Below are positions 1-64,000 of a DNA stretch of 64,000 bases, one piece after another. Origin of the DNA: Halarcobacter sp. GTDB lineage: Bacteria > Campylobacterota > Campylobacteria > Campylobacterales > Arcobacteraceae. The stretch's first letter is position 1; each line of letters begins with the position of its first letter. The position numbers and the translations under genes are program-made. The notes beneath the pieces are model-generated. The model searched no databases, had not been told where the DNA came from, and saw only the letters and a list, made by a program, of their open reading frames with translations. The stretch is taken from positions 2,514,680-2,578,679 of the forward strand of contig NZ_OY781470.1 in the NCBI RefSeq assembly GCF_963676935.1, read 5' to 3'.

Positions 1-548
1 GGAGTGAAAAAAGATTTTTTTATGCAGGGACACTTGACAAGCTTAGAGAATTTGAAACAGTTTTAGAAGCTTTTGACTCTCTTAACACTAAAGATTGGAC
101 TTTAACTATTTCTACAAAAGACCCTAAATATACAAAAGAGGTAATAGATAGTTTTGATAATCTAAAAGAAAGAGTTAAAATCCAAAATGCAAAAACAAAA
201 GAGGAATTACTAAACCTAATTGCTAAAGCAGATATAGGAGTTTCAATTTTACCTGATATTCCACTATTTAATACCTCAACACCAGTTAAAATAATGGATT
301 ATTATGCTTCAGCAGTACCTTGTATTATGACAAATAATGCAAATAACAGTGAGATTTTTGAAGAAGATAAAGATGCTTGGTTTTGTGAATTTTCAAAAAA
401 AGCTATAAAAGAAAAACTTGAATATATTTTAGATTTACCAAAAGATGAAGTAGCTCAAGTTGGTTTAAATGGACAAGAAAGACTGTTAGCAGTTAGGAAC
501 TACAAAAGAATTGCAGCAGACTTAGCTCACCAATTAAATATTTTATAA
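1..548 (+). CDS. Glycosyltransferase family 4-like, C-terminal part (5' truncated by window edge)
   Basis: The reading frame is open from base 3, so the gene starts upstream of the window and only about 181 C-terminal residues are seen. The fragment begins with FFYAGTLDKLREFETVLEAF, typical of the nucleotide-sugar-binding second Rossmann domain of GT-B glycosyltransferases. It continues with the usual pattern of an alpha/beta fold: a segment around ADIGVSILPD, then TPVKIMDYYASAVPCI, which resembles the E-x7-E donor-binding region (here with D-Y-Y). It probably transfers a sugar in surface polysaccharide synthesis. Donor and acceptor cannot be told. The internal ATG at 294 is not the true start. 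Confidence 0.75.
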   Translation, partial: SEKRFFYAGTLDKLREFETVLEAFDSLNTKDWTLTISTKDPKYTKEVIDSFDNLKERVKIQNAKTKEELLNLIAKADIGVSILPDIPLFNTSTPVKIMDYYASAVPCIMTNNANNSEIFEEDKDAWFCEFSKKAIKEKLEYILDLPKDEVAQVGLNGQERLLAVRNYKRIAADLAHQLNIL

Positions 549-569
549 GAGAATTTTTCTCTTATAAAA
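541..569. terminator. Rho-independent terminator after the glycosyltransferase
   Basis: Perfect 13-bp inverted repeat, TTTTATAAGAGAA at 541-553 and its complement at 557-569, with a 3-base loop. The stop codon of the glycosyltransferase lies in the left arm. Confidence 0.6.
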
Positions 570-703
570 AACTACATTTTTGCTTATTTTTAGTAAAGCA
601 GATATATAATTCCATTTTAATAGACCATTATAAAACATTTTCTCACAAGTTTTAAAGTTTATTAAAAAATCAAATCTTATATTTTAATACTCAAGAGAAA
701 AAA

Positions 704-1603
704 ATGAATTATTTTGGAATGTTTTTACTTACAATTGCAATGTTTATATGGGGTAGTTCTTTTATTGCTTTAAAAATTGCAATGGTAGATTTAGGACCAC
801 TTACTGTTATATTTTTTAGAATGCTTATTGCATCTATGTGTTTTTTATATTTTATAAAAGATTTTATGAAATTTAATTTCACTAAAAAAAATATTCAACT
901 GCTTTTACTTTTAGCTTTTTTTGAGCCTTGTCTTTATTTTATTTTTGAGGCCAAAGCTTTACAAAATACAACTGTTTCCCAAGCGGGTATGATAACTTCA
1001 CTTTTACCAATAATAGCAGGTGTAGCAGCTGGATATTTTTTAAAAGAGAAAATCACAAAAAGACTAATACTAGGTTCTATTATTGCTCTAACAGGAGCTA
1101 TTGTTTTAAGCTCACAAGCAACAGCTTCACACAGTGCACCTAATCCAATATTAGGGAATATCTATGAATTTCTTGCTATGGTTTGTGGGGCAGGATATAC
1201 AATAGTTGCTAGATATCTAACAAAAGAGTTTTCAGCACTGTTTATTACTGCTTTTCAAGTTTTTATAGGAGCTATTTTCTTTTTACCATTTTTCATTTTT
1301 GAATTAACACATTTAGAGTTGAATTTTACTTTTAATTCTGTTGCTTCTTTATTTTATTTAGGTATTATAGTTACTCTAGGTGGATATGGTTTATATAATT
1401 ATGCTTTGACAAAAATAGAGGCTTCTAAGGCTGCTGTGTTTATCTATCTTATTCCTATTTTTACTTTGATTTTAGCTAATATAATTTTAAATGAAGTTAT
1501 CTCTTTTGTAGAGATACTAGCCTCAGCTATTATTCTTCTAGGTGTATTTATTAGTGAGTTTTCACCTTCAAAATTTAAAATAAAAAAAACTAAGAGTGTT
1601 TAA
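704..1603 (+). CDS. EamA/DMT-family transporter
   Basis: 299 residues with about ten hydrophobic helices and the two-repeat layout of EamA (drug/metabolite transporter) proteins. The N-terminus contains the family signature IWGSSFIALKIAM near residues 15-27, and PLTVIFFRMLIAS follows. The second repeat starts near residue 150 (GNIYEFLAMVCGAGYTI) and ends with a basic tail. The protein would export a small metabolite or amino acid across the inner membrane, but the substrate cannot be predicted. The start ATG has only a weak GA-rich ribosome site. The 3' end overlaps the convergent methyltransferase by 14 bases. Confidence 0.85.
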   Translation: MNYFGMFLLTIAMFIWGSSFIALKIAMVDLGPLTVIFFRMLIASMCFLYFIKDFMKFNFTKKNIQLLLLLAFFEPCLYFIFEAKALQNTTVSQAGMITSLLPIIAGVAAGYFLKEKITKRLILGSIIALTGAIVLSSQATASHSAPNPILGNIYEFLAMVCGAGYTIVARYLTKEFSALFITAFQVFIGAIFFLPFFIFELTHLELNFTFNSVASLFYLGIIVTLGGYGLYNYALTKIEASKAAVFIYLIPIFTLILANIILNEVISFVEILASAIILLGVFISEFSPSKFKIKKTKSV

Positions 1604-2408
1604 CTCTTTTATCCCAAGAGATGATAGCCCAATAAACATACTCTTCTTGAGGTTCTTTTTTTATAAGAACCTCATTGTAATAAGTGCATAAATTTTGAAT
1701 ATCATCTGCATTTAAACTTCCAATACTCCAAGTTATAGAATCTACAAAATCTCCAAAAGAATCTATTTTTTTCTGTTTGTTTTCACTTCTAATAAAATCA
1801 ACTTTTGCATTAATTCCCATTTGATAAAGAATATTAACTAAGTAGATATAATCAGGCTTTTTTATAATATCTTTGTTAAGAACAGCTAATATCTCTTCTG
1901 AAACAAAAGAACCACCAACTTTATAAGATAAAACAACTTTTTTCTTTGCTTTAGAGTTTAATTTTGTTAAAGCTTTTTTCATATCTGCAACCTCTAAAGA
2001 CCTTGAAGCAATTACTAAATCACAAGAAGGTATCTCATCCCAAGAATCATCCCAAGATTTATTTACTAAATCAATATTTTCAATACCTTTTTGCTTTGCA
2101 TTAGATTCTAATAACTCTAACATTTTTGAAGAATAATCTAAAGCATAAACTTTTTCTAGTTTGGGTGCAAGTTTTAAACTTAAGTTTCCAACTCCACATC
2201 CTACATCAAGTAAAGTTTCTATATCTTTTAGATCTAAAAGTTCTAAAAACTCTTCATTATAAATAGAATTGTGTACTTTTTCATTCATAAATACAGATTT
2301 TTTATCCCAATCACTTGAACTTTTTGGTTTAAAAATTGTCTGCTCTTTTTGCTCGATATATAGTTGATTAAAATTTATCTTATCAAGATTAGTCAATTCT
2401 ATACTCAA
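1590..2408 (-). CDS. Class I SAM-dependent methyltransferase
   Basis: 272 residues. The SAM-binding motif I, LLDVGCGVGNLSLKLA, sits near residues 66-81, followed by YALDYSSKMLELLE (motif II acidic residue) and a CDLVIASRSLE strand near residues 129-139, typical of Methyltransf_11/25 domains. The start is a TTG at 2408-2406 preceded by AAAAGG at a good distance; no better ATG exists upstream. The substrate is unknown. It is transcribed toward the EamA gene and lies just downstream of thyA-folA on the same strand, with about 55 bases between, so it may be read through from them. Confidence 0.8.
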   Translation of the reverse strand: MSIELTNLDKINFNQLYIEQKEQTIFKPKSSSDWDKKSVFMNEKVHNSIYNEEFLELLDLKDIETLLDVGCGVGNLSLKLAPKLEKVYALDYSSKMLELLESNAKQKGIENIDLVNKSWDDSWDEIPSCDLVIASRSLEVADMKKALTKLNSKAKKKVVLSYKVGGSFVSEEILAVLNKDIIKKPDYIYLVNILYQMGINAKVDFIRSENKQKKIDSFGDFVDSITWSIGSLNADDIQNLCTYYNEVLIKKEPQEEYVYWAIISWDKRVKHS

Positions 2409-2463
2409 TTTTTACCTTTTCTATTTAATTGCAAATGTCAAAAATTTACTTTTAAAGTTTTTA

Positions 2464-2967
2464 CTAATCTTTTTTTACCCAAACTTTAAACTTCCAAGCT
2501 GGACTTTTTACACTCTCACCCTCTTTTACCTCAGCATAATCTTTTTGCTCAACTAAATCCCAGTTTGTAAAATCGATCTCTTCTAAAAAAGCATCCGCTT
2601 CCCCTTCAAAATCAACTTCAGTTAAATACATTTTGTCAACATAAGGGAAAAGTGTATTATAGATATTTGCTCCACCTATGATAAATAGTTCCTCTTCTGC
2701 ATTTTTTCTTGCAAAATTAAAAGCTTCTTGAACATCATTAAAAGTGTGAACACCTTCATGTTCAAAACCACTATTACTTAAAACAAGTGAAGTTCTATTT
2801 GGAAGGGGTTTTCCTATAGACTCAAAGGTTTTTCTTCCCATTAAAAGATGATGACCTGAAGTTATTTGTTTAAAGTTTTTAAAATCCTCAGATATATGCC
2901 ATAACATTTGGTTATTTAAACCAATCTCCCAATTTTTTCCATATGCTACAATCATAGATATTATCAT
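2464..2967 (-). CDS. folA: Dihydrofolate reductase
   Basis: 167 residues from the ATG at 2967. This start overlaps the thyA stop as ATGA, has GGAG upstream within the thyA end, and aligns with the ISLIA start of known FolA; the longer frame to 3000 is only an overlap with thyA. Family motifs are clear: [22 protein letters not shown] with the catalytic acidic residue, [16 protein letters not shown] (NADPH contact), and [24 protein letters not shown]. It reduces dihydrofolate made by ThyA back to tetrahydrofolate, so the two genes form a functional pair and are translationally coupled. Confidence 0.95.
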
Positions 2968-3827
2968 ACTGCCATTACTCCTTTTATTGGTTCGTGACAC
3001 TCATAATCAACAAGTTCAAAGTCTTCCATTTTGAAATCATTTATATCTTTAATCTCTGGATTGATTTTCATTGTTGGTTTTTTAAATGGTGTTCTTGTTA
3101 ATTGTAAATTTACTTGTTCCATGTGGTTTGAGTAGATATGTGCATCTCCAAAAGTATGAACAAAATCCCCTAACTCTAAATCACAAACTTGTGCAATCAT
3201 CATAGTTAATAAAGCATAAGAAGCTATGTTAAAAGGAACTCCTAAAAATACATCTGCACTTCTTTGGTATAGTTGACAAGATAGTTTTCCATTTGCTACA
3301 TAAAACTGGAAAAAAGTATGACAAGGTGGAAGTGCCATATTGTCTATCTCAGCTGCATTCCAAGCGTTTAGAATAATTCTTCTACTATCTGGATTTGTTT
3401 TGATTTGGTTTATAATATCAGCTAATTGGTCAACTCTTTTTCCATTTGCACCTTCCCAAGACCTCCATTGAGCTCCATATACAGGTCCTAGTTGTTTTAC
3501 AGTATCTGTATTTGTATAACCTAAGTCTTTACCTTGTGCATCTGCATTTGCAGTCCAAACAGTTTTTTTATCAATTAGGTTTTCTGCTTTGTCTCCAAAG
3601 TGTATTTCAGCAAGTCTTCTTTCATCTGTGCTTCCCTCAATAAACCATAAAAGCTCAGAGATAATAGCTTTTAGATGGGTTTTTTTAGTAGTAACTAAAG
3701 GGAAACCTTCACTTAAATCAAATCTCATTTGATAACCAAAAACAGAAGTAGTACCAGTACCTGTTCTATCCTCTTTTTTAATACCATTATCTAAAATATG
3801 TTGCAGTAAGTCTAAGTATTGTTTCAA
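2964..3827 (-). CDS. thyA: Thymidylate synthase
   Basis: 287 residues, about the normal length for a short-form ThyA. It makes dTMP from dUMP with methylene-tetrahydrofolate. The folate/dUMP loop [19 protein letters not shown] is at residues 20-38. The catalytic Cys169 lies in [13 protein letters not shown], followed by [20 protein letters not shown], and the C-terminus IKGVMAV closes the active site. It is the first gene of a two-gene unit with folA, which overlaps its stop codon. Campylobacter and Helicobacter generally use the flavin-dependent ThyX instead, so this pair is a useful lineage marker. Confidence 0.97.
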
Positions 3828-3995
3828 TGATATTCCTTCTTTTTTTATAGTTTGTTATTTTAGCAGATTCATACTTTTTTCTAGTTTTTATCTTGAATCA
3901 AATAAAAAACCTCTTAATAAGTCATTGATGTTTATGTAAACTTTTAAATAATATTCTTGTAATATATTTGAAAATATTATGTTTAAAGAGTTTTT

Positions 3996-4160
3996 ATGGA
4001 ATTGGTTTATTTGTGGGTTGAGGATTATAAGAATATAAAGAAACAGGGATTTAATTTTTCTCCTAGGTTTGAGTACGAGTATAAAAAAGATGAAGACCTA
4101 CACAAACGTCCACTTTCAAAACTAATAAAAGATATCAGTGAAGAGTTAGATTTATTATAA
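3996..4160 (+). pseudogene. 54-codon ORF resembling the N-terminus of an AAA-family ATPase (gene remnant)
   Basis: A short open frame, ATG at 3996 to TAA at 4158-4160, followed at once by a strong hairpin. The start (ELVYLWVEDYKNIKKQGFNF, then SPRFEYEY) looks like the first beta-strand and following segment of SMC-like AAA ATPases (AAA_15/AAA_21 type), whose Walker A normally comes soon after. Here that region is missing and the frame ends after PLSKLIKDISEELDLL. The simplest reading is a truncated gene with the rest deleted. It could also be a real small protein. The likeness rests on recall of the family's N-terminal pattern, not on an alignment. Confidence 0.4.
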
Positions 4161-4162
4161 TA

Positions 4163-4192
4163 ATCCCTTGAAGATTTACCTCTTCAAGGGAT
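4163..4192. terminator. Bidirectional terminator
   Basis: Perfect 12-bp inverted repeat, ATCCCTTGAAGA at 4163-4174 and complement at 4181-4192, with a 6-base loop. T-rich sequence follows on the plus strand. It separates the 54-codon remnant from the convergent AraC-type gene. Confidence 0.7.
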
Positions 4193-4217
4193 TTAAAAGT
4201 TAAACTTTTTTAATTTG

Positions 4218-5045
4218 CTACACCAAAGGAATATAAATCTCTGTTCTTAAATCCTCTGGCTTACAAGTAATTGGATTTTTATTCAAATACTTTTCAACTA
4301 TAGGCAAATCTCTCAACTGGGCTCCACTTTCTACAATCCAATCAGATACTCCATCATAAGTATTGATTAGTTCTGTATAAGAACCTTTGTGTAAAAACAT
4401 GGCATATTTTCCACCATCGATTATTTTACTTTGAATCTCACCCTCTGGTTTAATATTTTTATCCACCCATGAAACACAAGCATCATATCTAAGTTTATCT
4501 GTCTGCGTAATACGAGGATTATCATGCCCTATTCCAAACATCATTACATCCTCTTTGATAAAGTACTCTTTCCCTACATAGTTTATAAGAGTCTCCCATG
4601 CTTCTATACTACATTTTTGATACTCACCTGTTCTTCTTACATACAAAATATCCATATCCTCAAGCTCTACTATTTTTGGCTCTAACATCTTATTTCCTCT
4701 TTTTAATTTTGCATTTTTTGCAAACTCTTTAGGAGTTATTCCAAAATGCTTTTTAAAAGCTTTTGAAAAAGAAGCATTTGTTTCATATCCACTATTCATG
4801 GCTATTTGAGTAATTTTTTGATTTGTTTTAAACTGTAAAGTTGTGCTTTGAAGCCTTACTCTTCTAATATATTCACCCATACTCTCACCAACAATTGATT
4901 TAAAGATACGGTGAAAATGATACTTAGAAAAGCTGGCAATTTTTGATAATTCATCAAGGCTTAGCTCATTATTATAATTTTGTTCAATGTACAAAATCAC
5001 TCTACATATACTTTGTATATAATCATCTTTTGTGGTCTTACCCAT
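4218..5045 (-). CDS. AraC-family regulator with GyrI-like effector domain
   Basis: 275 residues in two parts. Residues about 5-105 are an AraC/XylS DNA-binding domain with two helix-turn-helix units (LSLDELSKIASFSKYHFHRIFK and ITQIAMNSGYETNASFSKAFKKHFGITPKEF). Residues about 118-275 are a GyrI-like/AraC_E_bind domain, starting at KMLEPKIVELEDMDILYVRRTG, which in relatives such as Rob binds small hydrophobic ligands. Such proteins control exporters or stress genes. It is divergent from the APC permease at 5195, so the 149-base gap may hold its operator; an imperfect repeat GGTATA...TATACC is at 5163-5181. Confidence 0.85.
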   Translation of the reverse strand: MGKTTKDDYIQSICRVILYIEQNYNNELSLDELSKIASFSKYHFHRIFKSIVGESMGEYIRRVRLQSTTLQFKTNQKITQIAMNSGYETNASFSKAFKKHFGITPKEFAKNAKLKRGNKMLEPKIVELEDMDILYVRRTGEYQKCSIEAWETLINYVGKEYFIKEDVMMFGIGHDNPRITQTDKLRYDACVSWVDKNIKPEGEIQSKIIDGGKYAMFLHKGSYTELINTYDGVSDWIVESGAQLRDLPIVEKYLNKNPITCKPEDLRTEIYIPLV

Positions 5046-5162
5046 CTGCTCTCTTTCAAACTCTTTATCTGGAAATTGTAATGTTATTTGAAAATTAAAA
5101 CTACTCCTAGATTGCTATTTTTAATTGAAAGTATAACTAAAAATATATGTTTAATAAACTAT

Positions 5163-5181
5163 GGTATACTATAGATATACC
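5163..5181 (+). promoter_or_regulatory. Possible -10 box and small inverted repeat before the APC permease
   Basis: GGTATACTATAGATATACC contains a good -10 hexamer (TATACT) and forms GGTATA/TATACC arms separated by 7 bases. It lies between the divergent AraC-type gene and the permease, 14 bases before the permease ATG. Whether the repeat is an operator is inference. Confidence 0.35.
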
Positions 5182-5194
5182 TTAAGGGGTTCAC

Positions 5195-6415
5195 ATGTTG
5201 CAAAAAAAGTTTGATCTTAAAAGAGATGTTTCTTTAACGCTTTTAGTTTTTTATGGACTTGGAAATATATTAGGTGCTGGTATTTATGTACTCATTGGAA
5301 AGATTGCTGGTATTTCAGGTATTTATATTCCATTTTCTTTTATAATTGCTTGTATTGTTGTACTTTTTACAGCCTTGAGTTATGCTGAACTTTCATCTCG
5401 TTTTCCGTATAGTGCGGGGGAAGCTCTATATGCAAAAGAAGCTTTTGATTCTAAAACTTTATCTATAGCTGTTGGATTGATTATTTCACTAAGTGGAATA
5501 CTCTCTAGTGCAACTATTTTAAATGGATTTAATGGTTATATTTCACATTTTATAAATCTACCACCTTATATCACTTCAACTCTTGTTATGACTGTTCTTT
5601 GTATTATTTGTATATTAGGTATTGGTCACTCAGTTAAAGTTGCTTCAATCCTAACTATTGTTGAGATATTTGGACTTTTGTATATTATCTTTGTAGGTGT
5701 AGATAAACTTCCTTTTGAGACAATAGAATTTTCTAAACTAATTCCACCTTTCGAAATCTCAATTTGGTATAGCATATCTTTAGGAGCTTTTTTAGCTTTT
5801 TATGCTTTTATAGGTTTTGAAGATATGGTAAATATCGCTGAAGAGGTCAAAACACCTACAAAAACTATGCCAAAAGCTATAATAATTACTTTATTTGTTG
5901 CTACATCTATTTATATTTTAGTTGCTTTAGTATCAATTTTAGCAATAGAACCCAGTACTTTAGCAAATAGTACTTCTCCCCTTGCAGATGTTTATGCAAA
6001 ACTAACACAAAAAGATCCCATATTATTAAGTTTTATTGGAATGTTTGCAGTTATAAATGGAGCTTTGATACAAACTATTATGGTATCTAGGATATTTTAT
6101 GGAATGAGTATGAATAAATGGATTCCTAGTATATTTTCTAAAGTCAATGAAAAAACAAGAACACCAATTTTTTCTACAATATTTGCTTCTGTTAGCATAC
6201 TTGTTTTCACACTTTGGCTACCTATTTTAACATTGGCAAATCTAACAAGCTTTTTAATCTTTGTAATATTTACTTTGATGAATATTGCACTTATTAAAAT
6301 CAAAATACAAAGAAAAACACCAGAAAATATTATCTCATATCCTATCTATGTTCCCATTATAGGAATAGTGATTAATATCTCTATGTTAGTTATTCAATTT
6401 ATCTCTTTAATATAG
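5195..6415 (+). CDS. APC-superfamily amino acid permease
   Basis: 406 residues with about 12 hydrophobic helices. TM1 carries the unwound-helix motif of APC transporters, GLGNILGAGIYVLIGKIAG, near residues 21-39. TM2-3 region ALSYAELSSRFPYSAGEALYAKEAF and TM6 region FYAFIGFEDMVNIAEEVKTPTKTMPKAI are also family hallmarks. It would import or exchange an amino acid or amine. Substrate is not predictable. The ATG at 5195 follows TAAGGGG. It is divergent from the AraC/GyrI regulator, which may control it. Confidence 0.85.
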   Translation: MLQKKFDLKRDVSLTLLVFYGLGNILGAGIYVLIGKIAGISGIYIPFSFIIACIVVLFTALSYAELSSRFPYSAGEALYAKEAFDSKTLSIAVGLIISLSGILSSATILNGFNGYISHFINLPPYITSTLVMTVLCIICILGIGHSVKVASILTIVEIFGLLYIIFVGVDKLPFETIEFSKLIPPFEISIWYSISLGAFLAFYAFIGFEDMVNIAEEVKTPTKTMPKAIIITLFVATSIYILVALVSILAIEPSTLANSTSPLADVYAKLTQKDPILLSFIGMFAVINGALIQTIMVSRIFYGMSMNKWIPSIFSKVNEKTRTPIFSTIFASVSILVFTLWLPILTLANLTSFLIFVIFTLMNIALIKIKIQRKTPENIISYPIYVPIIGIVINISMLVIQFISLI

Positions 6416-6422
6416 ATTGAAA

Positions 6423-7340
6423 TTAACTTTTATTTTCCTCTTGCTTTGACCAAATACCTGCAAGAATTGCCCCTGAAATATTATGCCAAATACTAAATAT
6501 GGCTCCTGGAAGCGCGCTCAAAGCAGAAAAATATTTCATAGCTAAGACAACAGCTAAACCAGAGTTTTGCATACCAACTTCTATTGCCACTGTTTTACAC
6601 TCTTTTTTATCAAAACCTAATAGTTTGGTTATATAAAAACCACCTAATAAACCTATAATATTATGTAGTGCAATAGCTAACATCAAAGATAGTGCAAGAC
6701 TTGAGACTTTTTCTTGATTTATCCCTATTATAATACCTATTATAAAAACTATAGAGATTATAGATAATAAGGCAAAGAAATCATGTTTTTCTTTAATATA
6801 TTTATCAAAAATTTGATTTATAATTAAACCTATAAGAACAGGCATAAATACTAGTTTAAATATGCTAAATAACATATCTAATGCAGGGACAGGAACCGTT
6901 TGACCAACATATAAAAGTGTAATATATGGAGTAACTAATATAGATAATAAAGTTGAAACTACAGTCATAGTTATAGATAAAGCCACATCAGCTTTAGCTA
7001 AATAGGCTATTACATTTGATGCTGTCCCACCTGAAACTGCTCCAACTAAAACCATTCCTACTAATAATTCATCAGACAAATTAAAAAACTTCGAAATAAC
7101 AAAAGCAACTAAAGGCATAATTGAAAATTGTAATAAAACTGTTAAAGTTATAATTTTTGGTTTTTTTAACACCCTTTTAAAATCTGATATTTTTAAAGTC
7201 ACACCCATACAAAACATTATCAATATCAAAAGTGGGATAATCCAACTTTTAAAGCCAATTACCAATTCGGGATTTAAATATGTAAAGATTGAAAATAGTA
7301 TTGCCCAAAGGGGAAATAAAGATGAAATTTTATTAATCAT
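6423..7340 (-). CDS. Bile acid:sodium symporter-family transporter
   Basis: 305 residues, about nine to ten hydrophobic helices, matching the SBF/BASS family in length. Typical segments are FCMGVTLKISDFKRVLKKPK (residues about 43-62), VLVGAVSGGTASNVIAYLAKADVALSI (the crossover region with conserved G/N/A residues), and IEVGMQNSGLAVVLAMKYF near residue 252. In bacteria such proteins carry pantoate, keto acids or other organic anions rather than bile acids. It converges on the APC permease with a 7-base gap. Confidence 0.85.
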   Translation of the reverse strand: MINKISSLFPLWAILFSIFTYLNPELVIGFKSWIIPLLILIMFCMGVTLKISDFKRVLKKPKIITLTVLLQFSIMPLVAFVISKFFNLSDELLVGMVLVGAVSGGTASNVIAYLAKADVALSITMTVVSTLLSILVTPYITLLYVGQTVPVPALDMLFSIFKLVFMPVLIGLIINQIFDKYIKEKHDFFALLSIISIVFIIGIIIGINQEKVSSLALSLMLAIALHNIIGLLGGFYITKLLGFDKKECKTVAIEVGMQNSGLAVVLAMKYFSALSALPGAIFSIWHNISGAILAGIWSKQEENKS

Positions 7341-7408
7341 GATTCTCCAAATTAAAAATATTAAATTTGATATTATAGAAGGAAGCTACGAGGATATTAC
7401 CTCATAGC

Positions 7409-7795
7409 CTATTGTTGTTGCATCATGCCTTTGCCACCAAAACCTTTAGATTTATTACCTTTGTTTTGTTTTCTATTTTGCATCATAGCATTTTGACCTT
7501 TAATTAGTTCAAGTTCAGTTAACTTTCCATCACCATTTGTATCAAAAAGTTCAAAGTCAGGAGAATTCCCTACATTTCTCATAGGCATTCCTTGGTCAAC
7601 TTTTTGTTGAATACGTTTTGCTCTTAAATTATAAAATTCTTCTTGGGAAACAAATCCATCTGAATTTACATCATATGTAGCAAAAGGTATAGGACCTCTT
7701 TGTGGTAAATCTTGCGCTATACTTAAACTTGAAAAAATCAATAACGAACATAAAATCGTGCTGAAAAGTGCACTAACTTTAATTAAAGTTTTCAT
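7409..7795 (-). CDS. Secreted EF-hand calcium-binding protein
   Basis: 128 residues from the ATG at 7795, chosen because AAGGAG precedes it at the right distance and a signal peptide follows (KTLIKVSALFSTILCSLLIF, cleavage near SIAQ). Two EF-hand loops are visible: DVNSDGFVSQEEF and DTNGDGKLTELEL, each with Asp/Asn at positions 1, 3, 5 and Glu at 12. The tail is rich in Q, N, G, K and M. It is probably a periplasmic Ca2+-binding protein. It is transcribed alone. Function beyond calcium binding is unknown. Confidence 0.8.
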   Translation of the reverse strand: MKTLIKVSALFSTILCSLLIFSSLSIAQDLPQRGPIPFATYDVNSDGFVSQEEFYNLRAKRIQQKVDQGMPMRNVGNSPDFELFDTNGDGKLTELELIKGQNAMMQNRKQNKGNKSKGFGGKGMMQQQ

Positions 7796-7864
7796 TATAG
7801 ACTCCTTCTTTTGGTTATACAATTATACTCTTAACAATATTAAAACAAATAATTAAATATTTTT

Positions 7865-8842
7865 TTAATTTCTTTTCTGACCTTGCTTTGGTTGACTTAC
7901 TTGTTTTTGTAAATCAATACTTAGATTGTTATAAAAAAGTTCCCCATAATCTGTTGTTCTGTTTATAGTTTCATAAGCTTGTGCAATTGAATTATTATAT
8001 TTCAAAGCATCTTGTAAAATTTTCAATATCTTTACTGATTCCAAAAAGTTTACATGACTTGGCGCTTCAATTGGAGAAGAATAATATTTATGCATTCTCT
8101 CAACTAAACTTTTATTTCTAATCTCAATAAAAACCGATTCAATTGGTGATTTAAAAAACAATACTTTTTGTTTTACATTTATAGATATATATGTGGTTTC
8201 TGTTCCATATATCTTTCTTGAATAAGAATCAAATAAAAATAGTTTTTTATTATAGTTATTGTTAAAAAGTTCATACATAAGTTCTAAAACTCTTAATTTT
8301 TCCTCTTTTGTATAAAAGTTACCAATCGAAGCAAAACAGAAACTTAATATAGATTTTATTGAGTACCATTCTGTTGTATCATAATCATATCTCAACATCT
8401 GATCGATTCTTTTTTGTTTTAATTCTTCAATTTCCGAATTTGTTTTAGTTTTATAAACCCTTTGAACAGCACTATCTCTATACATAGGTCCAGGGAATTG
8501 TGCTTGGATAACAAATCTTCTATTTTTTTCTAAATCTATAATATATTTTAGTCGACCTGTATAATCTTCATCAATAATCCTTACCTCTTTTTGTGGTATT
8601 TGAGTAATTGATTTAATAAACTCTTCACCCGTACAACCATCATCCCAAATAAAATCAGGATATCTAAAAACTTGGCAAATTTTATTTTTTACATCATTGT
8701 TTGGTTCTATGTCAGAAATATTATCAATCCACGATGTAACAGTTCTTCTATCTTTTTGTATTAGAGATGCAAATTTGGATATACTTAAGTTAGATCTTTT
8801 AAAGATTTCTATAAATTTTTCTATTCCATTTTTAAACGTCAT
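7865..8842 (-). CDS. HTH-containing protein, candidate regulator of the prp genes
   Basis: 325 residues that I cannot assign to a known family beyond the N-terminus. Residues about 15-40 ([22 protein letters not shown]) form a plausible Cro/XRE-like helix-turn-helix. The remaining 270 residues hold several charged, likely alpha/beta segments, including the stretch [20 protein letters not shown] and a block around [22 protein letters not shown]; the end is Q/K rich. It is divergent from prpB with 174 bases between, the usual place for a pathway regulator. It does not resemble the sigma54-type PrpR, GntR-type PrpR or the mycobacterial PrpR in what I can see. Confidence 0.55.
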
Positions 8843-8870
8843 TTTAATAAACCTTATTTGATTTTTATAA

Positions 8871-8916
8871 TTGTACCATTAATATACATAAGAACAGATT
8901 TTGTACAAAACATACA
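8871..8916. promoter_or_regulatory. Candidate operator repeats between the HTH gene and prpB
   Basis: TTGTAC occurs at 8871 and again at 8901, exactly 30 bp apart; each is followed by ATACA (8884 and 8912), and a third ATACA is at 8954. The region lies upstream of the probable prpB promoter. Operator function is inferred from position and repetition only. Confidence 0.35.
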
Positions 8917-8978
8917 GAAAGTAAAAAAAGTTGCTTTTTCTAAAGCAGAAACTATACATCACACTTTATTCAAACTCA

Positions 8979-8986
8979 TGTATAAT
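8979..8986 (+). promoter_or_regulatory. Extended -10 box of prpB
   Basis: TGTATAAT with a perfect TATAAT at 8981-8986, about 31 bases before the prpB ATG. A clear -35 box is not seen, as is common in Campylobacterota. Confidence 0.55.
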
Positions 8987-9016
8987 AAAAAACGAAATAA
9001 TTACAGAAGGATTTAT

Positions 9017-9901
9017 ATGAGCGCAGGAAAAAAATTTAGAGAAGCACTTGCAGAAGAAAAACCTTTACAAATTGTAGGTACTATTAATGCTTACCAAGCA
9101 TTACAAGCTACAAAAGTAGGACACAAAGCAATTTACCTTTCAGGTGGAGGTATCGCAAACGCATCATATGGTTTACCAGATTTAGGTATGACAATGATTG
9201 AAGATGTATGTATTGATATTAGAAGAATTACTTCTATTTGTGATACTCCATTAATCGTAGATGCTGATACAGGTTGGGGACATGCATTTAATGTTGCAAG
9301 AACTGTTAAAGAGTTCATTAGATCTGGAGCTGCTGGATTACATATTGAAGACCAAGTTGCTGCAAAAAGATGTGGACACAGACCAAACAAAGAATTAGTT
9401 TCAACTGAAGAGATGTGTGACAGAATTAGAGCTGCAGTTGATGCAAAAATGGAATTAGATCCTGATTTTTATATCATTGCAAGAACAGATGCACATGCAT
9501 CAGAAGGACAAGAAGCAGCAGTTTCTAGAGCATTAGCATATGTTGAGGCTGGAGCAGATGCAATTTTCGCTGAAGCAATTCATACATTAAAAGAGTATAA
9601 AGAATTTACAGAAAAAATGTCAGTACCTGTATTAGCAAATATTACAGAATTTGGAGCAACTCCAATGTTCACAACTGAAGAGTTGGCAGAAGTTGGTATT
9701 GATATGGTTCTTTACCCATTATCAGCATTTAGAGCAATGAACAAAGCTGCATTAAATGTATACCAAGAATTAAAAGACAAAGGTACACAAGAAGGTGTTC
9801 TTGATACTATGCAAACAAGAATGGAACTATACGATATGTTAGGGTACCATGATTATGAGCAAAAAATGGATGAACTATTTTCTAAGGGAAAAGCAAAATA
9901 G
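9017..9901 (+). CDS. prpB: 2-methylisocitrate lyase
   Basis: 294 residues from the ATG at 9017, which follows AGAAGGATTT and gives the normal family length; the open frame to 8858 is non-coding upstream sequence. The enzyme splits 2-methylisocitrate into pyruvate and succinate, the last step of the methylcitrate cycle. The signature KRCGH is at residues 117-121, with catalytic Cys119. The metal/substrate region VDADTGWG is at 81-88, and GLHIEDQ at 108-113. It leads a same-strand series with prpC, acnD and prpF. Confidence 0.95.
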
Positions 9902-9974
9902 TTTAACCAACACAAACTATAATTTATAAAAGAAAAAAAGTAAAAACTAGGGAAAATTTACAAAAGGAGAAAAT

Positions 9975-11081
9975 ATGAGTGGATTAGCAGGTGTTATAGC
10001 TGGAGAATCAGCAATTTGTACATGTGGTTTAGGAAACGGTCTTAACTATAGAGGTTATGATATTGCAGACTTAGCATTAAAATGTGATTTTGAAGAGGTT
10101 GCATACCTTTTATTAGAGGGAGAACTACCAAACAAAGCTCAATTAGAAGAGTTTACAGCAAAAATTGTTGCAGGTAGAGATTTACCTCAAAATGTAAAAG
10201 ATGTTTTAAAAGCATTACCAGCTTCATCTCATCCAATGGATGTAATGAAGACTGCAACATCAGCATTAGGTTGTGTTGAACCTGAGCAAACAGATTTTTC
10301 TGACCAAATGGACAAAATATTAAGACTTCTTGGAGCATTTCCATCATTTTTAGTATATTGGCATCACTGGCATGTAAATGGTAAAGAGATTGAATTAAAA
10401 TCTGATGAACCAACAATTGCTGGATATATTTTAGAAAGACTAAAAGAGAAAAAACCACTTGATGTTGAAGTAAGAGCAATGGATGCTATGTTAACTTTAT
10501 ATGCTGAGCATGAGTTTAATGCATCAACATTTGCAAACAGAATCACAGCTTCTACATTGTCAGATATTTATTCTTGTATGACTACTGGTATTGGTACATT
10601 AAAAGGTCCATTACATGGTGGAGCAAATGAAGTTGCAATTAAATTTGTACTTGGATTTAGTGATGTTGATGATGCACTAAAATCTGTAGATGAATTATTT
10701 GCAAAAAAAGAAAAAATCATGGGATTTGGACATAGAGTTTATAGAAATGTTGACCCAAGATCTCCAATTGGACACCAATTAGCAGCAGAACTTAAAGAGC
10801 TTCCAACAAGTGATCCAAAACTTTATGATATTGCAGCAGCAGTAAGAGATAAAGTAAAAGCAGATAAAGGTTTACCTGATAATATCGATTTCTTCGGTGG
10901 TCTTATCTATCACTATATGCAAATTGAAAGATTATATTATACTCCATTATTCATCATGTCAAGAGCTGCTGGATGGGCTGCTCACGCATTTGAACAAAGA
11001 GCAAATAATAGAATTATCAGACCAGGTTCTGAATATACTGGTGTTGAGCCAAGAGATTTCGTTCCTATGGAAGAGAGATAA
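9975..11081 (+). CDS. prpC: 2-methylcitrate synthase
   Basis: 368 residues, the short type I citrate-synthase length expected for PrpC. It joins propionyl-CoA to oxaloacetate. The catalytic triad is visible: His214 in GPLHGGANEVA, His253 in GFGHRVYRNVDPRSP and Asp305 in IDFFGGL. The N-terminus (SAICTCGLGNGLNYRGYDI) is typical of the methylcitrate/short citrate synthases. A good AAAGGAG site precedes the ATG. It lies 73 bases after prpB. By sequence alone a plain citrate synthase is possible, but the flanking prp genes argue for PrpC. Confidence 0.93.
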   Translation: MSGLAGVIAGESAICTCGLGNGLNYRGYDIADLALKCDFEEVAYLLLEGELPNKAQLEEFTAKIVAGRDLPQNVKDVLKALPASSHPMDVMKTATSALGCVEPEQTDFSDQMDKILRLLGAFPSFLVYWHHWHVNGKEIELKSDEPTIAGYILERLKEKKPLDVEVRAMDAMLTLYAEHEFNASTFANRITASTLSDIYSCMTTGIGTLKGPLHGGANEVAIKFVLGFSDVDDALKSVDELFAKKEKIMGFGHRVYRNVDPRSPIGHQLAAELKELPTSDPKLYDIAAAVRDKVKADKGLPDNIDFFGGLIYHYMQIERLYYTPLFIMSRAAGWAAHAFEQRANNRIIRPGSEYTGVEPRDFVPMEER

Positions 11082-11099
11082 GAGTTTAACTCTTTCTCT
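11073..11099. terminator. Hairpin at the end of prpC
   Basis: AGAGA-T-AAGAGTT pairs with AACTCTT-T-CTCT across the prpC stop, followed by a pyrimidine-rich tract. It could terminate or attenuate between prpC and acnD. The 149-base gap after prpC has no other recognisable element and no start codon for the frame that stays open in front of acnD. Confidence 0.4.
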
Positions 11100-11230
11100 T
11101 TCACATACTTAAAAACAATACACTTTTCAATTGCCTCAAAAGTGGGGTAGCTGAAAAAGGTGTTAGTGCTAAAAGCTTCAGAGCCATAGCAAAAAATAAA
11201 TCAAATAATTCGATAATATGGGATACAATA

Positions 11231-13825
11231 ATGACAAACGAAAAATATCTTAAAGACCTTGATGGTATAGATGGTGTTAAGTATTATGATGTTAAATCAG
11301 CGGTAGAAGATATTACTCCTGGTTCATTCGAAAAACTTAACTATACTTCAAGAGTTTTAGCAGAGAACTTAATTAGAAAATGTCCAAGTGAGGACTTAAA
11401 AGATTCACTTATTCAATTAATTGAAAAAAGAACAGATAAAGATTTCCCTTGGTACCCAAGTAGAGTTATCTGTCATGATATCTTAGGTCTAACTGCATTT
11501 GTTGACCTAGCTGGTCTTAGAGAAGCAGTAGCTTCAAAAGGTGGGAACCCTGATAAAGTTAATCCAGTTGTTCCAACTCAATTAATCGTTGACCACTCAT
11601 TAGCAGTTGAATGTGGTGGATATGATCCAGATGCATTCCAAAAAAATAGAGATATTGAAGATAGAAGAAATGCAGATAGATTCCACTTTATTAACTGGAC
11701 AAAAGAAGCATTTAACAACGTAGATGTTATCCCTCCAGGTAATGGTATTATGCACCAAATTAACCTAGAGAAAATGTCTCCAGTAGTACATTTAAATGAT
11801 GGAATTGCTAGTCCTGATACACTAGTTGGTACAGATTCTCATACTCCACATGTTGATGCACTTGGTGTTATTGCTGTTGGTGTTGGTGGATTAGAAGCTG
11901 AAAATGTAATGCTTGGAAATCCATCTTATATGAGAGTTCCTGAAATCGTTGGTGTAGAGATAGTGGGAGATAGAGCTCCTGGAATCACTGCAACGGATAT
12001 TGCACTATCAATTACATCTTTCCTAAGAGAAAACAATGTTATCTCTGCATACTTAGAGTTCTTTGGATCAGGTATCAAATACCTTAACTTAGGTGATAGA
12101 GCTACTATTGCAAATATGACTCCTGAATATGGAGCAAGTGCTGGTATGTTTGCCATTGATGAACAAACAATCAAATACTTAAAAGTAACAGGTAGAGAGC
12201 AAAAGCAAGTTGAACTTGTAGAAGCTTACGCTAAAGCAAATGGTTTATGGGCAGATCAATTTGACAAAGCTACATATGCTAGAACTTTAAAATTTGATTT
12301 ATCATCTGTTACAAGATCTTTAGCAGGTCCTTCTAAACCACATAAATTAGTTCCAACTTCAACACTTAGAGAAGAAGGTATTGTAAAAGAGTGGACTCAA
12401 GAGGGAGACTTTATTCCAGATGGTGGTATTTTAATTGCTGCTATTACTTCATGTACAAACACTTCAAACCCAAGAAACGTAATCGCGGCTGGTTTACTTG
12501 CTAAAAAAGCAAATGAATTAGGATTGCAAAGAAAACCATGGGTTAAATCATCTTTAGCACCTGGGTCTAAAGTGATAGAAGTTTACTTAAAAGAATCAGG
12601 ATTATTACCAGAAATGGAAAAACTAGGATTTGGTGTAGTTGGTTTTGCTTGTACTACTTGTAATGGTATGTCTGGAGCACTTGATCCAAAAATCCAACAA
12701 GAGGTTATTGATAGAGATATCTACTCAACAGCTGTTCTTTCAGGAAATAGAAACTTTGATGGTAGAATCCATCCATATGTAAAAGAGGCATTCTTAGCAT
12801 CTCCAGCACTTGTTGTTGCATATGCCCTAGCAGGAACTGTTAGATTTGATATTGAAAATGACTCTTTAGGAAAAGATAAAGATGGAAATGATATCAAATT
12901 AGCTGATTTATGGCCATCGGATGAAGAAATTGATGAGATTGAGAAAAACTACATCAAACCAGAGATGTATAATGCTATCTATGAGCCAATGTTCAATAGA
13001 GATGGATTAACAGCAGTTAAAGCTGAGCCATTTTATAAATGGAATCCAAACTCTACATATATTCAAAAACCACCGTATTGGGAAGATGAATATATGCAAA
13101 TGCCAGCACTAAAAGGTTTAAGACCACTTGGTGTATTCCCAGATAATATCACAACAGATCACTTATCTCCGTCAAATGCAATTTTACCTGAGTCTGCTTC
13201 TGGTGAATATTGTATCTCAAAAGGTCTTCCAATAGAAGATTTAAACTCTTATGCAACACATAGAGGGGATCACAATACAGCTTCAAGGGCAACTTTAGCA
13301 AATCCAAAACTATTTAACGAAATGGTTAAAGATGAAAATGGAGATGTTAAACAAGGTTCTTTAACTAAAATTATGCCAGAAGGTAAAGAATCAAGAATGT
13401 GGGAAGCTATTGAAGAGTATAACAATAGAAAGCAACCACTTATTATCATTGCTGGTACTAACTATGGTCAAGGGTCATCAAGAGACTGGGCTGCAAAAGG
13501 TGTTAGACTTGCTGGTGTTGAAGTACTTATTGCTGAATCTATTGAAAGAATCCATAGAACTAACCTTGTTGGTATGGGTGTATTACCATTACAATTCAAA
13601 GAGGGTGATACTAGATTTACTTACAATATCAATGGTACTGAAACTTTTGATATAGAAGGTGAAATCACTCCAAGATGTGATTTAACTGTAGTAATGACTA
13701 GAGAAAATGGTGAAGTTGTTAAATTCCCAGTTTTATGTAGACTTGATACTTCTGCTGAAGTTGAAGTTTATAAAAACGGTGGTATTTTACAAAAATTCGC
13801 TAAAGATGTTGTGGCTGAAGGTTAA
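11231..13825 (+). CDS. acnD: Fe/S-dependent 2-methylisocitrate dehydratase
   Basis: 864 residues, the length of AcnD-type aconitases. It dehydrates 2-methylcitrate toward 2-methylaconitate and needs PrpF as partner, which is encoded just downstream. The three [4Fe-4S] ligands are Cys408 in AAITSCTNTSNP and Cys474 and Cys477 in GFACTTCNG. Substrate loops VGTDSHTPH (199-207) and the swivel-domain motif NYGQGSSRDWAAKG are present. The start has GGGAT a few bases upstream. The prpD-type dehydratase is absent from the window, so the cycle here uses the AcnD/PrpF route. Confidence 0.93.
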   Translation: MTNEKYLKDLDGIDGVKYYDVKSAVEDITPGSFEKLNYTSRVLAENLIRKCPSEDLKDSLIQLIEKRTDKDFPWYPSRVICHDILGLTAFVDLAGLREAVASKGGNPDKVNPVVPTQLIVDHSLAVECGGYDPDAFQKNRDIEDRRNADRFHFINWTKEAFNNVDVIPPGNGIMHQINLEKMSPVVHLNDGIASPDTLVGTDSHTPHVDALGVIAVGVGGLEAENVMLGNPSYMRVPEIVGVEIVGDRAPGITATDIALSITSFLRENNVISAYLEFFGSGIKYLNLGDRATIANMTPEYGASAGMFAIDEQTIKYLKVTGREQKQVELVEAYAKANGLWADQFDKATYARTLKFDLSSVTRSLAGPSKPHKLVPTSTLREEGIVKEWTQEGDFIPDGGILIAAITSCTNTSNPRNVIAAGLLAKKANELGLQRKPWVKSSLAPGSKVIEVYLKESGLLPEMEKLGFGVVGFACTTCNGMSGALDPKIQQEVIDRDIYSTAVLSGNRNFDGRIHPYVKEAFLASPALVVAYALAGTVRFDIENDSLGKDKDGNDIKLADLWPSDEEIDEIEKNYIKPEMYNAIYEPMFNRDGLTAVKAEPFYKWNPNSTYIQKPPYWEDEYMQMPALKGLRPLGVFPDNITTDHLSPSNAILPESASGEYCISKGLPIEDLNSYATHRGDHNTASRATLANPKLFNEMVKDENGDVKQGSLTKIMPEGKESRMWEAIEEYNNRKQPLIIIAGTNYGQGSSRDWAAKGVRLAGVEVLIAESIERIHRTNLVGMGVLPLQFKEGDTRFTYNINGTETFDIEGEITPRCDLTVVMTRENGEVVKFPVLCRLDTSAEVEVYKNGGILQKFAKDVVAEG

Positions 13826-13840
13826 TAATATCTTTAATTT

Positions 13841-13857
13841 TAGGGCTTTAAGCCCTA
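13841..13857. terminator. Terminator hairpin after acnD
   Basis: TAGGGCTT / AAGCCCTA around a single central T, 15 bases after the acnD stop and followed by GAATGTTTTTT. A weaker AAGTT/AACTT hairpin with a T-run follows at about 13872-13892. Confidence 0.6.
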
Positions 13858-13918
13858 GAATGTTTTTTAAAGAAGTTAAATAAACTTTTTTAATAACCAT
13901 TCAGACTTGAGAGACATA

Positions 13919-13936
13919 AGGCTAACTCGTTAGCCT
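13919..13936 (+). promoter_or_regulatory. Stem-loop in the prpF leader
   Basis: AGGCTAAC / GTTAGCCT with a 2-base loop. It is the second strong hairpin in the 214-base acnD-prpF gap. It is followed by CTTTAGAATTTT rather than a pure T-run, so it may be a leader structure and not a terminator. Confidence 0.45.
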
Positions 13937-14005
13937 CTTTAGAATTTTGCTTCTTTTAGATAGGATTTATTCCCATCGATAAAAAGAAGACAAACACTAA
14001 AGGTC

Positions 14006-14032
14006 CCTTCAAAAATGGAACATTTTTTAAGG
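14006..14032 (+). promoter_or_regulatory. Hairpin that can cover the prpF ribosome binding site
   Basis: AAAAATG (14011-14017) pairs with CATTTTT (14021-14027) across the loop GAA. After one mismatch, CCTT (14006-14009) pairs with AAGG (14029-14032), which is the Shine-Dalgarno sequence of prpF seven bases before its ATG. The fold would hide the site. Regulation is inferred from the structure alone. Confidence 0.45.
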
Positions 14033-14039
14033 AATAAAT

Positions 14040-15215
14040 ATGGGTTATAAACCACAATTTAAAGTAAAAGCTACATATATGAGAGGTGGTACTTCTAAAG
14101 GAACATTTTTTAATATAGCTGATTTACCTGAAGAAGCAAAACAAGATCCAAAAAAAAGAGATAGATTACTTCAAAGAATCGTAGGATCTCCAGATTTATA
14201 TAAAAAACAAATCGATGGTATGGGTGGAGCTACTTCATCTACTTCAAAAGCTATCCTAGTTGGGAAATCTGAGGTTGAAGGTCACGATGTAGATTACTAT
14301 TTCTGCCAAGTTGCAATTGATAAAGACTTTGTTGATATGAGTGGAAACTGTGGAAACCTATCTTCAGCAGTTGGTCCTTTTGCAATCAAAGAAGGTTTAG
14401 TTGATAATGTTCCTGAAAATGGGGTTTGTTGTGTAAGAATTTGGCAAGCAAATATTAAAAAAACTATTCTATGTTATGTAACTATGGAAGATGGAATGGT
14501 TAAAGAGATGGGTGATTATGAAATTGATGGTGTTGCCTTTCCTGCTGAAGAGATTGTATTAGAATTTGTTGAGCCAGTTGATCCATCAGAAGAGTTATTT
14601 CCAACTGGTAATTTAGTAGATGACTTAGAAGTTGAAGGTGTTGGTACTTTTAAAGCTACTATGATTACTGCTGGTATTCCAACTGTATTTGTAAATGCAG
14701 ATGAGATTGGATACAAAGGTACTGAACTTCAAGGTGATATAAATTCTGATACAGCTGCATTAGAAAGATTTGAAAAAATAAGAATTGCAGGAGCTCTTAA
14801 AATGGGTGTTATGAAGGATGCTTCCGATGCAATAACACAACAACATACTCCAAAAATCGCATTTGTATCTCCTGCTCAAGATTTTACTACATCATCTGGT
14901 AAAGAGGTAAAAGCGTCAGAGATGGATTTACATGTAAGAGCATTATCTATGCAACAATTACATCATGCTATGATGGGTACAGCTTCAGTTGCTATTGGAG
15001 TTGCAGCTTGTATTCCTGGAACTTTAGTAAATATTGCTGCTGGTGGTGGTGAAAAAGATTCTGTTACTTTTGGTCATCCAAGTGGAGCTATTAAAGTTGG
15101 AGCAACTTTATCTAAAAATGGTGATAAATATATTGTTGAAAAAGCTAGCATGAGTAGAAGTGCAAGAATTATTATGGATGGAAATGTACATGTTCCAGCT
15201 GGAACTATGGACTAA
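14040..15215 (+). CDS. prpF: 2-methylaconitate cis-trans isomerase
   Basis: 391 residues, normal for PrpF (PrpF/DapF-like two-domain fold). It isomerises the AcnD product so that aconitase can hydrate it to 2-methylisocitrate. Family features are YMRGGTSKGTFF near residues 13-24 with the active-site loop, QIDGMGGATSSTSKAIL near 60-76, DMSGNCGNLSSAVGPFAI near 100-117 with a Cys, and PSGAIKVGA and ARIIMDGNV near the C-terminus. It follows acnD after a structured 214-base leader and ends in a strong terminator. Confidence 0.95.
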   Translation: MGYKPQFKVKATYMRGGTSKGTFFNIADLPEEAKQDPKKRDRLLQRIVGSPDLYKKQIDGMGGATSSTSKAILVGKSEVEGHDVDYYFCQVAIDKDFVDMSGNCGNLSSAVGPFAIKEGLVDNVPENGVCCVRIWQANIKKTILCYVTMEDGMVKEMGDYEIDGVAFPAEEIVLEFVEPVDPSEELFPTGNLVDDLEVEGVGTFKATMITAGIPTVFVNADEIGYKGTELQGDINSDTAALERFEKIRIAGALKMGVMKDASDAITQQHTPKIAFVSPAQDFTTSSGKEVKASEMDLHVRALSMQQLHHAMMGTASVAIGVAACIPGTLVNIAAGGGEKDSVTFGHPSGAIKVGATLSKNGDKYIVEKASMSRSARIIMDGNVHVPAGTMD

Positions 15216-15246
15216 ATTAAAATATAACTATTATAACTATTATTAG

Positions 15247-15282
15247 AAAAAAGGGGAAGAGAAAAACTCTTCCCCTTTTTTA
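15247..15282 (+). terminator. Rho-independent terminator of prpF
   Basis: AAAAAGGGGAAGAG pairs with CTCTTCCCCTTTTT around an AAAAA loop, followed by T residues. It is the strongest classic terminator in this part of the window. Confidence 0.9.
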
Positions 15283-15296
15283 TTGACTTAAATCAA
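15283..15296. promoter_or_regulatory. FNR/CRP-family box upstream of the NnrS-like gene
   Basis: TTGACTTAAATCAA fits the TTGA-N6-TCAA pattern bound by FNR/NssR-type regulators. It lies 51 bases before the ATG at 15347. NnrS genes are commonly under nitric-oxide or oxygen-sensing FNR-family control, which fits. Confidence 0.6.
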
Positions 15297-15325
15297 TGAT
15301 AATAGTTATCAAGTATGTCATACTT
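15297..15325. repeat. Two adjacent palindromes between the FNR-type box and nnrS
   Basis: TGATAA-TAG-TTATCA (15297-15311) and AAGTATG-T-CATACTT (15311-15325) are both perfect and touch each other. They may be a second operator or an RNA hairpin in the leader. No function can be assigned. Confidence 0.4.
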
Positions 15326-15346
15326 CTAAAAAAATCAGGATGACAT

Positions 15347-16513
15347 ATGCAGTTTTCAACATCTATTCAAGACAACACTTCAAAACAAACATGGTGGGAA
15401 AGATTCACTTCTCAACCACATCAACTTTTTTTTACTTCAGCTATATTTTTTGCAATATTTATTATGGTATTAACTCTATTCTCACTTTTAGGAAAAATAA
15501 ATTTAGATTTTGCACTTATTCATGGTTTTGGACTAAACTATGGATTGTTTACAAATGCATTTTTGGGCTTTTTAATAACAGTAATGCCAAAATACAACTC
15601 ATCTATAGTCATAAAAAGAGATAAATATTTACAAGCATGGATTATATATCAAGTAGGTATATTCTGTAGTTTATTTTTAAGTATAGTAATTGGTAAAATT
15701 TTAGTTTCTCTAGTAATGTTTTATTTTGTGAAACTTTTTCACAATAGCATAAAAGAGGGGAAAGCCCTTGTTAAAACAGATAGTAAATATATAAACCTTA
15801 TACTATTTATTGGGGCATCTTTGTTGTTTATTGAAGCTATTACTTTCTACAATTTATCAACTTTAATATTTTTTACTTATCTTTTATCAATGGTATTTAT
15901 TATCGCTCTTAGAATGATTCCAGCATTTTATTTTGCATATACAAAAATCACTCCTTGGCAAAGACCTGAATATATTAGACCTATCTCTTTTATATTATTA
16001 AGTATAACTGGAATATCAATGCAATTTCAATTTGATTTTATTCTTAAAATCATATCATTTACCTCTCTTTTATTCTTTGGTTTTGTAATATATAAATTAA
16101 ATCTTTTAAAAAAAACACCACCTTTAATCAGTGTATTAGTTGTGAGTTTAATTTGGTTTGAGATTGCTTATATCTCTTTATTTATTGAATCTATTGTTAC
16201 AGCCTACAGTTTCAAACTTTCATTTCATATATTTGCAATTGGGTTTGTTACAACCTTGCTAATTGGATTTGGAAGTAGAGTTGTTATGGGACATGCTGTA
16301 CCACCACAAGCAATGGTTGCGGATAAGATTACTATATCGTTGTTTTTTTTAACACAGATAGTTTTAATCTCAAGAGTTATAGTTTCTATAAGTTTTATTG
16401 CCCATTTAGATATTTTTACTATCTTTTTACACTTAAGTTCAACACTTTGGATAGTTATGTTTATTATTTGGACTATCAGATATGGAAAAACATTAATTAG
16501 AATAAAAAGTTAG
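15347..16513 (+). CDS. NnrS-family membrane protein
   Basis: 388 residues, about twelve hydrophobic helices. The C-terminal signature AIGFVTTLLIGFGSRVVMGH near residues 299-318 is characteristic of NnrS; the N-terminal segment SQPHQLFFTSAI also matches. NnrS proteins are haem/copper-containing membrane proteins linked to protection from nitric oxide and nitrosative stress; exact activity is unsettled. The ATG at 15347 follows AGGATGAC. The upstream FNR-type box supports control by an oxygen- or NO-responsive regulator. Confidence 0.85.
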   Translation: MQFSTSIQDNTSKQTWWERFTSQPHQLFFTSAIFFAIFIMVLTLFSLLGKINLDFALIHGFGLNYGLFTNAFLGFLITVMPKYNSSIVIKRDKYLQAWIIYQVGIFCSLFLSIVIGKILVSLVMFYFVKLFHNSIKEGKALVKTDSKYINLILFIGASLLFIEAITFYNLSTLIFFTYLLSMVFIIALRMIPAFYFAYTKITPWQRPEYIRPISFILLSITGISMQFQFDFILKIISFTSLLFFGFVIYKLNLLKKTPPLISVLVVSLIWFEIAYISLFIESIVTAYSFKLSFHIFAIGFVTTLLIGFGSRVVMGHAVPPQAMVADKITISLFFLTQIVLISRVIVSISFIAHLDIFTIFLHLSSTLWIVMFIIWTIRYGKTLIRIKS

Positions 16514-16538
16514 AGATGATAGTTATAAACTATCATCT
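16514..16538. terminator. Shared convergent terminator
   Basis: AGATGATAGTT pairs with AACTATCATCT around ATA. It sits right after the NnrS-like stop and runs into the 3' end of the convergent diguanylate cyclase, serving both directions. Confidence 0.6.
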
Positions 16539-17953
16539 TCACATATAACCCTATTTTTCCCACTATTTTTAGCTTTATACATATTTTTATCTGCTCTTTT
16601 ATAAATACTCTCTTCTACATCATCTTTTTTTACTTCAGTTAAACCAACACTAATTGTAACTTTTAAAGAGTCTAAAATTTTTATCTCTTCTGAAATAGAA
16701 TCTTTTATTTTACAAGCTACAGTTTTACTCTCTTCCAAGCTAGTATCGGACAATAAAATAACAAATTCTTCACCACCAATTCTAAAAAAATAATCGTTTA
16801 TTCTAATCTTTTCACTTACTATATTAGATAACTTAATTAATACTTCATCACCAATTATATGACCATAAATATCATTTATCTTTTTAAAATCATCAATATC
16901 AAACATCAAATATGTAAAAGTATTTTCATATCTATTATATAAAGATAATAACTCTTTAATTTTTTCATTATAAAATTTTCTATTGTATACTTTTGTTAAA
17001 GGATCTATATTTGATTGTTCTTTCAATTTTCTATGGATATTTTTTAATCTTTTATTTTGAATCATAAGTGCATTAGTTTTTTTTCTAATCTCTTCTTCTA
17101 ACATATCTTTAGTTACTAACCATCTTTTTTTACTTAATATATAAAATATAACTACTAAAATTGTAAAACTAATACCTATAAAACTAAGTATTAAAAAAAT
17201 TGTTTCATTTTTTGTCAACTCTATATAATTGTGTTTATCAAACCATTTTTCAGTCAGATTATCTAATTCACCAGTTAATTTTAATTCGGTTAAAGCATCA
17301 TTAAATATAGGCAAAAGGTGAAAATTTTGTTTTGAAATTCCTATTGCTCTTTTTATCTCTTTTAATGACTTATTTAAAGATACAATATTTTCATTTAAAT
17401 CTAATTTTCTTTCTATCAAGGGTTTTGGATAACAAAAAGCATCTATTTGACCATTATTCAAAGCAGTAATTAAATCATTATAATTATGATAAAAATATCT
17501 ATTATATAAATTTTTATCAATCAATTGCCCACAAATATTATCAACAACTAAACCAATACTTTTCCCTTTTATATCTTTTAAATCAGAAATATTTTTAGAA
17601 GATTTGTTTTTATAGATATTTACTAAAAAACTATCTGTAGGCTGAGTAAATAGAAATAAATCTTTTCTATTTGAACTTATTCCTATACTTGGTAATATAT
17701 CTACTTTTTCATCTTTGAAGAAACTCATTATTTCTTTTAAATCATCAATAATTATATATTTATATTTTATTTTAGCTTTTTTTGCCACTTTCTCAAATAG
17801 TTCAATTGCAAACCCATCAGGCTTACCATTCTTGTTTATAAAATAATAAGGTTTCCAATCTTTTCTTATTACTACTTTGTAAACTTTCTCGTTATAAGAT
17901 AAGAGAAAGCTAGGAAAAAGTAAAAGAAAAGTAACTAATAATATTTTTTTCAT
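16523..17953 (-). CDS. Diguanylate cyclase with periplasmic SBP_bac_3 sensor
   Basis: 476 residues. A signal peptide (residues 1-19) is followed by a periplasmic substrate-binding domain of the amino-acid-binding type (about 23-242; PYYFINKNGKPDGFAIELFEK). One membrane helix lies at about 251-273, a coiled coil at about 283-312, then a GGDEF domain (about 315-476). The active-site loop is GGEEF at 393-397. An intact inhibitory site RxxD (Arg384, Asp387) precedes it, so feedback inhibition by c-di-GMP is expected. The protein should make c-di-GMP in response to a bound ligand, possibly an amino acid. The ligand is unknown. Confidence 0.88.
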   Translation of the reverse strand: MKKILLVTFLLLFPSFLLSYNEKVYKVVIRKDWKPYYFINKNGKPDGFAIELFEKVAKKAKIKYKYIIIDDLKEIMSFFKDEKVDILPSIGISSNRKDLFLFTQPTDSFLVNIYKNKSSKNISDLKDIKGKSIGLVVDNICGQLIDKNLYNRYFYHNYNDLITALNNGQIDAFCYPKPLIERKLDLNENIVSLNKSLKEIKRAIGISKQNFHLLPIFNDALTELKLTGELDNLTEKWFDKHNYIELTKNETIFLILSFIGISFTILVVIFYILSKKRWLVTKDMLEEEIRKKTNALMIQNKRLKNIHRKLKEQSNIDPLTKVYNRKFYNEKIKELLSLYNRYENTFTYLMFDIDDFKKINDIYGHIIGDEVLIKLSNIVSEKIRINDYFFRIGGEEFVILLSDTSLEESKTVACKIKDSISEEIKILDSLKVTISVGLTEVKKDDVEESIYKRADKNMYKAKNSGKNRVICEDDSL

Positions 17954-18013
17954 AAAATATTATACAATATTTATGATATATTTAAAAATTTAATAATTTA
18001 TTTATAGATTTAA

Positions 18014-18042
18014 TTAGTAAAATAGAATCTCTATTTTACTAA
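18014..18042. terminator. Terminator of the isochorismatase-type gene
   Basis: Perfect 13-bp repeat, TTAGTAAAATAGA (18014-18026) and complement (18030-18042). It includes the stop codon of the minus-strand hydrolase, and an A/T-rich run follows. Confidence 0.6.
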
Positions 18043-18573
18043 TTTAGATATCTCTTTAAATACTGGATGCTTTGCATTTTCAGTTAGTTCAAAAAGTAGT
18101 GATTCGTAAGTAGTTGGGATTACTCCTGCTTGAATAAGTCTTTGAATAGCAATATCTTTATCTTTTGCTTTTCTTGAATTTACACAATCAGTAACAAGAA
18201 CTGGTTGTAAACCTTCAGATAATAAATCAAGTGCTGTTTGTAATACACAAACATGAGTTTCAATTCCTGCTAAAATAACGATATTTTTACCTGTAGCTTT
18301 TATTGCAGCTAAGCTATCATTATTTCCACAACAAGAGAATGTTGTTTTTTCAAAATGTGGATAATCATCTGTTAGTTCTTTTAAACTTGGGATTGTCTCC
18401 CCTATACCTTTTTTATACTGTTCATTTACTATAATTGGTATTTCATGAAGTTTTAAACCCTTTACCAAAATAAGAAGATTTTTTTCTAATTCTTCATTAT
18501 CAGCTATATGAGGGAAAAGTCTTTCTTGTACATCAACTTGAACAAAAACACAATCTTTTGCATTAATTCTCAT
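18031..18573 (-). CDS. Isochorismatase-family cysteine hydrolase
   Basis: 180 residues. The catalytic triad of the family is visible, numbering from the first of two adjacent Met codons: Asp15 in FVQVDVQERLFPHI, Lys78 in FEKTTFSCCG and Cys110 in AGIETHVCVLQTALDLL. The second ATG (18573) is preferred because AAGGAG lies at the better distance. The length and the VDVQERLFP start resemble YcaC-like hydrolases of unknown substrate. It is transcribed alone. Confidence 0.85.
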   Translation of the reverse strand: MRINAKDCVFVQVDVQERLFPHIADNEELEKNLLILVKGLKLHEIPIIVNEQYKKGIGETIPSLKELTDDYPHFEKTTFSCCGNNDSLAAIKATGKNIVILAGIETHVCVLQTALDLLSEGLQPVLVTDCVNSRKAKDKDIAIQRLIQAGVIPTTYESLLFELTENAKHPVFKEISKLVK

Positions 18574-18693
18574 CATTACTCCTTAAAATATTGTTAATTT
18601 GACTTAATATAATACTTAAAGTTCGTAACATAAGTCTAGCATTTGAATAAAAATAAAAAAGATTATAAAAATTTGTGTAGATACAGTAAGGTT

Positions 18694-18726
18694 AAATTGA
18701 ACTTAGCAAAATACCAAGTTCAATTT
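18694..18726. terminator. Terminator of hemC
   Basis: Perfect 11-bp repeat, AAATTGAACTT (18694-18704) and complement (18716-18726), just after the hemC stop on the minus strand. The rest of the 18577-18737 gap is AT-rich without recognisable features. Confidence 0.6.
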
Positions 18727-18737
18727 GATTGAAAGTT

Positions 18738-19676
18738 TTATTTAAAAGCAACACTTTCAGCACGAGCTAATAACTCTTTAGCTCCTTGGTCTATAAAAGT
18801 TTGAGCTAAAGTTTTTCCTATAGTTTCATATTCATCAATATTTGCCACTAGATCTTCTTGGATATATTCACTACCATCTGGCATTCCAACAATTGCTCTA
18901 ACATCAATTGTATTTTCATCAATAATTGTAGCTTTTACACCAATTGGAACTTGACAACCACCCTCTAATGTTCTTACAAAATCTCTTTCAATTGTTGATT
19001 CAATTAAAGCATCTTTGTCGTGTAATACTGATAACATCTCAACTAGTTCAGGATTATCTAAAGTCTCAATACCCAAAGTTGCTTGACCCATTGAAGGTAT
19101 CATATCATCTATTGAGATTGGGAAAAAATGTTTAACTTCATCTTCAATCTGAAGTTTTTGAACTCCTGTAGCAGCTAATATGATAGCATCATACTCTCCT
19201 GCTTTTAACTTAGCAATTCTAGTATTTATATTACCTCTTAAATCTTTTAATTCAATATCAGGTCTTAAAAGTTTTAATTCCATTCTTCTTCTTAAGCTTG
19301 TTGTACCAATAACAGCACCTTGTGGAAGTTCACTTATATTTGCATATTTTTCACTTAAAAAAGCATCTCTTGGATCAAACCTTTTAGTAAGTGCAGCAAG
19401 AACAAATCCCTCTTCAAATTCAACAGGCACATCTTTTAAAGAGTGTACTGCAATATCCGCTTCTTTATTTTCTAATGCAATCTCTAACTCTTTTGTGAAA
19501 AGTCCTTTTCCTCCAATTTTAGCTAAAGGTACATCAAGAATTTTATCTGCTTTTGTAGAGAATTCTTGTAATTCAACCTCTAAATCTGGATAATGCTTCT
19601 GTAATTGGGCTTTAATATATTCACTTTGCCAAAGTGCTAATTTACTTCTTCTTGTAGCTATTACTATTTTCTTCAT
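18738..19676 (-). CDS. hemC: Hydroxymethylbilane synthase (porphobilinogen deaminase)
   Basis: 312 residues, the usual length. It polymerises four porphobilinogens into hydroxymethylbilane for haem synthesis. Cys241 in the signature EGGCQVPIG carries the dipyrromethane cofactor. Arg-rich substrate-binding segments are TTSLRRRMEL and DLRGNINTRIAKL, and Asp82 lies in VHSLKDVP. It follows the thiol protein gene by 3 bases on the same strand and may share its transcript with dnaX and murI. Confidence 0.97.
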   Translation of the reverse strand: MKKIVIATRRSKLALWQSEYIKAQLQKHYPDLEVELQEFSTKADKILDVPLAKIGGKGLFTKELEIALENKEADIAVHSLKDVPVEFEEGFVLAALTKRFDPRDAFLSEKYANISELPQGAVIGTTSLRRRMELKLLRPDIELKDLRGNINTRIAKLKAGEYDAIILAATGVQKLQIEDEVKHFFPISIDDMIPSMGQATLGIETLDNPELVEMLSVLHDKDALIESTIERDFVRTLEGGCQVPIGVKATIIDENTIDVRAIVGMPDGSEYIQEDLVANIDEYETIGKTLAQTFIDQGAKELLARAESVAFK

Positions 19677-19679
19677 CTC

Positions 19680-20516
19680 TTACTTTCCTAATTTTTCATA
19701 TTTTAATTTTGATTTATCTTGTTCACCATTAATAAAAATAGTAGGTGTCCCTTGAACTAAAACCTCTTCACCCATTTTTATATCTTCAGCAACTTCGTTT
19801 GTAATCTCTTTACTATTCAAATCATCTAGTGAAAAATTTGTTTTAAATTCACTATTAAATGCTTTTAAGATTTTTTCAGCATTTGTTTCTCTAGAATTAA
19901 AGTATTTATCCCAATCAATGTTATAAACTTTTAATTCAATATCCTCAATATTCTTAGTTTTTCCCAATGCCATTAATTTTGTTAAAGCATTTGAAGCAGG
20001 ATGAATTCTAAGAAGTGGAAAATGATAATAATATAAAGCTATAGATTTGTCATGTTTTTTAACATAATTGATTACATCAGGTACGTAATCCATACAAAAA
20101 GGGCATAAAGGATCTGAGAATACTACAATCTTATCTTTTGCATTAGAATTTCCTGCAATTAAATTTTTATCTTTATAATACTCTTTTGTAAGTTTAGGTG
20201 TCATCAAGTCTTTTAAAGCTAAACCTGTTTTAATATCAAATAATTCAGGTGCTATTAATTCTCCATTTGAGAACACTACATCTTTTGCTTTTACATTTTT
20301 TCCTGCAAAATCAACATCTAAATCTATAATATATCCAAACCAACCAGCTTGTGGCATCTGTTTTTTTAGATTTACACTAATATCTTTTATCTCTACTCTT
20401 TTATTTTTTGAAAATCTATTTTTTTCAAAATCTAATACTTTACTATCAACACTATCATTTGCTAATAAACTTCCAATAAATAAAACACTAAGGGTAAAAA
20501 CACTAATCAATTTCAT
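19680..20516 (-). CDS. Periplasmic thioredoxin-fold (DsbA/DsbC-like) thiol protein
   Basis: 278 residues from the ATG at 20516, which has AGAAGGAT in front and begins a signal peptide (KLISVFTLSVLFIGSLLAN). The C-terminal half is a thioredoxin fold with an active-site Cys138-Pro-Phe-Cys141 in FSDPLCPFCMDYVPD and the cis-proline loop VQGTPTIFINGEQ near the end. The CPFC motif and the N-terminal extra domain (about 20-110) recall DsbC/ScsC-like proteins. It probably makes or repairs disulfides in the periplasm. It lies between dnaX and hemC on the same strand. Confidence 0.82.
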   Translation of the reverse strand: MKLISVFTLSVLFIGSLLANDSVDSKVLDFEKNRFSKNKRVEIKDISVNLKKQMPQAGWFGYIIDLDVDFAGKNVKAKDVVFSNGELIAPELFDIKTGLALKDLMTPKLTKEYYKDKNLIAGNSNAKDKIVVFSDPLCPFCMDYVPDVINYVKKHDKSIALYYYHFPLLRIHPASNALTKLMALGKTKNIEDIELKVYNIDWDKYFNSRETNAEKILKAFNSEFKTNFSLDDLNSKEITNEVAEDIKMGEEVLVQGTPTIFINGEQDKSKLKYEKLGK

Positions 20517-20578
20517 AAGTATCCTTCTAATTCGCATATCAAAATAGGGTATTATTATAATGTTTAAAGACTTAAATA

Positions 20579-22687
20579 TTAAGTTTTTGTTTTTACTGTA
20601 ATTTTTTTTACTCTCAAAAGCTCTTTTGCAGCATTCATTTGAGGTGAATTTAAAATATCATTTAACTGTAACTCTTTTTGTGAAGGGGTAGGATTTGCAG
20701 TTTTTTGCATATCAGCTACACAACCTGAGCCAATTTCGATATCTTCAATCATTGAGCCCGATTCGTTGTTATCTTCCAAAGTTTCAGGCTCACTATTTTT
20801 TAGTTCACTTTGGAATTCATCCTTTTTTTCAACACTCTCCTGTTTAGCTTCTTCTTTAATAAACTCTATTTCTATATCATTTCCAAAAATATCATAAATA
20901 AATATTTTTAAAACTCCATAATGTTTTAAAAGAAATTTTCTCTCTTCCCCTTGGGCATATGAACTTATTTGAAGTTTTTTATCTGCAAAATTTTTATAAA
21001 CAAAATTCTTTTCAAATAATTCACCTAACTCATCATCCCTTTCATAAACTTTTTCAATAAGATTTTCATATAACATCTGATTTTTATCTAATTTTTTAGG
21101 TTCATCAACTATAGGTATCTCTGGGATTGGTTCATAAACAACATCTTCTATTCCATCATCTTCTTCACTTATCTCTTGAGATTCAGGCTCAACTTCTGGT
21201 GTTTGTGCTTGAGTCTTTGAATCTAGCACTTCTATTTCGGGTGTTGGTGTTTGAACTTCTTGTATCTCTTGTGGTTTTTCTTCTTCAATTTTTGTATTTA
21301 AAGATGCAGATGTAAGCTCAATATCAAAGTCTTCATCAAAAGGTGTAGCAAAATCATTAATAACTTGTTCCTCTTTTATTTCAATCTCTTCTATAGGTTC
21401 AACTGTTGGAATAGCATTAACTGTATCAATTGAAACTGTTGTTTCATTTTCTGTTAAAATAACTTCTTCTTGCTCTTGATTATCCATATTTTTTTTATTT
21501 TCAAAAAACTGTTTATCAAGTGTAACATTTTCATCATCATATACGTGATTTATATCATTATGCGAATGTTCAATAACTTTTTCTGTAGAGATAGCTTCTT
21601 TAACCATTGGTTTAACCTCTACTTGTTCAACTTGACTTATAATCTCATCTATAGTTTTTAAATTTGTTGCTTCTATCATTTTTGATAAAGTTAATATAAG
21701 TACAAATCCACCATCTGAATTTATTGCTAAAAGATGTTTAGCATCACTTAATATTCTAAAAAACCTATCAAATAAAAGTAAATCAAATTTTGCATCTTTT
21801 TCTAACATTTTTTGTTTTAAATAGATTGTCATCTCATCACACACTTGTGAAATCTCGTAGTTTTCTAACTCTTTTACTATCTCTGTAATTTCACCTTTTT
21901 TAAGAATAATATCAAAAAGCTTATCCATGACTTTTGGTTCAATTAAACCTAACATATCTACAACAGCTGTAGTTGTAACTTTTCCTTTTGAGAAGATTAT
22001 AGCTTGGTCAAGTAAAGTTAAAGTATCCCGTAAACTTCCTTGCCCACTTCTTGTTAAAATCTCTAAAGCAGAAGTTTCAAAATCTATATTCTCTTCATTT
22101 AATATATGAGAAAGATGATGTAATACATCATTTGGTGCAATTTTATTAAATCTAAAATGTTGTGTTCTACTAAGAATAGTTGCAGGAAGTTTTAAAGGGT
22201 CAGTTGTTGCAAGGATAAACTTAACAAACCCTGGAGGTTCTTCTAAAGTTTTAAGAAGTGCATTAAATGCTTGAGTTGTAAGCATATGAACCTCATCGAT
22301 TATAAACACTTTAAATCTAGCAGAACTTGGTTTGTATTTTGTGTGTTCAATCAAATCTTTAATATCATCAATACCTCTGTTTGAAGCAGCATCCATTTCT
22401 ATAATATCTAAGTGTCTGTTTGTATTTGCACTTTTACAGTTTTCACAAACTTCACAAGGTTTTGAGGTAGGACCATTAGAACATAATAAAGCTTTTGCCA
22501 TAATTCTTGCTGTACTTGTTTTCCCTGAACCTCTAAGTCCTGAAAAAAGGTATGCATGGGATAACCTATTTGAATCCAACGCCAAAGACAATGTTTGAGA
22601 GATTGTAGTTTGTCCAACTAAATCTTCAAATCTTCTTGGTCTATATTTAAGAGCTAAAACTTTTTTTTCAATCTGATTTTCACTCAT
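20579..22687 (-). CDS. dnaX: DNA polymerase III subunit gamma/tau
   Basis: 702 residues from the second in-frame ATG (22687), preferred because AAAGGA sits at a proper distance; the ATG at 22693 would leave none. The clamp-loader ATPase is clear: YRPRRFEDLVGQ, Walker A GLRGSGKTSTARI, a zinc module with four Cys (CSNGPTSKPCEVCENC), Walker B DEVHML and sensor ATILSRTQHFRF. Residues about 370-570 are an acidic, low-complexity, Glu/Pro-rich linker, followed by a tau-like C-terminal domain. The start overlaps the murI stop by eight bases. I see no convincing slippery site for a gamma product. Confidence 0.96.
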   Translation of the reverse strand: MSENQIEKKVLALKYRPRRFEDLVGQTTISQTLSLALDSNRLSHAYLFSGLRGSGKTSTARIMAKALLCSNGPTSKPCEVCENCKSANTNRHLDIIEMDAASNRGIDDIKDLIEHTKYKPSSARFKVFIIDEVHMLTTQAFNALLKTLEEPPGFVKFILATTDPLKLPATILSRTQHFRFNKIAPNDVLHHLSHILNEENIDFETSALEILTRSGQGSLRDTLTLLDQAIIFSKGKVTTTAVVDMLGLIEPKVMDKLFDIILKKGEITEIVKELENYEISQVCDEMTIYLKQKMLEKDAKFDLLLFDRFFRILSDAKHLLAINSDGGFVLILTLSKMIEATNLKTIDEIISQVEQVEVKPMVKEAISTEKVIEHSHNDINHVYDDENVTLDKQFFENKKNMDNQEQEEVILTENETTVSIDTVNAIPTVEPIEEIEIKEEQVINDFATPFDEDFDIELTSASLNTKIEEEKPQEIQEVQTPTPEIEVLDSKTQAQTPEVEPESQEISEEDDGIEDVVYEPIPEIPIVDEPKKLDKNQMLYENLIEKVYERDDELGELFEKNFVYKNFADKKLQISSYAQGEERKFLLKHYGVLKIFIYDIFGNDIEIEFIKEEAKQESVEKKDEFQSELKNSEPETLEDNNESGSMIEDIEIGSGCVADMQKTANPTPSQKELQLNDILNSPQMNAAKELLRVKKITVKTKT

Positions 22688-23477
22688 TTTCATCCTTTAT
22701 AACTATCTTGCCACTATCATACCAATTATTTAAAATCATATTTATCATCTCTTTTTTAATCTCACCTGTATAAAATACTTCAATTTTCAATTCACTTTTA
22801 TCTATATGACCTTTTTTTGAACATAAATCATCAAGTCTTCTAGCAATTGCTTGTCCTGTTTCAATTAACTCAATCTTTGCACCCATTATATCTTTTATAA
22901 TATCAGATATCAAAGGATAATGAGTACAGCCTAAAACAATAGTATCAACCTCTTTTTCTTTCATAGGAGTTAACCAAGAGCTCAACATCTTGTGTGTATC
23001 TGGGTGGGCTACATTTCCATTTTCTATTTGCTCTACTAAACCAGCACAAGCAACTTCATGAATATTTACTTCATGTTCATTTGATAAACTAGAAAGTAAT
23101 TGTTTATATTTTTGACCATCTAACGTTGCAGGTGTTGCTAATACTGCTATATTATTACTTTGCGTTTTTAAAATAGCAGGTTTTAATCCAGGTTCTGTAC
23201 CTATTACAATTAGATTAGAAAACATCTCTCTTAATTCAGTTATAGCAGCTGAAGTAGCTGTATTACAAGCTACTATAAGTACATCTATATTATGAGTTTG
23301 TAAAAGATGTTTTGTAATTTTGATACTTCTATCTAAAATTTCATCTTTTGTTTTTTCACCATAAGGTGCAAATAAAGTATCAGCAACATAATAAATCTCT
23401 GCACCTTTAAAAGATTTAGTAATTGCTTGCACTATAGTTAATCCACCAAGACCAGAATCAAAAACTCCAACTTTCAA
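22680..23477 (-). CDS. murI: Glutamate racemase
   Basis: 265 residues. It makes D-glutamate for peptidoglycan. The substrate loop FDSGLGGLTIVQAI is at the N-terminus. The two catalytic cysteines are Cys71 in VACNTATSAAI and Cys184 in LGCTHYPLI. ADTLFAPYGEK at residues 32-42 is also family-typical. It overlaps dnaX, so the two are translationally coupled, a link not expected from function. Confidence 0.96.
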   Translation of the reverse strand: MKVGVFDSGLGGLTIVQAITKSFKGAEIYYVADTLFAPYGEKTKDEILDRSIKITKHLLQTHNIDVLIVACNTATSAAITELREMFSNLIVIGTEPGLKPAILKTQSNNIAVLATPATLDGQKYKQLLSSLSNEHEVNIHEVACAGLVEQIENGNVAHPDTHKMLSSWLTPMKEKEVDTIVLGCTHYPLISDIIKDIMGAKIELIETGQAIARRLDDLCSKKGHIDKSELKIEVFYTGEIKKEMINMILNNWYDSGKIVIKDENE

Positions 23478-23564
23478 TAAAAACCTTTATTTTAATTGGA
23501 AAGATTATATCTAAAAAGTTATAACTAATATGTTAAAATTGAATTATTAAAAAAAAGGATTTTT

Positions 23565-24227
23565 TTGTTTTTTCATTACCATCCCTTCAAACCTTTTTTA
23601 CATGAAGATACAAAAGCAATTATAGTTGGTACACTACCTCCTCCTAGATTTTGTACAAAAGATTATAAAAAAGAAGATGTACTATTTTGTTATGGTTCAA
23701 AAGATAATCTACTATGGAAAGCTTTTGAAGAGATATTTGAAGAAAACTTTTTATATGATAACTCAGATAATGCAGTACAAATGAGAAAAGATTTTTTGCT
23801 TAAGAAAAGAATAGGAATTTGTGATATTGTTGAATCTTGCAAACGAGAAAAAATAGATGCAAGTGATTTAGGGATGCAAAATATAAACTTAAGAGATATA
23901 CTTGGATTTATTAAAAAATACAAGAACATAAATACTATAATTTTCACAGGTAGTTTATCTAAAAACTCACCAGAATATTTCTTTAGAAAAGTATTAAAAG
24001 AAAAAAATATCTTATTAAAACAGATTGATGAGCAAACTCCAAAAAAACACCAGTTTATCTATGACAATAGAATTTTTCAAACCTTTAGTCTAACCTCACC
24101 TTCAAATGCAGCTAATAGATATATTGGCTCTACAAAAATATTTAAAGAAAAAAAGAAAATAAATCCCAATTATACTACCTTTGATTTTAGGCTTGAACAG
24201 TATAAAAAAGTGTTCAAAAGCATATAG
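23565..24227 (+). CDS. Uracil/hypoxanthine-DNA glycosylase-like protein
   Basis: 220 residues starting at a TTG (23565-23567) that follows AAAAAGGA; no ATG is placed as well. The pattern AIIVGTLPPPRFC...FCYGSKDNLLWKAFEEIF matches the first motif of the hypoxanthine-DNA glycosylase (HDG) branch of the uracil-DNA-glycosylase superfamily (GSFP...YYGHPRNxFW). The second motif would be LTSPSNAANRYIG near residues 176-188. It may remove deaminated bases from DNA, acting alone. The match is by motif only; the C-terminus is poorly conserved. It is divergent from murI. Confidence 0.6.
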   Translation: MFFHYHPFKPFLHEDTKAIIVGTLPPPRFCTKDYKKEDVLFCYGSKDNLLWKAFEEIFEENFLYDNSDNAVQMRKDFLLKKRIGICDIVESCKREKIDASDLGMQNINLRDILGFIKKYKNINTIIFTGSLSKNSPEYFFRKVLKEKNILLKQIDEQTPKKHQFIYDNRIFQTFSLTSPSNAANRYIGSTKIFKEKKKINPNYTTFDFRLEQYKKVFKSI

Positions 24228-24312
24228 CTGAATATTTACTTAAGAATATTTTTAATATTTTTTTATTAGAATTCTGAATGAGTATTCATTTATAGATATG
24301 TAGGAGTTAGTT

Positions 24313-24408
24313 ATGTATATTACTGAAATTATGATGTTTGTAGTTGCTGGGTTGACACTTTTTACTTTGGCTTCTTGGTTTATTACTTTTTTTGTAAAAG
24401 AGGATTAG
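24313..24408 (+). CDS. 31-residue membrane protein, paralogue of the one at 27994
   Basis: ATG at 24313 with TAGGAG eight bases upstream, stop at 24406-24408. The product has the start M-Y-ITEI, one hydrophobic helix (about residues 5-26, MMFVVAGLTLFTLASWFITF) and a short charged tail FVKED. The gene at 27994 has the same start (M-F-ITEI), FVV-x-GL core and FV-[K/R]-x-D end. Both have their own ribosome site and terminator. The duplicated design argues for a real small inner-membrane protein. No family is known to me. Confidence 0.6.
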   Translation: MYITEIMMFVVAGLTLFTLASWFITFFVKED

Positions 24409-24415
24409 TTAGAAA

Positions 24416-24446
24416 TACTCTACTCAATCCTAAATTGAGTAGAGTA
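24416..24446. terminator. Convergent terminator, mini-protein / metQ1
   Basis: Perfect 13-bp stem TACTCTACTCAAT / ATTGAGTAGAGTA with loop CCTAA, followed by AAAAA on the plus strand and preceded by T-poor sequence. It lies eight bases after the small ORF and before the metQ1 stop. Confidence 0.8.
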
Positions 24447-24451
24447 AAAAA

Positions 24452-25276
24452 TTAGAAAGCTTCTACTATAGAACCTTTGTATTTTTCTTTAATAAATTGT
24501 TTTACTTCTTCAGAATTTAAAGCTGCATCTAAAGCTTTGATATAATCTTTATTTTCATTACCTTTTTTTACTGCAACAATATTTACATAAGGTGAATCTT
24601 TTGATTCAATTACAATTGCATCTTTTGTAGGATTTAAATCAGCTGCTAAAGCATAGTTAGTATTAATTATTGCTGCATCAACTTCATCTAAAACTCTTGG
24701 TAATTGTGGAGCATCAAGCTCTCTTAATTGAATATTTTTTGGATTTTCAGTTACATCAAGTGCAGTTTTAAGTGCTACATCTTTGAACTTTAAAAGACCT
24801 TGTTTTACTAAAATATCTAATGCTCTACTCTCATTTGTGGGATCATTTGGAACTGCAATTGTTGCACCATCTTCTAACTCATCTAATGAAGTAATTTTTT
24901 TAGAATATAATCCCATTGGCTCTAAATGAACACCAACAGTTTTAACTAAATCAGTATTTTTATTTGCATTAAATTCAGTTAAATATGGAGTGTGTTGAAA
25001 GAAGTTTGCATCTAATTCACCCTCATCAACTGCAATATTTGGAGTTACATAATCTGTAAATTCAACAATCTCTAAATCATAACCTTTTTCTTTTAAAAGT
25101 GGTTTTATAACTTCTAAAATCTCTGCGTGTGGAACTGGTGTTGCTCCAACTTTAATAACTGTTTTTTTAGGCTCAACTTTTGCAGTTGTATCCTCTTTTT
25201 TCTCGTCACTAGTACAAGCAGTTAAACCTAATGCAAGTCCAGCTGCAACTGTAAATTTTAAAATATTTTTAAACAT
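24452..25276 (-). CDS. metQ: Methionine ABC transporter substrate-binding lipoprotein
   Basis: 274 residues with a lipoprotein signal (lipobox LTAC, Cys21). The NlpA/MetQ domain follows: VGATPVPHAEILEVIKPLLK, VDEGELDANFFQHTPYL and the C-terminal KEKYKGSIVEAF. It presents D- or L-methionine to MetNI. AAAGGAG lies in front of the ATG, and the gene follows metI by 9 bases as last gene of metQ2-metN-metI-metQ1. It is closely related to metQ2. Confidence 0.93.
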   Translation of the reverse strand: MFKNILKFTVAAGLALGLTACTSDEKKEDTTAKVEPKKTVIKVGATPVPHAEILEVIKPLLKEKGYDLEIVEFTDYVTPNIAVDEGELDANFFQHTPYLTEFNANKNTDLVKTVGVHLEPMGLYSKKITSLDELEDGATIAVPNDPTNESRALDILVKQGLLKFKDVALKTALDVTENPKNIQLRELDAPQLPRVLDEVDAAIINTNYALAADLNPTKDAIVIESKDSPYVNIVAVKKGNENKDYIKALDAALNSEEVKQFIKEKYKGSIVEAF

Positions 25277-25285
25277 AAATCTCCT

Positions 25286-25924
25286 TTATTTTTTTGTAAT
25301 CTTGTAAATATAATCCCCTGCACTTTGACAAACTTGTACAAGTGCAATAAGAATAACAACTGTATATAACATAGTATCAGTTTGAAATCTGTAGTACCCA
25401 TATTTAATAGCTACATCACCTAAACCTCCACCACCAACAGCACCTGCCATAGCAGAAAAACCTATTACAGTAATAAGTGTTAGAGTAATTGCTGAAACAA
25501 TACTTGGCAATGCTTCAACTAACATCACTTTAAAGATAATTTGCCAATCACTTGCTCCAAACGATTTTGCTGCTTCAATCACCCCTGAATCAACCTCTTT
25601 TAAAGCACTTTCTATAAGTCTTGCAATAAAAGGAGCAGCTCCAATTGTAAGTGGAATAATTGCTGCTGTTGTACCAATACTTTTCCCAATTAAAAACTTT
25701 GTAAGAGGAAAAAGTACAATCATAAGAATAATAAAAGGGAAAGACCTTAAAGTATTTATAATTACATCTAATACAGAGTAGATTTTTAAGTTTTCTCTTA
25801 AACCACCTTTTGAAGTTAATATCAAAATAATTGCTAAAAAAAATCCAATTACAACTGCAAAAAATGTAGATACAAAAGACATATAAACTGTTTCCCCCAA
25901 AGCAGGTAATAAAATATTAATCAT
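25286..25924 (-). CDS. metI: Methionine ABC transporter permease
   Basis: 212 residues from the ATG at 25924, which overlaps the metN stop as TAATG; the TTG at 25939 is within metN and is less likely. Five hydrophobic helices, with the permease EAA-loop region GVIEAAKSFGASDWQIIFKV near residues 115-134 that contacts the ATPase. ETVYMSFVSTFFAVVIGF near the N-terminus is typical of MetI. Confidence 0.93.
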   Translation of the reverse strand: MINILLPALGETVYMSFVSTFFAVVIGFFLAIILILTSKGGLRENLKIYSVLDVIINTLRSFPFIILMIVLFPLTKFLIGKSIGTTAAIIPLTIGAAPFIARLIESALKEVDSGVIEAAKSFGASDWQIIFKVMLVEALPSIVSAITLTLITVIGFSAMAGAVGGGGLGDVAIKYGYYRFQTDTMLYTVVILIALVQVCQSAGDYIYKITKK

Positions 25925-26880
25925 TATAATATTTCCCAAACAATATCGTGTTGTTTTATATATTCAAGAACTCTGTGTTTTTCATCATCTTTTATATTAA
26001 TTACCATATTTCCTACAATATGAGTATTAACCTCTTCAAGTTTTCCCCATACTATATTAAAATCCATATCAAGTTTTCTTGCCATAGTAGTTATAAAAGA
26101 TTGATAAGCGTTGTCTTTTGGAAAATATAGTTTAATATTTACACCATCATTTGGCACAACTTCAACTTCACCTAAAAACTCTTTCATTTTTTCATCTGGT
26201 TTTAAAAACAACTCTTCAGTGTCATCAAAACCTATAATGTTACCATGCTCTAACAAAAGTGCTTTTTGTGCAATTTGTTTTACAACTTCCATCTCATGAG
26301 TAACCAAAATAATTGTAATATTCAATTTTTCATTAATCTCTTTTAAAAGATTTAAAATTGAAGTTGTTGTATTTGGGTCAAGGGCTGATGTTGCTTCATC
26401 TGAAAGCAAAACCTCAGGCTCTAAAGTCAAAGCTCTTGCAATAGCAACACGCTGTTTTTGTCCACCACTTAATTGACTAGGATAAGAATCTGCTTTATTT
26501 TCTAATCCAACAAGTGTTAAAAGTTCAATTACTTTTTTATTAATATTCTCTTTAGTGTAACCCCAAAGTTGCATTGGTAAAGCAACATTCTCATATACAG
26601 TTTTTCTTTGAACCAATGAAAAATGTTGAAAAATCATTCCGATTTTTTTTCTAAAACTTCGCAATTGCTCTTTATTTAAATCTTTAATCTCTTTATTATC
26701 AACCAATAAAGAACCCGTACTATAGTCCTCAAGACCATTTATACATCTAAGAAGTGTCGATTTACCTGCACCACTATGTCCAACTATTGCAAAAATTTCA
26801 CCTGCTTTAATACTAATAGAGATGTCATTTAATACTTTTACATCTCCATAATACTTATTCAGATTTTTAATACTAATCAT
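25924..26880 (-). CDS. metN: Methionine ABC transporter ATP-binding protein
   Basis: 318 residues. Walker [14 protein letters not shown] near residues 34-46, Q-loop, signature [15 protein letters not shown] near 137-151, Walker [13 protein letters not shown] and the switch His in VTHEMEV. The extra C-terminal domain (about 245-318) is the NIL/C2 regulatory domain that senses cellular methionine and causes trans-inhibition. The gene lies between metQ2 and metI. Confidence 0.95.
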
Positions 26881-26968
26881 AAAATATCCTTATTAGACGC
26901 GAATAGTATTAAAAGTTTTATAAAAAAAATGTTAAGTAGTTATACAATTGTATAAAATATATGTATAA

Positions 26969-27781
26969 TTAAAAAGCCTCTACTATTGAGCCTTTATATT
27001 TATTTCGAATAAACTCTTTAACCTCTTTAGAATTTAATAAATTATTTAATACTTTTATATAATCCTTTTTTTCATTACCCCTTTTTACTGCAATTATATT
27101 TGCATACTTAGAATCTTTTGATTCAATTGCAATTGCATCCTTTAAAGGATTCAAATTTGCAGATAAGGCATAATTTGTATTTATAACAGCTGCATCAATC
27201 TCACTTAATATTCTTGGTAGTTGTGCGGCATCAAGCTCTTTTATAAATAAATTTTTAGGATTTTTTTCTATATCTAAAACAGTTTTAAAAGAAACAGTTT
27301 TAAAAGTTAATAATCCTATACTTTCAAGTAAATCTAAAGCTCTACTTTTATTTGTAGTATCATTAGGTATTGCAATTATAGATTCATTTTCTAAATTTTT
27401 GATATTATGAATTTTTCTTGAATAAAGTCCCATTGGTTCTAAATGAACACTTACTGTTTTTACTAAATGTGTTTTTCTATTTTTATTAAACTCATATAGA
27501 TATGGAGCATGCTGAAAGAAGTTTGCATCTAATTCACCTTCATCTACAGCAATATTAGCAGTAACATAATCTGTTACATTTTTAATCTCTAAATCATAAC
27601 CTTTTTCTTTTAACAAGGGTCGAATAAACTCTAAAATCTCCCCATGTGGTATGGGTGTTGCACCAACCTTAATAACATTTTTTTCTAATTCAAATTTCTT
27701 ATTTTTTTGATTATCAGTACAAGATATAAAAAACAATGACAATATAGTTATAAAAAAAATACTTGAAATTGTTTTTAGCAC
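26969..27781 (-). CDS. Second methionine-type substrate-binding lipoprotein
   Basis: 270 residues from a GTG at 27781, chosen because AAAGGAAG lies in front and because the resulting signal peptide then matches that of metQ1 in length, with the lipobox FFISC. The ORF can be extended to 27823 but without support. The mature part closely follows metQ1 (VGATPIPHGEILEFIRPLLK, VDEGELDANFFQHAPYL, NKYKGSIVEAF). The pair arose by tandem duplication around metNI. It may differ in ligand, for instance D-methionine or a derivative. Confidence 0.85.
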   Translation of the reverse strand: MLKTISSIFFITILSLFFISCTDNQKNKKFELEKNVIKVGATPIPHGEILEFIRPLLKEKGYDLEIKNVTDYVTANIAVDEGELDANFFQHAPYLYEFNKNRKTHLVKTVSVHLEPMGLYSRKIHNIKNLENESIIAIPNDTTNKSRALDLLESIGLLTFKTVSFKTVLDIEKNPKNLFIKELDAAQLPRILSEIDAAVINTNYALSANLNPLKDAIAIESKDSKYANIIAVKRGNEKKDYIKVLNNLLNSKEVKEFIRNKYKGSIVEAF

Positions 27782-27993
27782 AGGCTTCCTTTTAAATATC
27801 ATATAAATAATGACATAAGTCACAATATTTAAACCTATAATATAAAAAACTTAATAAAACAAGCTTAATCATTAGTATTAAAAATATACAATTTATCTTA
27901 AATGGGCAATTAATTAACTAATTTACTTAAAAATAGATTTAGAAATAGTTTCTTATACTTTATATGCTAAACAAATTATTATAAGGATATGTC

Positions 27994-28086
27994 ATGTTTA
28001 TTACAGAAATAGCTATTTTTGTTGTATGTGGTCTTATTGCTTTTACGATTGTAAGTGGAATAGTAAGTGCTTTTGTAAGAGATTAA
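27994..28086 (+). CDS. 30-residue membrane protein, paralogue of the one at 24313
   Basis: ATG at 27994 with AAGGAT eight bases upstream, stop at 28084-28086. The product is one hydrophobic helix with the start M-F-ITEI, the core IFVVCGLIAFTIVSGI and the end SAFVRD. It parallels the 24313 protein position by position, and both genes lie just outside the met transporter cluster. The 170-base gap before it shows only AT-rich promoter-like sequence. No known family is recognised. Confidence 0.6.
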   Translation: MFITEIAIFVVCGLIAFTIVSGIVSAFVRD

Positions 28087-28093
28087 TTTTAAT

Positions 28094-28126
28094 AATGAGT
28101 AAAAAAGAATAACTTTTTTACTCATT
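28094..28126. terminator. Convergent terminator, mini-protein / rho
   Basis: Perfect 14-bp stem AATGAGTAAAAAAG / CTTTTTTACTCATT around loop AATAA. Its right arm includes the rho stop region. Confidence 0.75.
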
Positions 28127-29458
28127 CATTCCTGCAAAAAACTCTTCGTTGTTTTTTGTCTTTTGCATTTTTGAATATAAAAATTTAAGTGCTTCAACTT
28201 CATCCATTGAACCAATTGCATTTCTAAGTATCCAAGTTTTTTGTAATATTTCAGGAGTAAGTAATAATTCCTCTTTTCTAGTACCAGATTTAATAATATC
28301 AAGTGCAGGATAAACTCTTCTATTTGCTGCATTTCTAGATAATACAACTTCTGAGTTACCTGTACCTTTAAACTCTTCAAAAATAACTTCATCCATTTTT
28401 GAACCAGTTTCTATAAGTGCAGTTGAGATAATAGTTAAAGAACCACCCTCTTCTATATTTCTTGCAGCACCAAAAAATCTTTTTGGCTTGTGTAATGCAT
28501 TTGCATCAACCCCACCTGAAAGTACTTTTCCAGAACTTGGTGTTACTGTATTATATGCTCTAGCTAATCTTGTTATTGAATCAAGTAAAATTACTACATC
28601 TTTTTTCATCTCAACAAGTCTTTTTGCTTTTTCAATAACAATCTCTGCAACTCTAACATGGTTATGTGCAGGAAGGTCAAATGTAGATGAATAAACTTCA
28701 CCCTTAACACTTCTTTGCATATCTGTAACCTCTTCAGGTCTTTCATCAATTAATAAAACCATTAAATGTGTTTCAGGATGATTTCTAGTAATACCATGAG
28801 CTAACTCTTTTAAAAGTTCAGTTTTACCTGTTTTTGGAGGTGCCACTATTAAACCCCTTTGTCCTTTACCCATTGGAGCAAATAGATCTAACATTCTACC
28901 TGTCATTCTAGTTTGATCATATTCAAATGAGAATCTTTCAGTTGAATAAAGAGGTGTTAAGTTGTCAAATAGAGGTCTGTTTTTTGATTCATTTATAGGT
29001 AGATAATTAATAGCTTCAATTTTAAGTAAAGCATTATATTTTTCACTATCTTTATTTGGTGGTCTTACTTGTCCAGTAACAATATCCCCAGTTCTTAAAG
29101 CGAACTTTCTAATTTGTGTTGCAGATACATAAGAATCATTTGAAGTATCAGAAAAGTTTCCATCTATTGCTCTTAAGAAACCAAATCCACCATCTTTTAT
29201 CTCTAATATTCCAGTGAAAAGAATAAATCCGCCTTGGTCAATTTGTGACTTTAAGATATTAAACATTAAGTCTTGTCTTTTTAGCTCTTGTGGATTTTCA
29301 ACTTCCAAATCTTTCGCTATTTTTAAAAGTTCTTCAAGTGGTAATTGTCTTAATTGTTCAATTTTATAACCTTCTACAGGTACATGAGTTCTAGTTTTTT
29401 TCCCATTGCCGTTAGAGGCTCTTGTAGTTTTTTTAGTTTGAGTTTTTGACTCTTCCAT
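28118..29458 (-). CDS. rho: Transcription termination factor Rho
   Basis: 446 residues. N-terminal lysine-rich extension, then [24 protein letters not shown] (Rho_N), an OSB/cold-shock RNA-binding domain ([12 protein letters not shown], residues about 75-155), and the RecA-like motor with Walker [12 protein letters not shown] near 206-216, [16 protein letters not shown], and the R-loop and Q-loop region [22 protein letters not shown]. It is the hexameric RNA helicase that ends transcription. It is monocistronic here. Confidence 0.97.
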
Positions 29459-29590
29459 AAGATTGTTTTGCCTTTATAGATTTTATATACTAATTGTGGT
29501 TTAAATTTTGTAGTTTCGTTTAGTATTTTTTAAGTGGTGTAATTTTAGTCTTTATTTTTAAATTTGTCAATAAAATGAATAGAGAATAAA

Positions 29591-29617
29591 AAAGGTGCCT
29601 AAAAAATAGACACCTTT
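29591..29617. terminator. Terminator of the peroxiredoxin gene
   Basis: AAAGGTG pairs with CACCTTT and the stem continues after a bulge with CTA/TAG. It lies 25 bases after the stop of the minus-strand peroxiredoxin. Confidence 0.6.
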
Positions 29618-29641
29618 ATATTGTTTAATAATAAGTAATTA

Positions 29642-30238
29642 TTATAAATCACCCTCATGTTTGCTTAAGTATTCAGCTACACCTTCAGTTGTATCTTTCA
29701 TACCTTCATCACCTTTGTTCCATCCTGCAGGACAAACTTCACCATGCTCATTAGTAAATAACATAGTATCTACCATTCTAATCATTTCATCAATATTTCT
29801 TCCAAGTGGTAAATCATTGATTACTGCATGTCTTATTGTACCATCTTTATCAATTAGGAAAGAACCTCTTAAAGCTACAGAATCACCAAATAATACATCA
29901 TAGTCTCTAGAAATTTGTTTAGAAAGGTCTGCAACTAATGGGAATTTAACTCTTCCAATTCCACCATTTTCAACTGCAGTTTCTCTCCACGCAAAGTGAG
30001 AGAATTGAGAATCTACTGAACAACCAATTACAGAAATTCCTCTTGATTCAAACTCTTCAATTCTTTTTGAGAATGCAATGATTTCTGATGGACAAACGAA
30101 AGTAAAGTCTAGTGGATAGAAAAATAATACCGCACCTTTTTCACCAATATTATCATATAAATTAAAATCTTCAACGATTTGACCATCTGCAAGTACAGCT
30201 GTTGCTGTAAAATCTGGAGCTTTTTTTGTTACTAACAT
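29642..30238 (-). CDS. Typical 2-Cys peroxiredoxin
   Basis: 198 residues, AhpC/TSA family. The peroxidatic Cys49 is in YPLDFTFVCPSE and the resolving Cys169 in EHGEVCPAGW. The SRDYDVLFGDSVALRGSFLID segment (110-130) is typical of the TsaA group common in Campylobacterota. It reduces hydrogen peroxide and alkyl or peroxynitrite peroxides using thioredoxin. It is divergent from a ferredoxin gene across 272 bases of AT-rich sequence that shows no further gene. Confidence 0.95.
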   Translation of the reverse strand: MLVTKKAPDFTATAVLADGQIVEDFNLYDNIGEKGAVLFFYPLDFTFVCPSEIIAFSKRIEEFESRGISVIGCSVDSQFSHFAWRETAVENGGIGRVKFPLVADLSKQISRDYDVLFGDSVALRGSFLIDKDGTIRHAVINDLPLGRNIDEMIRMVDTMLFTNEHGEVCPAGWNKGDEGMKDTTEGVAEYLSKHEGDL

Positions 30239-30510
30239 GTAATTTCCTTTTATTAAAATTAATTTTGTAAATGCAATTATAGTATAAAATTTTTAAATAA
30301 AAAAGACCATTTAATATTAAGTTTTAAAATTTAAGATATGTTTTATTTTTGGAAAAAAATTATCCAATAATAGAGTAGTGTAAACTTTAATAATACTAAA
30401 AATGTTAATTTTTGATAAAGATAAATATTAACTTAACTTATAATCATAGAATTTAAAGTTTAATTAATTTTTAATGTGCTAAAGTTTATTAAATTTTACA
30501 AGGAGTCAAA

Positions 30511-30768
30511 ATGGCAGTAAAGATTACTGATATTTGTATCAACTGTGACGCATGTTTAGATGAATGTCCAACTGAGTCAATCGTTGATAATGATGAAAAC
30601 CCAACAGGTGAAGATATTTATTATGTAAATGCAGAAACATGTACAGAGTGTGTTGGAGACAATGATGCACCAGCATGTGCAGATGCATGTCCTACTGAGG
30701 GTTGTATTGTATGGGATAATCCAACAACTGAAGGTGCAGTTGACGGGCAACCTGTAGTAGAAGACTAA
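30511..30768 (+). CDS. 2[4Fe-4S] ferredoxin
   Basis: 85 residues. First cluster motif CINCDACLDECP, second cluster CTECVGDNDAPACADACP, where the CxxC spacing is enlarged by an insert, as in the Allochromatium/YfhL-type ferredoxins. The C-terminus is acidic. It carries electrons at low potential, for example to pyruvate or 2-oxoglutarate oxidoreductases. AAGGAG precedes the ATG and a strong terminator follows. Confidence 0.92.
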   Translation: MAVKITDICINCDACLDECPTESIVDNDENPTGEDIYYVNAETCTECVGDNDAPACADACPTEGCIVWDNPTTEGAVDGQPVVED

Positions 30769-30791
30769 TAATAAATAAATTAAATATTTAC

Positions 30792-30832
30792 AAAAGGCAA
30801 GTAGTATTTTTCAAACTACTTGCCTTTTTTTA
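30792..30832 (+). terminator. Rho-independent terminator of the ferredoxin gene
   Basis: AAAAGGCAAGTAGT pairs perfectly with ACTACTTGCCTTTT, followed by a long T-run. Confidence 0.9.
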
Positions 30833-30842
30833 TTTTTTTAGG

Positions 30843-30848
30843 TATAAT
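30843..30848 (+). promoter_or_regulatory. -10 box of ndk
   Basis: Perfect TATAAT in TAGGTATAATCC, 34 bases before the ndk ATG and directly after the ferredoxin terminator. Confidence 0.6.
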
Positions 30849-30882
30849 CCGCGGCTTAAAAATTAAATGAGGAAATGATCAT

Positions 30883-31296
30883 ATGGAACAAACATTATCA
30901 ATCATCAAACCTGATGCAGTTGCAAAGAATGTTGTAGGTAAAATCTTAGACAGATTTGAGTCAAATGGATTAAGAATAGCAGCTACTAAAAAAATTCAAT
31001 TATCTAAAGCTGATGCAGAAGCTTTTTATGCAGTACATGCAGAAAGACCTTTCTTCGGTGAATTAGTTGATTTCATGATTTCTGGACCAGTTGTAGTTTC
31101 AGTACTTGAAGGTGAAAATGCAATGGCTAAAAATAGAGAATTAATGGGTGCAACTAACCCTAAAGAAGCAGCTGCTGGTACAATCAGAGCTGATTTTGCT
31201 GAATCTATTGACGCTAATGCAGTTCATGGTTCTGACTCTTTAGAGAATGCAGCAATCGAAATTAAGTTTTTCTTTTCAGATAGAGAAATCTGCTAA
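30883..31296 (+). CDS. ndk: Nucleoside diphosphate kinase
   Basis: 137 residues, standard length. It transfers phosphate between nucleoside tri- and diphosphates through His115 in the signature [28 protein letters not shown] and [17 protein letters not shown] are also diagnostic. It is the first gene of a tight plus-strand run continuing to fabH. Confidence 0.97.
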
Positions 31297-31314
31297 GAAC
31301 TTCTAAATTACCCA

Positions 31315-31692
31315 ATGAAAATCGAGTTTAGAAAAGTCCCTCAGACTCCAAAAGAGTTTAGCGCTGAATTCAATTCAGTAAAAATTGAAGGTACTTTTTG
31401 TAAAATGTCGCCATCTTTAGTTAAAATTGATGGTAAACTAACAGGAATAACTTCTATTACTTGTGCAAGATGTGGACAAGATGAAACTGTAACTTTAGAT
31501 GAAGATATAAATTTTATTTTAAGTGATGGTATATATAAGTCAAGTTCTGAAGAAGATGACTTAATAATAGAGATAGAAGATAGCCTGATAAATTTTGATG
31601 AAATTATCGAAAGTGAAATTTCATCTATCCAAAGCGATTATTACATTTGTTCTGAATGTGAGAATTCAGACTTTGTTGAAAAAGAATACTAA
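31315..31692 (+). CDS. YceD/DUF177-family protein
   Basis: 125 residues. Position directly before rpmF and plsX, and the CARCGQ segment plus a second CSEC near the C-terminus, are characteristic of the YceD (DUF177) family, linked in other bacteria and plants to 23S rRNA accumulation or processing. The two Cys pairs may bind zinc. It starts 18 bases after ndk and ends 14 bases before rpmF. Confidence 0.8.
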
Positions 31693-31706
31693 ATAAGGAG
31701 AGAAAA

Positions 31707-31859
31707 ATGGCAGTACCTAAGAGAAGAGTATCTCATACTAGAGCAGCTAAAAGAAGAACTCACTATAAAATTACTTTAAAAAGACCGGTAAAAGATAGTG
31801 ATGGTAGTTGGAAAATGCCTCATATGGTTAACCCAAATACTGGTGAATATAAAAGCTAA
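31707..31859 (+). CDS. rpmF: 50S ribosomal protein L32
   Basis: 50 residues, with the L32 signature [20 protein letters not shown] at the N-terminus. The ATG at 31707 has AAGGAGAG in front. The zinc-binding Cys pairs of some L32 proteins are absent, so this is the Cys-free form. The stop overlaps the plsX start as TAATG. Confidence 0.96.
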
Positions 31860-32851
31860 TGCTAAAAATAGCTATTGACGCAATGGGTGGGGACTTTGGT
31901 CCCGAACCTATTATAGAGGGTTTAGTTTTAGCCCTTAGAAATAATAATACTTTTACTGCAATTGCAGTAGGAGATGAAAAGCAAATAAAACCTTTAATTC
32001 CAAACTATCTTGCAAATAGAATTGAAATACTTCATACAGAAGATGTAATTAGTATGTCAGACACTGCAACAGATGCACTTAAAAGAAAAGAATCAACAAT
32101 TTATAAAGCAATTGAGCTAGTAAAAAATGAAGAAGCAGATGCAGTAGTATCAGCTGGTCATTCTGGAGCTTCTATGTCTTTAGCAACATTAAGAATAGGA
32201 AGAATCAAAGGTGTTAGTAGACCTGCAATTGCAACTCTTATGCCAACTAGTGAAAATCAAAATACACTTGTATTAGATGTTGGTGCTAATGTAGATTGTG
32301 AAGCAAAAAATCTTTATGAATTTGCAGTAATGGGACAAGTTTATGCAGAAGATGTATTACAACTTGATGATCCACTTATTGGTCTATTAAGTAATGGTGA
32401 AGAAGAGAGTAAAGGAAATGAAGTTACAAAAGAAGCATTTAAACTAATATCAAAAGTACCAAACTTCGCAGGAAATGTTGAAGGAAGTGACGTATTCAAA
32501 GGAACAGTTGATGTTGTTGTTTGTGATGGATTTATTGGTAATATTTTACTAAAAACTGCTGAAGGTGTAGCAGATACAATTGGTAAAATTATTAAGAAAA
32601 ATTTAAAAAGATCTCTTATCTCAATTACTGGTGCAGTATTAATGAGAAAAGTATTTAAAAACTTAAAAGTTAGAGTTGACTATGCTGAATATGGCGGAGC
32701 ACCACTTTTAGGTGTAAAAGCTCCTGTAATTATAGCACATGGAAAATCTAATCCAAAAGCTATTCAAAACGCTATTTTTCAAGCAATAAATAGTGCAAGC
32801 TCAAATTTAAATAATGATATTGAAGAGAGATTAGAAAAATATAGTTCATAA
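31859..32851 (+). CDS. plsX: Phosphate acyltransferase
   Basis: 330 residues. It makes acyl-phosphate from acyl-ACP for phospholipid synthesis. [16 protein letters not shown] at the N-terminus, [15 protein letters not shown] (about 95-109), and [24 protein letters not shown] near the C-terminus are diagnostic. It is translationally coupled to rpmF. Confidence 0.96.
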
Positions 32852-32876
32852 AACTTTTGTTTTTTAAGGAATTTTA

Positions 32877-33875
32877 ATGGCATATGCAGCATTTAGATCA
32901 ATTGGAGCTTACATTCCTCCTAAAATTATGACAAACTTTGATTTTGAAAAAATTATTGATACCTCAGATGAATGGATTACTAAAAGAACTGGTATAAAAG
33001 AAAGAAGACTAGCTGAAGATAATGAAGCTTCATCAGATTTAGGAGCAAGAGCAGCAAAACAAGCGATAGAAAGAGCGGGTATTGCTAAAGAAGATATAGA
33101 TTTAGTAATCTGTGCTACAGTTACTCCTGATTACCTATGTATGCCTTCAACAGCATGTTTAATAGCTTCAAAACTTGAACTACCACCGGTACAAGCATTT
33201 GATGTAAGTGCTGCGTGTACAGGTTTTGTTTACGCAACATCAATAGCAAAAGCTTTTATTGAATCTGGAATGAAAAAAAATGTTCTAATTATTGGAGCTG
33301 AAAAATATAGTTCTATTTTAGATTATACAGATAGAGCAACTTGTTTTATATTTGGTGATGGTGCAGGTGCAGCAATAATATCAGCTACTGAAAATAAAGA
33401 GGAAGCTATTATTGATGTTAATTGTTCTAGTGATGGTAATTATGATGACCTTATAAAAACTCCTGGTGGGGGAAGTAAAAATCCTTGTTCTCAAGAAGTT
33501 TTAGATAATAAAATGGCTTGTATAAGAATGAAAGGTAATGAAACATTCAAACTTGCAGTTAAGACACTATCTTCTGATGTAAAAGAATTACTTGAAAAAA
33601 ATAGTTTAACAAATGAAGATATTAAACATTTTATACCACATCAAGCAAATTATAGAATAATAAAAGCTGTTGGAGATTCATTAAATCTAACAGAAGAACA
33701 AATTGTATTAACTGTACATAAATATGGTAATACATCTGCAGCTTCTATCCCTATGGCAATGAATGATGCCTTTGAAGAGGGGAAAATAAAAGCAGGAGAC
33801 AATATCCTTTTTGACGCTTTTGGAGCTGGACTTACATGGGGAAGTGCAATTTTCCCATTTTCACCTAAAAAATAA
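32877..33875 (+). CDS. fabH: 3-oxoacyl-ACP synthase III
   Basis: 332 residues. It starts fatty acid synthesis by condensing acyl-CoA with malonyl-ACP. Catalytic triad Cys114 in FDVSAACTGFVYA, His in FIPHQANYRII and Asn in YGNTSAASIP. It completes the conserved yceD-rpmF-plsX-fabH order. Confidence 0.96.
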   Translation: MAYAAFRSIGAYIPPKIMTNFDFEKIIDTSDEWITKRTGIKERRLAEDNEASSDLGARAAKQAIERAGIAKEDIDLVICATVTPDYLCMPSTACLIASKLELPPVQAFDVSAACTGFVYATSIAKAFIESGMKKNVLIIGAEKYSSILDYTDRATCFIFGDGAGAAIISATENKEEAIIDVNCSSDGNYDDLIKTPGGGSKNPCSQEVLDNKMACIRMKGNETFKLAVKTLSSDVKELLEKNSLTNEDIKHFIPHQANYRIIKAVGDSLNLTEEQIVLTVHKYGNTSAASIPMAMNDAFEEGKIKAGDNILFDAFGAGLTWGSAIFPFSPKK

Positions 33876-33876
33876 A

Positions 33877-33903
33877 TTATAGAAAAGCTTTTGCTTTTTT
33901 ATA
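33877..33903 (+). terminator. Terminator after fabH
   Basis: AAAAGC / GCTTTT with loop TTTT, extended by TATA on both sides, directly after the fabH stop and running into T residues. Confidence 0.7.
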
Positions 33904-34058
33904 ATATTGCTTAACTTTCATAATTTTTATACTATTTTATAAATATAGATCCTTATGGGAATTATATTTGCATATATAAACTTTATATTTATAATTTTTA
34001 TTAAAAAAGTATTTAAGTTTCTTACAATACAATATATAAACTACTCATAGGATTTTGC

Positions 34059-35966
34059 ATGAAATCAGTCTCTATCAAATTTAAAATTCTTACTTTAATC
34101 ATTAGTATTATTATTACAATGTCTATATTAGTTTTACTAATCTCTTTTTATGAAACAAAGGCTTTAACAAATATTCAAATTAAACAATTTGAAGATAAAG
34201 CTTATTCTCAAAAAGAAAAAGAGCTAAATAGTTATATTGAAATAGTAAGTAATATACTAAAAAAAGACTACAACAAGTATGGCAAAGAGGGAAAAGACAA
34301 TCTACTTGAACAAATTAGAAGTATAAGATTTGGGGAAAATGGTTATTTCTGGATACACAGTTTAGATTTAAAAATGATAATGCACCCTCTAAACCCTGAA
34401 TTAGAAGGGAAGGATATTTCTAAATATAAAGATGAAAATGGAAAATTTATATTTAAAGAAATGAATAAAATTGCTTTATCAAAAGGTGATGGTATTATAA
34501 AATATTATGCTCCAAAACCAAATGAAGAGAAACAAAAAGCAAAATTTTCACATGTTTTTTTATTTAAACCTCTTGGATGGGTTATAGGTACAGGAGCATA
34601 TGTTGATGATGTAGAGCAGAGTGTTAGTAAAATGCAAAAAGAAAGTATTAGTCAAACAAAAAGTATTATTCTAAAAATCTCTTTATTAACCATTGCTTTA
34701 ATTATGTTTTCTTATTTTGTTATTATATTTGTATTCAACTATGTGATTAAAAAACCTATAGTAGAATTTAAATATTATTTTAATAACTTTTTGAAGTTTA
34801 TAACCCTTGAAACAAATAAATACACTCCATCAGAAGTTCATAATAAAGATGAAATTGGTGAATTGATGATAATGATTAATAATACAGCAAATGAATTTGA
34901 TAAGAAATTAAAAGATGATATGAAAGTTATGGGAGAAGTTGTTTTAACAGCGGATAGAATCGAACAAGGTATTTTTAGATGTAATATTCACTCAGAGAGT
35001 AAAAATCCAATGATTATGACCCTAAAAAAATCTTTAAATAAAATGCTTCATGTTTTAAATGGAAATATGGAAAGGATTAAAGGGGCACTAGAAGATTATG
35101 AAAGCCACAACTATACAACACGAGTTCCTATAGATAAAAAATATAAAGATACCATGCTAGCAGTAATGAACTCAATAAATAAGCTAGGAGAGACCTTAGG
35201 AGAGAACGCAAAAAGTAACCTGCATAATGGAGAGACGTTAGAGGATAACTCAACAACAATGACAAACTCAATGGAAAACCTAGCAGTAAAAGCGAATGAA
35301 CAAGCAGCAAGCCTAGAAGAGACAGCAGCAGCAGTAGAAGAGATCACCTCAATAACAAGAGGAAACGCAGAGAATGCTACAAAAATGGCAACACTAGGAA
35401 AAACAGTAAGAGATTCAGTAACAACAGGTGAAGACTTAGCCACAAAAACAGCCTTATCAATGGATGAGATAAATGAAAAAGTAACAGCAATAAATGAAGC
35501 GATTAATGTAATAGATCAAATAGCCTTCCAAACAAATATACTTTCTTTAAATGCAGCAGTAGAAGCAGCAACAGCAGGAGAAGCAGGGAAAGGTTTTGCA
35601 GTAGTAGCACAAGAAGTAAGAAACCTAGCAAGTAGAAGTGCCCAAGCAGCAAAAGAGATAAAAGAATTAGTAGAAGATGCAAACCTAAAAGCAAATGAAG
35701 GGAAAGTAATATCAGATAATATGATAGAAGGATATAAAGAGTTAAATACACATATAAGTGAAACAATCCATATCATAGAAGATGTAAGTGTAGCATCAAA
35801 AGAACAGATGACAGGTATAGAACAAATCAATGATACAATAACAATGCTAGATAGAGTAACACAAGAGAATGCAAATGAAGCTAATCAAGTAAAAGAGATA
35901 GCAAAAGAAGTATCAGCAATGGCAAATGAATTAGTGCAAGATGCCAAAAATAAGAGATTTAACTAA
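34059..35966 (+). CDS. Methyl-accepting chemotaxis protein with Cache sensor
   Basis: 635 residues. TM1 at about 9-32. The periplasmic part (about 35-200) is a single Cache domain, with FGENGYFWIHSLDLKMIMHP and GWVIGTGAYVDDVEQ. TM2 is at about 208-230, followed by a HAMP-like and linker region. The signalling domain ends with the conserved tip DQIAFQTNILSLNAAVEAAT. Codon use changes near base 35170: the signalling half prefers CTA, GCA, ACA and TCA, which also produces long antisense open frames. It is followed 9 bases later by a PAS protein. Cache ligands are often small acids; the ligand here is unknown. Confidence 0.93.
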   Translation: MKSVSIKFKILTLIISIIITMSILVLLISFYETKALTNIQIKQFEDKAYSQKEKELNSYIEIVSNILKKDYNKYGKEGKDNLLEQIRSIRFGENGYFWIHSLDLKMIMHPLNPELEGKDISKYKDENGKFIFKEMNKIALSKGDGIIKYYAPKPNEEKQKAKFSHVFLFKPLGWVIGTGAYVDDVEQSVSKMQKESISQTKSIILKISLLTIALIMFSYFVIIFVFNYVIKKPIVEFKYYFNNFLKFITLETNKYTPSEVHNKDEIGELMIMINNTANEFDKKLKDDMKVMGEVVLTADRIEQGIFRCNIHSESKNPMIMTLKKSLNKMLHVLNGNMERIKGALEDYESHNYTTRVPIDKKYKDTMLAVMNSINKLGETLGENAKSNLHNGETLEDNSTTMTNSMENLAVKANEQAASLEETAAAVEEITSITRGNAENATKMATLGKTVRDSVTTGEDLATKTALSMDEINEKVTAINEAINVIDQIAFQTNILSLNAAVEAATAGEAGKGFAVVAQEVRNLASRSAQAAKEIKELVEDANLKANEGKVISDNMIEGYKELNTHISETIHIIEDVSVASKEQMTGIEQINDTITMLDRVTQENANEANQVKEIAKEVSAMANELVQDAKNKRFN

Positions 35967-35975
35967 GGAGAAGTA

Positions 35976-36380
35976 ATGGCAGCAGGACAAGAGACAGTTT
36001 TAGATGAATATGCATTCTTAGTTAGTGAGACAGATGAAAAAGGTATAATAAGATTTGCCAATGATGATTTTTGTAAAATAGCAGAATATAGCCTAGAAGA
36101 GTTAATAGGAGAGCCTCATAATAAAGTAAGGGATCCTGAGATGCCAAAGAAGGCTTTTAAATCTTTATGGGATACAGTACAAAAAGGTGAGATTTGGACA
36201 GGATACGTAAAAAATGCAACAAAATCAGGAGGATATTATTGGGTATATGCTACAGTATATCCATTTGAAAGTTGTGATGGTTCTAAAGGTTATCTTTCTT
36301 GTAGAAGAAAACCTTCTAGAGAAGAAATTGACGCGATTAAGGAAGTTTACAAACAATGGAATTTAGAAGAGGGGAAATAA
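35976..36380 (+). CDS. Stand-alone PAS-domain protein (CetB/Aer-like)
   Basis: 134 residues, a single PAS domain. FLVSETDEKGIIRFANDDFCKIAEYSLEE, then GEPHNKVRDPEMPKKAFKSLWDTV and GYYWVYATVYP are the pattern of FAD-binding PAS domains in Aer and in Campylobacter CetB. AAGGAG overlaps the end of the receptor gene. As in the CetA/CetB energy-taxis pair, a separate PAS sensor is likely to work with the membrane receptor encoded just upstream. Redox sensing through FAD is inferred. Confidence 0.82.
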   Translation: MAAGQETVLDEYAFLVSETDEKGIIRFANDDFCKIAEYSLEELIGEPHNKVRDPEMPKKAFKSLWDTVQKGEIWTGYVKNATKSGGYYWVYATVYPFESCDGSKGYLSCRRKPSREEIDAIKEVYKQWNLEEGK

Positions 36381-36396
36381 GCTCTTCTAGTTTTAT

Positions 36397-36717
36397 TTAT
36401 AAATATTGAACTAATCCCATATAAAATATTGTTCCTAAAAATATTGATACTAAATAGTTTTTCATAATTAGATGTAAAACTATAGTAAAAAATATAGCTC
36501 CTAACTCTTTTATTCCATAAGGGTATAAAGAAAAATCAATATCTTTTAAAGTATAAAAAATTAGTATTGTAAGTATTATTGCAGGGAAATATTTTCCAAT
36601 AAACTCTAAAGATGCAGGCAATTCTGCTTTTTTAAAAAATATAAATGGGAAAGCTCTTGTAAATATATTAACTGCTGTCATTACACCAATTGCTAAAAAT
36701 ATTTCAATATTACTCAT
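36397..36717 (-). CDS. azlD: AzlD-family branched-chain amino acid exporter subunit
   Basis: 106 residues, four hydrophobic helices. FLAIGVMTAVNIFTRAFPFI is the typical AzlD N-terminus and LPASLEFIGKYFPAIILTIL the second segment. It works with AzlC. It overlaps azlC by eight bases. Confidence 0.88.
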   Translation of the reverse strand: MSNIEIFLAIGVMTAVNIFTRAFPFIFFKKAELPASLEFIGKYFPAIILTILIFYTLKDIDFSLYPYGIKELGAIFFTIVLHLIMKNYLVSIFLGTIFYMGLVQYL

Positions 36718-37399
36718 TATTTTCTAACCTAGCCCTAAATAAAAATAATACTATTAAAGATAAAATAATAGAGGTGATAAGCATCTTATCCGTTGGAACT
36801 AAAATAAAAGCGATGATAGATGTGAATGCTCCAATTAAAAATGGTATTTTATTTTTTAAATTCTTATATTGTTCAATACATAAAACTACAAATAAAGCTG
36901 TCAAAGAAAACTCTAATCCTGCAGTATCAAAATCTATATTTGTACCAACTATTGCACCAAGTGTTGAACCAATAAACCAATAACTTTGATTAAAAGCACA
37001 TAAAAAGAAGTAATACCATCTCTTTTTTAACTGCTCATCATCTTTTATAGTAGTTAATAACGCGTATGTCTCATCAGTTAATGCAAATATCAAATACGGC
37101 TTTAACTTACCTGCTTTTTTAAATCTTTTTAATAAAGATAAGCCATAAAATGATTGTCTTAGATTTACAAACCACGAGGCAATAGCAATATCTATAAGCC
37201 CTGCTTTTACATTAAAAAAATTGATAGCAACAAACTGTAATGCACCAGCATAAATAAATAAAGACATAATTGGTGCATAAAACCAAGGGTAATTAAAAGA
37301 TACTAAAAGTAAACCAAAGGCAAAACCTAAAACACTGTATCCCATCATAACAGGAATAGATATTTTAAATGCTGTTTTTATCTCTCTTTCGTATTTCAA
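36710..37399 (-). CDS. azlC: AzlC-family branched-chain amino acid exporter subunit
   Basis: 229 residues. ISIPVMMGYSVLGFAFGLLL near the N-terminus, AGALQFVAINFF near residues 52-63, and LTDETYALLTT near 108-118 are AzlC hallmarks. With AzlD it forms a LIV-E type exporter of branched-chain amino acids and analogues. Confidence 0.9.
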   Translation of the reverse strand: MKYEREIKTAFKISIPVMMGYSVLGFAFGLLLVSFNYPWFYAPIMSLFIYAGALQFVAINFFNVKAGLIDIAIASWFVNLRQSFYGLSLLKRFKKAGKLKPYLIFALTDETYALLTTIKDDEQLKKRWYYFFLCAFNQSYWFIGSTLGAIVGTNIDFDTAGLEFSLTALFVVLCIEQYKNLKNKIPFLIGAFTSIIAFILVPTDKMLITSIILSLIVLFLFRARLENNE

Positions 37400-37406
37400 T
37401 ATAAAA

Positions 37407-37844
37407 CTACTTTATCAGATTTTTGTTATTAGGGTTGTTTTTAAATATATTAAATGATTTCTCTTTTGCATCTTTATTAAATTTATCTACAGTTGCAACA
37501 GAATTTATATATAAAATTGATTCATCTATAATTATTTGAAAAATAGAAAATAAAGGCACTTTTACAATTGAACCAAAGTTTTCACTTCCAAAACCTGCTT
37601 CAAAAGTTATATAATTGTCATCAATATTTATAGTAGAATAAGTATAATTACTTAATACAAAAAGTGAAAATTTAGATAATTGGTCAAATACTAAAGATGG
37701 TAGTTCAGGGTCAAATTTTACTGCATCAATATTTGCAGTTATTGCAAATTCTTGACCTTGTTCGATTAGAAACTCCATTGTTTCTTTTACTTGTTTACTA
37801 ACTAAATCTTTATATTCACTATTTTCAATTATATTATTTATCAT
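37407..37844 (-). CDS. SspB-like protein, candidate ClpXP adaptor
   Basis: 145 residues from the ATG at 37844, which has AGGATT in front; the frame to 37919 would overlap the divergent gene. I do not recognise it with certainty. The order of segments (long N-terminal helix, ITANIDAVKFDPELP, FVLSNYTYSTINIDDNYITF, EAGFGSENFGSIVKVPLFSI) resembles the SspB fold, in which a strand ending in FGG- precedes -VPL-. SspB hands ssrA-tagged proteins to ClpXP. A Lys/Asn-rich C-terminal tail could play the part of the ClpX-binding tail. This is an inference from pattern. Confidence 0.4.
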   Translation of the reverse strand: MINNIIENSEYKDLVSKQVKETMEFLIEQGQEFAITANIDAVKFDPELPSLVFDQLSKFSLFVLSNYTYSTINIDDNYITFEAGFGSENFGSIVKVPLFSIFQIIIDESILYINSVATVDKFNKDAKEKSFNIFKNNPNNKNLIK

Positions 37845-37884
37845 TTTTAATCCTAAGTTCATTATGGTTTTTGTATTATACCTT

Positions 37885-38526
37885 ATGAAACGGTTTATTT
37901 TTCTTATTTTAATATCCACTTTACTACTAAATTCAAAAAGTATTATCTTAACTAAAAACGATATAAAAAATATAGATAATAGTTATTATAAAAAAGCAAT
38001 CTATTTAAGACTTCAAAGCTATATAAAACTAAAAAGAAAAGTAAAAGATTTTGAATTAGAAAAAAAACTAAACTATGTAAACAGCTTTTATAATAGAATT
38101 CTTCCTATTGACGATTCTAAAAAATATAGCGTAGATGACCATTGGGCAACACCAAAAGAGTTTTTAATTAATGGTAAAGGGGATTGTGAGGATTATGCAA
38201 TTGCTAAATATTTTACACTCTTAGAAGTTGGTATTCCAAAAGATAAACTCTATCTTGCAGTTGTAAAAGTTAAAGCAGAAACAAATTATCATATGGTATT
38301 GCTATATTTTGAAAACAAAAAAACTATCCCTTTAGTACTTGATAATCTAAGCTTCAAAATTCTTCCTTTTGACAAAAGAAAAAAACTTGAGCCAAAAGTT
38401 ATTTTCAATGAAAATGGTTCTTTTGTATTAAAGAACAAAAAGATATTCAAAAAAGTTAAAATTGATTGGGGAGAGGTTAATAAATGGGACTTATTACTTG
38501 ATAGAGTTTATAATAAAAATGAATAA
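37885..38526 (+). CDS. Bacterial transglutaminase-like cysteine protease (LapG-like)
   Basis: 213 residues from ATG 37885, chosen because a signal peptide begins there (KRFIFLILISTLLLNSKS); ATG 37864 is also possible and neither has a clear ribosome site. The catalytic triad of the BTLCP family is visible: Cys101 in NGKGDCEDYAIAKY, His136 in NYHMVLLYF and Asp153 in LVLDNLSF, with spacing close to that of LapG. LapG cuts large surface adhesins under c-di-GMP control through LapD. Neither LapD nor an adhesin is in the window. Confidence 0.8.
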   Translation: MKRFIFLILISTLLLNSKSIILTKNDIKNIDNSYYKKAIYLRLQSYIKLKRKVKDFELEKKLNYVNSFYNRILPIDDSKKYSVDDHWATPKEFLINGKGDCEDYAIAKYFTLLEVGIPKDKLYLAVVKVKAETNYHMVLLYFENKKTIPLVLDNLSFKILPFDKRKKLEPKVIFNENGSFVLKNKKIFKKVKIDWGEVNKWDLLLDRVYNKNE

Positions 38527-39080
38527 TCTTCTAAAATATCAAAATCAATCATAGCATTCATTAGTGCAATCTTTTTTGCTTCTTTTAACATATTAATATC
38601 AATATCTTTTTCAATCAATAAATTCTCTTGTATCAACCTATCTCTAGTTGTACCCAAAAGAAGAGGATTTTTAGAAGTTATCCAATTTGTCCCATCAAAA
38701 ATTGCTATATTTGCTATTGAAGTATCTGTAATAAAATTCTCTTTTACAATTATAATCTCATCAGCGCCTTCTCTTTTGTTAAATAACTTATCTAAATTTT
38801 CTCTATCTAAATATTTTTTTGAATAAGATATATTATCATCTTTTACTATTTTAAAAGTTTTAATTTCTCTTTTTTTATAAGGAAAAAATTCGACACTTAA
38901 AACTCCACTCTCGTCATATATAAGTTTACATCTAAGGAGTTTATTTGAAGGTGGATAGATATAATCTTGAAGGTTTAGATTTAAACCAATTGTTCTAGCT
39001 ATACGTTTTTCATGCAAAGATAAATTAAAAACTTCAAAATCTTCACATTTAATAGTTTCAAAAAAAATATTTTTTTCCAT
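38508..39080 (-). CDS. Class IV aminotransferase, 4-amino-4-deoxychorismate lyase-like
   Basis: 190 residues from the second of two ATGs, which is better spaced from AGGAT. The class IV PLP motif DEIIIVKENFITDTSIANIA is at about 108-127; the PLP lysine is probably one of KK at 89-90. It is shorter than usual PabC, lacking some N-terminal sequence. Such short proteins pair with PabB in Campylobacterota; a pabB is found 8 kb away. The last 19 bases overlap the convergent protease gene. Confidence 0.7.
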   Translation of the reverse strand: MEKNIFFETIKCEDFEVFNLSLHEKRIARTIGLNLNLQDYIYPPSNKLLRCKLIYDESGVLSVEFFPYKKREIKTFKIVKDDNISYSKKYLDRENLDKLFNKREGADEIIIVKENFITDTSIANIAIFDGTNWITSKNPLLLGTTRDRLIQENLLIEKDIDINMLKEAKKIALMNAMIDFDILEDYSFLL

Positions 39081-39139
39081 CATTATCCTAAATTTTTATT
39101 AATGATAACAAAAAAATATTTTAAAAAAGCATCAATAGA

Positions 39140-39454
39140 TTAAAGATGGCAATTATCACAATCAATTATTAATTCATCTACATCACATTTTACACATTTA
39201 TGAGCTAAGTCTTCAGCTAAAAAAGCTCTTTTTTTAGTACAGTTTGGATTGTTTGATGCATGAAATGCAACATTTGTACTTGGATCATATAATAATGAAT
39301 TAGCTAGTTCTGGACATAAAGATTGATTTTTAGCAAGAGCTCTTCTTACATTTATTTGATATGACCTAGATAATTGAGTTTGAATTTTTTTATCACTTGA
39401 AGTTTTAGCAAGCCTTATTTTCTCTTCTATAGTTTTTGTTTTTAAAAAAACCAT
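39140..39454 (-). CDS. LRV-like repeat protein with Cys pairs
   Basis: 104 residues. The middle holds two units like leucine-rich-repeat-variant (LRV) repeats: NVRRALAKNQSLCPELANSL and NVAFHASNNPNCTKKRAFLA, about 25 residues apart. The end carries CVKC (87-90) and CDNC (99-102), a likely zinc or Fe-S site; Cys47 and Cys72 lie in the repeats. LRV proteins of diazotrophs pair such repeats with a Cys cluster. Function is unknown. It is transcribed alone. Confidence 0.5.
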   Translation of the reverse strand: MVFLKTKTIEEKIRLAKTSSDKKIQTQLSRSYQINVRRALAKNQSLCPELANSLLYDPSTNVAFHASNNPNCTKKRAFLAEDLAHKCVKCDVDELIIDCDNCHL

Positions 39455-39748
39455 TTTTATCTCCCAAAATTAATTTTTATAAAATTTTTATAATCTTTTA
39501 ATTTTTATATTAATTATAAAATAATTTTGATATTCCCATACTTTAGTAATAATATTAATTAAATAACTAATTTATAACTAAATATGATTATAAGAATTAG
39601 GATTTTATATTTTTATATATAAAAATTATATTAAATAAAGAATTAGTTTTAAAATTTAAAAATATTTATGTAAATATTATTTTACTTTATGAGTTTATAT
39701 ATTATTTTTACTATTAAGTTTTAATTTTATCTCTTATATAAAAGAGAT
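39455..39748. other. AT-rich intergenic region
   Basis: Extremely AT-rich gap between two minus-strand genes. No open frame, tRNA or repeat array is seen. It holds the upstream region of the LRV-like gene and, at 39729-39748, the terminator of the response regulator. Confidence 0.6.
39729..39748 (-). terminator. Terminator of the response regulator
   Basis: ATCTCTT / AAGAGAT with a 6-base loop, touching the stop codon of the minus-strand gene and followed by A/T-rich sequence giving U residues in the transcript. Confidence 0.5.
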
Positions 39749-40423
39749 CTAATTTTCAATATTTAATTTATATCCAATACCCGAAAAATTTTCTAAAATT
39801 GTTTTGTAGGTTTTTTTTCTAAAATCTCTAATTAAAGATTTCAATGCAGCATTTGTACACTCATTATCCCAAATATGATATTCCAACTCCTCATAAGTTA
39901 TTACTCTATTTGGGTTTTGTATAAAAAGATTTACTAAAATAGATTCTTTTTTATTTAATACAAAAACTTTCCCATCTTTTGTAAGGCTTTGGGTTTGAAA
40001 ATTAAATAAAATACCATTTCCTAAATCAACATTACTGTAAATTCTACTTTCAATAACTTCAAGACACTTGTTTAAACCTAAAAGTAAGTGTTCGATTTTA
40101 AATGGTTTCAAAATATATTTTGTAATATAAAGTTCCATTAATTCATAAAGATATTCATTTGCTTTATTATTACTTAAAACTAAGAATGCTGTTTTTATAT
40201 CACTTTGTCTTATCTCTTGAAGAAATCTCACCATTGTATTATCCAAAAAAGAGTCATCTACAAGGATAATACATGGAGAATATTTTCTATAACAACTTTG
40301 GGCTTGTTTTAAACTATTTGCTGTAAATACTTTTTTTAACTTTTCTTCTAAAAGAGGTAAAACTTCATTTTTTGAAGATTGTTTATCAAAAACATATAAA
40401 ACAAGTAAATTATTTAATTTCAA
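39749..40423 (-). CDS. OmpR-like response regulator with atypical receiver
   Basis: 224 residues. Receiver (about 1-120): the usual acidic pair after the first strand is reduced to a single Asp13 (LYVFDKQ), the phospho-acceptor is probably Asp56 or Asp57 (IILVDDSFL), and Lys106 in ILKPF is kept. The C-terminal winged helix (about 135-224) ends with the family pattern SGIGYKL. No kinase is next to it. It overlaps the upstream cysteine hydrolase gene as ATGA, so both are made together. The weak acidic pocket suggests altered phosphorylation. Confidence 0.78.
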   Translation of the reverse strand: MKLNNLLVLYVFDKQSSKNEVLPLLEEKLKKVFTANSLKQAQSCYRKYSPCIILVDDSFLDNTMVRFLQEIRQSDIKTAFLVLSNNKANEYLYELMELYITKYILKPFKIEHLLLGLNKCLEVIESRIYSNVDLGNGILFNFQTQSLTKDGKVFVLNKKESILVNLFIQNPNRVITYEELEYHIWDNECTNAALKSLIRDFRKKTYKTILENFSGIGYKLNIEN

Positions 40424-40986
40424 GTATCAAAACCTTTTAAAAAATCATTAGTGCTTTCTACTTTTGCATAAGCAAATTCAAAAGCAGCCATAAAACTTTT
40501 GTGAACATCAAAAGAGGAAACTATTTTCCCATCAAACTCTAAATCTTTTGTTGCACAAGCATCACTTATAACTGTACAATTATATCCAAAATCTTTTGCA
40601 GCTCTTAGGGTTGCATCTACACACATATGAGTCATTGCTCCCACAATAACTACAGAATCAATATTTTTTTCATCCAAATAATTTTTTAAATTGGTTTGTA
40701 AAAATGAATTTGGATAATTTTTTGTTATCACAAGTTCACTTTCTAGAGGTTCTACATTTTTATGAATATTTGCTCCATTTGAACCTATTTGGAAAAAAGG
40801 TGCATCAACTTTTGGGTTTTCATGTTTTATATGAATTATATCTATAGATTTATCTCTAAACTTTTCTAAAATTTTTAAAGCATTTAAAGAAGCTTCTTCA
40901 CTATTTACTAATGGGAATTTTGAACCTTCAAAACTTGAGAAATAATCATTTTGAAAGTCTACTAAGATTAGTGCTGTATTTTCCAT
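40420..40986 (-). CDS. Isochorismatase-family cysteine hydrolase
   Basis: 188 residues. Catalytic triad Asp10 (LILVDFQNDYF), Lys89 (VITKNYPNSF) and Cys122 (GAMTHMCVDATLRAAKDFGY). The last motif is that of amidohydrolases acting on nicotinamide, ureidoacrylate or similar amides; substrate unknown. It is the first gene of a pair with the response regulator, which overlaps its stop. Confidence 0.85.
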   Translation of the reverse strand: MENTALILVDFQNDYFSSFEGSKFPLVNSEEASLNALKILEKFRDKSIDIIHIKHENPKVDAPFFQIGSNGANIHKNVEPLESELVITKNYPNSFLQTNLKNYLDEKNIDSVVIVGAMTHMCVDATLRAAKDFGYNCTVISDACATKDLEFDGKIVSSFDVHKSFMAAFEFAYAKVESTNDFLKGFDT

Positions 40987-41074
40987 ATCTATCCTTTTTA
41001 TAGTCCTATAAAGACTTTTATTTTGTTCTTAAAAAAATTATAAAAAGATATAGTAGGAGAAAAGTAGGATTAGA

Positions 41075-42118
41075 CTACTTTTTCTTTAATTTTTTCTCTT
41101 TTTTTGCAAAAACATTTGCAACATCTTTTGCATATTGAAGTTCTGTTGTTATTCCTACACAAGAACAATTAATCTCAGATAATATATATTTATCTTTTCC
41201 CTTCTCATCATAATCTAAAATATAATCCATAGTCCAAAGAAGAGGATAGTTTTGTCCATTTAAAAAAGGTTTTATATCTTTTAAACCTTCCATTGTTAGT
41301 TCTACCACATCTTTCCATTTTTCCTCATTAGGAGATTCATAATTATATTTTGCTCCGCTAAAAAGTGTTGCAGAGAACTCCCCTTCTTGTGGCTTTTTAT
41401 GAACAACTGATATGGCTTTATTATTTACAAGTAAAATTCTAATCTCCCCTTCACTAATTCTTTGTAAATATCTACACCCAACAAAACCTGTTTTACCTTT
41501 AAAATAAGCAGCATTTTCTGATTCTTCTTCAAACTTTGATTCAAACTTTTCTAAAAATTCATTAATATTGTCATAATAGAATTTTTCATTGTTTACAGCT
41601 TCAACAGAAAAAACTGAACCATCATCTTTCTTAGATACTAAATAAACACCCTCACCTGTTGAACCATAATTAGTTTTTAATACTCTAATTCCATGTTTAT
41701 TCAAGTGTTCTGGGAATTTTCTTACAAAATCTGTATATGTATGATAAAAATAAGTTTCATCATCCCCTAATCTTGTTCCTTTTAGTTTTGCAAGAATATC
41801 TTTGAAATCCAAGTTTATCATTACATCAGGATGGGTATGAACTTCAACCCCACTATTACCCAAAGCTTTTAAAAACTGAAAATATTCATCAACCTCTTTT
41901 AAGTTACCAGGGTTTATTCTAGAAATAACAGCCCTTGCTCTTTCCTTTAAGTAATCCAAAAGTTCATACTTTCTATTTGGTTTATAAAACACTATCTCTG
42001 TTTTATAATTAGTCTCTTTTTCTATAGCATCTAATATTGGTTTTGTATCTGCCCTAAAGCCATCAAAGCCTTTGTCACTACCTTTTTGATACTCAATGAT
42101 AAAAATCTTGTTTTTCAT
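41075..42118 (-). CDS. Cj0069-family ATP-grasp-like protein
   Basis: 347 residues. The overall pattern, from IIEYQKGSDKGFDGFRADT at the start to YILSEINCSCVGITTELQYA at the end, is that of the uncharacterised Cj0069 family. Segments LKTNYGSTGEGVYLVSK and LLWTMDYILDYD...SEINC fit an ATP-grasp fold, where Asp, Glu and Asn near the end bind Mg-ATP. The reaction is probably an ATP-dependent ligation, not known. It is monocistronic; 120 bases follow to the fru terminator. Confidence 0.65.
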   Translation of the reverse strand: MKNKIFIIEYQKGSDKGFDGFRADTKPILDAIEKETNYKTEIVFYKPNRKYELLDYLKERARAVISRINPGNLKEVDEYFQFLKALGNSGVEVHTHPDVMINLDFKDILAKLKGTRLGDDETYFYHTYTDFVRKFPEHLNKHGIRVLKTNYGSTGEGVYLVSKKDDGSVFSVEAVNNEKFYYDNINEFLEKFESKFEEESENAAYFKGKTGFVGCRYLQRISEGEIRILLVNNKAISVVHKKPQEGEFSATLFSGAKYNYESPNEEKWKDVVELTMEGLKDIKPFLNGQNYPLLWTMDYILDYDEKGKDKYILSEINCSCVGITTELQYAKDVANVFAKKEKKLKKK

Positions 42119-42227
42119 ATCTTCTCCTGAAAAAATTTCAAGGATTTTATAAAAATAAAAAGTACTTTTTGGTTACAAAAACCTAGGTGTAATTAATTTG
42201 TAATTTTAAAATAGTTTAATAAGTTCT

Positions 42228-42246
42228 GTAAGGATTTTATCCCTAC
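42228..42246 (-). terminator. Terminator of the fructose operon
   Basis: GTAAGGAT pairs with ATCCCTAC (one G-U) around TTT, seven bases after the fruA stop on the minus strand, with T-rich sequence downstream. Confidence 0.55.
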
Positions 42247-42252
42247 AAAACT

Positions 42253-43650
42253 TTATTTTGAAGTGATTGGTTTTTTTAATACAGATAAAGCAATAGCTGT
42301 AACAAGAGCTCCAGCTAAAATAGAAAAAGCGTACATTCCTAAATTAGTAACTGCATTTGGAATAGCTAATACAAAGATTCCACCATGTGGAGCGGCTAAA
42401 GTACAACCAAATCCCATACTCATAGCACCCGTTAAACCCGAACCTAACATTAAAGATGGAATAACTCTTAAAGGATCTTTTACAGCAAAAGGTATTGCAC
42501 CTTCTGTAATAAAACAAATACCTAAAACTCCAGCTGCTTTTCCTGCTTGATGTTCTGCGGCATCAAATTTATTTTTAGCAATCATTGTAGCAATAAAAAT
42601 TCCTAATGGAGGTGTCATTCCTGCAGCCATTGCTGCTGCCATTGGTGCAGTCACTCCGTTTGCAAGAAGTCCAACAGATACAGTATAGGCTGCTTTATTA
42701 ACAGGTCCCCCCATATCAAAGGCCATCATTAGACCTAAAATGAGTCCTATTAAAATTGCATTTGAACCACTCATCCCTTCTAAGAAGTTTTTTAAAGCTT
42801 CATTAATATAAGAAACAGGCTCCCCTACAATATAAATCATAACCAAACCAACTACAAGTGTAGCAAGTAAAGGAACAACTAATACAGGCATTAAACCTTC
42901 AAAATTTTCAGGTAATTTTATATTTTCAACTATTAATTTTGCCACATATCCAGCTAAAAACCCTGAAATAATACCACCTAAAAATCCTGCTTCAATATTT
43001 GAAGCTAACATCCCTCCGATTAAACCTGGAGCAAGTCCCGGTCTATCTGCAATTGAAAATGCAATATATCCAGAAAGAACTGCTACCATTATATGAAAAG
43101 CTGCTCCACCACCAATATTCATTAATGCTGCTGCTAAAGTTCCTTCTTCTTTAAATGCTTCAATACCAAAAACAAAAGAAAGTGCTATTAATAAACCACC
43201 AGCAACAACAATTGGTAACATATAAGAAACACCTGTTAAAAGATGTTTATAAGCTCCTGTTGTTTGTGTTTTTCTATCTTCTTTTATTTCAGTAACTTTT
43301 TGTTTTAGTGAAGCATCATGATTTTTTCCACTATTTGAATGTATTTTTGTAGATCTTAAAGCATTTTGTAAAACTTCTGTTGTATTTTTTATAGCTTCTG
43401 CTGTTGAAGTTTCAAAAAATCTTTTACCATCAAATCTTTCCATTTCCACGTGTGTATCAGCTGCTATAATTACCACATCTGCATTTTCTATTTCACTTTG
43501 TGTTAATTTATTTTTTGCACCCACTGAACCTTGCGTTTCTACTTTTATCTCATGTCCATTATCTTGTGCAAACTTTTCTAAAGCAGATGCTGCCATGAAA
43601 GTGTGTGCTATTCCTGTCGGACAAGCTGTAATTGCTACTAACTTTGCCAT
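42253..43650 (-). CDS. fruA: Fructose PTS transporter subunit IIBC
   Basis: 465 residues. IIB domain (about 1-100) with phospho-Cys10 in ITACPTGIAHTFMAA; IIC domain (about 125-460) with LLTGVSYMLPIVVAGGLLIAL and GGPVNKAAYTVSVGLL. It imports fructose as fructose-1-phosphate. It is the last gene of fruB-fruK-fruA. The duplicated IIB' domain of E. coli FruA is missing, so this is the shorter form. Confidence 0.95.
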   Translation of the reverse strand: MAKLVAITACPTGIAHTFMAASALEKFAQDNGHEIKVETQGSVGAKNKLTQSEIENADVVIIAADTHVEMERFDGKRFFETSTAEAIKNTTEVLQNALRSTKIHSNSGKNHDASLKQKVTEIKEDRKTQTTGAYKHLLTGVSYMLPIVVAGGLLIALSFVFGIEAFKEEGTLAAALMNIGGGAAFHIMVAVLSGYIAFSIADRPGLAPGLIGGMLASNIEAGFLGGIISGFLAGYVAKLIVENIKLPENFEGLMPVLVVPLLATLVVGLVMIYIVGEPVSYINEALKNFLEGMSGSNAILIGLILGLMMAFDMGGPVNKAAYTVSVGLLANGVTAPMAAAMAAGMTPPLGIFIATMIAKNKFDAAEHQAGKAAGVLGICFITEGAIPFAVKDPLRVIPSLMLGSGLTGAMSMGFGCTLAAPHGGIFVLAIPNAVTNLGMYAFSILAGALVTAIALSVLKKPITSK

Positions 43651-43674
43651 AATTCACCCCTTTTGTTTTATATT

Positions 43675-44613
43675 TTAATTAGTGATTTTTTTTACCTTTA
43701 TATCGTCATAGTAACTCTTAATCTTCTCCTTATTTGAAAGATAAGGCCCAACTGTTTCTACTGCATTCATAGAAAATGCTGTTCCTTTTTTTAAGCTTTC
43801 TTCTAAGCTAAGCTCTTTTATTTGTCCTAAAACTAAACCTGAAAGCATTGCATCACCTGCACCAACAGTAGTTTTTACTTTTACATTTTTCCCTTTTGAA
43901 TAATAAACCTCATCTTTATTTATCAATAAAGCTCCATCTTTACCCAAAGAGATACAAACCAATTCTATACCTTTTTTTACTAATTCTTTTGCCTCAAAAA
44001 TATATTCTTCAATTGAGGATAATTCTTTATTTACTAATTCCATTAATTCATGATGATTTGGTTTTATTAAGTCAGGTTTAGTACTTATAGCTTCTTTTAA
44101 AGCCTCAAAACTTGCGTCTAAAGCTACTTTTATCCCTAATTCATGTGCTTTTTCTATCCATCTTTTATAAATATCTGAACCTAAACCAGAAGGTAAACTT
44201 CCTGAAAAAACATACCAAGAAGCTTGTTTCGAAGTAAATAATACTTTTTCTAATTTTTCTAAACGATTTATATCAATTTCAAAACCACTTTGATTTATAT
44301 CTGTAACAGTTTGATTACTTTCATCAACAACTTTTACATTAGTTCTAGTTGAACCTGAAACATATATAAACTTGTCTTCAATTTCTAAATCCCTAAAAAG
44401 TTTTTTAAATAAACTTGGATTATCAACTCCTAAAAATCCTGTTGCTCCAACTTTTAGTTTTGAAACAGCAAGATAAGCAGCTACATTTATACCTTTTCCA
44501 CCAGGATCATTTTGAAAATTTGAAACCCTATTAACCTTATCAATTTGAAAATTATCAATGTTTGCTGTTTGGTCAATTGCAGGGTTTAAAGTGATTGTTA
44601 AAACATCTAACAT
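43675..44613 (-). CDS. fruK: 1-phosphofructokinase
   Basis: 312 residues, PfkB family. LTITLNPAIDQTANID at the start, NDPGGKGINVAAYLA near residues 35-49, and the ATP/anion-hole motif TVGAGDAMLSGLVLG near 250-264 with catalytic Asp. It converts fructose-1-phosphate to fructose-1,6-bisphosphate. It starts one base after the fruB stop. Confidence 0.95.
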   Translation of the reverse strand: MLDVLTITLNPAIDQTANIDNFQIDKVNRVSNFQNDPGGKGINVAAYLAVSKLKVGATGFLGVDNPSLFKKLFRDLEIEDKFIYVSGSTRTNVKVVDESNQTVTDINQSGFEIDINRLEKLEKVLFTSKQASWYVFSGSLPSGLGSDIYKRWIEKAHELGIKVALDASFEALKEAISTKPDLIKPNHHELMELVNKELSSIEEYIFEAKELVKKGIELVCISLGKDGALLINKDEVYYSKGKNVKVKTTVGAGDAMLSGLVLGQIKELSLEESLKKGTAFSMNAVETVGPYLSNKEKIKSYYDDIKVKKITN

Positions 44614-44614
44614 T

Positions 44615-47059
44615 TTATTCTCCCAAAGCTCTAACAGCAGCTGCTGTTTCTTGAACTAAAGCTTTTTCTGCTAATTCTTGGCACTGTTTAAAACTTGATG
44701 TTCTAATTGTTTCTTTTATATTTGCAACGGCTGTTGCTGTAACAGATAACTCATCAACACCTAAACCTGTTAAAATTTTTGCAGCTAAAGGATTTGCAGC
44801 TAAATTTCCACAAACACCAACCATTTTCCCATGTTTTTTTGCAACATCACAAGTCATTTTAATCATATTTAAAACAGCAGGATGTAAAGCATCTGCTTGT
44901 TTTGCTAAACCTTGATGGCCCCTATCCATAGATAAAACATATTGAGTTAAATCATTTGTTCCTATGGAAAAGAAATCAACCTCTTTTGCAAAATGTTCAG
45001 CCATAATTACAGCAGAAGGAACTTCTATCATCATCCCTATATCAATAGGTTCTACTCCAAGCTCTAATCTTACTTCTTCGGCTATCTTAGCTCCTTGCCT
45101 AAACTCTTCAAGCAAACCAACCATAGGAAACATTATTTTAATTGGTCCATATTTACTAGCTTGATAAATAGCTCTTAATTGTTCTTTAAATAATTCTATA
45201 TTTTGTAAACAAAGTCTAATACCTCTTATACCTAAAAAAGGATTGTCTTCTTTTGGCAGGTTCAAATAAGGTACCTCTTTATCTCCACCTATATCCAAAG
45301 TTCTTATAATCAAAGGTAAGCCATTCATATGTTGAACCATTTTCTTATAAGCTTGAAATTGTTCATTTTCATTTGGAGCTGAATTTCTTTCTAAAAACAA
45401 AAATTCAGTTCTAACTAGCCCTACTCCTTCTGCTCCTTCATTAATAGCCTCTAAAGCAGCATCAGCATTTGCTATATTTGCAACCACCTCTACTCTGTGT
45501 TTATCTAATGTTACAGCAGGTTTAAATCTTGCTTTATATTCTGCTTCTTTTTGGCCTTGGGCTTCTTTTTGAAGTTGTTCAGCTAAATCTAAATCTTTTG
45601 TTTGTGGTTCATAAACTAATATTCCTGAATCTCCATCAGCTATAGCTTGTTTTGAAGAAATATTTAAAACTTCTTCTCCAACTCCTGCAATTGAAGGAAT
45701 TCCCATAGATCTTGCTAAAATAGCAGTATGTGAAGTACTTCCCCCTTTTGCTGTAACAAGAGCTAAAACTTTTGATTTATCTAACTGAGAAGTTTCTGAA
45801 GGTGTCATATCAAGGGAAACTAAAATAGAAGGTATTTTTAATTGAATTTTTGTAGATTTTATAGCTTGGGGATCAAGATGTTTTAATACTCTTTTCCCTA
45901 TATCTTTCATATCATTTGCTCTTTGAGAAAGTCTTGTATCACTTAAACTACTTAATTCTTCTATTTCTTTAGAGATTATTTGCCACCAAGTATAAGAAGC
46001 TGAAATATTATCTTCAATAGCCTTTAAAGCTTTATTTTGAAGTTCAGGATCCTTTAAAAGTCCTAAATGTGCAATAAAAATATCCATCCTTTTTTTATCA
46101 ACTTTTTCATGTTTTTGATGAAGCCATTGATTTAATTCAAAAATTGCTTTTTCTAAGGCTTTTCTTAGTTTTTCCCTTTCACTATGGGCATCTTGACCCT
46201 CTTTTTTTAACTGGATTTCATCTTCATTTAATATAACAACAGGACCAATTGCCATTCCAGGAGCAGCTGGCACCCCTTCTAGTTTATTCCCTAAATAATT
46301 TCTTTTTGAAACTGCTTTTTGTATATTTTCATCTGCACCTTCTTTTAATCCATCTCTAACTGCTTTACATAAAGCTTTTAAAGCTTGTTTTTCATCTTCC
46401 CCTTTTGTGGAAATTGAAAAACTACTTCCACCTGTAAGTCCAAGTTTTAAAATAGAAGCTATAGATTTACCATTTGCACTTTTTTCTTCAAAATTTAATC
46501 TAACTTCACTTTTATATCCATTTGCCACATCAACAAAAGCACTTGCAGGTCTTGCATGAAAACCTGCATAACCTGGGAAAGTTAATGTTTCTTTTGTTTC
46601 AAACTCTTCTTTTTTTTCATTTACTTCTTTTTTTTCACTATTTAAAGCTTTTAAAATATCATTTATATTTTTTGTTTTTGATAGTTTTTTTGCTTCTTTT
46701 TCATCAGATAAAAGATTTGTAAGTTGGGCTAAAATTTGGATATGTTCATCAGTTTTAGCAGCAATTGCAACAATTAAAGTAGCTTTTTCATTTTCTTTCC
46801 ACTCTACTCCAGCAGGTACTTGTAAAACTGCAATTCCAGTTTTTAAAATCAAGTTTCTATTTTCTTGTAATCCATGAGGAATACAAATTCCATTTCCCAA
46901 ATAAGTATTGGCTACCTCTTCTCTACCCAAAATACTTTCTATATATTTTTCTTGTATGTAACCACCATCAACTAAAATCTTTCCTACTTCAAAAATAGCT
47001 TCTTCTTTAGTTGATACATTAGAACCTAGCTTTACTGCACTTTCTTCAAGTTCAAGCAT
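44615..47059 (-). CDS. fruB: Fructose PTS multiphosphoryl transfer protein (EIIA-HPr-EI)
   Basis: 814 residues combining three PTS parts: EIIA-Fru (1-145; phospho-His62 in CIPHGLQ), HPr (about 157-245; His168 in GFHARPAS) and enzyme I (about 260-814; His444 in KGGSTSHTAILAR, then GGDKEVPYLNLP and the PEP-site Cys in MVGVCGNLAANP). The full phosphate relay from PEP to fructose is thus in one protein plus FruA, and no separate ptsHI is needed. GGGAG precedes the ATG. Confidence 0.95.
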   Translation of the reverse strand: MLELEESAVKLGSNVSTKEEAIFEVGKILVDGGYIQEKYIESILGREEVANTYLGNGICIPHGLQENRNLILKTGIAVLQVPAGVEWKENEKATLIVAIAAKTDEHIQILAQLTNLLSDEKEAKKLSKTKNINDILKALNSEKKEVNEKKEEFETKETLTFPGYAGFHARPASAFVDVANGYKSEVRLNFEEKSANGKSIASILKLGLTGGSSFSISTKGEDEKQALKALCKAVRDGLKEGADENIQKAVSKRNYLGNKLEGVPAAPGMAIGPVVILNEDEIQLKKEGQDAHSEREKLRKALEKAIFELNQWLHQKHEKVDKKRMDIFIAHLGLLKDPELQNKALKAIEDNISASYTWWQIISKEIEELSSLSDTRLSQRANDMKDIGKRVLKHLDPQAIKSTKIQLKIPSILVSLDMTPSETSQLDKSKVLALVTAKGGSTSHTAILARSMGIPSIAGVGEEVLNISSKQAIADGDSGILVYEPQTKDLDLAEQLQKEAQGQKEAEYKARFKPAVTLDKHRVEVVANIANADAALEAINEGAEGVGLVRTEFLFLERNSAPNENEQFQAYKKMVQHMNGLPLIIRTLDIGGDKEVPYLNLPKEDNPFLGIRGIRLCLQNIELFKEQLRAIYQASKYGPIKIMFPMVGLLEEFRQGAKIAEEVRLELGVEPIDIGMMIEVPSAVIMAEHFAKEVDFFSIGTNDLTQYVLSMDRGHQGLAKQADALHPAVLNMIKMTCDVAKKHGKMVGVCGNLAANPLAAKILTGLGVDELSVTATAVANIKETIRTSSFKQCQELAEKALVQETAAAVRALGE

Positions 47060-47380
47060 AATTGTCTCCCTTAACTACCTAGAAATGTTGTTATTTTGCT
47101 ATCAGTCTCTTAAAGAAATTATGGCACCTATATATTTAATAGCAACTTAAAAAATATTTGAATTATTCTCATGCTTTTTATCAAAATATAGATTTAAAGA
47201 AAACATATGAAGATGAAAGAATAGTTATAAACACCATCTCAATAATTGGACAACTTGAAACTTTTATTCCAGTAAATAGTAACATACATAAAAACTAGCA
47301 GTAAAAGAGTTATCTCTAAAGCAAAAAAAACTAATTAAAGAATTAGTAAATAATCAAATAAAATGTGCCATTTAAAACTT
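47060..47380. other. Upstream region of fruB with possible decayed gene pieces
   Basis: 321 bases without an intact gene. The fruB end holds its promoter region. On the plus strand, 47143-47298 and 47292-47375 are two overlapping open frames in different phases, neither with an ATG; the first reads ...TYEDERIVINTISIIGQL, the second ...LSLKQKKLIKELVNNQIK. They could be a frameshifted 3' remnant of a lost gene, or chance. Confidence 0.3.
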
Positions 47381-48334
47381 CTAAAAAGGTAAATAAACTT
47401 TATCAAGTAATTCTTCATATTCTAAATTTACTTTTGAATCACAAGTTATCCCACCACCACTTTTATAATATAAATCTGAGTTTTTATCTTTTTCTATAAA
47501 TCTAATCATAACAGCACTATTAAAATTTTCGCCATCATAAACACCAAATATCCCAGTATAAAAACCTCTGTCATAACCTTCAATATTTTTTAAAATCTCT
47601 ACAGTTTTCTTTTTGGGTGTTCCTGTAATAGAACCAGCAGGAAGAAGAGAACATAAAATATCTCCAAGATTTTCATTCCAATTATCTTTTAGTTCTCCAC
47701 TAATTTTTGAACTTACTTGTAATAACTCTTTATCTCCTGCATTTATTTTATCTATATATCTAAACTCATCAACTCTAATTTTATTTGCAACTATTCCTAG
47801 ATCATTCCTTAGAAGGTCTACTACCATAGTATGTTCAGCCATCTCTTTAATATCACATAGAATCTTATCTTTTGCATTTTCAATACTACTATCAATAGTA
47901 CCTTTCATTGGATGAGTAAAAATTTTATTTTTATTTATTTCTATAAACTTTTCTGGTGAAAAGCATACAAATTCATCAAAAAATTTTAATTTGTATTTAG
48001 ATTTAGCTTTTTCATATATCTCATCTAGTGTATATTTTGTTTCAACTTTTGTTTTTGCTGTTAAATTTAAAAGATAAGAGTTTCCTGCTTTAATATGTTC
48101 TTGTAAGATATTAAACTTTTTTTCATATTCACTGAAAAGTATTGGGTGTTTTTTTAAAGCTATTTTTTCATCAATATTAGCTTCACTATCTTCATCTATT
48201 TTAAACTTAATTGTAGAGGGTAAATTTTTTAAGGAGTTTATATAGTACTTACCTAAATCATAAGATACTACAAAAAAAAATGGCTCCTTTAAAGAGCCAT
48301 ATTTATTTAATTTTTCTTTTAATTTTTTATTCAA
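47381..48334 (-). CDS. pabB: Aminodeoxychorismate synthase component I-like
   Basis: 317 residues, chorismate-binding (anthranilate synthase I/PabB) catalytic domain without the long N-terminal regulatory part. Motifs: HPMKGTIDSSIENAK (about 137-151), AEHTMVVDLLRNDLG (about 165-179) and LPAGSITGTPKKKTVEIL (about 231-248). Glu and Lys residues of these motifs bind Mg-chorismate. It makes 4-amino-4-deoxychorismate for folate. It lies 2 bases after pyrB on the same strand; the likely lyase partner is at 38508. Confidence 0.88.
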   Translation of the reverse strand: MNKKLKEKLNKYGSLKEPFFFVVSYDLGKYYINSLKNLPSTIKFKIDEDSEANIDEKIALKKHPILFSEYEKKFNILQEHIKAGNSYLLNLTAKTKVETKYTLDEIYEKAKSKYKLKFFDEFVCFSPEKFIEINKNKIFTHPMKGTIDSSIENAKDKILCDIKEMAEHTMVVDLLRNDLGIVANKIRVDEFRYIDKINAGDKELLQVSSKISGELKDNWNENLGDILCSLLPAGSITGTPKKKTVEILKNIEGYDRGFYTGIFGVYDGENFNSAVMIRFIEKDKNSDLYYKSGGGITCDSKVNLEYEELLDKVYLPF

Positions 48335-48336
48335 AC

Positions 48337-49218
48337 TTATTGTTTTAATACAAGCTTTTTAAGCACTGCCATTCTCACTGCAACACCATTTTTCACTTGT
48401 TCTAATACTTTGTTTCTAGAATCAACTAACATCTCATCAGAGATATCAACATTTCTATTTACTGGACCTGGATGAAGTAATAAAATATCTCTTTCTCCAA
48501 AAGTCTCTTTTGTGATACAATAATCTTTTGCATATTCATTTAATGATTGAAAATAAACTTCATTATGTCTTTCAAGTTGAGTTCTTAAACTCATAACAAC
48601 ATCAACTTCATCAATAATTTCGTCAATTAAATTGTATTGTTTTAAACTTTCATCTTCATATTTAAAACAATCTGGTGCAACAAAACATACATCAATACCA
48701 AATCTTGGAAGTAATTCTTTGTTTGAACCAGCAACCCTTGAAGATTTCACATCACCAACAATAGCAACCTTCTTACCTTCAATCTCTCCATCAAAGTGTT
48801 CGCTAATAGTAAATAAATCCAATAATGCTTGTGTAGGATGGGCAGTTTTTCCAGCACCTGCATTTATAATTGGACAATCTACATAATCAACTAGTGTTCT
48901 ATGAAAATTACAATCTGAGTGTCTTATTACAATTGCATCTGGACCCATTGCTTTAATATTCATTACTGTATCAAATACAGTCTCACCCTTATTTGTTGAA
49001 CTTGTTCCAACATCTAAAGAGATTACTTGAGCGCCAAGTCTTTTAGCAGCCATTTCAAAGGCACCTCTTGTTCTTGTAGAGTTTTCAAAAAATAAATTTA
49101 CAATAATTTTACCTTTTAGAACCTCACTAGATTCCATATCTAAAAATATTTTAGCATCATCATAAATCTTAAGAATCTCTTCTTTTGTAAAGTCACTTGT
49201 GGTAATCAAATGCTGCAT
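48337..49218 (-). CDS. pyrB: Aspartate carbamoyltransferase catalytic subunit
   Basis: 293 residues. Carbamoyl-phosphate site STRTR at 47-51 in FFENSTRTRGAFEMA, then HPTQALLDLFTI near 132-143 and LLLHPGPVNRNVDI near the C-terminus. First committed step of pyrimidine synthesis. No regulatory pyrI is next to it. It is followed closely by pabB. Confidence 0.95.
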   Translation of the reverse strand: MQHLITTSDFTKEEILKIYDDAKIFLDMESSEVLKGKIIVNLFFENSTRTRGAFEMAAKRLGAQVISLDVGTSSTNKGETVFDTVMNIKAMGPDAIVIRHSDCNFHRTLVDYVDCPIINAGAGKTAHPTQALLDLFTISEHFDGEIEGKKVAIVGDVKSSRVAGSNKELLPRFGIDVCFVAPDCFKYEDESLKQYNLIDEIIDEVDVVMSLRTQLERHNEVYFQSLNEYAKDYCITKETFGERDILLLHPGPVNRNVDISDEMLVDSRNKVLEQVKNGVAVRMAVLKKLVLKQ

Positions 49219-49319
49219 TTTTGTCCTTTAATTTTGATTTTGATTTTAGCTAAATAGTGTTTAATAAATATTTACATAAGAGTATAAAAAAATCTAAATT
49301 TTGAAAGAAAAAAAGAGTA

Positions 49320-49523
49320 TTAATGTACTCTTTTAATAGCTTTAAGAGTATTTATAATAGCACCCTTTCTACTATTAGAAAACCCTCTAAACACCTCATC
49401 TTCAGAAGACATTTGTATAAAGTGTAAATTATCCCTGAATTTTATATTGATAATTTGTATATTATCACCAATATATTTATCTAAGCCTGCAATATCATTT
49501 GAATTAATTATAGACACATCCAT
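49320..49523 (-). CDS. Small hypothetical protein
   Basis: 67 residues from the ATG at 49523 with AAGGATTTTTC in front; the frame to 49610 would cover the divergent upstream region and is not supported. It begins DVSIINSNDIAGLDKYIGDN and ends with a basic segment. No domain is recognised. It is divergent from ccoG and transcribed toward pyrB. Confidence 0.55.
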   Translation of the reverse strand: MDVSIINSNDIAGLDKYIGDNIQIINIKFRDNLHFIQMSSEDEVFRGFSNSRKGAIINTLKAIKRVH

Positions 49524-49602
49524 GAAAAATCCTTTATTATTTAATTTTACAACTAAAATGTAAAAGAAAATCAATAAATAAAAACTAATAAAAAAATTTA
49601 AG

Positions 49603-49622
49603 AGTGACACTTTTGTGCCACT
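49603..49622. promoter_or_regulatory. Inverted repeat between the small hypothetical gene and ccoG
   Basis: AGTGACAC-TTTT-GTGCCACT, one mismatch, followed on the plus strand by TTTTT. No gene ends before it on that strand, so it is either an operator or an attenuator 39 bases before the ccoG ATG. Confidence 0.4.
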
Positions 49623-49660
49623 TTTTAAAAATATATTTTTACAAAGAAAAAGGAGATTAT

Positions 49661-51004
49661 ATGAATTACACTAAAAAAAGGTATCTAACTTATGCCATTT
49701 TTACGCTGTTTATTTTTGTTTTACCATTTATAAAAATAAATGGAAACCATATGTTATTATTATCATTTGAATACTCAAAGTTTCATTTTTTAGGATTTTC
49801 ATTTGATGTAAATGAACTATATGTTATGCCATTTTTATTAATGATACTTTTTATAGGTATTTTTGCTATTACTACAATATTTGGTAGAGTTTGGTGTGGA
49901 TGGGCCTGTCCTCAAACAATTTTTAGGGTTGTTTTTAGAGATTTAATTGAAACTAAACTATTAGGATTAAGAAGATTAAAAAATAAACAAAAAGATATTG
50001 ATTATAGTAAAAAATCTAATCAAATCAAAAAATATATAGCCCTTCTTATTTGGGCAGTATTAACGCTAATTGCTGCATCAAATTTTATGTGGTATTTTAT
50101 TCCACCAGAGGATTTCTTTAACTATATTCAAAACCCTGATGAGCATAATTTTATGATTTTATTTATAATTACTCTTGCGGGATTTCTTTTTTATGATATT
50201 GTATTTTGGAAAGAAGACTTTTGTACATATACCTGTCCATATTCAAGAATCCAATCTGTTTTATATGATGACAATACTGTCCAAGTTGTTTATAATACAA
50301 ATAGAGGTGGAGATATTTATAAAAATTCAGAAAAATCTATTTTTAATGTAAAACAATTTAGTTCAAATGAAGAGTGCACAACTTGTGAAGCTTGCGTAAA
50401 AGTTTGCCCTACACATATAGATATAAGAAAGGGTTTACAAGTTGAATGTATAAATTGTCTAGAGTGTTCAGATGCTTGTACTACCGTAATGGGTAAACTT
50501 GGGAAAAAATCTTTAATTGAGTGGGGAAGCACTAATCGTGTAATCAATAAAATAAAAACAAATCTTTTCTCAAAAAGAAATTTAGCATACATAGCAAGTA
50601 TTGTTATTTGTATTTTCTTTGCAACAGCTATGATAGTAGAGAAAAAAGATTTTATTGTAAATATAAATAAAACAACACAACTTTATAAAATAAATGAAGA
50701 TAAAACTGTTTCAAACAACTATGTTTTTACTTTTTCTAATATGCAAGATAAAAAAGTCGTTATGGATTTAACACTACACAATCAAAAAGATTTTGAGATA
50801 AAAAGATTTAAACCTTTTATTCTAAAACCTAAACAAAGGGTAAAAAAAGTTGTAATAATAAAAACTAAAAAAAGACTATTTTTATCTGATAAAAAAGATA
50901 CCCCTTTAGATATAAAAATTGATATTTCTGCAAATAATAATATAAATAAAAAACAAACTTGGGATTTATCTTTTATCTATCCAAGAAATGACTTATTTAA
51001 TTAA
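49661..51004 (+). CDS. ccoG: CcoG-type cytochrome oxidase accessory ferredoxin protein
   Basis: 447 residues from the ATG at 49661, which has AAGGAG in front; the frame to 49604 has no support. Several membrane helices in the N-terminal half contain GRVWCGWACPQTIFRVVFRD and FCTYTCPYSRIQSVL with conserved Cys. The centre carries ferredoxin motifs CTTCEACVKVCP and CINCLECSDACTTV, then a last helix and a C-terminal immunoglobulin-like domain. CcoG acts in copper delivery to cbb3 oxidase. It is not next to ccoNOQP in this window. Confidence 0.88.
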   Translation: MNYTKKRYLTYAIFTLFIFVLPFIKINGNHMLLLSFEYSKFHFLGFSFDVNELYVMPFLLMILFIGIFAITTIFGRVWCGWACPQTIFRVVFRDLIETKLLGLRRLKNKQKDIDYSKKSNQIKKYIALLIWAVLTLIAASNFMWYFIPPEDFFNYIQNPDEHNFMILFIITLAGFLFYDIVFWKEDFCTYTCPYSRIQSVLYDDNTVQVVYNTNRGGDIYKNSEKSIFNVKQFSSNEECTTCEACVKVCPTHIDIRKGLQVECINCLECSDACTTVMGKLGKKSLIEWGSTNRVINKIKTNLFSKRNLAYIASIVICIFFATAMIVEKKDFIVNINKTTQLYKINEDKTVSNNYVFTFSNMQDKKVVMDLTLHNQKDFEIKRFKPFILKPKQRVKKVVIIKTKKRLFLSDKKDTPLDIKIDISANNNINKKQTWDLSFIYPRNDLFN

Positions 51005-52316
51005 TATCTTTTTCTATAATGAGAGAGAAACACACTCTCTCATTATTGTTTGAAACTTCAATTTTACCATTAAAGCTTTCTTCAATAATCTGCTTACTTA
51101 AAAACAAGCCCAAACCACTTCCCTCTTTTTTTGTAGAAAAATATGGATCAAAAAGTTTTGTTATATCTTTTTGATTTATTTTTGGTCCATTATTCAAAAT
51201 TGAGATTGTAACTTCAGCACTAGAAGCTGATACTTCTATTAAAATCTCTGGCTTTTCTATATTTTTTAAAACATCTCTGCTATTTGATAAAATGGCTAAA
51301 AAAACTTGTGCTAATTCATTTTTAATTCCAAATATTTTTATATCATCATTAGTTTTAAAATCTATATTTAATAGAATATTATGTTTTTTTAAATCCTCTT
51401 CAAAAATTGTTTGTACATTTGAGATAACCTCTTTTACTAGAAACTGTTCCCTTTTTTTTGAAGGGATATAAAACTCTTTAAAATCATTAATTGTTTTAGA
51501 TAAAAACTCTATTTGCTGATTTGCTTGAGTAATCTTCTTTTCAAAATACTCTTTTTCCAACTCATTTTTTATAAACTTCTTTTTTAGATTTATCAAAATA
51601 TATGAAAGATTATTAAGGGGTTGCCTAAATTGATGAGTTATATTAGCTATCATCTCCCCAGATTTTGCTAATTTTGATTGTTGCAAAAGCATATTTTCAT
51701 ACTCTTTTTTTTCTTGTTTTAAATCATTATATTTATATGAAACAGATATTGTAAAAAGTATAGCTTCAATAGCAAATGCCAATAAAACTAAATCCATAAA
51801 ACCTTTTTGTTCATAATAGTTTTTAAAATCAAAAATAAAAAGGATAAAACAAAATAATGACCAACCAAATACATAAATAAGTGTAGGTTTAAAACTATTT
51901 TTAAAATTAAATACAATAGAGATAAAAAGTATCCCATAAATAATTGTATAAGGAAGGTATTCAAAAAGCATATAATGGTAAAAAGAGCTTAATAATACTA
52001 TATTTATCAAAAGTGTATTAAATAATAATTCTTTATAATTTTTCATAACAGGTATAAATTTACCTTGAAAATAGTTAATTGCAAAAACAAGTGCACTAAG
52101 ACTTGCAAAAGTTAAAGACAAATCCTTCCAAGTATTTAATATGTTCCAAAATCCACTATATTGAGCAATATAAATTAAAGAAAAGATTTGCATAAAACAG
52201 TAACTTATATAAAATATCTCTTTTGAATAGATATATCTAATAAGAGTATAAACAATAGTCATCAAAACTATTCCAAAAGTAATACCATAAAAAAGTATAA
52301 TATAATCAAAGTACAA
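50997..52316 (-). CDS. Membrane sensor histidine kinase (7TM type)
   Basis: 439 residues. About seven hydrophobic helices in residues 1-195 with no large periplasmic domain (7TMR-like), a coiled coil (about 197-220), a dimerisation helix with phospho-His228 in MIANITHQFRQPLNNLSYIL, and a HATPase with N-box NELAQVFLAILSNSRD and G-box KKEGSGLGLFLSK. The start overlaps the upstream response regulator by 11 bases. The signal may be a membrane-embedded or small molecule. It forms a two-component pair with that regulator. Confidence 0.9.
   Translation of the reverse strand: MYFDYIILFYGITFGIVLMTIVYTLIRYIYSKEIFYISYCFMQIFSLIYIAQYSGFWNILNTWKDLSLTFASLSALVFAINYFQGKFIPVMKNYKELLFNTLLINIVLLSSFYHYMLFEYLPYTIIYGILFISIVFNFKNSFKPTLIYVFGWSLFCFILFIFDFKNYYEQKGFMDLVLLAFAIEAILFTISVSYKYNDLKQEKKEYENMLLQQSKLAKSGEMIANITHQFRQPLNNLSYILINLKKKFIKNELEKEYFEKKITQANQQIEFLSKTINDFKEFYIPSKKREQFLVKEVISNVQTIFEEDLKKHNILLNIDFKTNDDIKIFGIKNELAQVFLAILSNSRDVLKNIEKPEILIEVSASSAEVTISILNNGPKINQKDITKLFDPYFSTKKEGSGLGLFLSKQIIEESFNGKIEVSNNNERVCFSLIIEKDIN
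51016..51046. terminator. Terminator of ccoG inside the end of the convergent kinase gene
   Basis: Perfect 12-bp stem ATAATGAGAGAG / CTCTCTCATTAT with a 7-base loop. It lies 12 bases after the ccoG stop and inside the last codons of the minus-strand kinase. Confidence 0.7.
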
Positions 52317-52986
52317 TTTTATATCCTGTACCAGATAGGTTCAAAATCAAATCCTTTGATAATTTATTTTTTAAATTTTTAACTAAGGTTTTTAAAGCAT
52401 CTTTACTCATAACTTGTTCATCCCAAACAAAATTTTCAATCTCCTGATATGTTACATATCTATTTTTATTTTTTATAAGAAGTTTTAAAAACTCTAACTC
52501 TTTTGTTCGTAATTTTATAATCTCTTTGCCATCTAATAAAACCAAATTATATAAATCAAAAACCATACCATTTGGAAGTTTCACAATATTTGATTCATCA
52601 CTTTTCAAAGTTTCAATAGAGGTTTTTATTGCTGCGTCTAATTCATATTCATTTATTGGTTTTATCAAATATTTTACAAGTTGTAACTCAACAGCTTTTA
52701 AAAGATACTCTTTATCACAAAAAGCAGTTAAAACAATCACTTGTACCTTTTTATCTTTTTGACGTATTCTTTCTACAAACTCTAAGCCATTTAGTTTGGG
52801 CATTTGTATATCAGTTATAATAATATCTGGTTTTTTTAGTTCATAGATTTTCAAAGCATCTAAAGCATTTGAAGATTCATAAATATTTGAAAAATACTCT
52901 TCTAAATATTCAACTGCATTCTCCCTTGCAATCTCATCATCCTCAACTATTAATACTTTTATATTATCATCTATTCTTTTTTTCAT
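52306..52986 (-). CDS. OmpR-like response regulator
   Basis: 226 residues. Receiver with acidic pocket Glu15-Asp16-Asp17, phospho-acceptor Asp59 (DIIITDIQMPKLNG) and Lys109 (YLIKPI). The C-terminal winged helix (about 140-226) ends in SGTGYKIVL. It is co-transcribed with, and overlaps, the 7TM kinase. The DNA-binding domain resembles that of the regulator at 39749. Confidence 0.9.
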   Translation of the reverse strand: MKKRIDDNIKVLIVEDDEIARENAVEYLEEYFSNIYESSNALDALKIYELKKPDIIITDIQMPKLNGLEFVERIRQKDKKVQVIVLTAFCDKEYLLKAVELQLVKYLIKPINEYELDAAIKTSIETLKSDESNIVKLPNGMVFDLYNLVLLDGKEIIKLRTKELEFLKLLIKNKNRYVTYQEIENFVWDEQVMSKDALKTLVKNLKNKLSKDLILNLSGTGYKIVL

Positions 52987-53091
52987 AGGATATTATATCT
53001 TATATAATTTTATAGTGTTATTTCAATAATTATTAATATTTGGTTTAAATAAATTAGCTATAATTTTATCACTTAAAATTAGGACAAAAAT

Positions 53092-54276
53092 ATGTTAGAA
53101 CAATTAGATAAAGAGTATGTATTACACACTTATGCAAGAAATTATGTAAATTTTAAAAAAGGGATAAATGCAACTTTATTTGATGAAAAAGATAAAGATT
53201 ATATTGACTTTACTTCAGGTATAGGTGTTGTATCAGCAGGACATGGGAATAAAGAAGTAGCAGATGCAATTTATAAACAAGTTCAAAATATTACACATAT
53301 CTCAAATCTTTATGCTATTGAACCACAAGCGATATTAGGTGAAAAGATAGCAAAACTTTCAGGAATGGATGTAGCAACTTTTTTTGCAAATAGTGGAGCA
53401 GAAGCAAATGAAGGAGCAATTAAAATTGCAAGAAAATATGGAAAAACTAAATATGATGGGAAAAGATATAAAGTTATAACTTTAGAACACTCTTTCCATG
53501 GAAGAACGATTACAACAGTTAAAGCAACTGGACAAAGTTCATTTCATAGTCCAAATTTTGCACCATATCCAGAAGGTTTCTCTTTCAATTCTGCTATTGA
53601 TGATATTTTTAATTCAATTGATGATGAGACAGTTGCAGTTATGATTGAATTGGTTCAAGGTGAAGGTGGGGTACAACCTTTTGAAAAAGAGGCTGTTCAA
53701 GAGTTAGCAAAGTTTTTAAAACAAAGAGATATTCTTTTAATCATTGATGAAGTTCAAACAGGTGTTTATAGAACTGGGGAGTTTTTAGCTACAAATCTTT
53801 ATGAGATACAACCAGATGTAATAACACTTGCAAAAGGTCTTGGTGGAGGAGTTCCAATTGGAGCAGTTGTAACTACACACAAAGATATATTTGAACCAGG
53901 AGACCATGGTTCAACTTTTGGAGGGAACTACTTAAGTTGTGCTAGTGCAAATAAAGTTTTAGATATTTTAGAAAAATATAAAGATGCAGGAACGCTTGAT
54001 GAAACAATAATATATTTTGGAACAAAATTAAATGAAATTTATGAGAAATATCAAAATATTTTTACTGATGAAGTTGGTTTAGGTTTAATGAGAGGATTAA
54101 GAGTTAAAGATTCTGATATGTTAAAAACTGTTATTTCTAATGCTTTTGATGAAGGGGTATTAGTATTAAAAGCAGGAAGAAATACTTTAAGACTTTTACC
54201 ACCTCTTACCATTTCAAAAGAAGAGGTAAACGAAGGTTTTAAAAGGTTAGATAATGCACTTGCAAAAATTGCTTAA
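53092..54276 (+). CDS. argD: Acetylornithine aminotransferase
   Basis: 394 residues, class III aminotransferase. DFTSGIGVVSAGHGNKEV near the N-terminus, ANSGAEANEGAIKIAR near 101-116, and the PLP lysine in TLAKGLGGGVPIGAVV near 250. It makes N-acetylornithine in arginine synthesis and may also act on succinyl-diaminopimelate precursors. The family also holds other ornithine and GABA transaminases, but the residue pattern best fits ArgD. Its 3' end overlaps the TolC-like gene. Confidence 0.92.
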   Translation: MLEQLDKEYVLHTYARNYVNFKKGINATLFDEKDKDYIDFTSGIGVVSAGHGNKEVADAIYKQVQNITHISNLYAIEPQAILGEKIAKLSGMDVATFFANSGAEANEGAIKIARKYGKTKYDGKRYKVITLEHSFHGRTITTVKATGQSSFHSPNFAPYPEGFSFNSAIDDIFNSIDDETVAVMIELVQGEGGVQPFEKEAVQELAKFLKQRDILLIIDEVQTGVYRTGEFLATNLYEIQPDVITLAKGLGGGVPIGAVVTTHKDIFEPGDHGSTFGGNYLSCASANKVLDILEKYKDAGTLDETIIYFGTKLNEIYEKYQNIFTDEVGLGLMRGLRVKDSDMLKTVISNAFDEGVLVLKAGRNTLRLLPPLTISKEEVNEGFKRLDNALAKIA

Positions 54277-55447
54277 ATTTTCTTTTATACCATTAGTTCT
54301 TGTGCCACTATTTTTAAGTGCACAAGAAAAAAACAGCGTAGATGAAAAAATCCTTTCAGAAGACAGACTAAACTTGTTTAAATACAATAAAGACAAAAAT
54401 GAAGAAAGCAGTAGCAAGTTAAAAAAAGATTGGATTAATCCAATCAATTTATCCCTAACAAAAAGCAAGTCAGATACTTCAAATACTCTAAAAAGTGCCA
54501 TAAATATAAACCAACCGATTTTTAAAAGTGGAGGGATTTACAGTGCAATAAAATATGCAAGTGCCACTTACAAATATACAGATTATGATATAGATTTACA
54601 GAAAAAAGAGTTAATTAAAGAAGCAACAACAATGCTTTTTAATCTTAATATTTTAGATTTAAATATCAAAAAAAATGAACTTCTTCTAAAAAATGCAAAT
54701 ATTGATGTTGATAGGAAAAAAGAGCAAGTATTAAATGGATTTTTAGATACTTCAACATTAGATAATGCAATTTTAGATGCAAACTCAATCAAAAATACCT
54801 TAGCAGATTTATATTACCAAAAAGATGAACTTATCTTAAACTTTTCAAATATAGCAAGTGGTAAGTATACAAGCTTTGATTTACCAGTTTTAAGTTTAGT
54901 AGATGAGGATATATTTTTAAAAAGAAATTTAGAACTATCAAAAGCAAAAGCTGATGTTGAACAAAAAGATTATTACAGTGATATGATTGTTGCAAAATAT
55001 CTTCCAACAGTAAGCGTTGAAGCGAGTCATACACAATATCATGAGGATAAAGATGATGACATCTCAAATGAAAATATATACAGTTATGGATTATCTGTAT
55101 CAATGCCACTTGATGTAAGAACTTTTAATGATATTGAAACTGAAAGAATCAACTATTTAACAAGTAAACTAAACCTAAAGAATATAGAACTTGAAGAGAG
55201 AAATTTTTATAAAACAAAACTATCTAAATTAAAAATGCTAGAGAGTAAAAAGAAAATTGCTCAAGATGATTATAAACTTTATGATTCTTTATTAGAAGTT
55301 ATTATTGAGGAAAAAAATGCCGAGTTAAAAACTCAAAGTGATGTTGACACTCTTCAAAACTCTCAAAAAATCAAGTCCATAGAATTAAAAATCTATGAAC
55401 TTGAAAAACAAATTGAACTTTTAGATTTATACTCTAAAATAAGTTAG
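54254..55447 (+). CDS. TolC-family outer-membrane protein
   Basis: 397 residues, somewhat short for TolC. Signal peptide (LLKFSFIPLVLVPLFLSA), then two TolC/OEP repeats with long helices; INQPIFKSGGIYSAIKYASA and ATMLFNLNILDLNIKKNELLLKNA are typical. The second repeat has IVAKYLPTVSVEASHTQYH. It would form an outer-membrane export duct. No membrane-fusion or inner-membrane pump gene is nearby, so it must pair with one elsewhere. It overlaps argD by 23 bases. Confidence 0.8.
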   Translation: MHLQKLLKFSFIPLVLVPLFLSAQEKNSVDEKILSEDRLNLFKYNKDKNEESSSKLKKDWINPINLSLTKSKSDTSNTLKSAININQPIFKSGGIYSAIKYASATYKYTDYDIDLQKKELIKEATTMLFNLNILDLNIKKNELLLKNANIDVDRKKEQVLNGFLDTSTLDNAILDANSIKNTLADLYYQKDELILNFSNIASGKYTSFDLPVLSLVDEDIFLKRNLELSKAKADVEQKDYYSDMIVAKYLPTVSVEASHTQYHEDKDDDISNENIYSYGLSVSMPLDVRTFNDIETERINYLTSKLNLKNIELEERNFYKTKLSKLKMLESKKKIAQDDYKLYDSLLEVIIEEKNAELKTQSDVDTLQNSQKIKSIELKIYELEKQIELLDLYSKIS

Positions 55448-55468
55448 AGAAGAAGTTTTACTTCTTCT
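55448..55468. terminator. Shared convergent terminator, TolC-like gene / pyk
   Basis: AGAAGAAGT / ACTTCTTCT with loop TTT, directly after the TolC-like stop and overlapping the last codons of the minus-strand pyk, which are Lys-rich for this reason. Confidence 0.65.
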
Positions 55469-56909
55469 TTCCTTCTGGAAGTTCAAGATAATATTTCATC
55501 TCAGATGGAGTTAAAATCTTTATAGTATTTGTACTTCCTGGTTGTCCAACAGGATAACCAAATGTTGCTATATATGTTGACCTTTTATCTAACATACCCT
55601 TTTCATCAAGATGTTTTAACATCACTTGTATCATTCTTGAAGCACCAGCTTCTTTTATTTTTGCAATAGGTTCAACACCCCATAAAGCACACATTGGATT
55701 TAAAACTCTTCTTTTATGTGTAAACATATAAATGTTTGTTCTTGGTCTATATCTAGAGATTTTCATACCAGATAAACCTGAACTTGTAAGTGCTATGATA
55801 CCTTTTGCACCCATATCATCAGCAAGCTTTGTAGCTGTTGCTTGAATAACATCAAATTGATCATGGTAAGATAATTTATCATGTTTATCATATGGATATA
55901 TCTCTTCAGTCTTAGCGATAATATTTGCCATAGTTTCAACTGTATTGATTGGGTCAATACCAACAGCACTCTCTTCACTAAGCATAACAGCATCAGTACC
56001 ATCTAAAACAGCATTTGCAACATCAGAAATTTCTGCTCTAGTAGCTCTTTCATTATGTGTCATTGATAAAAGCATTTGTGTTGCTGTAATTACAGGGATG
56101 CAAGCTTCATTTGCTTTTTTAATAAGTCTCTTTTGAATTGTTGGAACCTCATAATAAGGTACTTCAATTCCTAAATCACCCCTTGCAACCATGATTCCAT
56201 CACTTTGATCAATTATTTCATCTATATTTTCAACTGCATCAAATTTTTCAATTTTTGCAACTAATTTACCTTTATAATCCCCTAAAAGCTTTCTTGCATT
56301 CTTCATATCATTTGCATTTTGTACAAATGAGATTGCAAAATAGTCAACCTTATTTTTGACACCCCAAGCAATATCTTTTTTATCTTTTTCAGTAATTACA
56401 TTAATATCAATTACAGTATTTGGAAAATTTATACCCTTTTTAGAACTTAATATTCCTTGGTTTTCAACTATTGCTTTTACTTCTTTACCTGTTTCAATAA
56501 CTTTTGCTCTAATTGTTCCATCATACAAATAAATATACTCATCCACTTTTACTTTATCAAGAAGTTCAGGATAATTTGTTGACATTATATATTTTTTATC
56601 TGCTTGCTTATAGCCAACTATTTCATCTTTTAAAAATGTTATTTCATCACCTCTAAAAAGTTCAAATTGTTCTTTTAATTCACCAATTCTAACCTTTGGT
56701 CCAGAAATATCTTGAAGTACTGATATAGTTGTATTTAAATTATTCATTGCAGTTCTAATATTTTTCAATGTTTCACTATGATACTCATGATCACCATGAG
56801 AAAAGTTAAGTCTAAACATATTTGCACCAGCTTTGATTAGCCCTTCAATCATATCTACACTATTACTTGCTGGTCCTAAAGTTGCTAAAATTTTTGTTTT
56901 TTTATACAT
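55458..56909 (-). CDS. pyk: Pyruvate kinase
   Basis: 483 residues. KTKILATLGPASNS at the start, MFRLNFSHGDHEYHSE with the conserved Asn/Ser/His, the catalytic Lys in KLVAKIEKFDAVENIDEI and VARGDLGIEVP, then MLSEESAVGIDPINTV. It converts PEP and ADP to pyruvate and ATP. With fruBKA it makes a route from fructose toward pyruvate plausible. Monocistronic. Confidence 0.96.
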   Translation of the reverse strand: MYKKTKILATLGPASNSVDMIEGLIKAGANMFRLNFSHGDHEYHSETLKNIRTAMNNLNTTISVLQDISGPKVRIGELKEQFELFRGDEITFLKDEIVGYKQADKKYIMSTNYPELLDKVKVDEYIYLYDGTIRAKVIETGKEVKAIVENQGILSSKKGINFPNTVIDINVITEKDKKDIAWGVKNKVDYFAISFVQNANDMKNARKLLGDYKGKLVAKIEKFDAVENIDEIIDQSDGIMVARGDLGIEVPYYEVPTIQKRLIKKANEACIPVITATQMLLSMTHNERATRAEISDVANAVLDGTDAVMLSEESAVGIDPINTVETMANIIAKTEEIYPYDKHDKLSYHDQFDVIQATATKLADDMGAKGIIALTSSGLSGMKISRYRPRTNIYMFTHKRRVLNPMCALWGVEPIAKIKEAGASRMIQVMLKHLDEKGMLDKRSTYIATFGYPVGQPGSTNTIKILTPSEMKYYLELPEGKKK

Positions 56910-57043
56910 GGGCTTCTCCTAGTTTTTGTTTTGACATTATATCAAATCTAATTTACATTCAAGTTACACTCTTTTGTATAAAATACACAATAAATCCACT
57001 TGAAAATGTTACTATATAATACTAAAAAATAGGAGTCTTTACT

Positions 57044-57772
57044 ATGAAATTTTTGTCAGTTTATAAACAATTTCTAATATTCTTTATCATAACTATACTT
57101 CTTAGTGGATGTGCTCAAAAACGAGATTATGAATATACAGGTTCAAATACTCAAACAGGAGCTATTATTGGAGGTATATTAGGAGCATTGATTGGTGCAA
57201 GCACAAAAGGCAATAGTAAAGCAAAAAGAGCTCTTATTGGTGGAGTAATTGGAGCATCAGTTGGGGGAGCAATTGGTTATTCTATTGAGAAGCAAGCAGA
57301 AGATGTAGCAAAAGAACTTGATACAAAAGTTGATAATAGTTCTGATGCAATTAAAAATGAAAACAAAGACTTAATTGTTTCAAATACAGATAAATATGTA
57401 AAAATCACACTAAAAGAGAGTATGGTATTTGCAACAGATTCAGCTTATCCTACTAATGAAGCATCACAAAGAATTAATAAAATCTCTAAGGTTTTAAGAA
57501 ATTATCCTAACACTACTGTGCAAGTTGTAGGATTTACAGATAATAGAGGAAGCTATTTATATAATCTTAAACTATCAAAAAAAAGAGCTTTAAACGTAGG
57601 ACAAGTATTATATGAAAGTGGAATTACAAATGAAGTGTTTTCAAAAGGATGTTCTTACGAAAAACCTATAGTTCCAAATGATTCTTTGGAGAATATGGCT
57701 TTAAATAGAAGAGTAGAAATATATCTATATCAAGATGTTAATAAAATAGTCGACCCTTGTAAAAATTATTAA
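57044..57772 (+). CDS. OmpA-family lipoprotein with glycine zipper
   Basis: 242 residues. Lipoprotein signal with lipobox LLSGCAQ (Cys24). Two glycine-zipper segments, TGAIIGGILGALIGAST and ALIGGVIGASVGGAIGYS (about 36-85). The OmpA-C peptidoglycan-binding domain (about 120-240) has VVGFTDNRGSYLYNLKLSKKRA and LNRRVEIYLY. It anchors the outer membrane to the cell wall. RBS AGGAGT precedes the ATG. Confidence 0.9.
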   Translation: MKFLSVYKQFLIFFIITILLSGCAQKRDYEYTGSNTQTGAIIGGILGALIGASTKGNSKAKRALIGGVIGASVGGAIGYSIEKQAEDVAKELDTKVDNSSDAIKNENKDLIVSNTDKYVKITLKESMVFATDSAYPTNEASQRINKISKVLRNYPNTTVQVVGFTDNRGSYLYNLKLSKKRALNVGQVLYESGITNEVFSKGCSYEKPIVPNDSLENMALNRRVEIYLYQDVNKIVDPCKNY

Positions 57773-57796
57773 AAATTTTAAAATTTTTAATAATTT
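57763..57796. terminator. 34-bp all-A/T palindrome after the OmpA-family gene
   Basis: AAATTATTAAAAATTTT is followed directly by its perfect complement, giving a gapless 17-bp palindrome seven bases before to 24 bases after the gene end. It probably acts as a weak terminator. Confidence 0.45.
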
Positions 57797-57829
57797 CACT
57801 TTTTTCACACTATTTTTATTTAGAATTCT

Positions 57830-57994
57830 TTTGGATTTGTACCCTAACAAAATCTACTTTTATCTAAAGGTTAAATCCTTTAGATTTTAAGCCCGAGGTT
57901 TATCTAGTAGATATTAATTGAACGATAAAACAAAAATATTAAAAAAATTTAAATCATTAAGCTATAAAGGGTTAGCCACCTTTATAGCTTTTTT
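57830..57994 (+). ncRNA. Candidate structured RNA or attenuator upstream of the methyltransferase
   Basis: A promoter-like TTTAGAAT lies at about 57819-57827. Next come a nested structure and a terminator. An outer stem joins ATCTACT (57852-57858) and AGTAGAT (57906-57912). Inside it is the hairpin ATCTAAAGG / CCTTTAGAT (57862-57870 and 57877-57885). The transcript would end in AAGCTATAAAGG / CCTTTATAGCTT (57959-57970 and 57979-57990) plus T-run. No ORF is present. It may be a small RNA of about 165 bases, or a 5' leader with an attenuator for the gene at 58010. No known RNA family was recognised. Confidence 0.4.
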
Positions 57995-58009
57995 AGATAA
58001 ACTTCTATC

Positions 58010-59020
58010 ATGAAAAAAGAAAAATTTAGTGATTACTTCAACAAGTGGCTATACAGTAACAACGGATACTATTCAAACTATAAAACAATTGGTAAAGAAG
58101 GGGATTTTTTCACTTCTGTTTCAACCTCATCTTTTTTTGGTGGTTCAATAGGTAAAAAAATTGTTGATACTATAAAAAAAGGTACCTTACCCCAAAATAC
58201 AACTATTTTAGAAGTGGGTGCGCATCATGGTTATTTGCTTGCTGATATTATTCAATTTATCTATACCCTTGAACCAAAACTTCTTGATACACTTAATTTT
58301 GCCATTGTAGAAAGATTTGAAAACTTACAAATACAACAAAAAAACTATTTAGAAAAGTCTTTTGGTGATGCCATAAAATTAACTCATTATAAAGATATAA
58401 GTGAAGTTGTTTTACCCCACGCTTTTATAGTTGCAAATGAGATATTTGATGCCTTTGCATGTGAATTAGTATATACAAAAAATGAACAATTAAATATGGC
58501 ATTTGTAAAGAACCACAAGATATTTTTTGAACCCTGCAATGATGAAAAGATTATAAATCATTGTAAAAAATATAAGATTGAAAAGGGGGAGATTGCAATT
58601 GGTTATGAAGATTTTGCCCAAACTATATGCAAAAACATAAAAAACTTTTCTTTTTTAACTTTTGATTATGGAGATAGAATCCCTAGAAATGATTTTTCTA
58701 CAAGAATCTACTTTAAACATGAAGTTTTCCCAATTTTTGAAGAAAAATTAAAACTTGAAAATTACTATTTAAAAGCTGATATAACTTACGATGTATATTT
58801 TAAACACTTAAGTGATTGTTTTGAGAAGCTAAATGTAAAAAATATAACTTTTAAAACACAAGTTCAAGCCTTGATTGATTTTGGGATTACTGAACTTTTA
58901 GAACTTTACAAAAAAAATGTAGATGAAAACTCATATTTAAGAGAATCACAAAAAATAAAAACATTAATTGAACCAACAGGAATGGGGGATAGATTTAAAA
59001 TGCTACTTATTGAAAAGTAG
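58010..59020 (+). CDS. MidA/NDUFAF7-like SAM-dependent methyltransferase
   Basis: 336 residues. The start FSDYFNKWLYSNNGYYS followed by GDFFTSVSTSSFFGG and the SAM-binding segment ILEVGAHHGYLLADIIQF match COG1565 (MidA/NDUFAF7), whose mitochondrial member methylates an arginine of complex I. IVANEIFDAFACELV is the second family motif. The bacterial target is unproven. The ATG follows a terminator hairpin by 15 bases and lacks a clear ribosome site. Confidence 0.8.
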   Translation: MKKEKFSDYFNKWLYSNNGYYSNYKTIGKEGDFFTSVSTSSFFGGSIGKKIVDTIKKGTLPQNTTILEVGAHHGYLLADIIQFIYTLEPKLLDTLNFAIVERFENLQIQQKNYLEKSFGDAIKLTHYKDISEVVLPHAFIVANEIFDAFACELVYTKNEQLNMAFVKNHKIFFEPCNDEKIINHCKKYKIEKGEIAIGYEDFAQTICKNIKNFSFLTFDYGDRIPRNDFSTRIYFKHEVFPIFEEKLKLENYYLKADITYDVYFKHLSDCFEKLNVKNITFKTQVQALIDFGITELLELYKKNVDENSYLRESQKIKTLIEPTGMGDRFKMLLIEK

Positions 59021-59025
59021 CATTT
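58998..59025. terminator. Convergent terminator overlapping the methyltransferase end
   Basis: AAATGCTACTT / AAGTAGCATTT with a 6-base loop. It covers the last codons and stop of the methyltransferase and touches the stop of the DUF779 gene. Confidence 0.55.
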
Positions 59026-59401
59026 ATGATTCTAATTTTTTAATCTCTTCATACTCTTCATCTGAAAATATTCTTGAACGAGTTATAAACTGATATCCAT
59101 GGTCGATTTCAATTGAAAAAGAGTTTCCAAAAGCTGCTTTTTCCTCTTTTACATCAATTATTATCTGTGAGTGTCTAAAATACTCAAATTGATCTTTGTC
59201 TATAAAAAATTCACAGCCACAAATTTCACCTAATTTTACATTTCTACTAGGTACATAAAAATCGCCTTTTTCATAACACATAGGAGCTGTACCATCACAA
59301 CATCCACCACTTTGATTAAAGACCAAATCCCCATGCTCTTTTTTTAACATTTCAACAACTTCTTTTGCATCGTCACTTACGATAACTCTTCTTGTATCCA
59401 T
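59024..59401 (-). CDS. DUF779-family protein
   Basis: 125 residues. FNQSGGCCDGTAPMCYEKGDF near 28-48 and GEICGCEFFIDKDQFEYF near 58-75 hold five Cys and are the DUF779 signature; SIEIDHGYQFITRSRIFSDEE closes it. The family is usually encoded beside acetaldehyde/aldehyde dehydrogenases, as here. The Cys residues may bind a metal. Its role is unknown; it may be an accessory factor of the dehydrogenase. It starts 48 bases after that gene with a hairpin between. Confidence 0.85.
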   Translation of the reverse strand: MDTRRVIVSDDAKEVVEMLKKEHGDLVFNQSGGCCDGTAPMCYEKGDFYVPSRNVKLGEICGCEFFIDKDQFEYFRHSQIIIDVKEEKAAFGNSFSIEIDHGYQFITRSRIFSDEEYEEIKKLES

Positions 59402-59413
59402 AATTTATCCTTT

Positions 59414-59437
59414 AATATAGGGAATAATCCCTATATT
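59414..59437. terminator. Hairpin between the aldehyde dehydrogenase and DUF779 genes
   Basis: AATATAGGG / CCCTATATT with a 6-base loop, between the two minus-strand genes. It may partly end the dehydrogenase transcript or mark a processing site. Confidence 0.45.
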
Positions 59438-59449
59438 TATTAATATCTA

Positions 59450-60955
59450 TTAAAAGAATCCTAAGGCATTTTTGCTGTAAGAAGTTAAGATATTTTTTGT
59501 ATGTCTGTATGAATTTAACATCATCATATGAGTTTCTCTACCTATACCTGATTTTTTATATCCACCAAATGAAGCATGAGAAGGATACATATGGTAGCAG
59601 TTTACCCAAACTCTACCTGCTTGAATTGCTCTTGACATTTTGTGTAATTGATGTGCATCTCTTGACCATACACCAGAACCTAATCCATATACAGTATCAT
59701 TTGCAATTTCAATTGCTTCCTCTTCATCTTTAAAAGTAGTAACAGCTAATACTGGTCCAAAAATCTCTTCTTGGAAAATTCTCATTTTATTGTGACCTTT
59801 AAAGATTGTTGGTTTAATATAGAATCCATTTGGATGTTTTTCAGACTCATAAGCTTCACCACCAATTAAACACTCAGCACCCTCTTCTTTACCGATTTTA
59901 ATATAATCTAAGATTTTCTCTTTTTGGTTAAGAGAGCATTGAGCTCCCATCATATTTTCAACATCAAGAGGATCACCTAATTTAATAGCTTTCACTCTTT
60001 CTAATACTCTTTTCATAAATGGCTCATAAATTGACTCTTGAATAAGTGCTCTTGATGGACAAGTACAAACCTCACCTGAGTTAAATGCAAATAATACTAA
60101 TCCTTCAATAGCTTTGTCAAAGAACTCATCATCTGCATCCATAATTGATTCAAAGAATATATTTGGAGATTTTCCACCAAGTTCCAGTGTTGAAGGAATA
60201 ATATTTTCAGTTGCATATTGCATAATTAACTGACCAGTTGTAGTTTCCCCTGTAAATCCTACTTTTTTAATATCTGGGTGAGTTGCTAAATATTTACCTA
60301 TTTTACCACCTGAACCATTAATAATATTTATAACACCTTTTGGTAAAACATTTTGAATTGTTTCCATTAATAATAAAATTGATTTTGGTGTAGCTGATGC
60401 TGGTTTCATAACAACACAATTTCCAGCTGCTAATGCAGGAGCTAATTTCCATGCTGCCATTAATAATGGAAAATTCCATGGAATAATTTGTGCTACAACT
60501 CCATATGGTTCAAAAACCTCTTGTGAAATTGTATCTTCATCAAGATCAGCAACTGTACCTGATTCAGCTCTAATAACTGATGCAAAATATCTAAAATGAT
60601 CAACAACTAAAGGTAAGTCAGCATTTAGTGTTTCTCTAACAGTTTTACCATTATCTAAAGTTTCAACAACTGCAAGAGCTTCAAGATTTGCTTCAATTGC
60701 ATCTGCAACTCTATTTAACATTGTACTTCTTTCGATTACTGAAGTGTGTTTATAAGATTCAAAAGCTGTTTTTGCAGCTTGTACAGCTAATTCAACATCC
60801 TCTTCATTTGATCTTGGAATTCTTGTTAAAACATCACCATCAACAGGTGAAATATTATCAAAATACTCGCCACTTTTTGGAGCTACCCATTCTCCACCAA
60901 TAAAATTCTCATATTGAGGCTTAAAAGTTGGTTTTTCATAAATTTTAGCAGACAT
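59450..60955 (-). CDS. NAD-dependent aldehyde dehydrogenase (AcoD/ExaC-like)
   Basis: 501 residues. IIPWNFPLLMAAWKLAPALA (NAD site), the catalytic Glu in STLELGGKSPNIFF, and the catalytic Cys in FNSGEVCTCPSRALI; FGGYKKSGIGRETHMMML at the C-terminus is typical. CTCPSR is found in the ExaC/AcoD acetaldehyde dehydrogenase group, usually linked with DUF779 as here. It would oxidise acetaldehyde or other short aldehydes to acids. It is divergent from the FIST kinase; AAAGGAAATGAT precedes the ATG. Confidence 0.9.
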   Translation of the reverse strand: MSAKIYEKPTFKPQYENFIGGEWVAPKSGEYFDNISPVDGDVLTRIPRSNEEDVELAVQAAKTAFESYKHTSVIERSTMLNRVADAIEANLEALAVVETLDNGKTVRETLNADLPLVVDHFRYFASVIRAESGTVADLDEDTISQEVFEPYGVVAQIIPWNFPLLMAAWKLAPALAAGNCVVMKPASATPKSILLLMETIQNVLPKGVINIINGSGGKIGKYLATHPDIKKVGFTGETTTGQLIMQYATENIIPSTLELGGKSPNIFFESIMDADDEFFDKAIEGLVLFAFNSGEVCTCPSRALIQESIYEPFMKRVLERVKAIKLGDPLDVENMMGAQCSLNQKEKILDYIKIGKEEGAECLIGGEAYESEKHPNGFYIKPTIFKGHNKMRIFQEEIFGPVLAVTTFKDEEEAIEIANDTVYGLGSGVWSRDAHQLHKMSRAIQAGRVWVNCYHMYPSHASFGGYKKSGIGRETHMMMLNSYRHTKNILTSYSKNALGFF

Positions 60956-61041
60956 ATCATTTCCTTTTATATATTAAAATGAAAAAATCATATACGTAAA
61001 GTGTATTAATCTTTTCTTGATGAAATCTTACTGTATAAATA

Positions 61042-61121
61042 TAGCTTGAATTTAGCCTGAATATAGCCTGAATATAGCGTTAATTTTTTTGTTTCCAAAT
61101 AGCCCATTTTTAGCCATTTTT
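61042..61121. repeat. Array of 11-bp direct repeats, candidate OmpR/PhoB-type operator
   Basis: Four head-to-tail 11-bp units: TAGCTTGAATT (61042), TAGCCTGAATA (61053), TAGCCTGAATA (61064) and TAGCGTTAATT (61075). After 14 bases come two more, TAGCCCATTTT (61100) and TAGCCATTTTT (61111). All start TAGC. The period is one DNA turn, as in binding sites of OmpR/PhoB regulators. It lies between the divergent aldehyde dehydrogenase and FIST kinase genes. Confidence 0.7.
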
Positions 61122-61162
61122 TAATAAAAATATCTATTATATTTTTTTTAAAAAAAATATTT

Positions 61163-63097
61163 ATGATACAATTTTGTATGAAAACTTTTAACTATAATAT
61201 TAAAAATGGTATTGAAAATAGCAATATTAATCTAGAACTATTAAAAAATGAAGAAAATATATTAATACAAATTTTTTGTGGTCAAGGATATAGTAATTTA
61301 AAAGATATTATAGAAAAACTAAAAAAAGAACTCCCCCAATCAATTATTATTGGTACAACAACTGATGGAGAGATTAAAAATACCTCTATTACAACATCTA
61401 ATACCATCATTTCAATCTCAATATTTAAAGAAACTAAAATTTTAGCCTCTTATGCAGATGATAAAAACTCTTTTAATAATGGTTTTAATCTGGCAAAAAA
61501 TTTAGTTACTAGTAATACAAAACTTCTAATACTATTTACAGATGGAACAACAACAAATGGAGAAAACTTTTTAAAAGGTGTAGAGTCTTTTAGTAATACA
61601 ACTCCAATATGTGGGGGAATGGCAGGAGATAATGGAAAGTTTACACAAACATTTATTTCATGCCAAGATAAAATTTTAAAAAGTGGTGCAGTTGGTGTTT
61701 CTTTAAATTCTGATAAATTAAAAGTTCATAACGATTATAGATTTAATTGGTCCCCAATTGGTATTGAACATACAATTGATAAAATTGAAGATAATAGAGT
61801 TTATAGTATAAATGGGATGTCCCCTGTTGAGTTTTATGCAAAATATTTAGGAGAAGATGTTGCAATGGCACTGCCTGCAACAGGGATAGAATTTCCACTT
61901 ATAGTTGAGAAAGATGGTATTCCTACGGCAAGAGCAGTAATTGCTAAGCATAGCGATGGAAGTGTAAGTTTTGCAGGAAATTTGGAAGAGGGAGATAAGG
62001 TAAAATTAGGTTTTGGAAATGCTGAGATGATTATGCAAAATCCTATAGAAAGCCTAAATAACTTAAGTTCAATGAAACCTGAAAGTTTTTTTCTATTTTC
62101 ATGTATGGCAAGAAGAAGATATATGCCAAGCTTTATCCAAGTAGAGGTGGAACCCTTTGCAAAAATTGCACCCACTTCTGGTTTTTTTACCTATGCAGAG
62201 TTTTATCACAATGGAACTAATAATCTTCTTTTAAATCAAACATTGACAATAGTTGCACTTACAGAAGATTCTTCTGAAAGTGACTTTAAAGAGTTAAATC
62301 TAGAACCAAAAGAAAAGAATGAACATGCGAGAACAATAAGAGCTTTAACTCATCTTATACAACAATCAACAAAAGATTATGATAAACAAACTGCAAAATT
62401 AAATGAAGAAAAATTATATACCCATAATCTATTAGCTGCACAAAAACAGTTTTTAAGACATACAATTCATGAAACAAACACACCTTTATCTTCTATTATG
62501 TGGAATGTTGAACTACATGAAATGGAATTAGGAAAAAGTAGATACTTATCAAACATTGAAGTTGCTATGAAAAATCTTTTTTCAATCTATGATGATTTAA
62601 GTTATCTAGTAAAAAGAGATCAAATAAATTATTCTACTCAAAGAATTGATTTAACAGATTACCTTAGAAGTAGAATTGATTTTTTCTTTCAAGTTGCATT
62701 AAAAGCAAAATCTAAATTAATATTTGATAGCTCAAATAAATCTCGTTTTATAAATTTTAATGAAACAAAACTTCAAAGAATCATAGACAATAATTTAACA
62801 AATGCGATAAAATATACTTTTGAAAACGAAGATATACATATTGTACTTTATGAAGAAAATGATTTTTTTAAACTTCAGTTTACAAGCCATTCAAGTGTAA
62901 TTCAAGAACCTCAAAAAATTTTTGAAGAGTATTATAGAGAAGAGAAATTAAAAGAGGGTTTTGGCTTAGGTTTAAATTTAGTAAAAAAAATATGTGATGA
63001 GGAAGATGTAAAAATAAAAGTAGAATCAAACAACTATTTTACAACTTTTTCATATTACTTTAAAAAGGAAGATAAAGATGAAAATTCTATTACTTGA
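61163..63097 (+). CDS. FIST-domain sensor histidine kinase
   Basis: 644 residues with no membrane helix, so probably cytoplasmic. FIST_N (about 30-225; IIIGTTTDGEIKN, LLILFTDGTTTNGENFL, GGMAGDNGKFTQTFI) and FIST_C (about 226-368) form a small-ligand sensor. Then a coiled coil and the kinase: phospho-His436 in LRHTIHETNTPLSSIMW, N-box NNLTNAIKYTF and G-box GFGLGLNLVKKI. The start may instead be the ATG at 61178; neither has a good ribosome site. It overlaps the response regulator by 20 bases. FIST domains are thought to bind amino acids or similar small compounds. Confidence 0.88.
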   Translation: MIQFCMKTFNYNIKNGIENSNINLELLKNEENILIQIFCGQGYSNLKDIIEKLKKELPQSIIIGTTTDGEIKNTSITTSNTIISISIFKETKILASYADDKNSFNNGFNLAKNLVTSNTKLLILFTDGTTTNGENFLKGVESFSNTTPICGGMAGDNGKFTQTFISCQDKILKSGAVGVSLNSDKLKVHNDYRFNWSPIGIEHTIDKIEDNRVYSINGMSPVEFYAKYLGEDVAMALPATGIEFPLIVEKDGIPTARAVIAKHSDGSVSFAGNLEEGDKVKLGFGNAEMIMQNPIESLNNLSSMKPESFFLFSCMARRRYMPSFIQVEVEPFAKIAPTSGFFTYAEFYHNGTNNLLLNQTLTIVALTEDSSESDFKELNLEPKEKNEHARTIRALTHLIQQSTKDYDKQTAKLNEEKLYTHNLLAAQKQFLRHTIHETNTPLSSIMWNVELHEMELGKSRYLSNIEVAMKNLFSIYDDLSYLVKRDQINYSTQRIDLTDYLRSRIDFFFQVALKAKSKLIFDSSNKSRFINFNETKLQRIIDNNLTNAIKYTFENEDIHIVLYEENDFFKLQFTSHSSVIQEPQKIFEEYYREEKLKEGFGLGLNLVKKICDEEDVKIKVESNNYFTTFSYYFKKEDKDENSIT

Positions 63098-63737
63098 AGA
63101 TGATTTGATGTTAAATGATGCAATAACTCAATATTTAACATCTGTAGGACATCAAATTGTATCATCAAAAGATGGAAAAACTTGCCTTGAAATATTAGAA
63201 AATGAAAAGTTTGATATGTTAATACTAGATATTAATCTTCCAGATATTGATGGTTTTACTATTTTAGAAGAACTTCATAAACAAAAAAGAACAATTCCTA
63301 CTATATTTATCTCTGCACTTTTAGATATTGAAGAGATATCAAGAGCTTTTGATATTGGTTGCCATGATTATTTAAAAAAACCCTTTCATCTAAAAGAATT
63401 AAATCTTCGAATAAATAAGATTTTAAAATCTTCAGTTGTTCCTCAAAATCATAAAAGATTATCAAAATTATATAGTTTTGATCACGATAATATGACACTT
63501 TATTTTAATAATGAACCCCATATTTTACCCAAAAGACAACTTATGATAATCTCTTTATTGTCTAAAAATAGAAGTTTAGTTGTAAATTATGATATGTTTA
63601 GAGAATATGCTTATGATGGAGATGATATAGATACCGCAACTATAAGAGCTGAAGTTAATAGAGTAAAAAAAGTATTAAAAGAGGACTTTATAATAAATAT
63701 CAGAGGAATTGGATATATGGTTGAAAGACCAAATTAA
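63078..63737 (+). CDS. OmpR-type response regulator, partner of the FIST kinase
   Basis: 219 residues. Receiver with Asp8-Asp9 (LLLEDD), phospho-acceptor Asp51 (MLILDINLPDIDG) and Lys101 (YLKKPF). The winged-helix domain (about 130-219) has LPKRQLMIISLLSKN and ends RGIGYMVERPN. AAGGAAG lies upstream within the kinase gene. Regulators of this group bind tandem 11-bp repeats, such as those found 2 kb upstream. Confidence 0.92.
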   Translation: MKILLLEDDLMLNDAITQYLTSVGHQIVSSKDGKTCLEILENEKFDMLILDINLPDIDGFTILEELHKQKRTIPTIFISALLDIEEISRAFDIGCHDYLKKPFHLKELNLRINKILKSSVVPQNHKRLSKLYSFDHDNMTLYFNNEPHILPKRQLMIISLLSKNRSLVVNYDMFREYAYDGDDIDTATIRAEVNRVKKVLKEDFIINIRGIGYMVERPN

Positions 63738-63738
63738 A

Positions 63739-64000
63739 TTACATCATAGGTAACTCAATAAAAAATTTAGCTCCATTTTTTGTATTTTTAGCATAAATAT
63801 TACCTTTTAGACTTTCATTAATAATTCTATAACTCATATTTAATCCTAAACCTGTTCCTAATGTTTGATGTTTTGTTGTAAAATATGGTTCGAAAATATG
63901 TGGCATATTTTTTTCAGGAATTCCCCCTGCATTATCTTCAACAGCAATGATAATTCTATCATCAATCGAATATAGTTCTAGCTTTATCCATGGATTTATC
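63739..64000 (-). CDS. Histidine kinase, C-terminal ATPase part (truncated by window edge)
   Basis: The frame is open from the window end to the stop at 63739-63741, giving about 86 C-terminal residues. Motifs: VEDNAGGIPEKNMPHIFEPY (G1 box), FTTKHQTLGTGLGLNMSYRI (G2 box) and GNIYAKNTKNGAKFFIELP at the end. This is the HATPase_c domain of a sensor kinase. It converges on the FIST response regulator with one base between the two stops. The sensor part lies outside the window. Confidence 0.88.
   Translation of the reverse strand, partial: INPWIKLELYSIDDRIIIAVEDNAGGIPEKNMPHIFEPYFTTKHQTLGTGLGLNMSYRIINESLKGNIYAKNTKNGAKFFIELPMM

Follow-up and report, generated by a model that had tools for sequence, protein, structure and literature searches.

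The locus raises the question of what a short array of direct repeats does in the gap between an aldehyde dehydrogenase (ALDH) gene and a divergently oriented operon encoding a FIST-domain histidine kinase and a response regulator. In the window (the whole 64-kb stretch of DNA that was analysed), TAGC is found at positions 61042, 61053, 61064 and 61075, that is, in three exact 11-bp steps, and, beyond the fourth 11-bp unit and 14 intervening bases, at a further pair of positions (61100 and 61111, 11 bp apart); the positions of the six units, four of them joined, were as the initial annotation had described them. Note that the relevant direction of the array is that of the ALDH (minus) strand, on which the unit is GCTATATTCAG, a correction to the TAGC reading (Table 1). 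The array was reported by TRF as 3.7 copies, 90% identical, and a search of the window and of the whole 3.1-Mb genome for TAGCN7TAGCN7TAGC with at most one mismatch gave only two overlapping matches, both being the array itself. As a control, the gap was dinucleotide-shuffled 20,000 times and scored for G/C-containing 4-mers at the 11-bp period: no run of four was obtained for any such 4-mer, and a run of three was obtained in 5 cases. An imperfect 27-bp A/T repeat (61117-61170) is also present just upstream of the -10 box of the FIST kinase, and similar T-rich tracts occupy the same place in other gaps.

Table 1. Positions in the window of the repeat array, the predicted promoter elements and the flanking genes
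Feature	Position	Strand	Basis or remark
DUF779 protein	59024..59401	-	downstream of ALDH in nearly all relatives
Aldehyde dehydrogenase (ALDH)	59450..60955	-	nearest NCBIfam model: acetaldehyde dehydrogenase ExaC
ALDH promoter, predicted -10 box TAAGAT	61025..61030	-	11 nt downstream of last GCTA; column profile
Main array, four 11-bp direct repeats	61035..61078	-	window sequence and column profile of 50 gaps
Array unit 1, ALDH strand: GCTATATTCAG	61078-61068	-	
Array unit 2, ALDH strand: GCTATATTCAG	61067-61057	-	
Array unit 3, ALDH strand: GCTAAATTCAA	61056-61046	-	
Array unit 4, ALDH strand: GCTATATTTAT	61045-61035	-	
Second, less conserved unit pair (TAGC 61100, 61111)	61094..61115	-	gap comparison
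FIST-kinase promoter, predicted extended -10 box TGATACAAT	61164..61172	+	5 nt before ATG 61178
FIST-N/FIST-C domain histidine kinase (soluble sensor kinase)	61178..63097	+	probable start 61178
OmpR/PhoB-type response regulator, proposed array binder	63078..63737	+	domains, identity, co-occurrence

The flanking genes were assigned by domain and family models. The ALDH scored 839 bits with the NCBIfam ExaC model, below the curated cut-off of 900. The kinase matched FIST (140.6 bits) and FIST_C (75.6 bits), as the sensors of NosP/FIST systems do. The regulator matched Response_reg (89.5 bits) and Trans_reg_C (27.1 bits; cut-off, 26.2), and, among proteins of solved structure, full-length chains of the OmpR/PhoB family were closest to it in sequence; the earlier assignment of an OmpR/PhoB-type regulator to the adjacent operon was borne out by these matches. 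Another kinase-like gene, convergent with the regulator gene, is truncated by the end of the window; its C-terminal part (63739-63999, minus strand) looks, by eye, like an ATPase-type C-terminus. In two other genomes (L060 and L061, in G020 and G017), a second FIST-kinase/regulator pair, whose regulator is 62-66% identical, lies downstream of a methyltransferase gene, with neither an ALDH neighbour nor the array.

For the comparison of the gaps, orthologues of the regulator were located in relatives (Arcobacteraceae) and the loci were compared, which gave 50 divergent ALDH/FIST gaps from 50 genomes, the present one included. The array is kept in all 50 gaps, as counted over related genomes that are not fully independent of phylogeny; loss of the repeats from orthologous gaps, which the initial annotation had named as the result that would speak against its proposal, was not seen. 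At least four exact consecutive units are present in 38 gaps; in the others, one unit is degenerate or one step is 12 bp long. Distances between TAGC pairs over the 50 gaps were 11 bp in 140 cases, 22 bp in 81 and 33 bp in 43, with about 0.2 expected per distance (0.3 at 11 bp in the shuffles). The column profile anchored on the last GCTA gave the unit GCTA[AT]A[TC]TCA[GC] and the extended -10 TGTA[AG]AATTTC; beyond these, just a short A-run downstream of the -10 is conserved. Most of the gap outside the array and the -10 has diverged among the 50 genomes, as have the spacers.

On the ALDH strand, the array has the form (GCTATATTCAG)n, followed by GCTA-N11-TAnnnT, and in 50 of 50 gaps exactly 11 nt separate the last repeat from the -10 box. 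TG usually precedes this box, and the place of a -35 box is taken up by the last two array units, which leaves no space for a separate one. The ALDH transcript is predicted to begin near 61018. The direct repeats are thus one helical turn apart (exact 11-bp steps), their distance to the -10 is fixed where a -35 box would be, and a winged-helix OmpR/PhoB-type regulator is encoded alongside; this is the arrangement expected of a class II activator site of the OmpR/PhoB type that stands in for the -35 box. The layout is established for PhoB of Escherichia coli, a winged-helix regulator with a Trans_reg_C domain that performs class II activation from the pho box, in which 11-bp direct repeats take the place of the -35 next to the -10. 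The pho box repeat is CTGTCAT, unlike GCTATATTCAG, and the recognition-helix residues and the stimulus also differ. Because the N11 between the last GCTA and the -10 box is fixed, control of the ALDH from the array is strongly supported by the sequence comparison.

On the other side of the gap, TGNTANNNT occurs 5-7 nt before the FIST-kinase start codon in 46 of the 50 gaps, for which reason the FIST-kinase transcript is predicted to be leaderless here and in nearly all relatives. The true start codon is probably that at 61178; the start at 61163 given by the ORF caller is probably wrong, because its ATG is within ATGATACAAT, part of the extended -10 box. Read in the TAGC (plus-strand) direction, the array might be a class II site serving the FIST promoter; this was rejected, since every unit in this genome is at least 50 bp away from the FIST -10 box.

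The association between the array and the regulator was then assessed across the family with the array sub-type in its promoter form, GCTANANTNASGCTATA-N9-TANNNT, and with the reversed pattern as the control. The pattern was present in 44 of the 62 family genomes with a regulator orthologue and in 0 of the 42 without it (Fisher, p = 5e-15), and within genus g11 the corresponding fractions were 11/14 and 0/17 (p = 4e-6); the reversed pattern gave zero hits in the family genomes. In closed genomes, all 27 sub-type sites were within 30 kb of the regulator gene, and 18 of these were outside the ALDH gap. The strict promoter pattern was not matched exactly in eighteen of the genomes with the regulator, of which some, including the present one, fit a relaxed form; with the relaxed ALDH-type pattern, no site besides the ALDH one was found in this genome. 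The adjacent FIST-linked OmpR/PhoB-type regulator is hence proposed as the predicted binder of the array.

The sites in relatives also indicate which genes such a regulator may serve. In the Sulfurospirillum-like genomes (family f20, recognised by the published PCE element), the gene that diverges from the FIST-kinase/regulator pair encodes a molybdopterin-dependent aldehyde oxidoreductase (NF045668, 1612 bits), and GCTATATTCAT-GCTA-N11-TATAAT is found upstream of it. An ALDH-specific element without a part for the regulator was rejected on these genomes, which keep the motif beside the regulator together with an unrelated aldehyde oxidoreductase. Simple inheritance of array and regulator together is likewise argued against, because the contrast is seen within one genus and the target gene has changed. 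In other genomes, sub-type sites flank ped-like genes (PedF, PedC, a PQQ-ABC binding protein and a PQQ beta-propeller protein); a PQQ-dependent alcohol dehydrogenase belongs to the same kind of cluster and is near such sites in one relative (L151). The expectation that the repeats always lie near FIST-kinase and ALDH genes did not hold in general, as they also precede ped-like and other genes, mostly no more than 30 kb away. A ped-like regulon in this genome was rejected, since TIGR03075 found no PQQ alcohol dehydrogenase in it and the ALDH site is the sole match to the relaxed pattern. Because alcohol and aldehyde oxidation is the common theme of the targets, it is the likeliest source of the signal. 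In other genera, TAGC arrays of four to six units were also observed before porin-like and cytochrome c genes (L097, L099, L100, L105, L107 and L109), some of them ending in GCTA-N11-TATAAT.

Most family genomes, among them genomes that lack the FIST-linked regulator, hold several copies of the broader pattern GCTAN7GCTAN11TANNAT; its reversed control gave about 0.1-0.2 per genome. Many of the remaining GCTA sites carry another spacer, GCTATTTTAAT-GCTA, with the same N11 geometry, and the positions at which the spacers of the two sub-types differ are consistent. Sites of this sister type are found before a VC_2705-family symporter operon, before pta-ackA, and beside the gene of a paralogous regulator, which is 53.7% identical to the FIST-linked one and is encoded with an sCache kinase in an acetate-uptake cluster. 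As this placement suggests, the paralogue apparently reads the sister motif. The recognition-helix region is TIRAEISRLKK in one paralogue and TIRAEVNRVKK in the other, with TIRAE in common, and the corresponding residues of RR2 (see below) are AIRTL. In this genome, an acetate-type cluster (L096, C1:572500-592400) contains two ActP/DUF485-type symporter pairs, a VC_2705-family symporter, two DUF294/exonuclease pairs, acetate kinase, and the sCache kinase with the paralogous regulator, and GCTA sites lie upstream of several of its operons. A sister-type GCTA promoter also precedes a predicted small RNA of 60-70 nt, with an intrinsic terminator at its end, between kefC-like and bioF-like genes (L147, 4513-4440, minus strand; about C1:2587440-2587512 in this genome; also L141, L040 and L174). 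In another genus, a similar small-RNA unit has other stem sequences and the core CTCCTTC/GTCCTTC; in this genome, the core is complementary to the ribosome-binding site in the DUF485-actP leader (TATGAAGGA). The small RNA is a candidate member of the acetate regulon. A 32-mer, GCTTCGCTTGCGCTAACATCATCAGTTAACCT, was encountered in this genome as an unexplained dispersed repeat (G000, C1:2132575, 2138743, 2436681 and 2897061).

We propose that the adjacent FIST-kinase/regulator pair uses the array as its operator, for class II activation of ALDH-DUF779 and probably for autoregulation of the FIST operon, and give this explanation as a whole a probability of roughly 0.85. The cytoplasmic FIST domain would sense a signal, most likely one tied to alcohol or aldehyde oxidation, upon which the FIST kinase would phosphorylate the regulator. 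The regulator would then occupy the four GCTATATTCAG repeats as tandem dimers on one face of the helix, and, because the last GCTA is 11 nt before the ALDH -10 box, the bound protein would take over the role of the -35 box and recruit sigma-70 RNA polymerase for the transcription of ALDH-DUF779. From the same array, the regulator would probably adjust its own leaderless FIST-kinase/regulator operon in the opposite direction.

Two of the alternatives concern what the bound regulator does. If it repressed ALDH by lying over the -35 region and shutting out RNA polymerase until the signal arrives, the array units would cover the -35 position in all gaps, as they do, and a repressor could in principle share the fixed geometry. 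However, the -35 position is the repeat itself, with no promoter element there, the distance from the terminal repeat to the -10 is invariant (50/50), the -10 box usually has the preceding TG seen at activator-dependent promoters, and RR2, of the nearest studied system, activates from the same position (PMC7755780); we regard repression as improbable. As for the FIST operon, the array might serve ALDH alone, the operon being constitutive from its extended -10 and merely sharing the gap. The orientation and exact spacing of the repeats do aim at ALDH, and the FIST -10 box is about 80-107 bp away with its own TGNTACAAT. Against this, exactly 84 bp separate the nearest main-array unit from the FIST -10 box in 19 genomes, and the separation is 80-84 bp in 27 of 46 (about 92-107 bp in most other genomes, 92 bp in this one), roughly a fifth of the relatives carry an additional, array-like pair closer to the FIST promoter (about 50/61 bp ahead of its -10 box), and the divergent element of Sulfurospirillum works on both sides (PMC7755780). 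An array for ALDH alone thus appears unlikely, if not negligibly so. That the array governs both divergent units, as initially suggested, is accordingly kept in part: the fixed N11 argues for ALDH, and control of the FIST operon, with its varying distance, is plausible and weaker than that for ALDH.

The remaining alternatives concern the identity of the binder and the reality of the site. The array could be bound mainly by the paralogous regulator of the acetate-uptake cluster, or be common to both regulators, given that the recognition-helix regions are near-identical and that GCTA promoters with the N11 spacing adjoin the paralogue gene and precede pta in its cluster. Where the paralogue is kept and the FIST-linked regulator is absent, however, no ALDH-type site is found (0/42 overall, 0/17 in genus g11), and such genomes retain the other sub-type, with its consistent differences in the spacer; we consider binding chiefly or jointly by the paralogue quite improbable. 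The tandem repeat detected by TRF might also be a functionless product of replication slippage, yet 50 genomes preserve its position, its spacing and its core in gaps whose spacers, and most of whose other sequence, have diverged, and its sites cluster genome-wide with the regulator. Slippage or a chance repeat was ruled out by the shuffles and this conservation, and its probability is practically negligible.

Tandem 11-bp operators of the OmpR/PhoB type are already known as a kind. The initial statement that the repeat matches no known operator is to be amended, as RR2 (TCS2, of the tetrachloroethene-respiration region), an OmpR-family regulator of Sulfurospirillum, which belongs to the same order, has been published to bind 11-bp CTATA repeats overlapping the -35, likewise in a class II layout, with a multi-unit element in the divergent gap beside its own operon, at about 85 bp from either start site (PMC7755780). 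The RR2 element, CTATW-N17-CTATW, shares the 11-bp period (N17 being two periods); CTATA is found in array units 1, 2 and 4, and units 2 and 4 together form CTATA-N17-CTATA. The published RR2 CRE sequence is present in four genomes of the comparison set. The RR2 gap repeats begin CCTATA rather than the GCTATA of the array, the element consists of two to three units instead of four, and RR2 controls dehalogenation genes, whereas the neighbours here are ALDH, DUF779 and the FIST kinase. RR2 is 25.7% identical to the FIST-linked regulator over 218 aa; orthology was rejected at this identity, and the likeness is therefore one of mechanism.

In Pseudomonas, the ped/exa cluster carries a FIST protein (NosP/PP_2663) and the kinase NahK/PedS1 (PMC12997753). 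A FIST protein and a histidine kinase are thus encoded with alcohol/aldehyde oxidation genes in both cases, and an ExaC/PedI-type ALDH, a porin, PedC and a SoxYZ carrier are shared; in Pseudomonas, however, FIST protein and kinase are separate and the activator is LuxR-type (AgmR/ErbR), whereas here the FIST domain is fused to the kinase and an OmpR-type regulator forms the output. The FIST proteins that have been characterised (NosP) are heme-binding NO sensors, and in the NosP-NosK-NosR systems the FIST domain controls a histidine kinase, as here, but the output is an HD-GYP regulator and not a DNA-binding one (PMC12570481). No operator for FIST with Arcobacter or with aldehyde dehydrogenase was found in the searched literature, which covered few subscription papers; as far as searched, the FIST-linked regulator, the motif, the invariant promoter rule and the paired code are new, as is the predicted connection between FIST kinases and the control of aldehyde/alcohol oxidation by an OmpR-type regulator in Campylobacterota.

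As for the paired code, we hold it somewhat more probable than its negation that two paralogous OmpR-type regulators use one 11-bp GCTA half-site with an invariant N11, are discriminated by the spacer only, and split the pathway steps between them: TATTCAG would belong to the FIST-linked alcohol/aldehyde regulator and TTTTAAT to the Cache-linked acetate regulator, which would also drive the small RNA. If so, the consecutive steps from alcohol to aldehyde to acetate would be shared out between sister regulons, and the paralogous pair would lend itself to testing how sister regulators avoid each other's sites. The rule (GCTA-N7)n-GCTA-N11-TAnnAT would make regulons readable straight from Arcobacteraceae genomes. 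A FIST-kinase two-component system without study in the searched literature gains an operator sequence, a promoter geometry and a candidate regulon, and FIST sensing would be tied to alcohol/aldehyde oxidation in a phylum where such regulation is little described.
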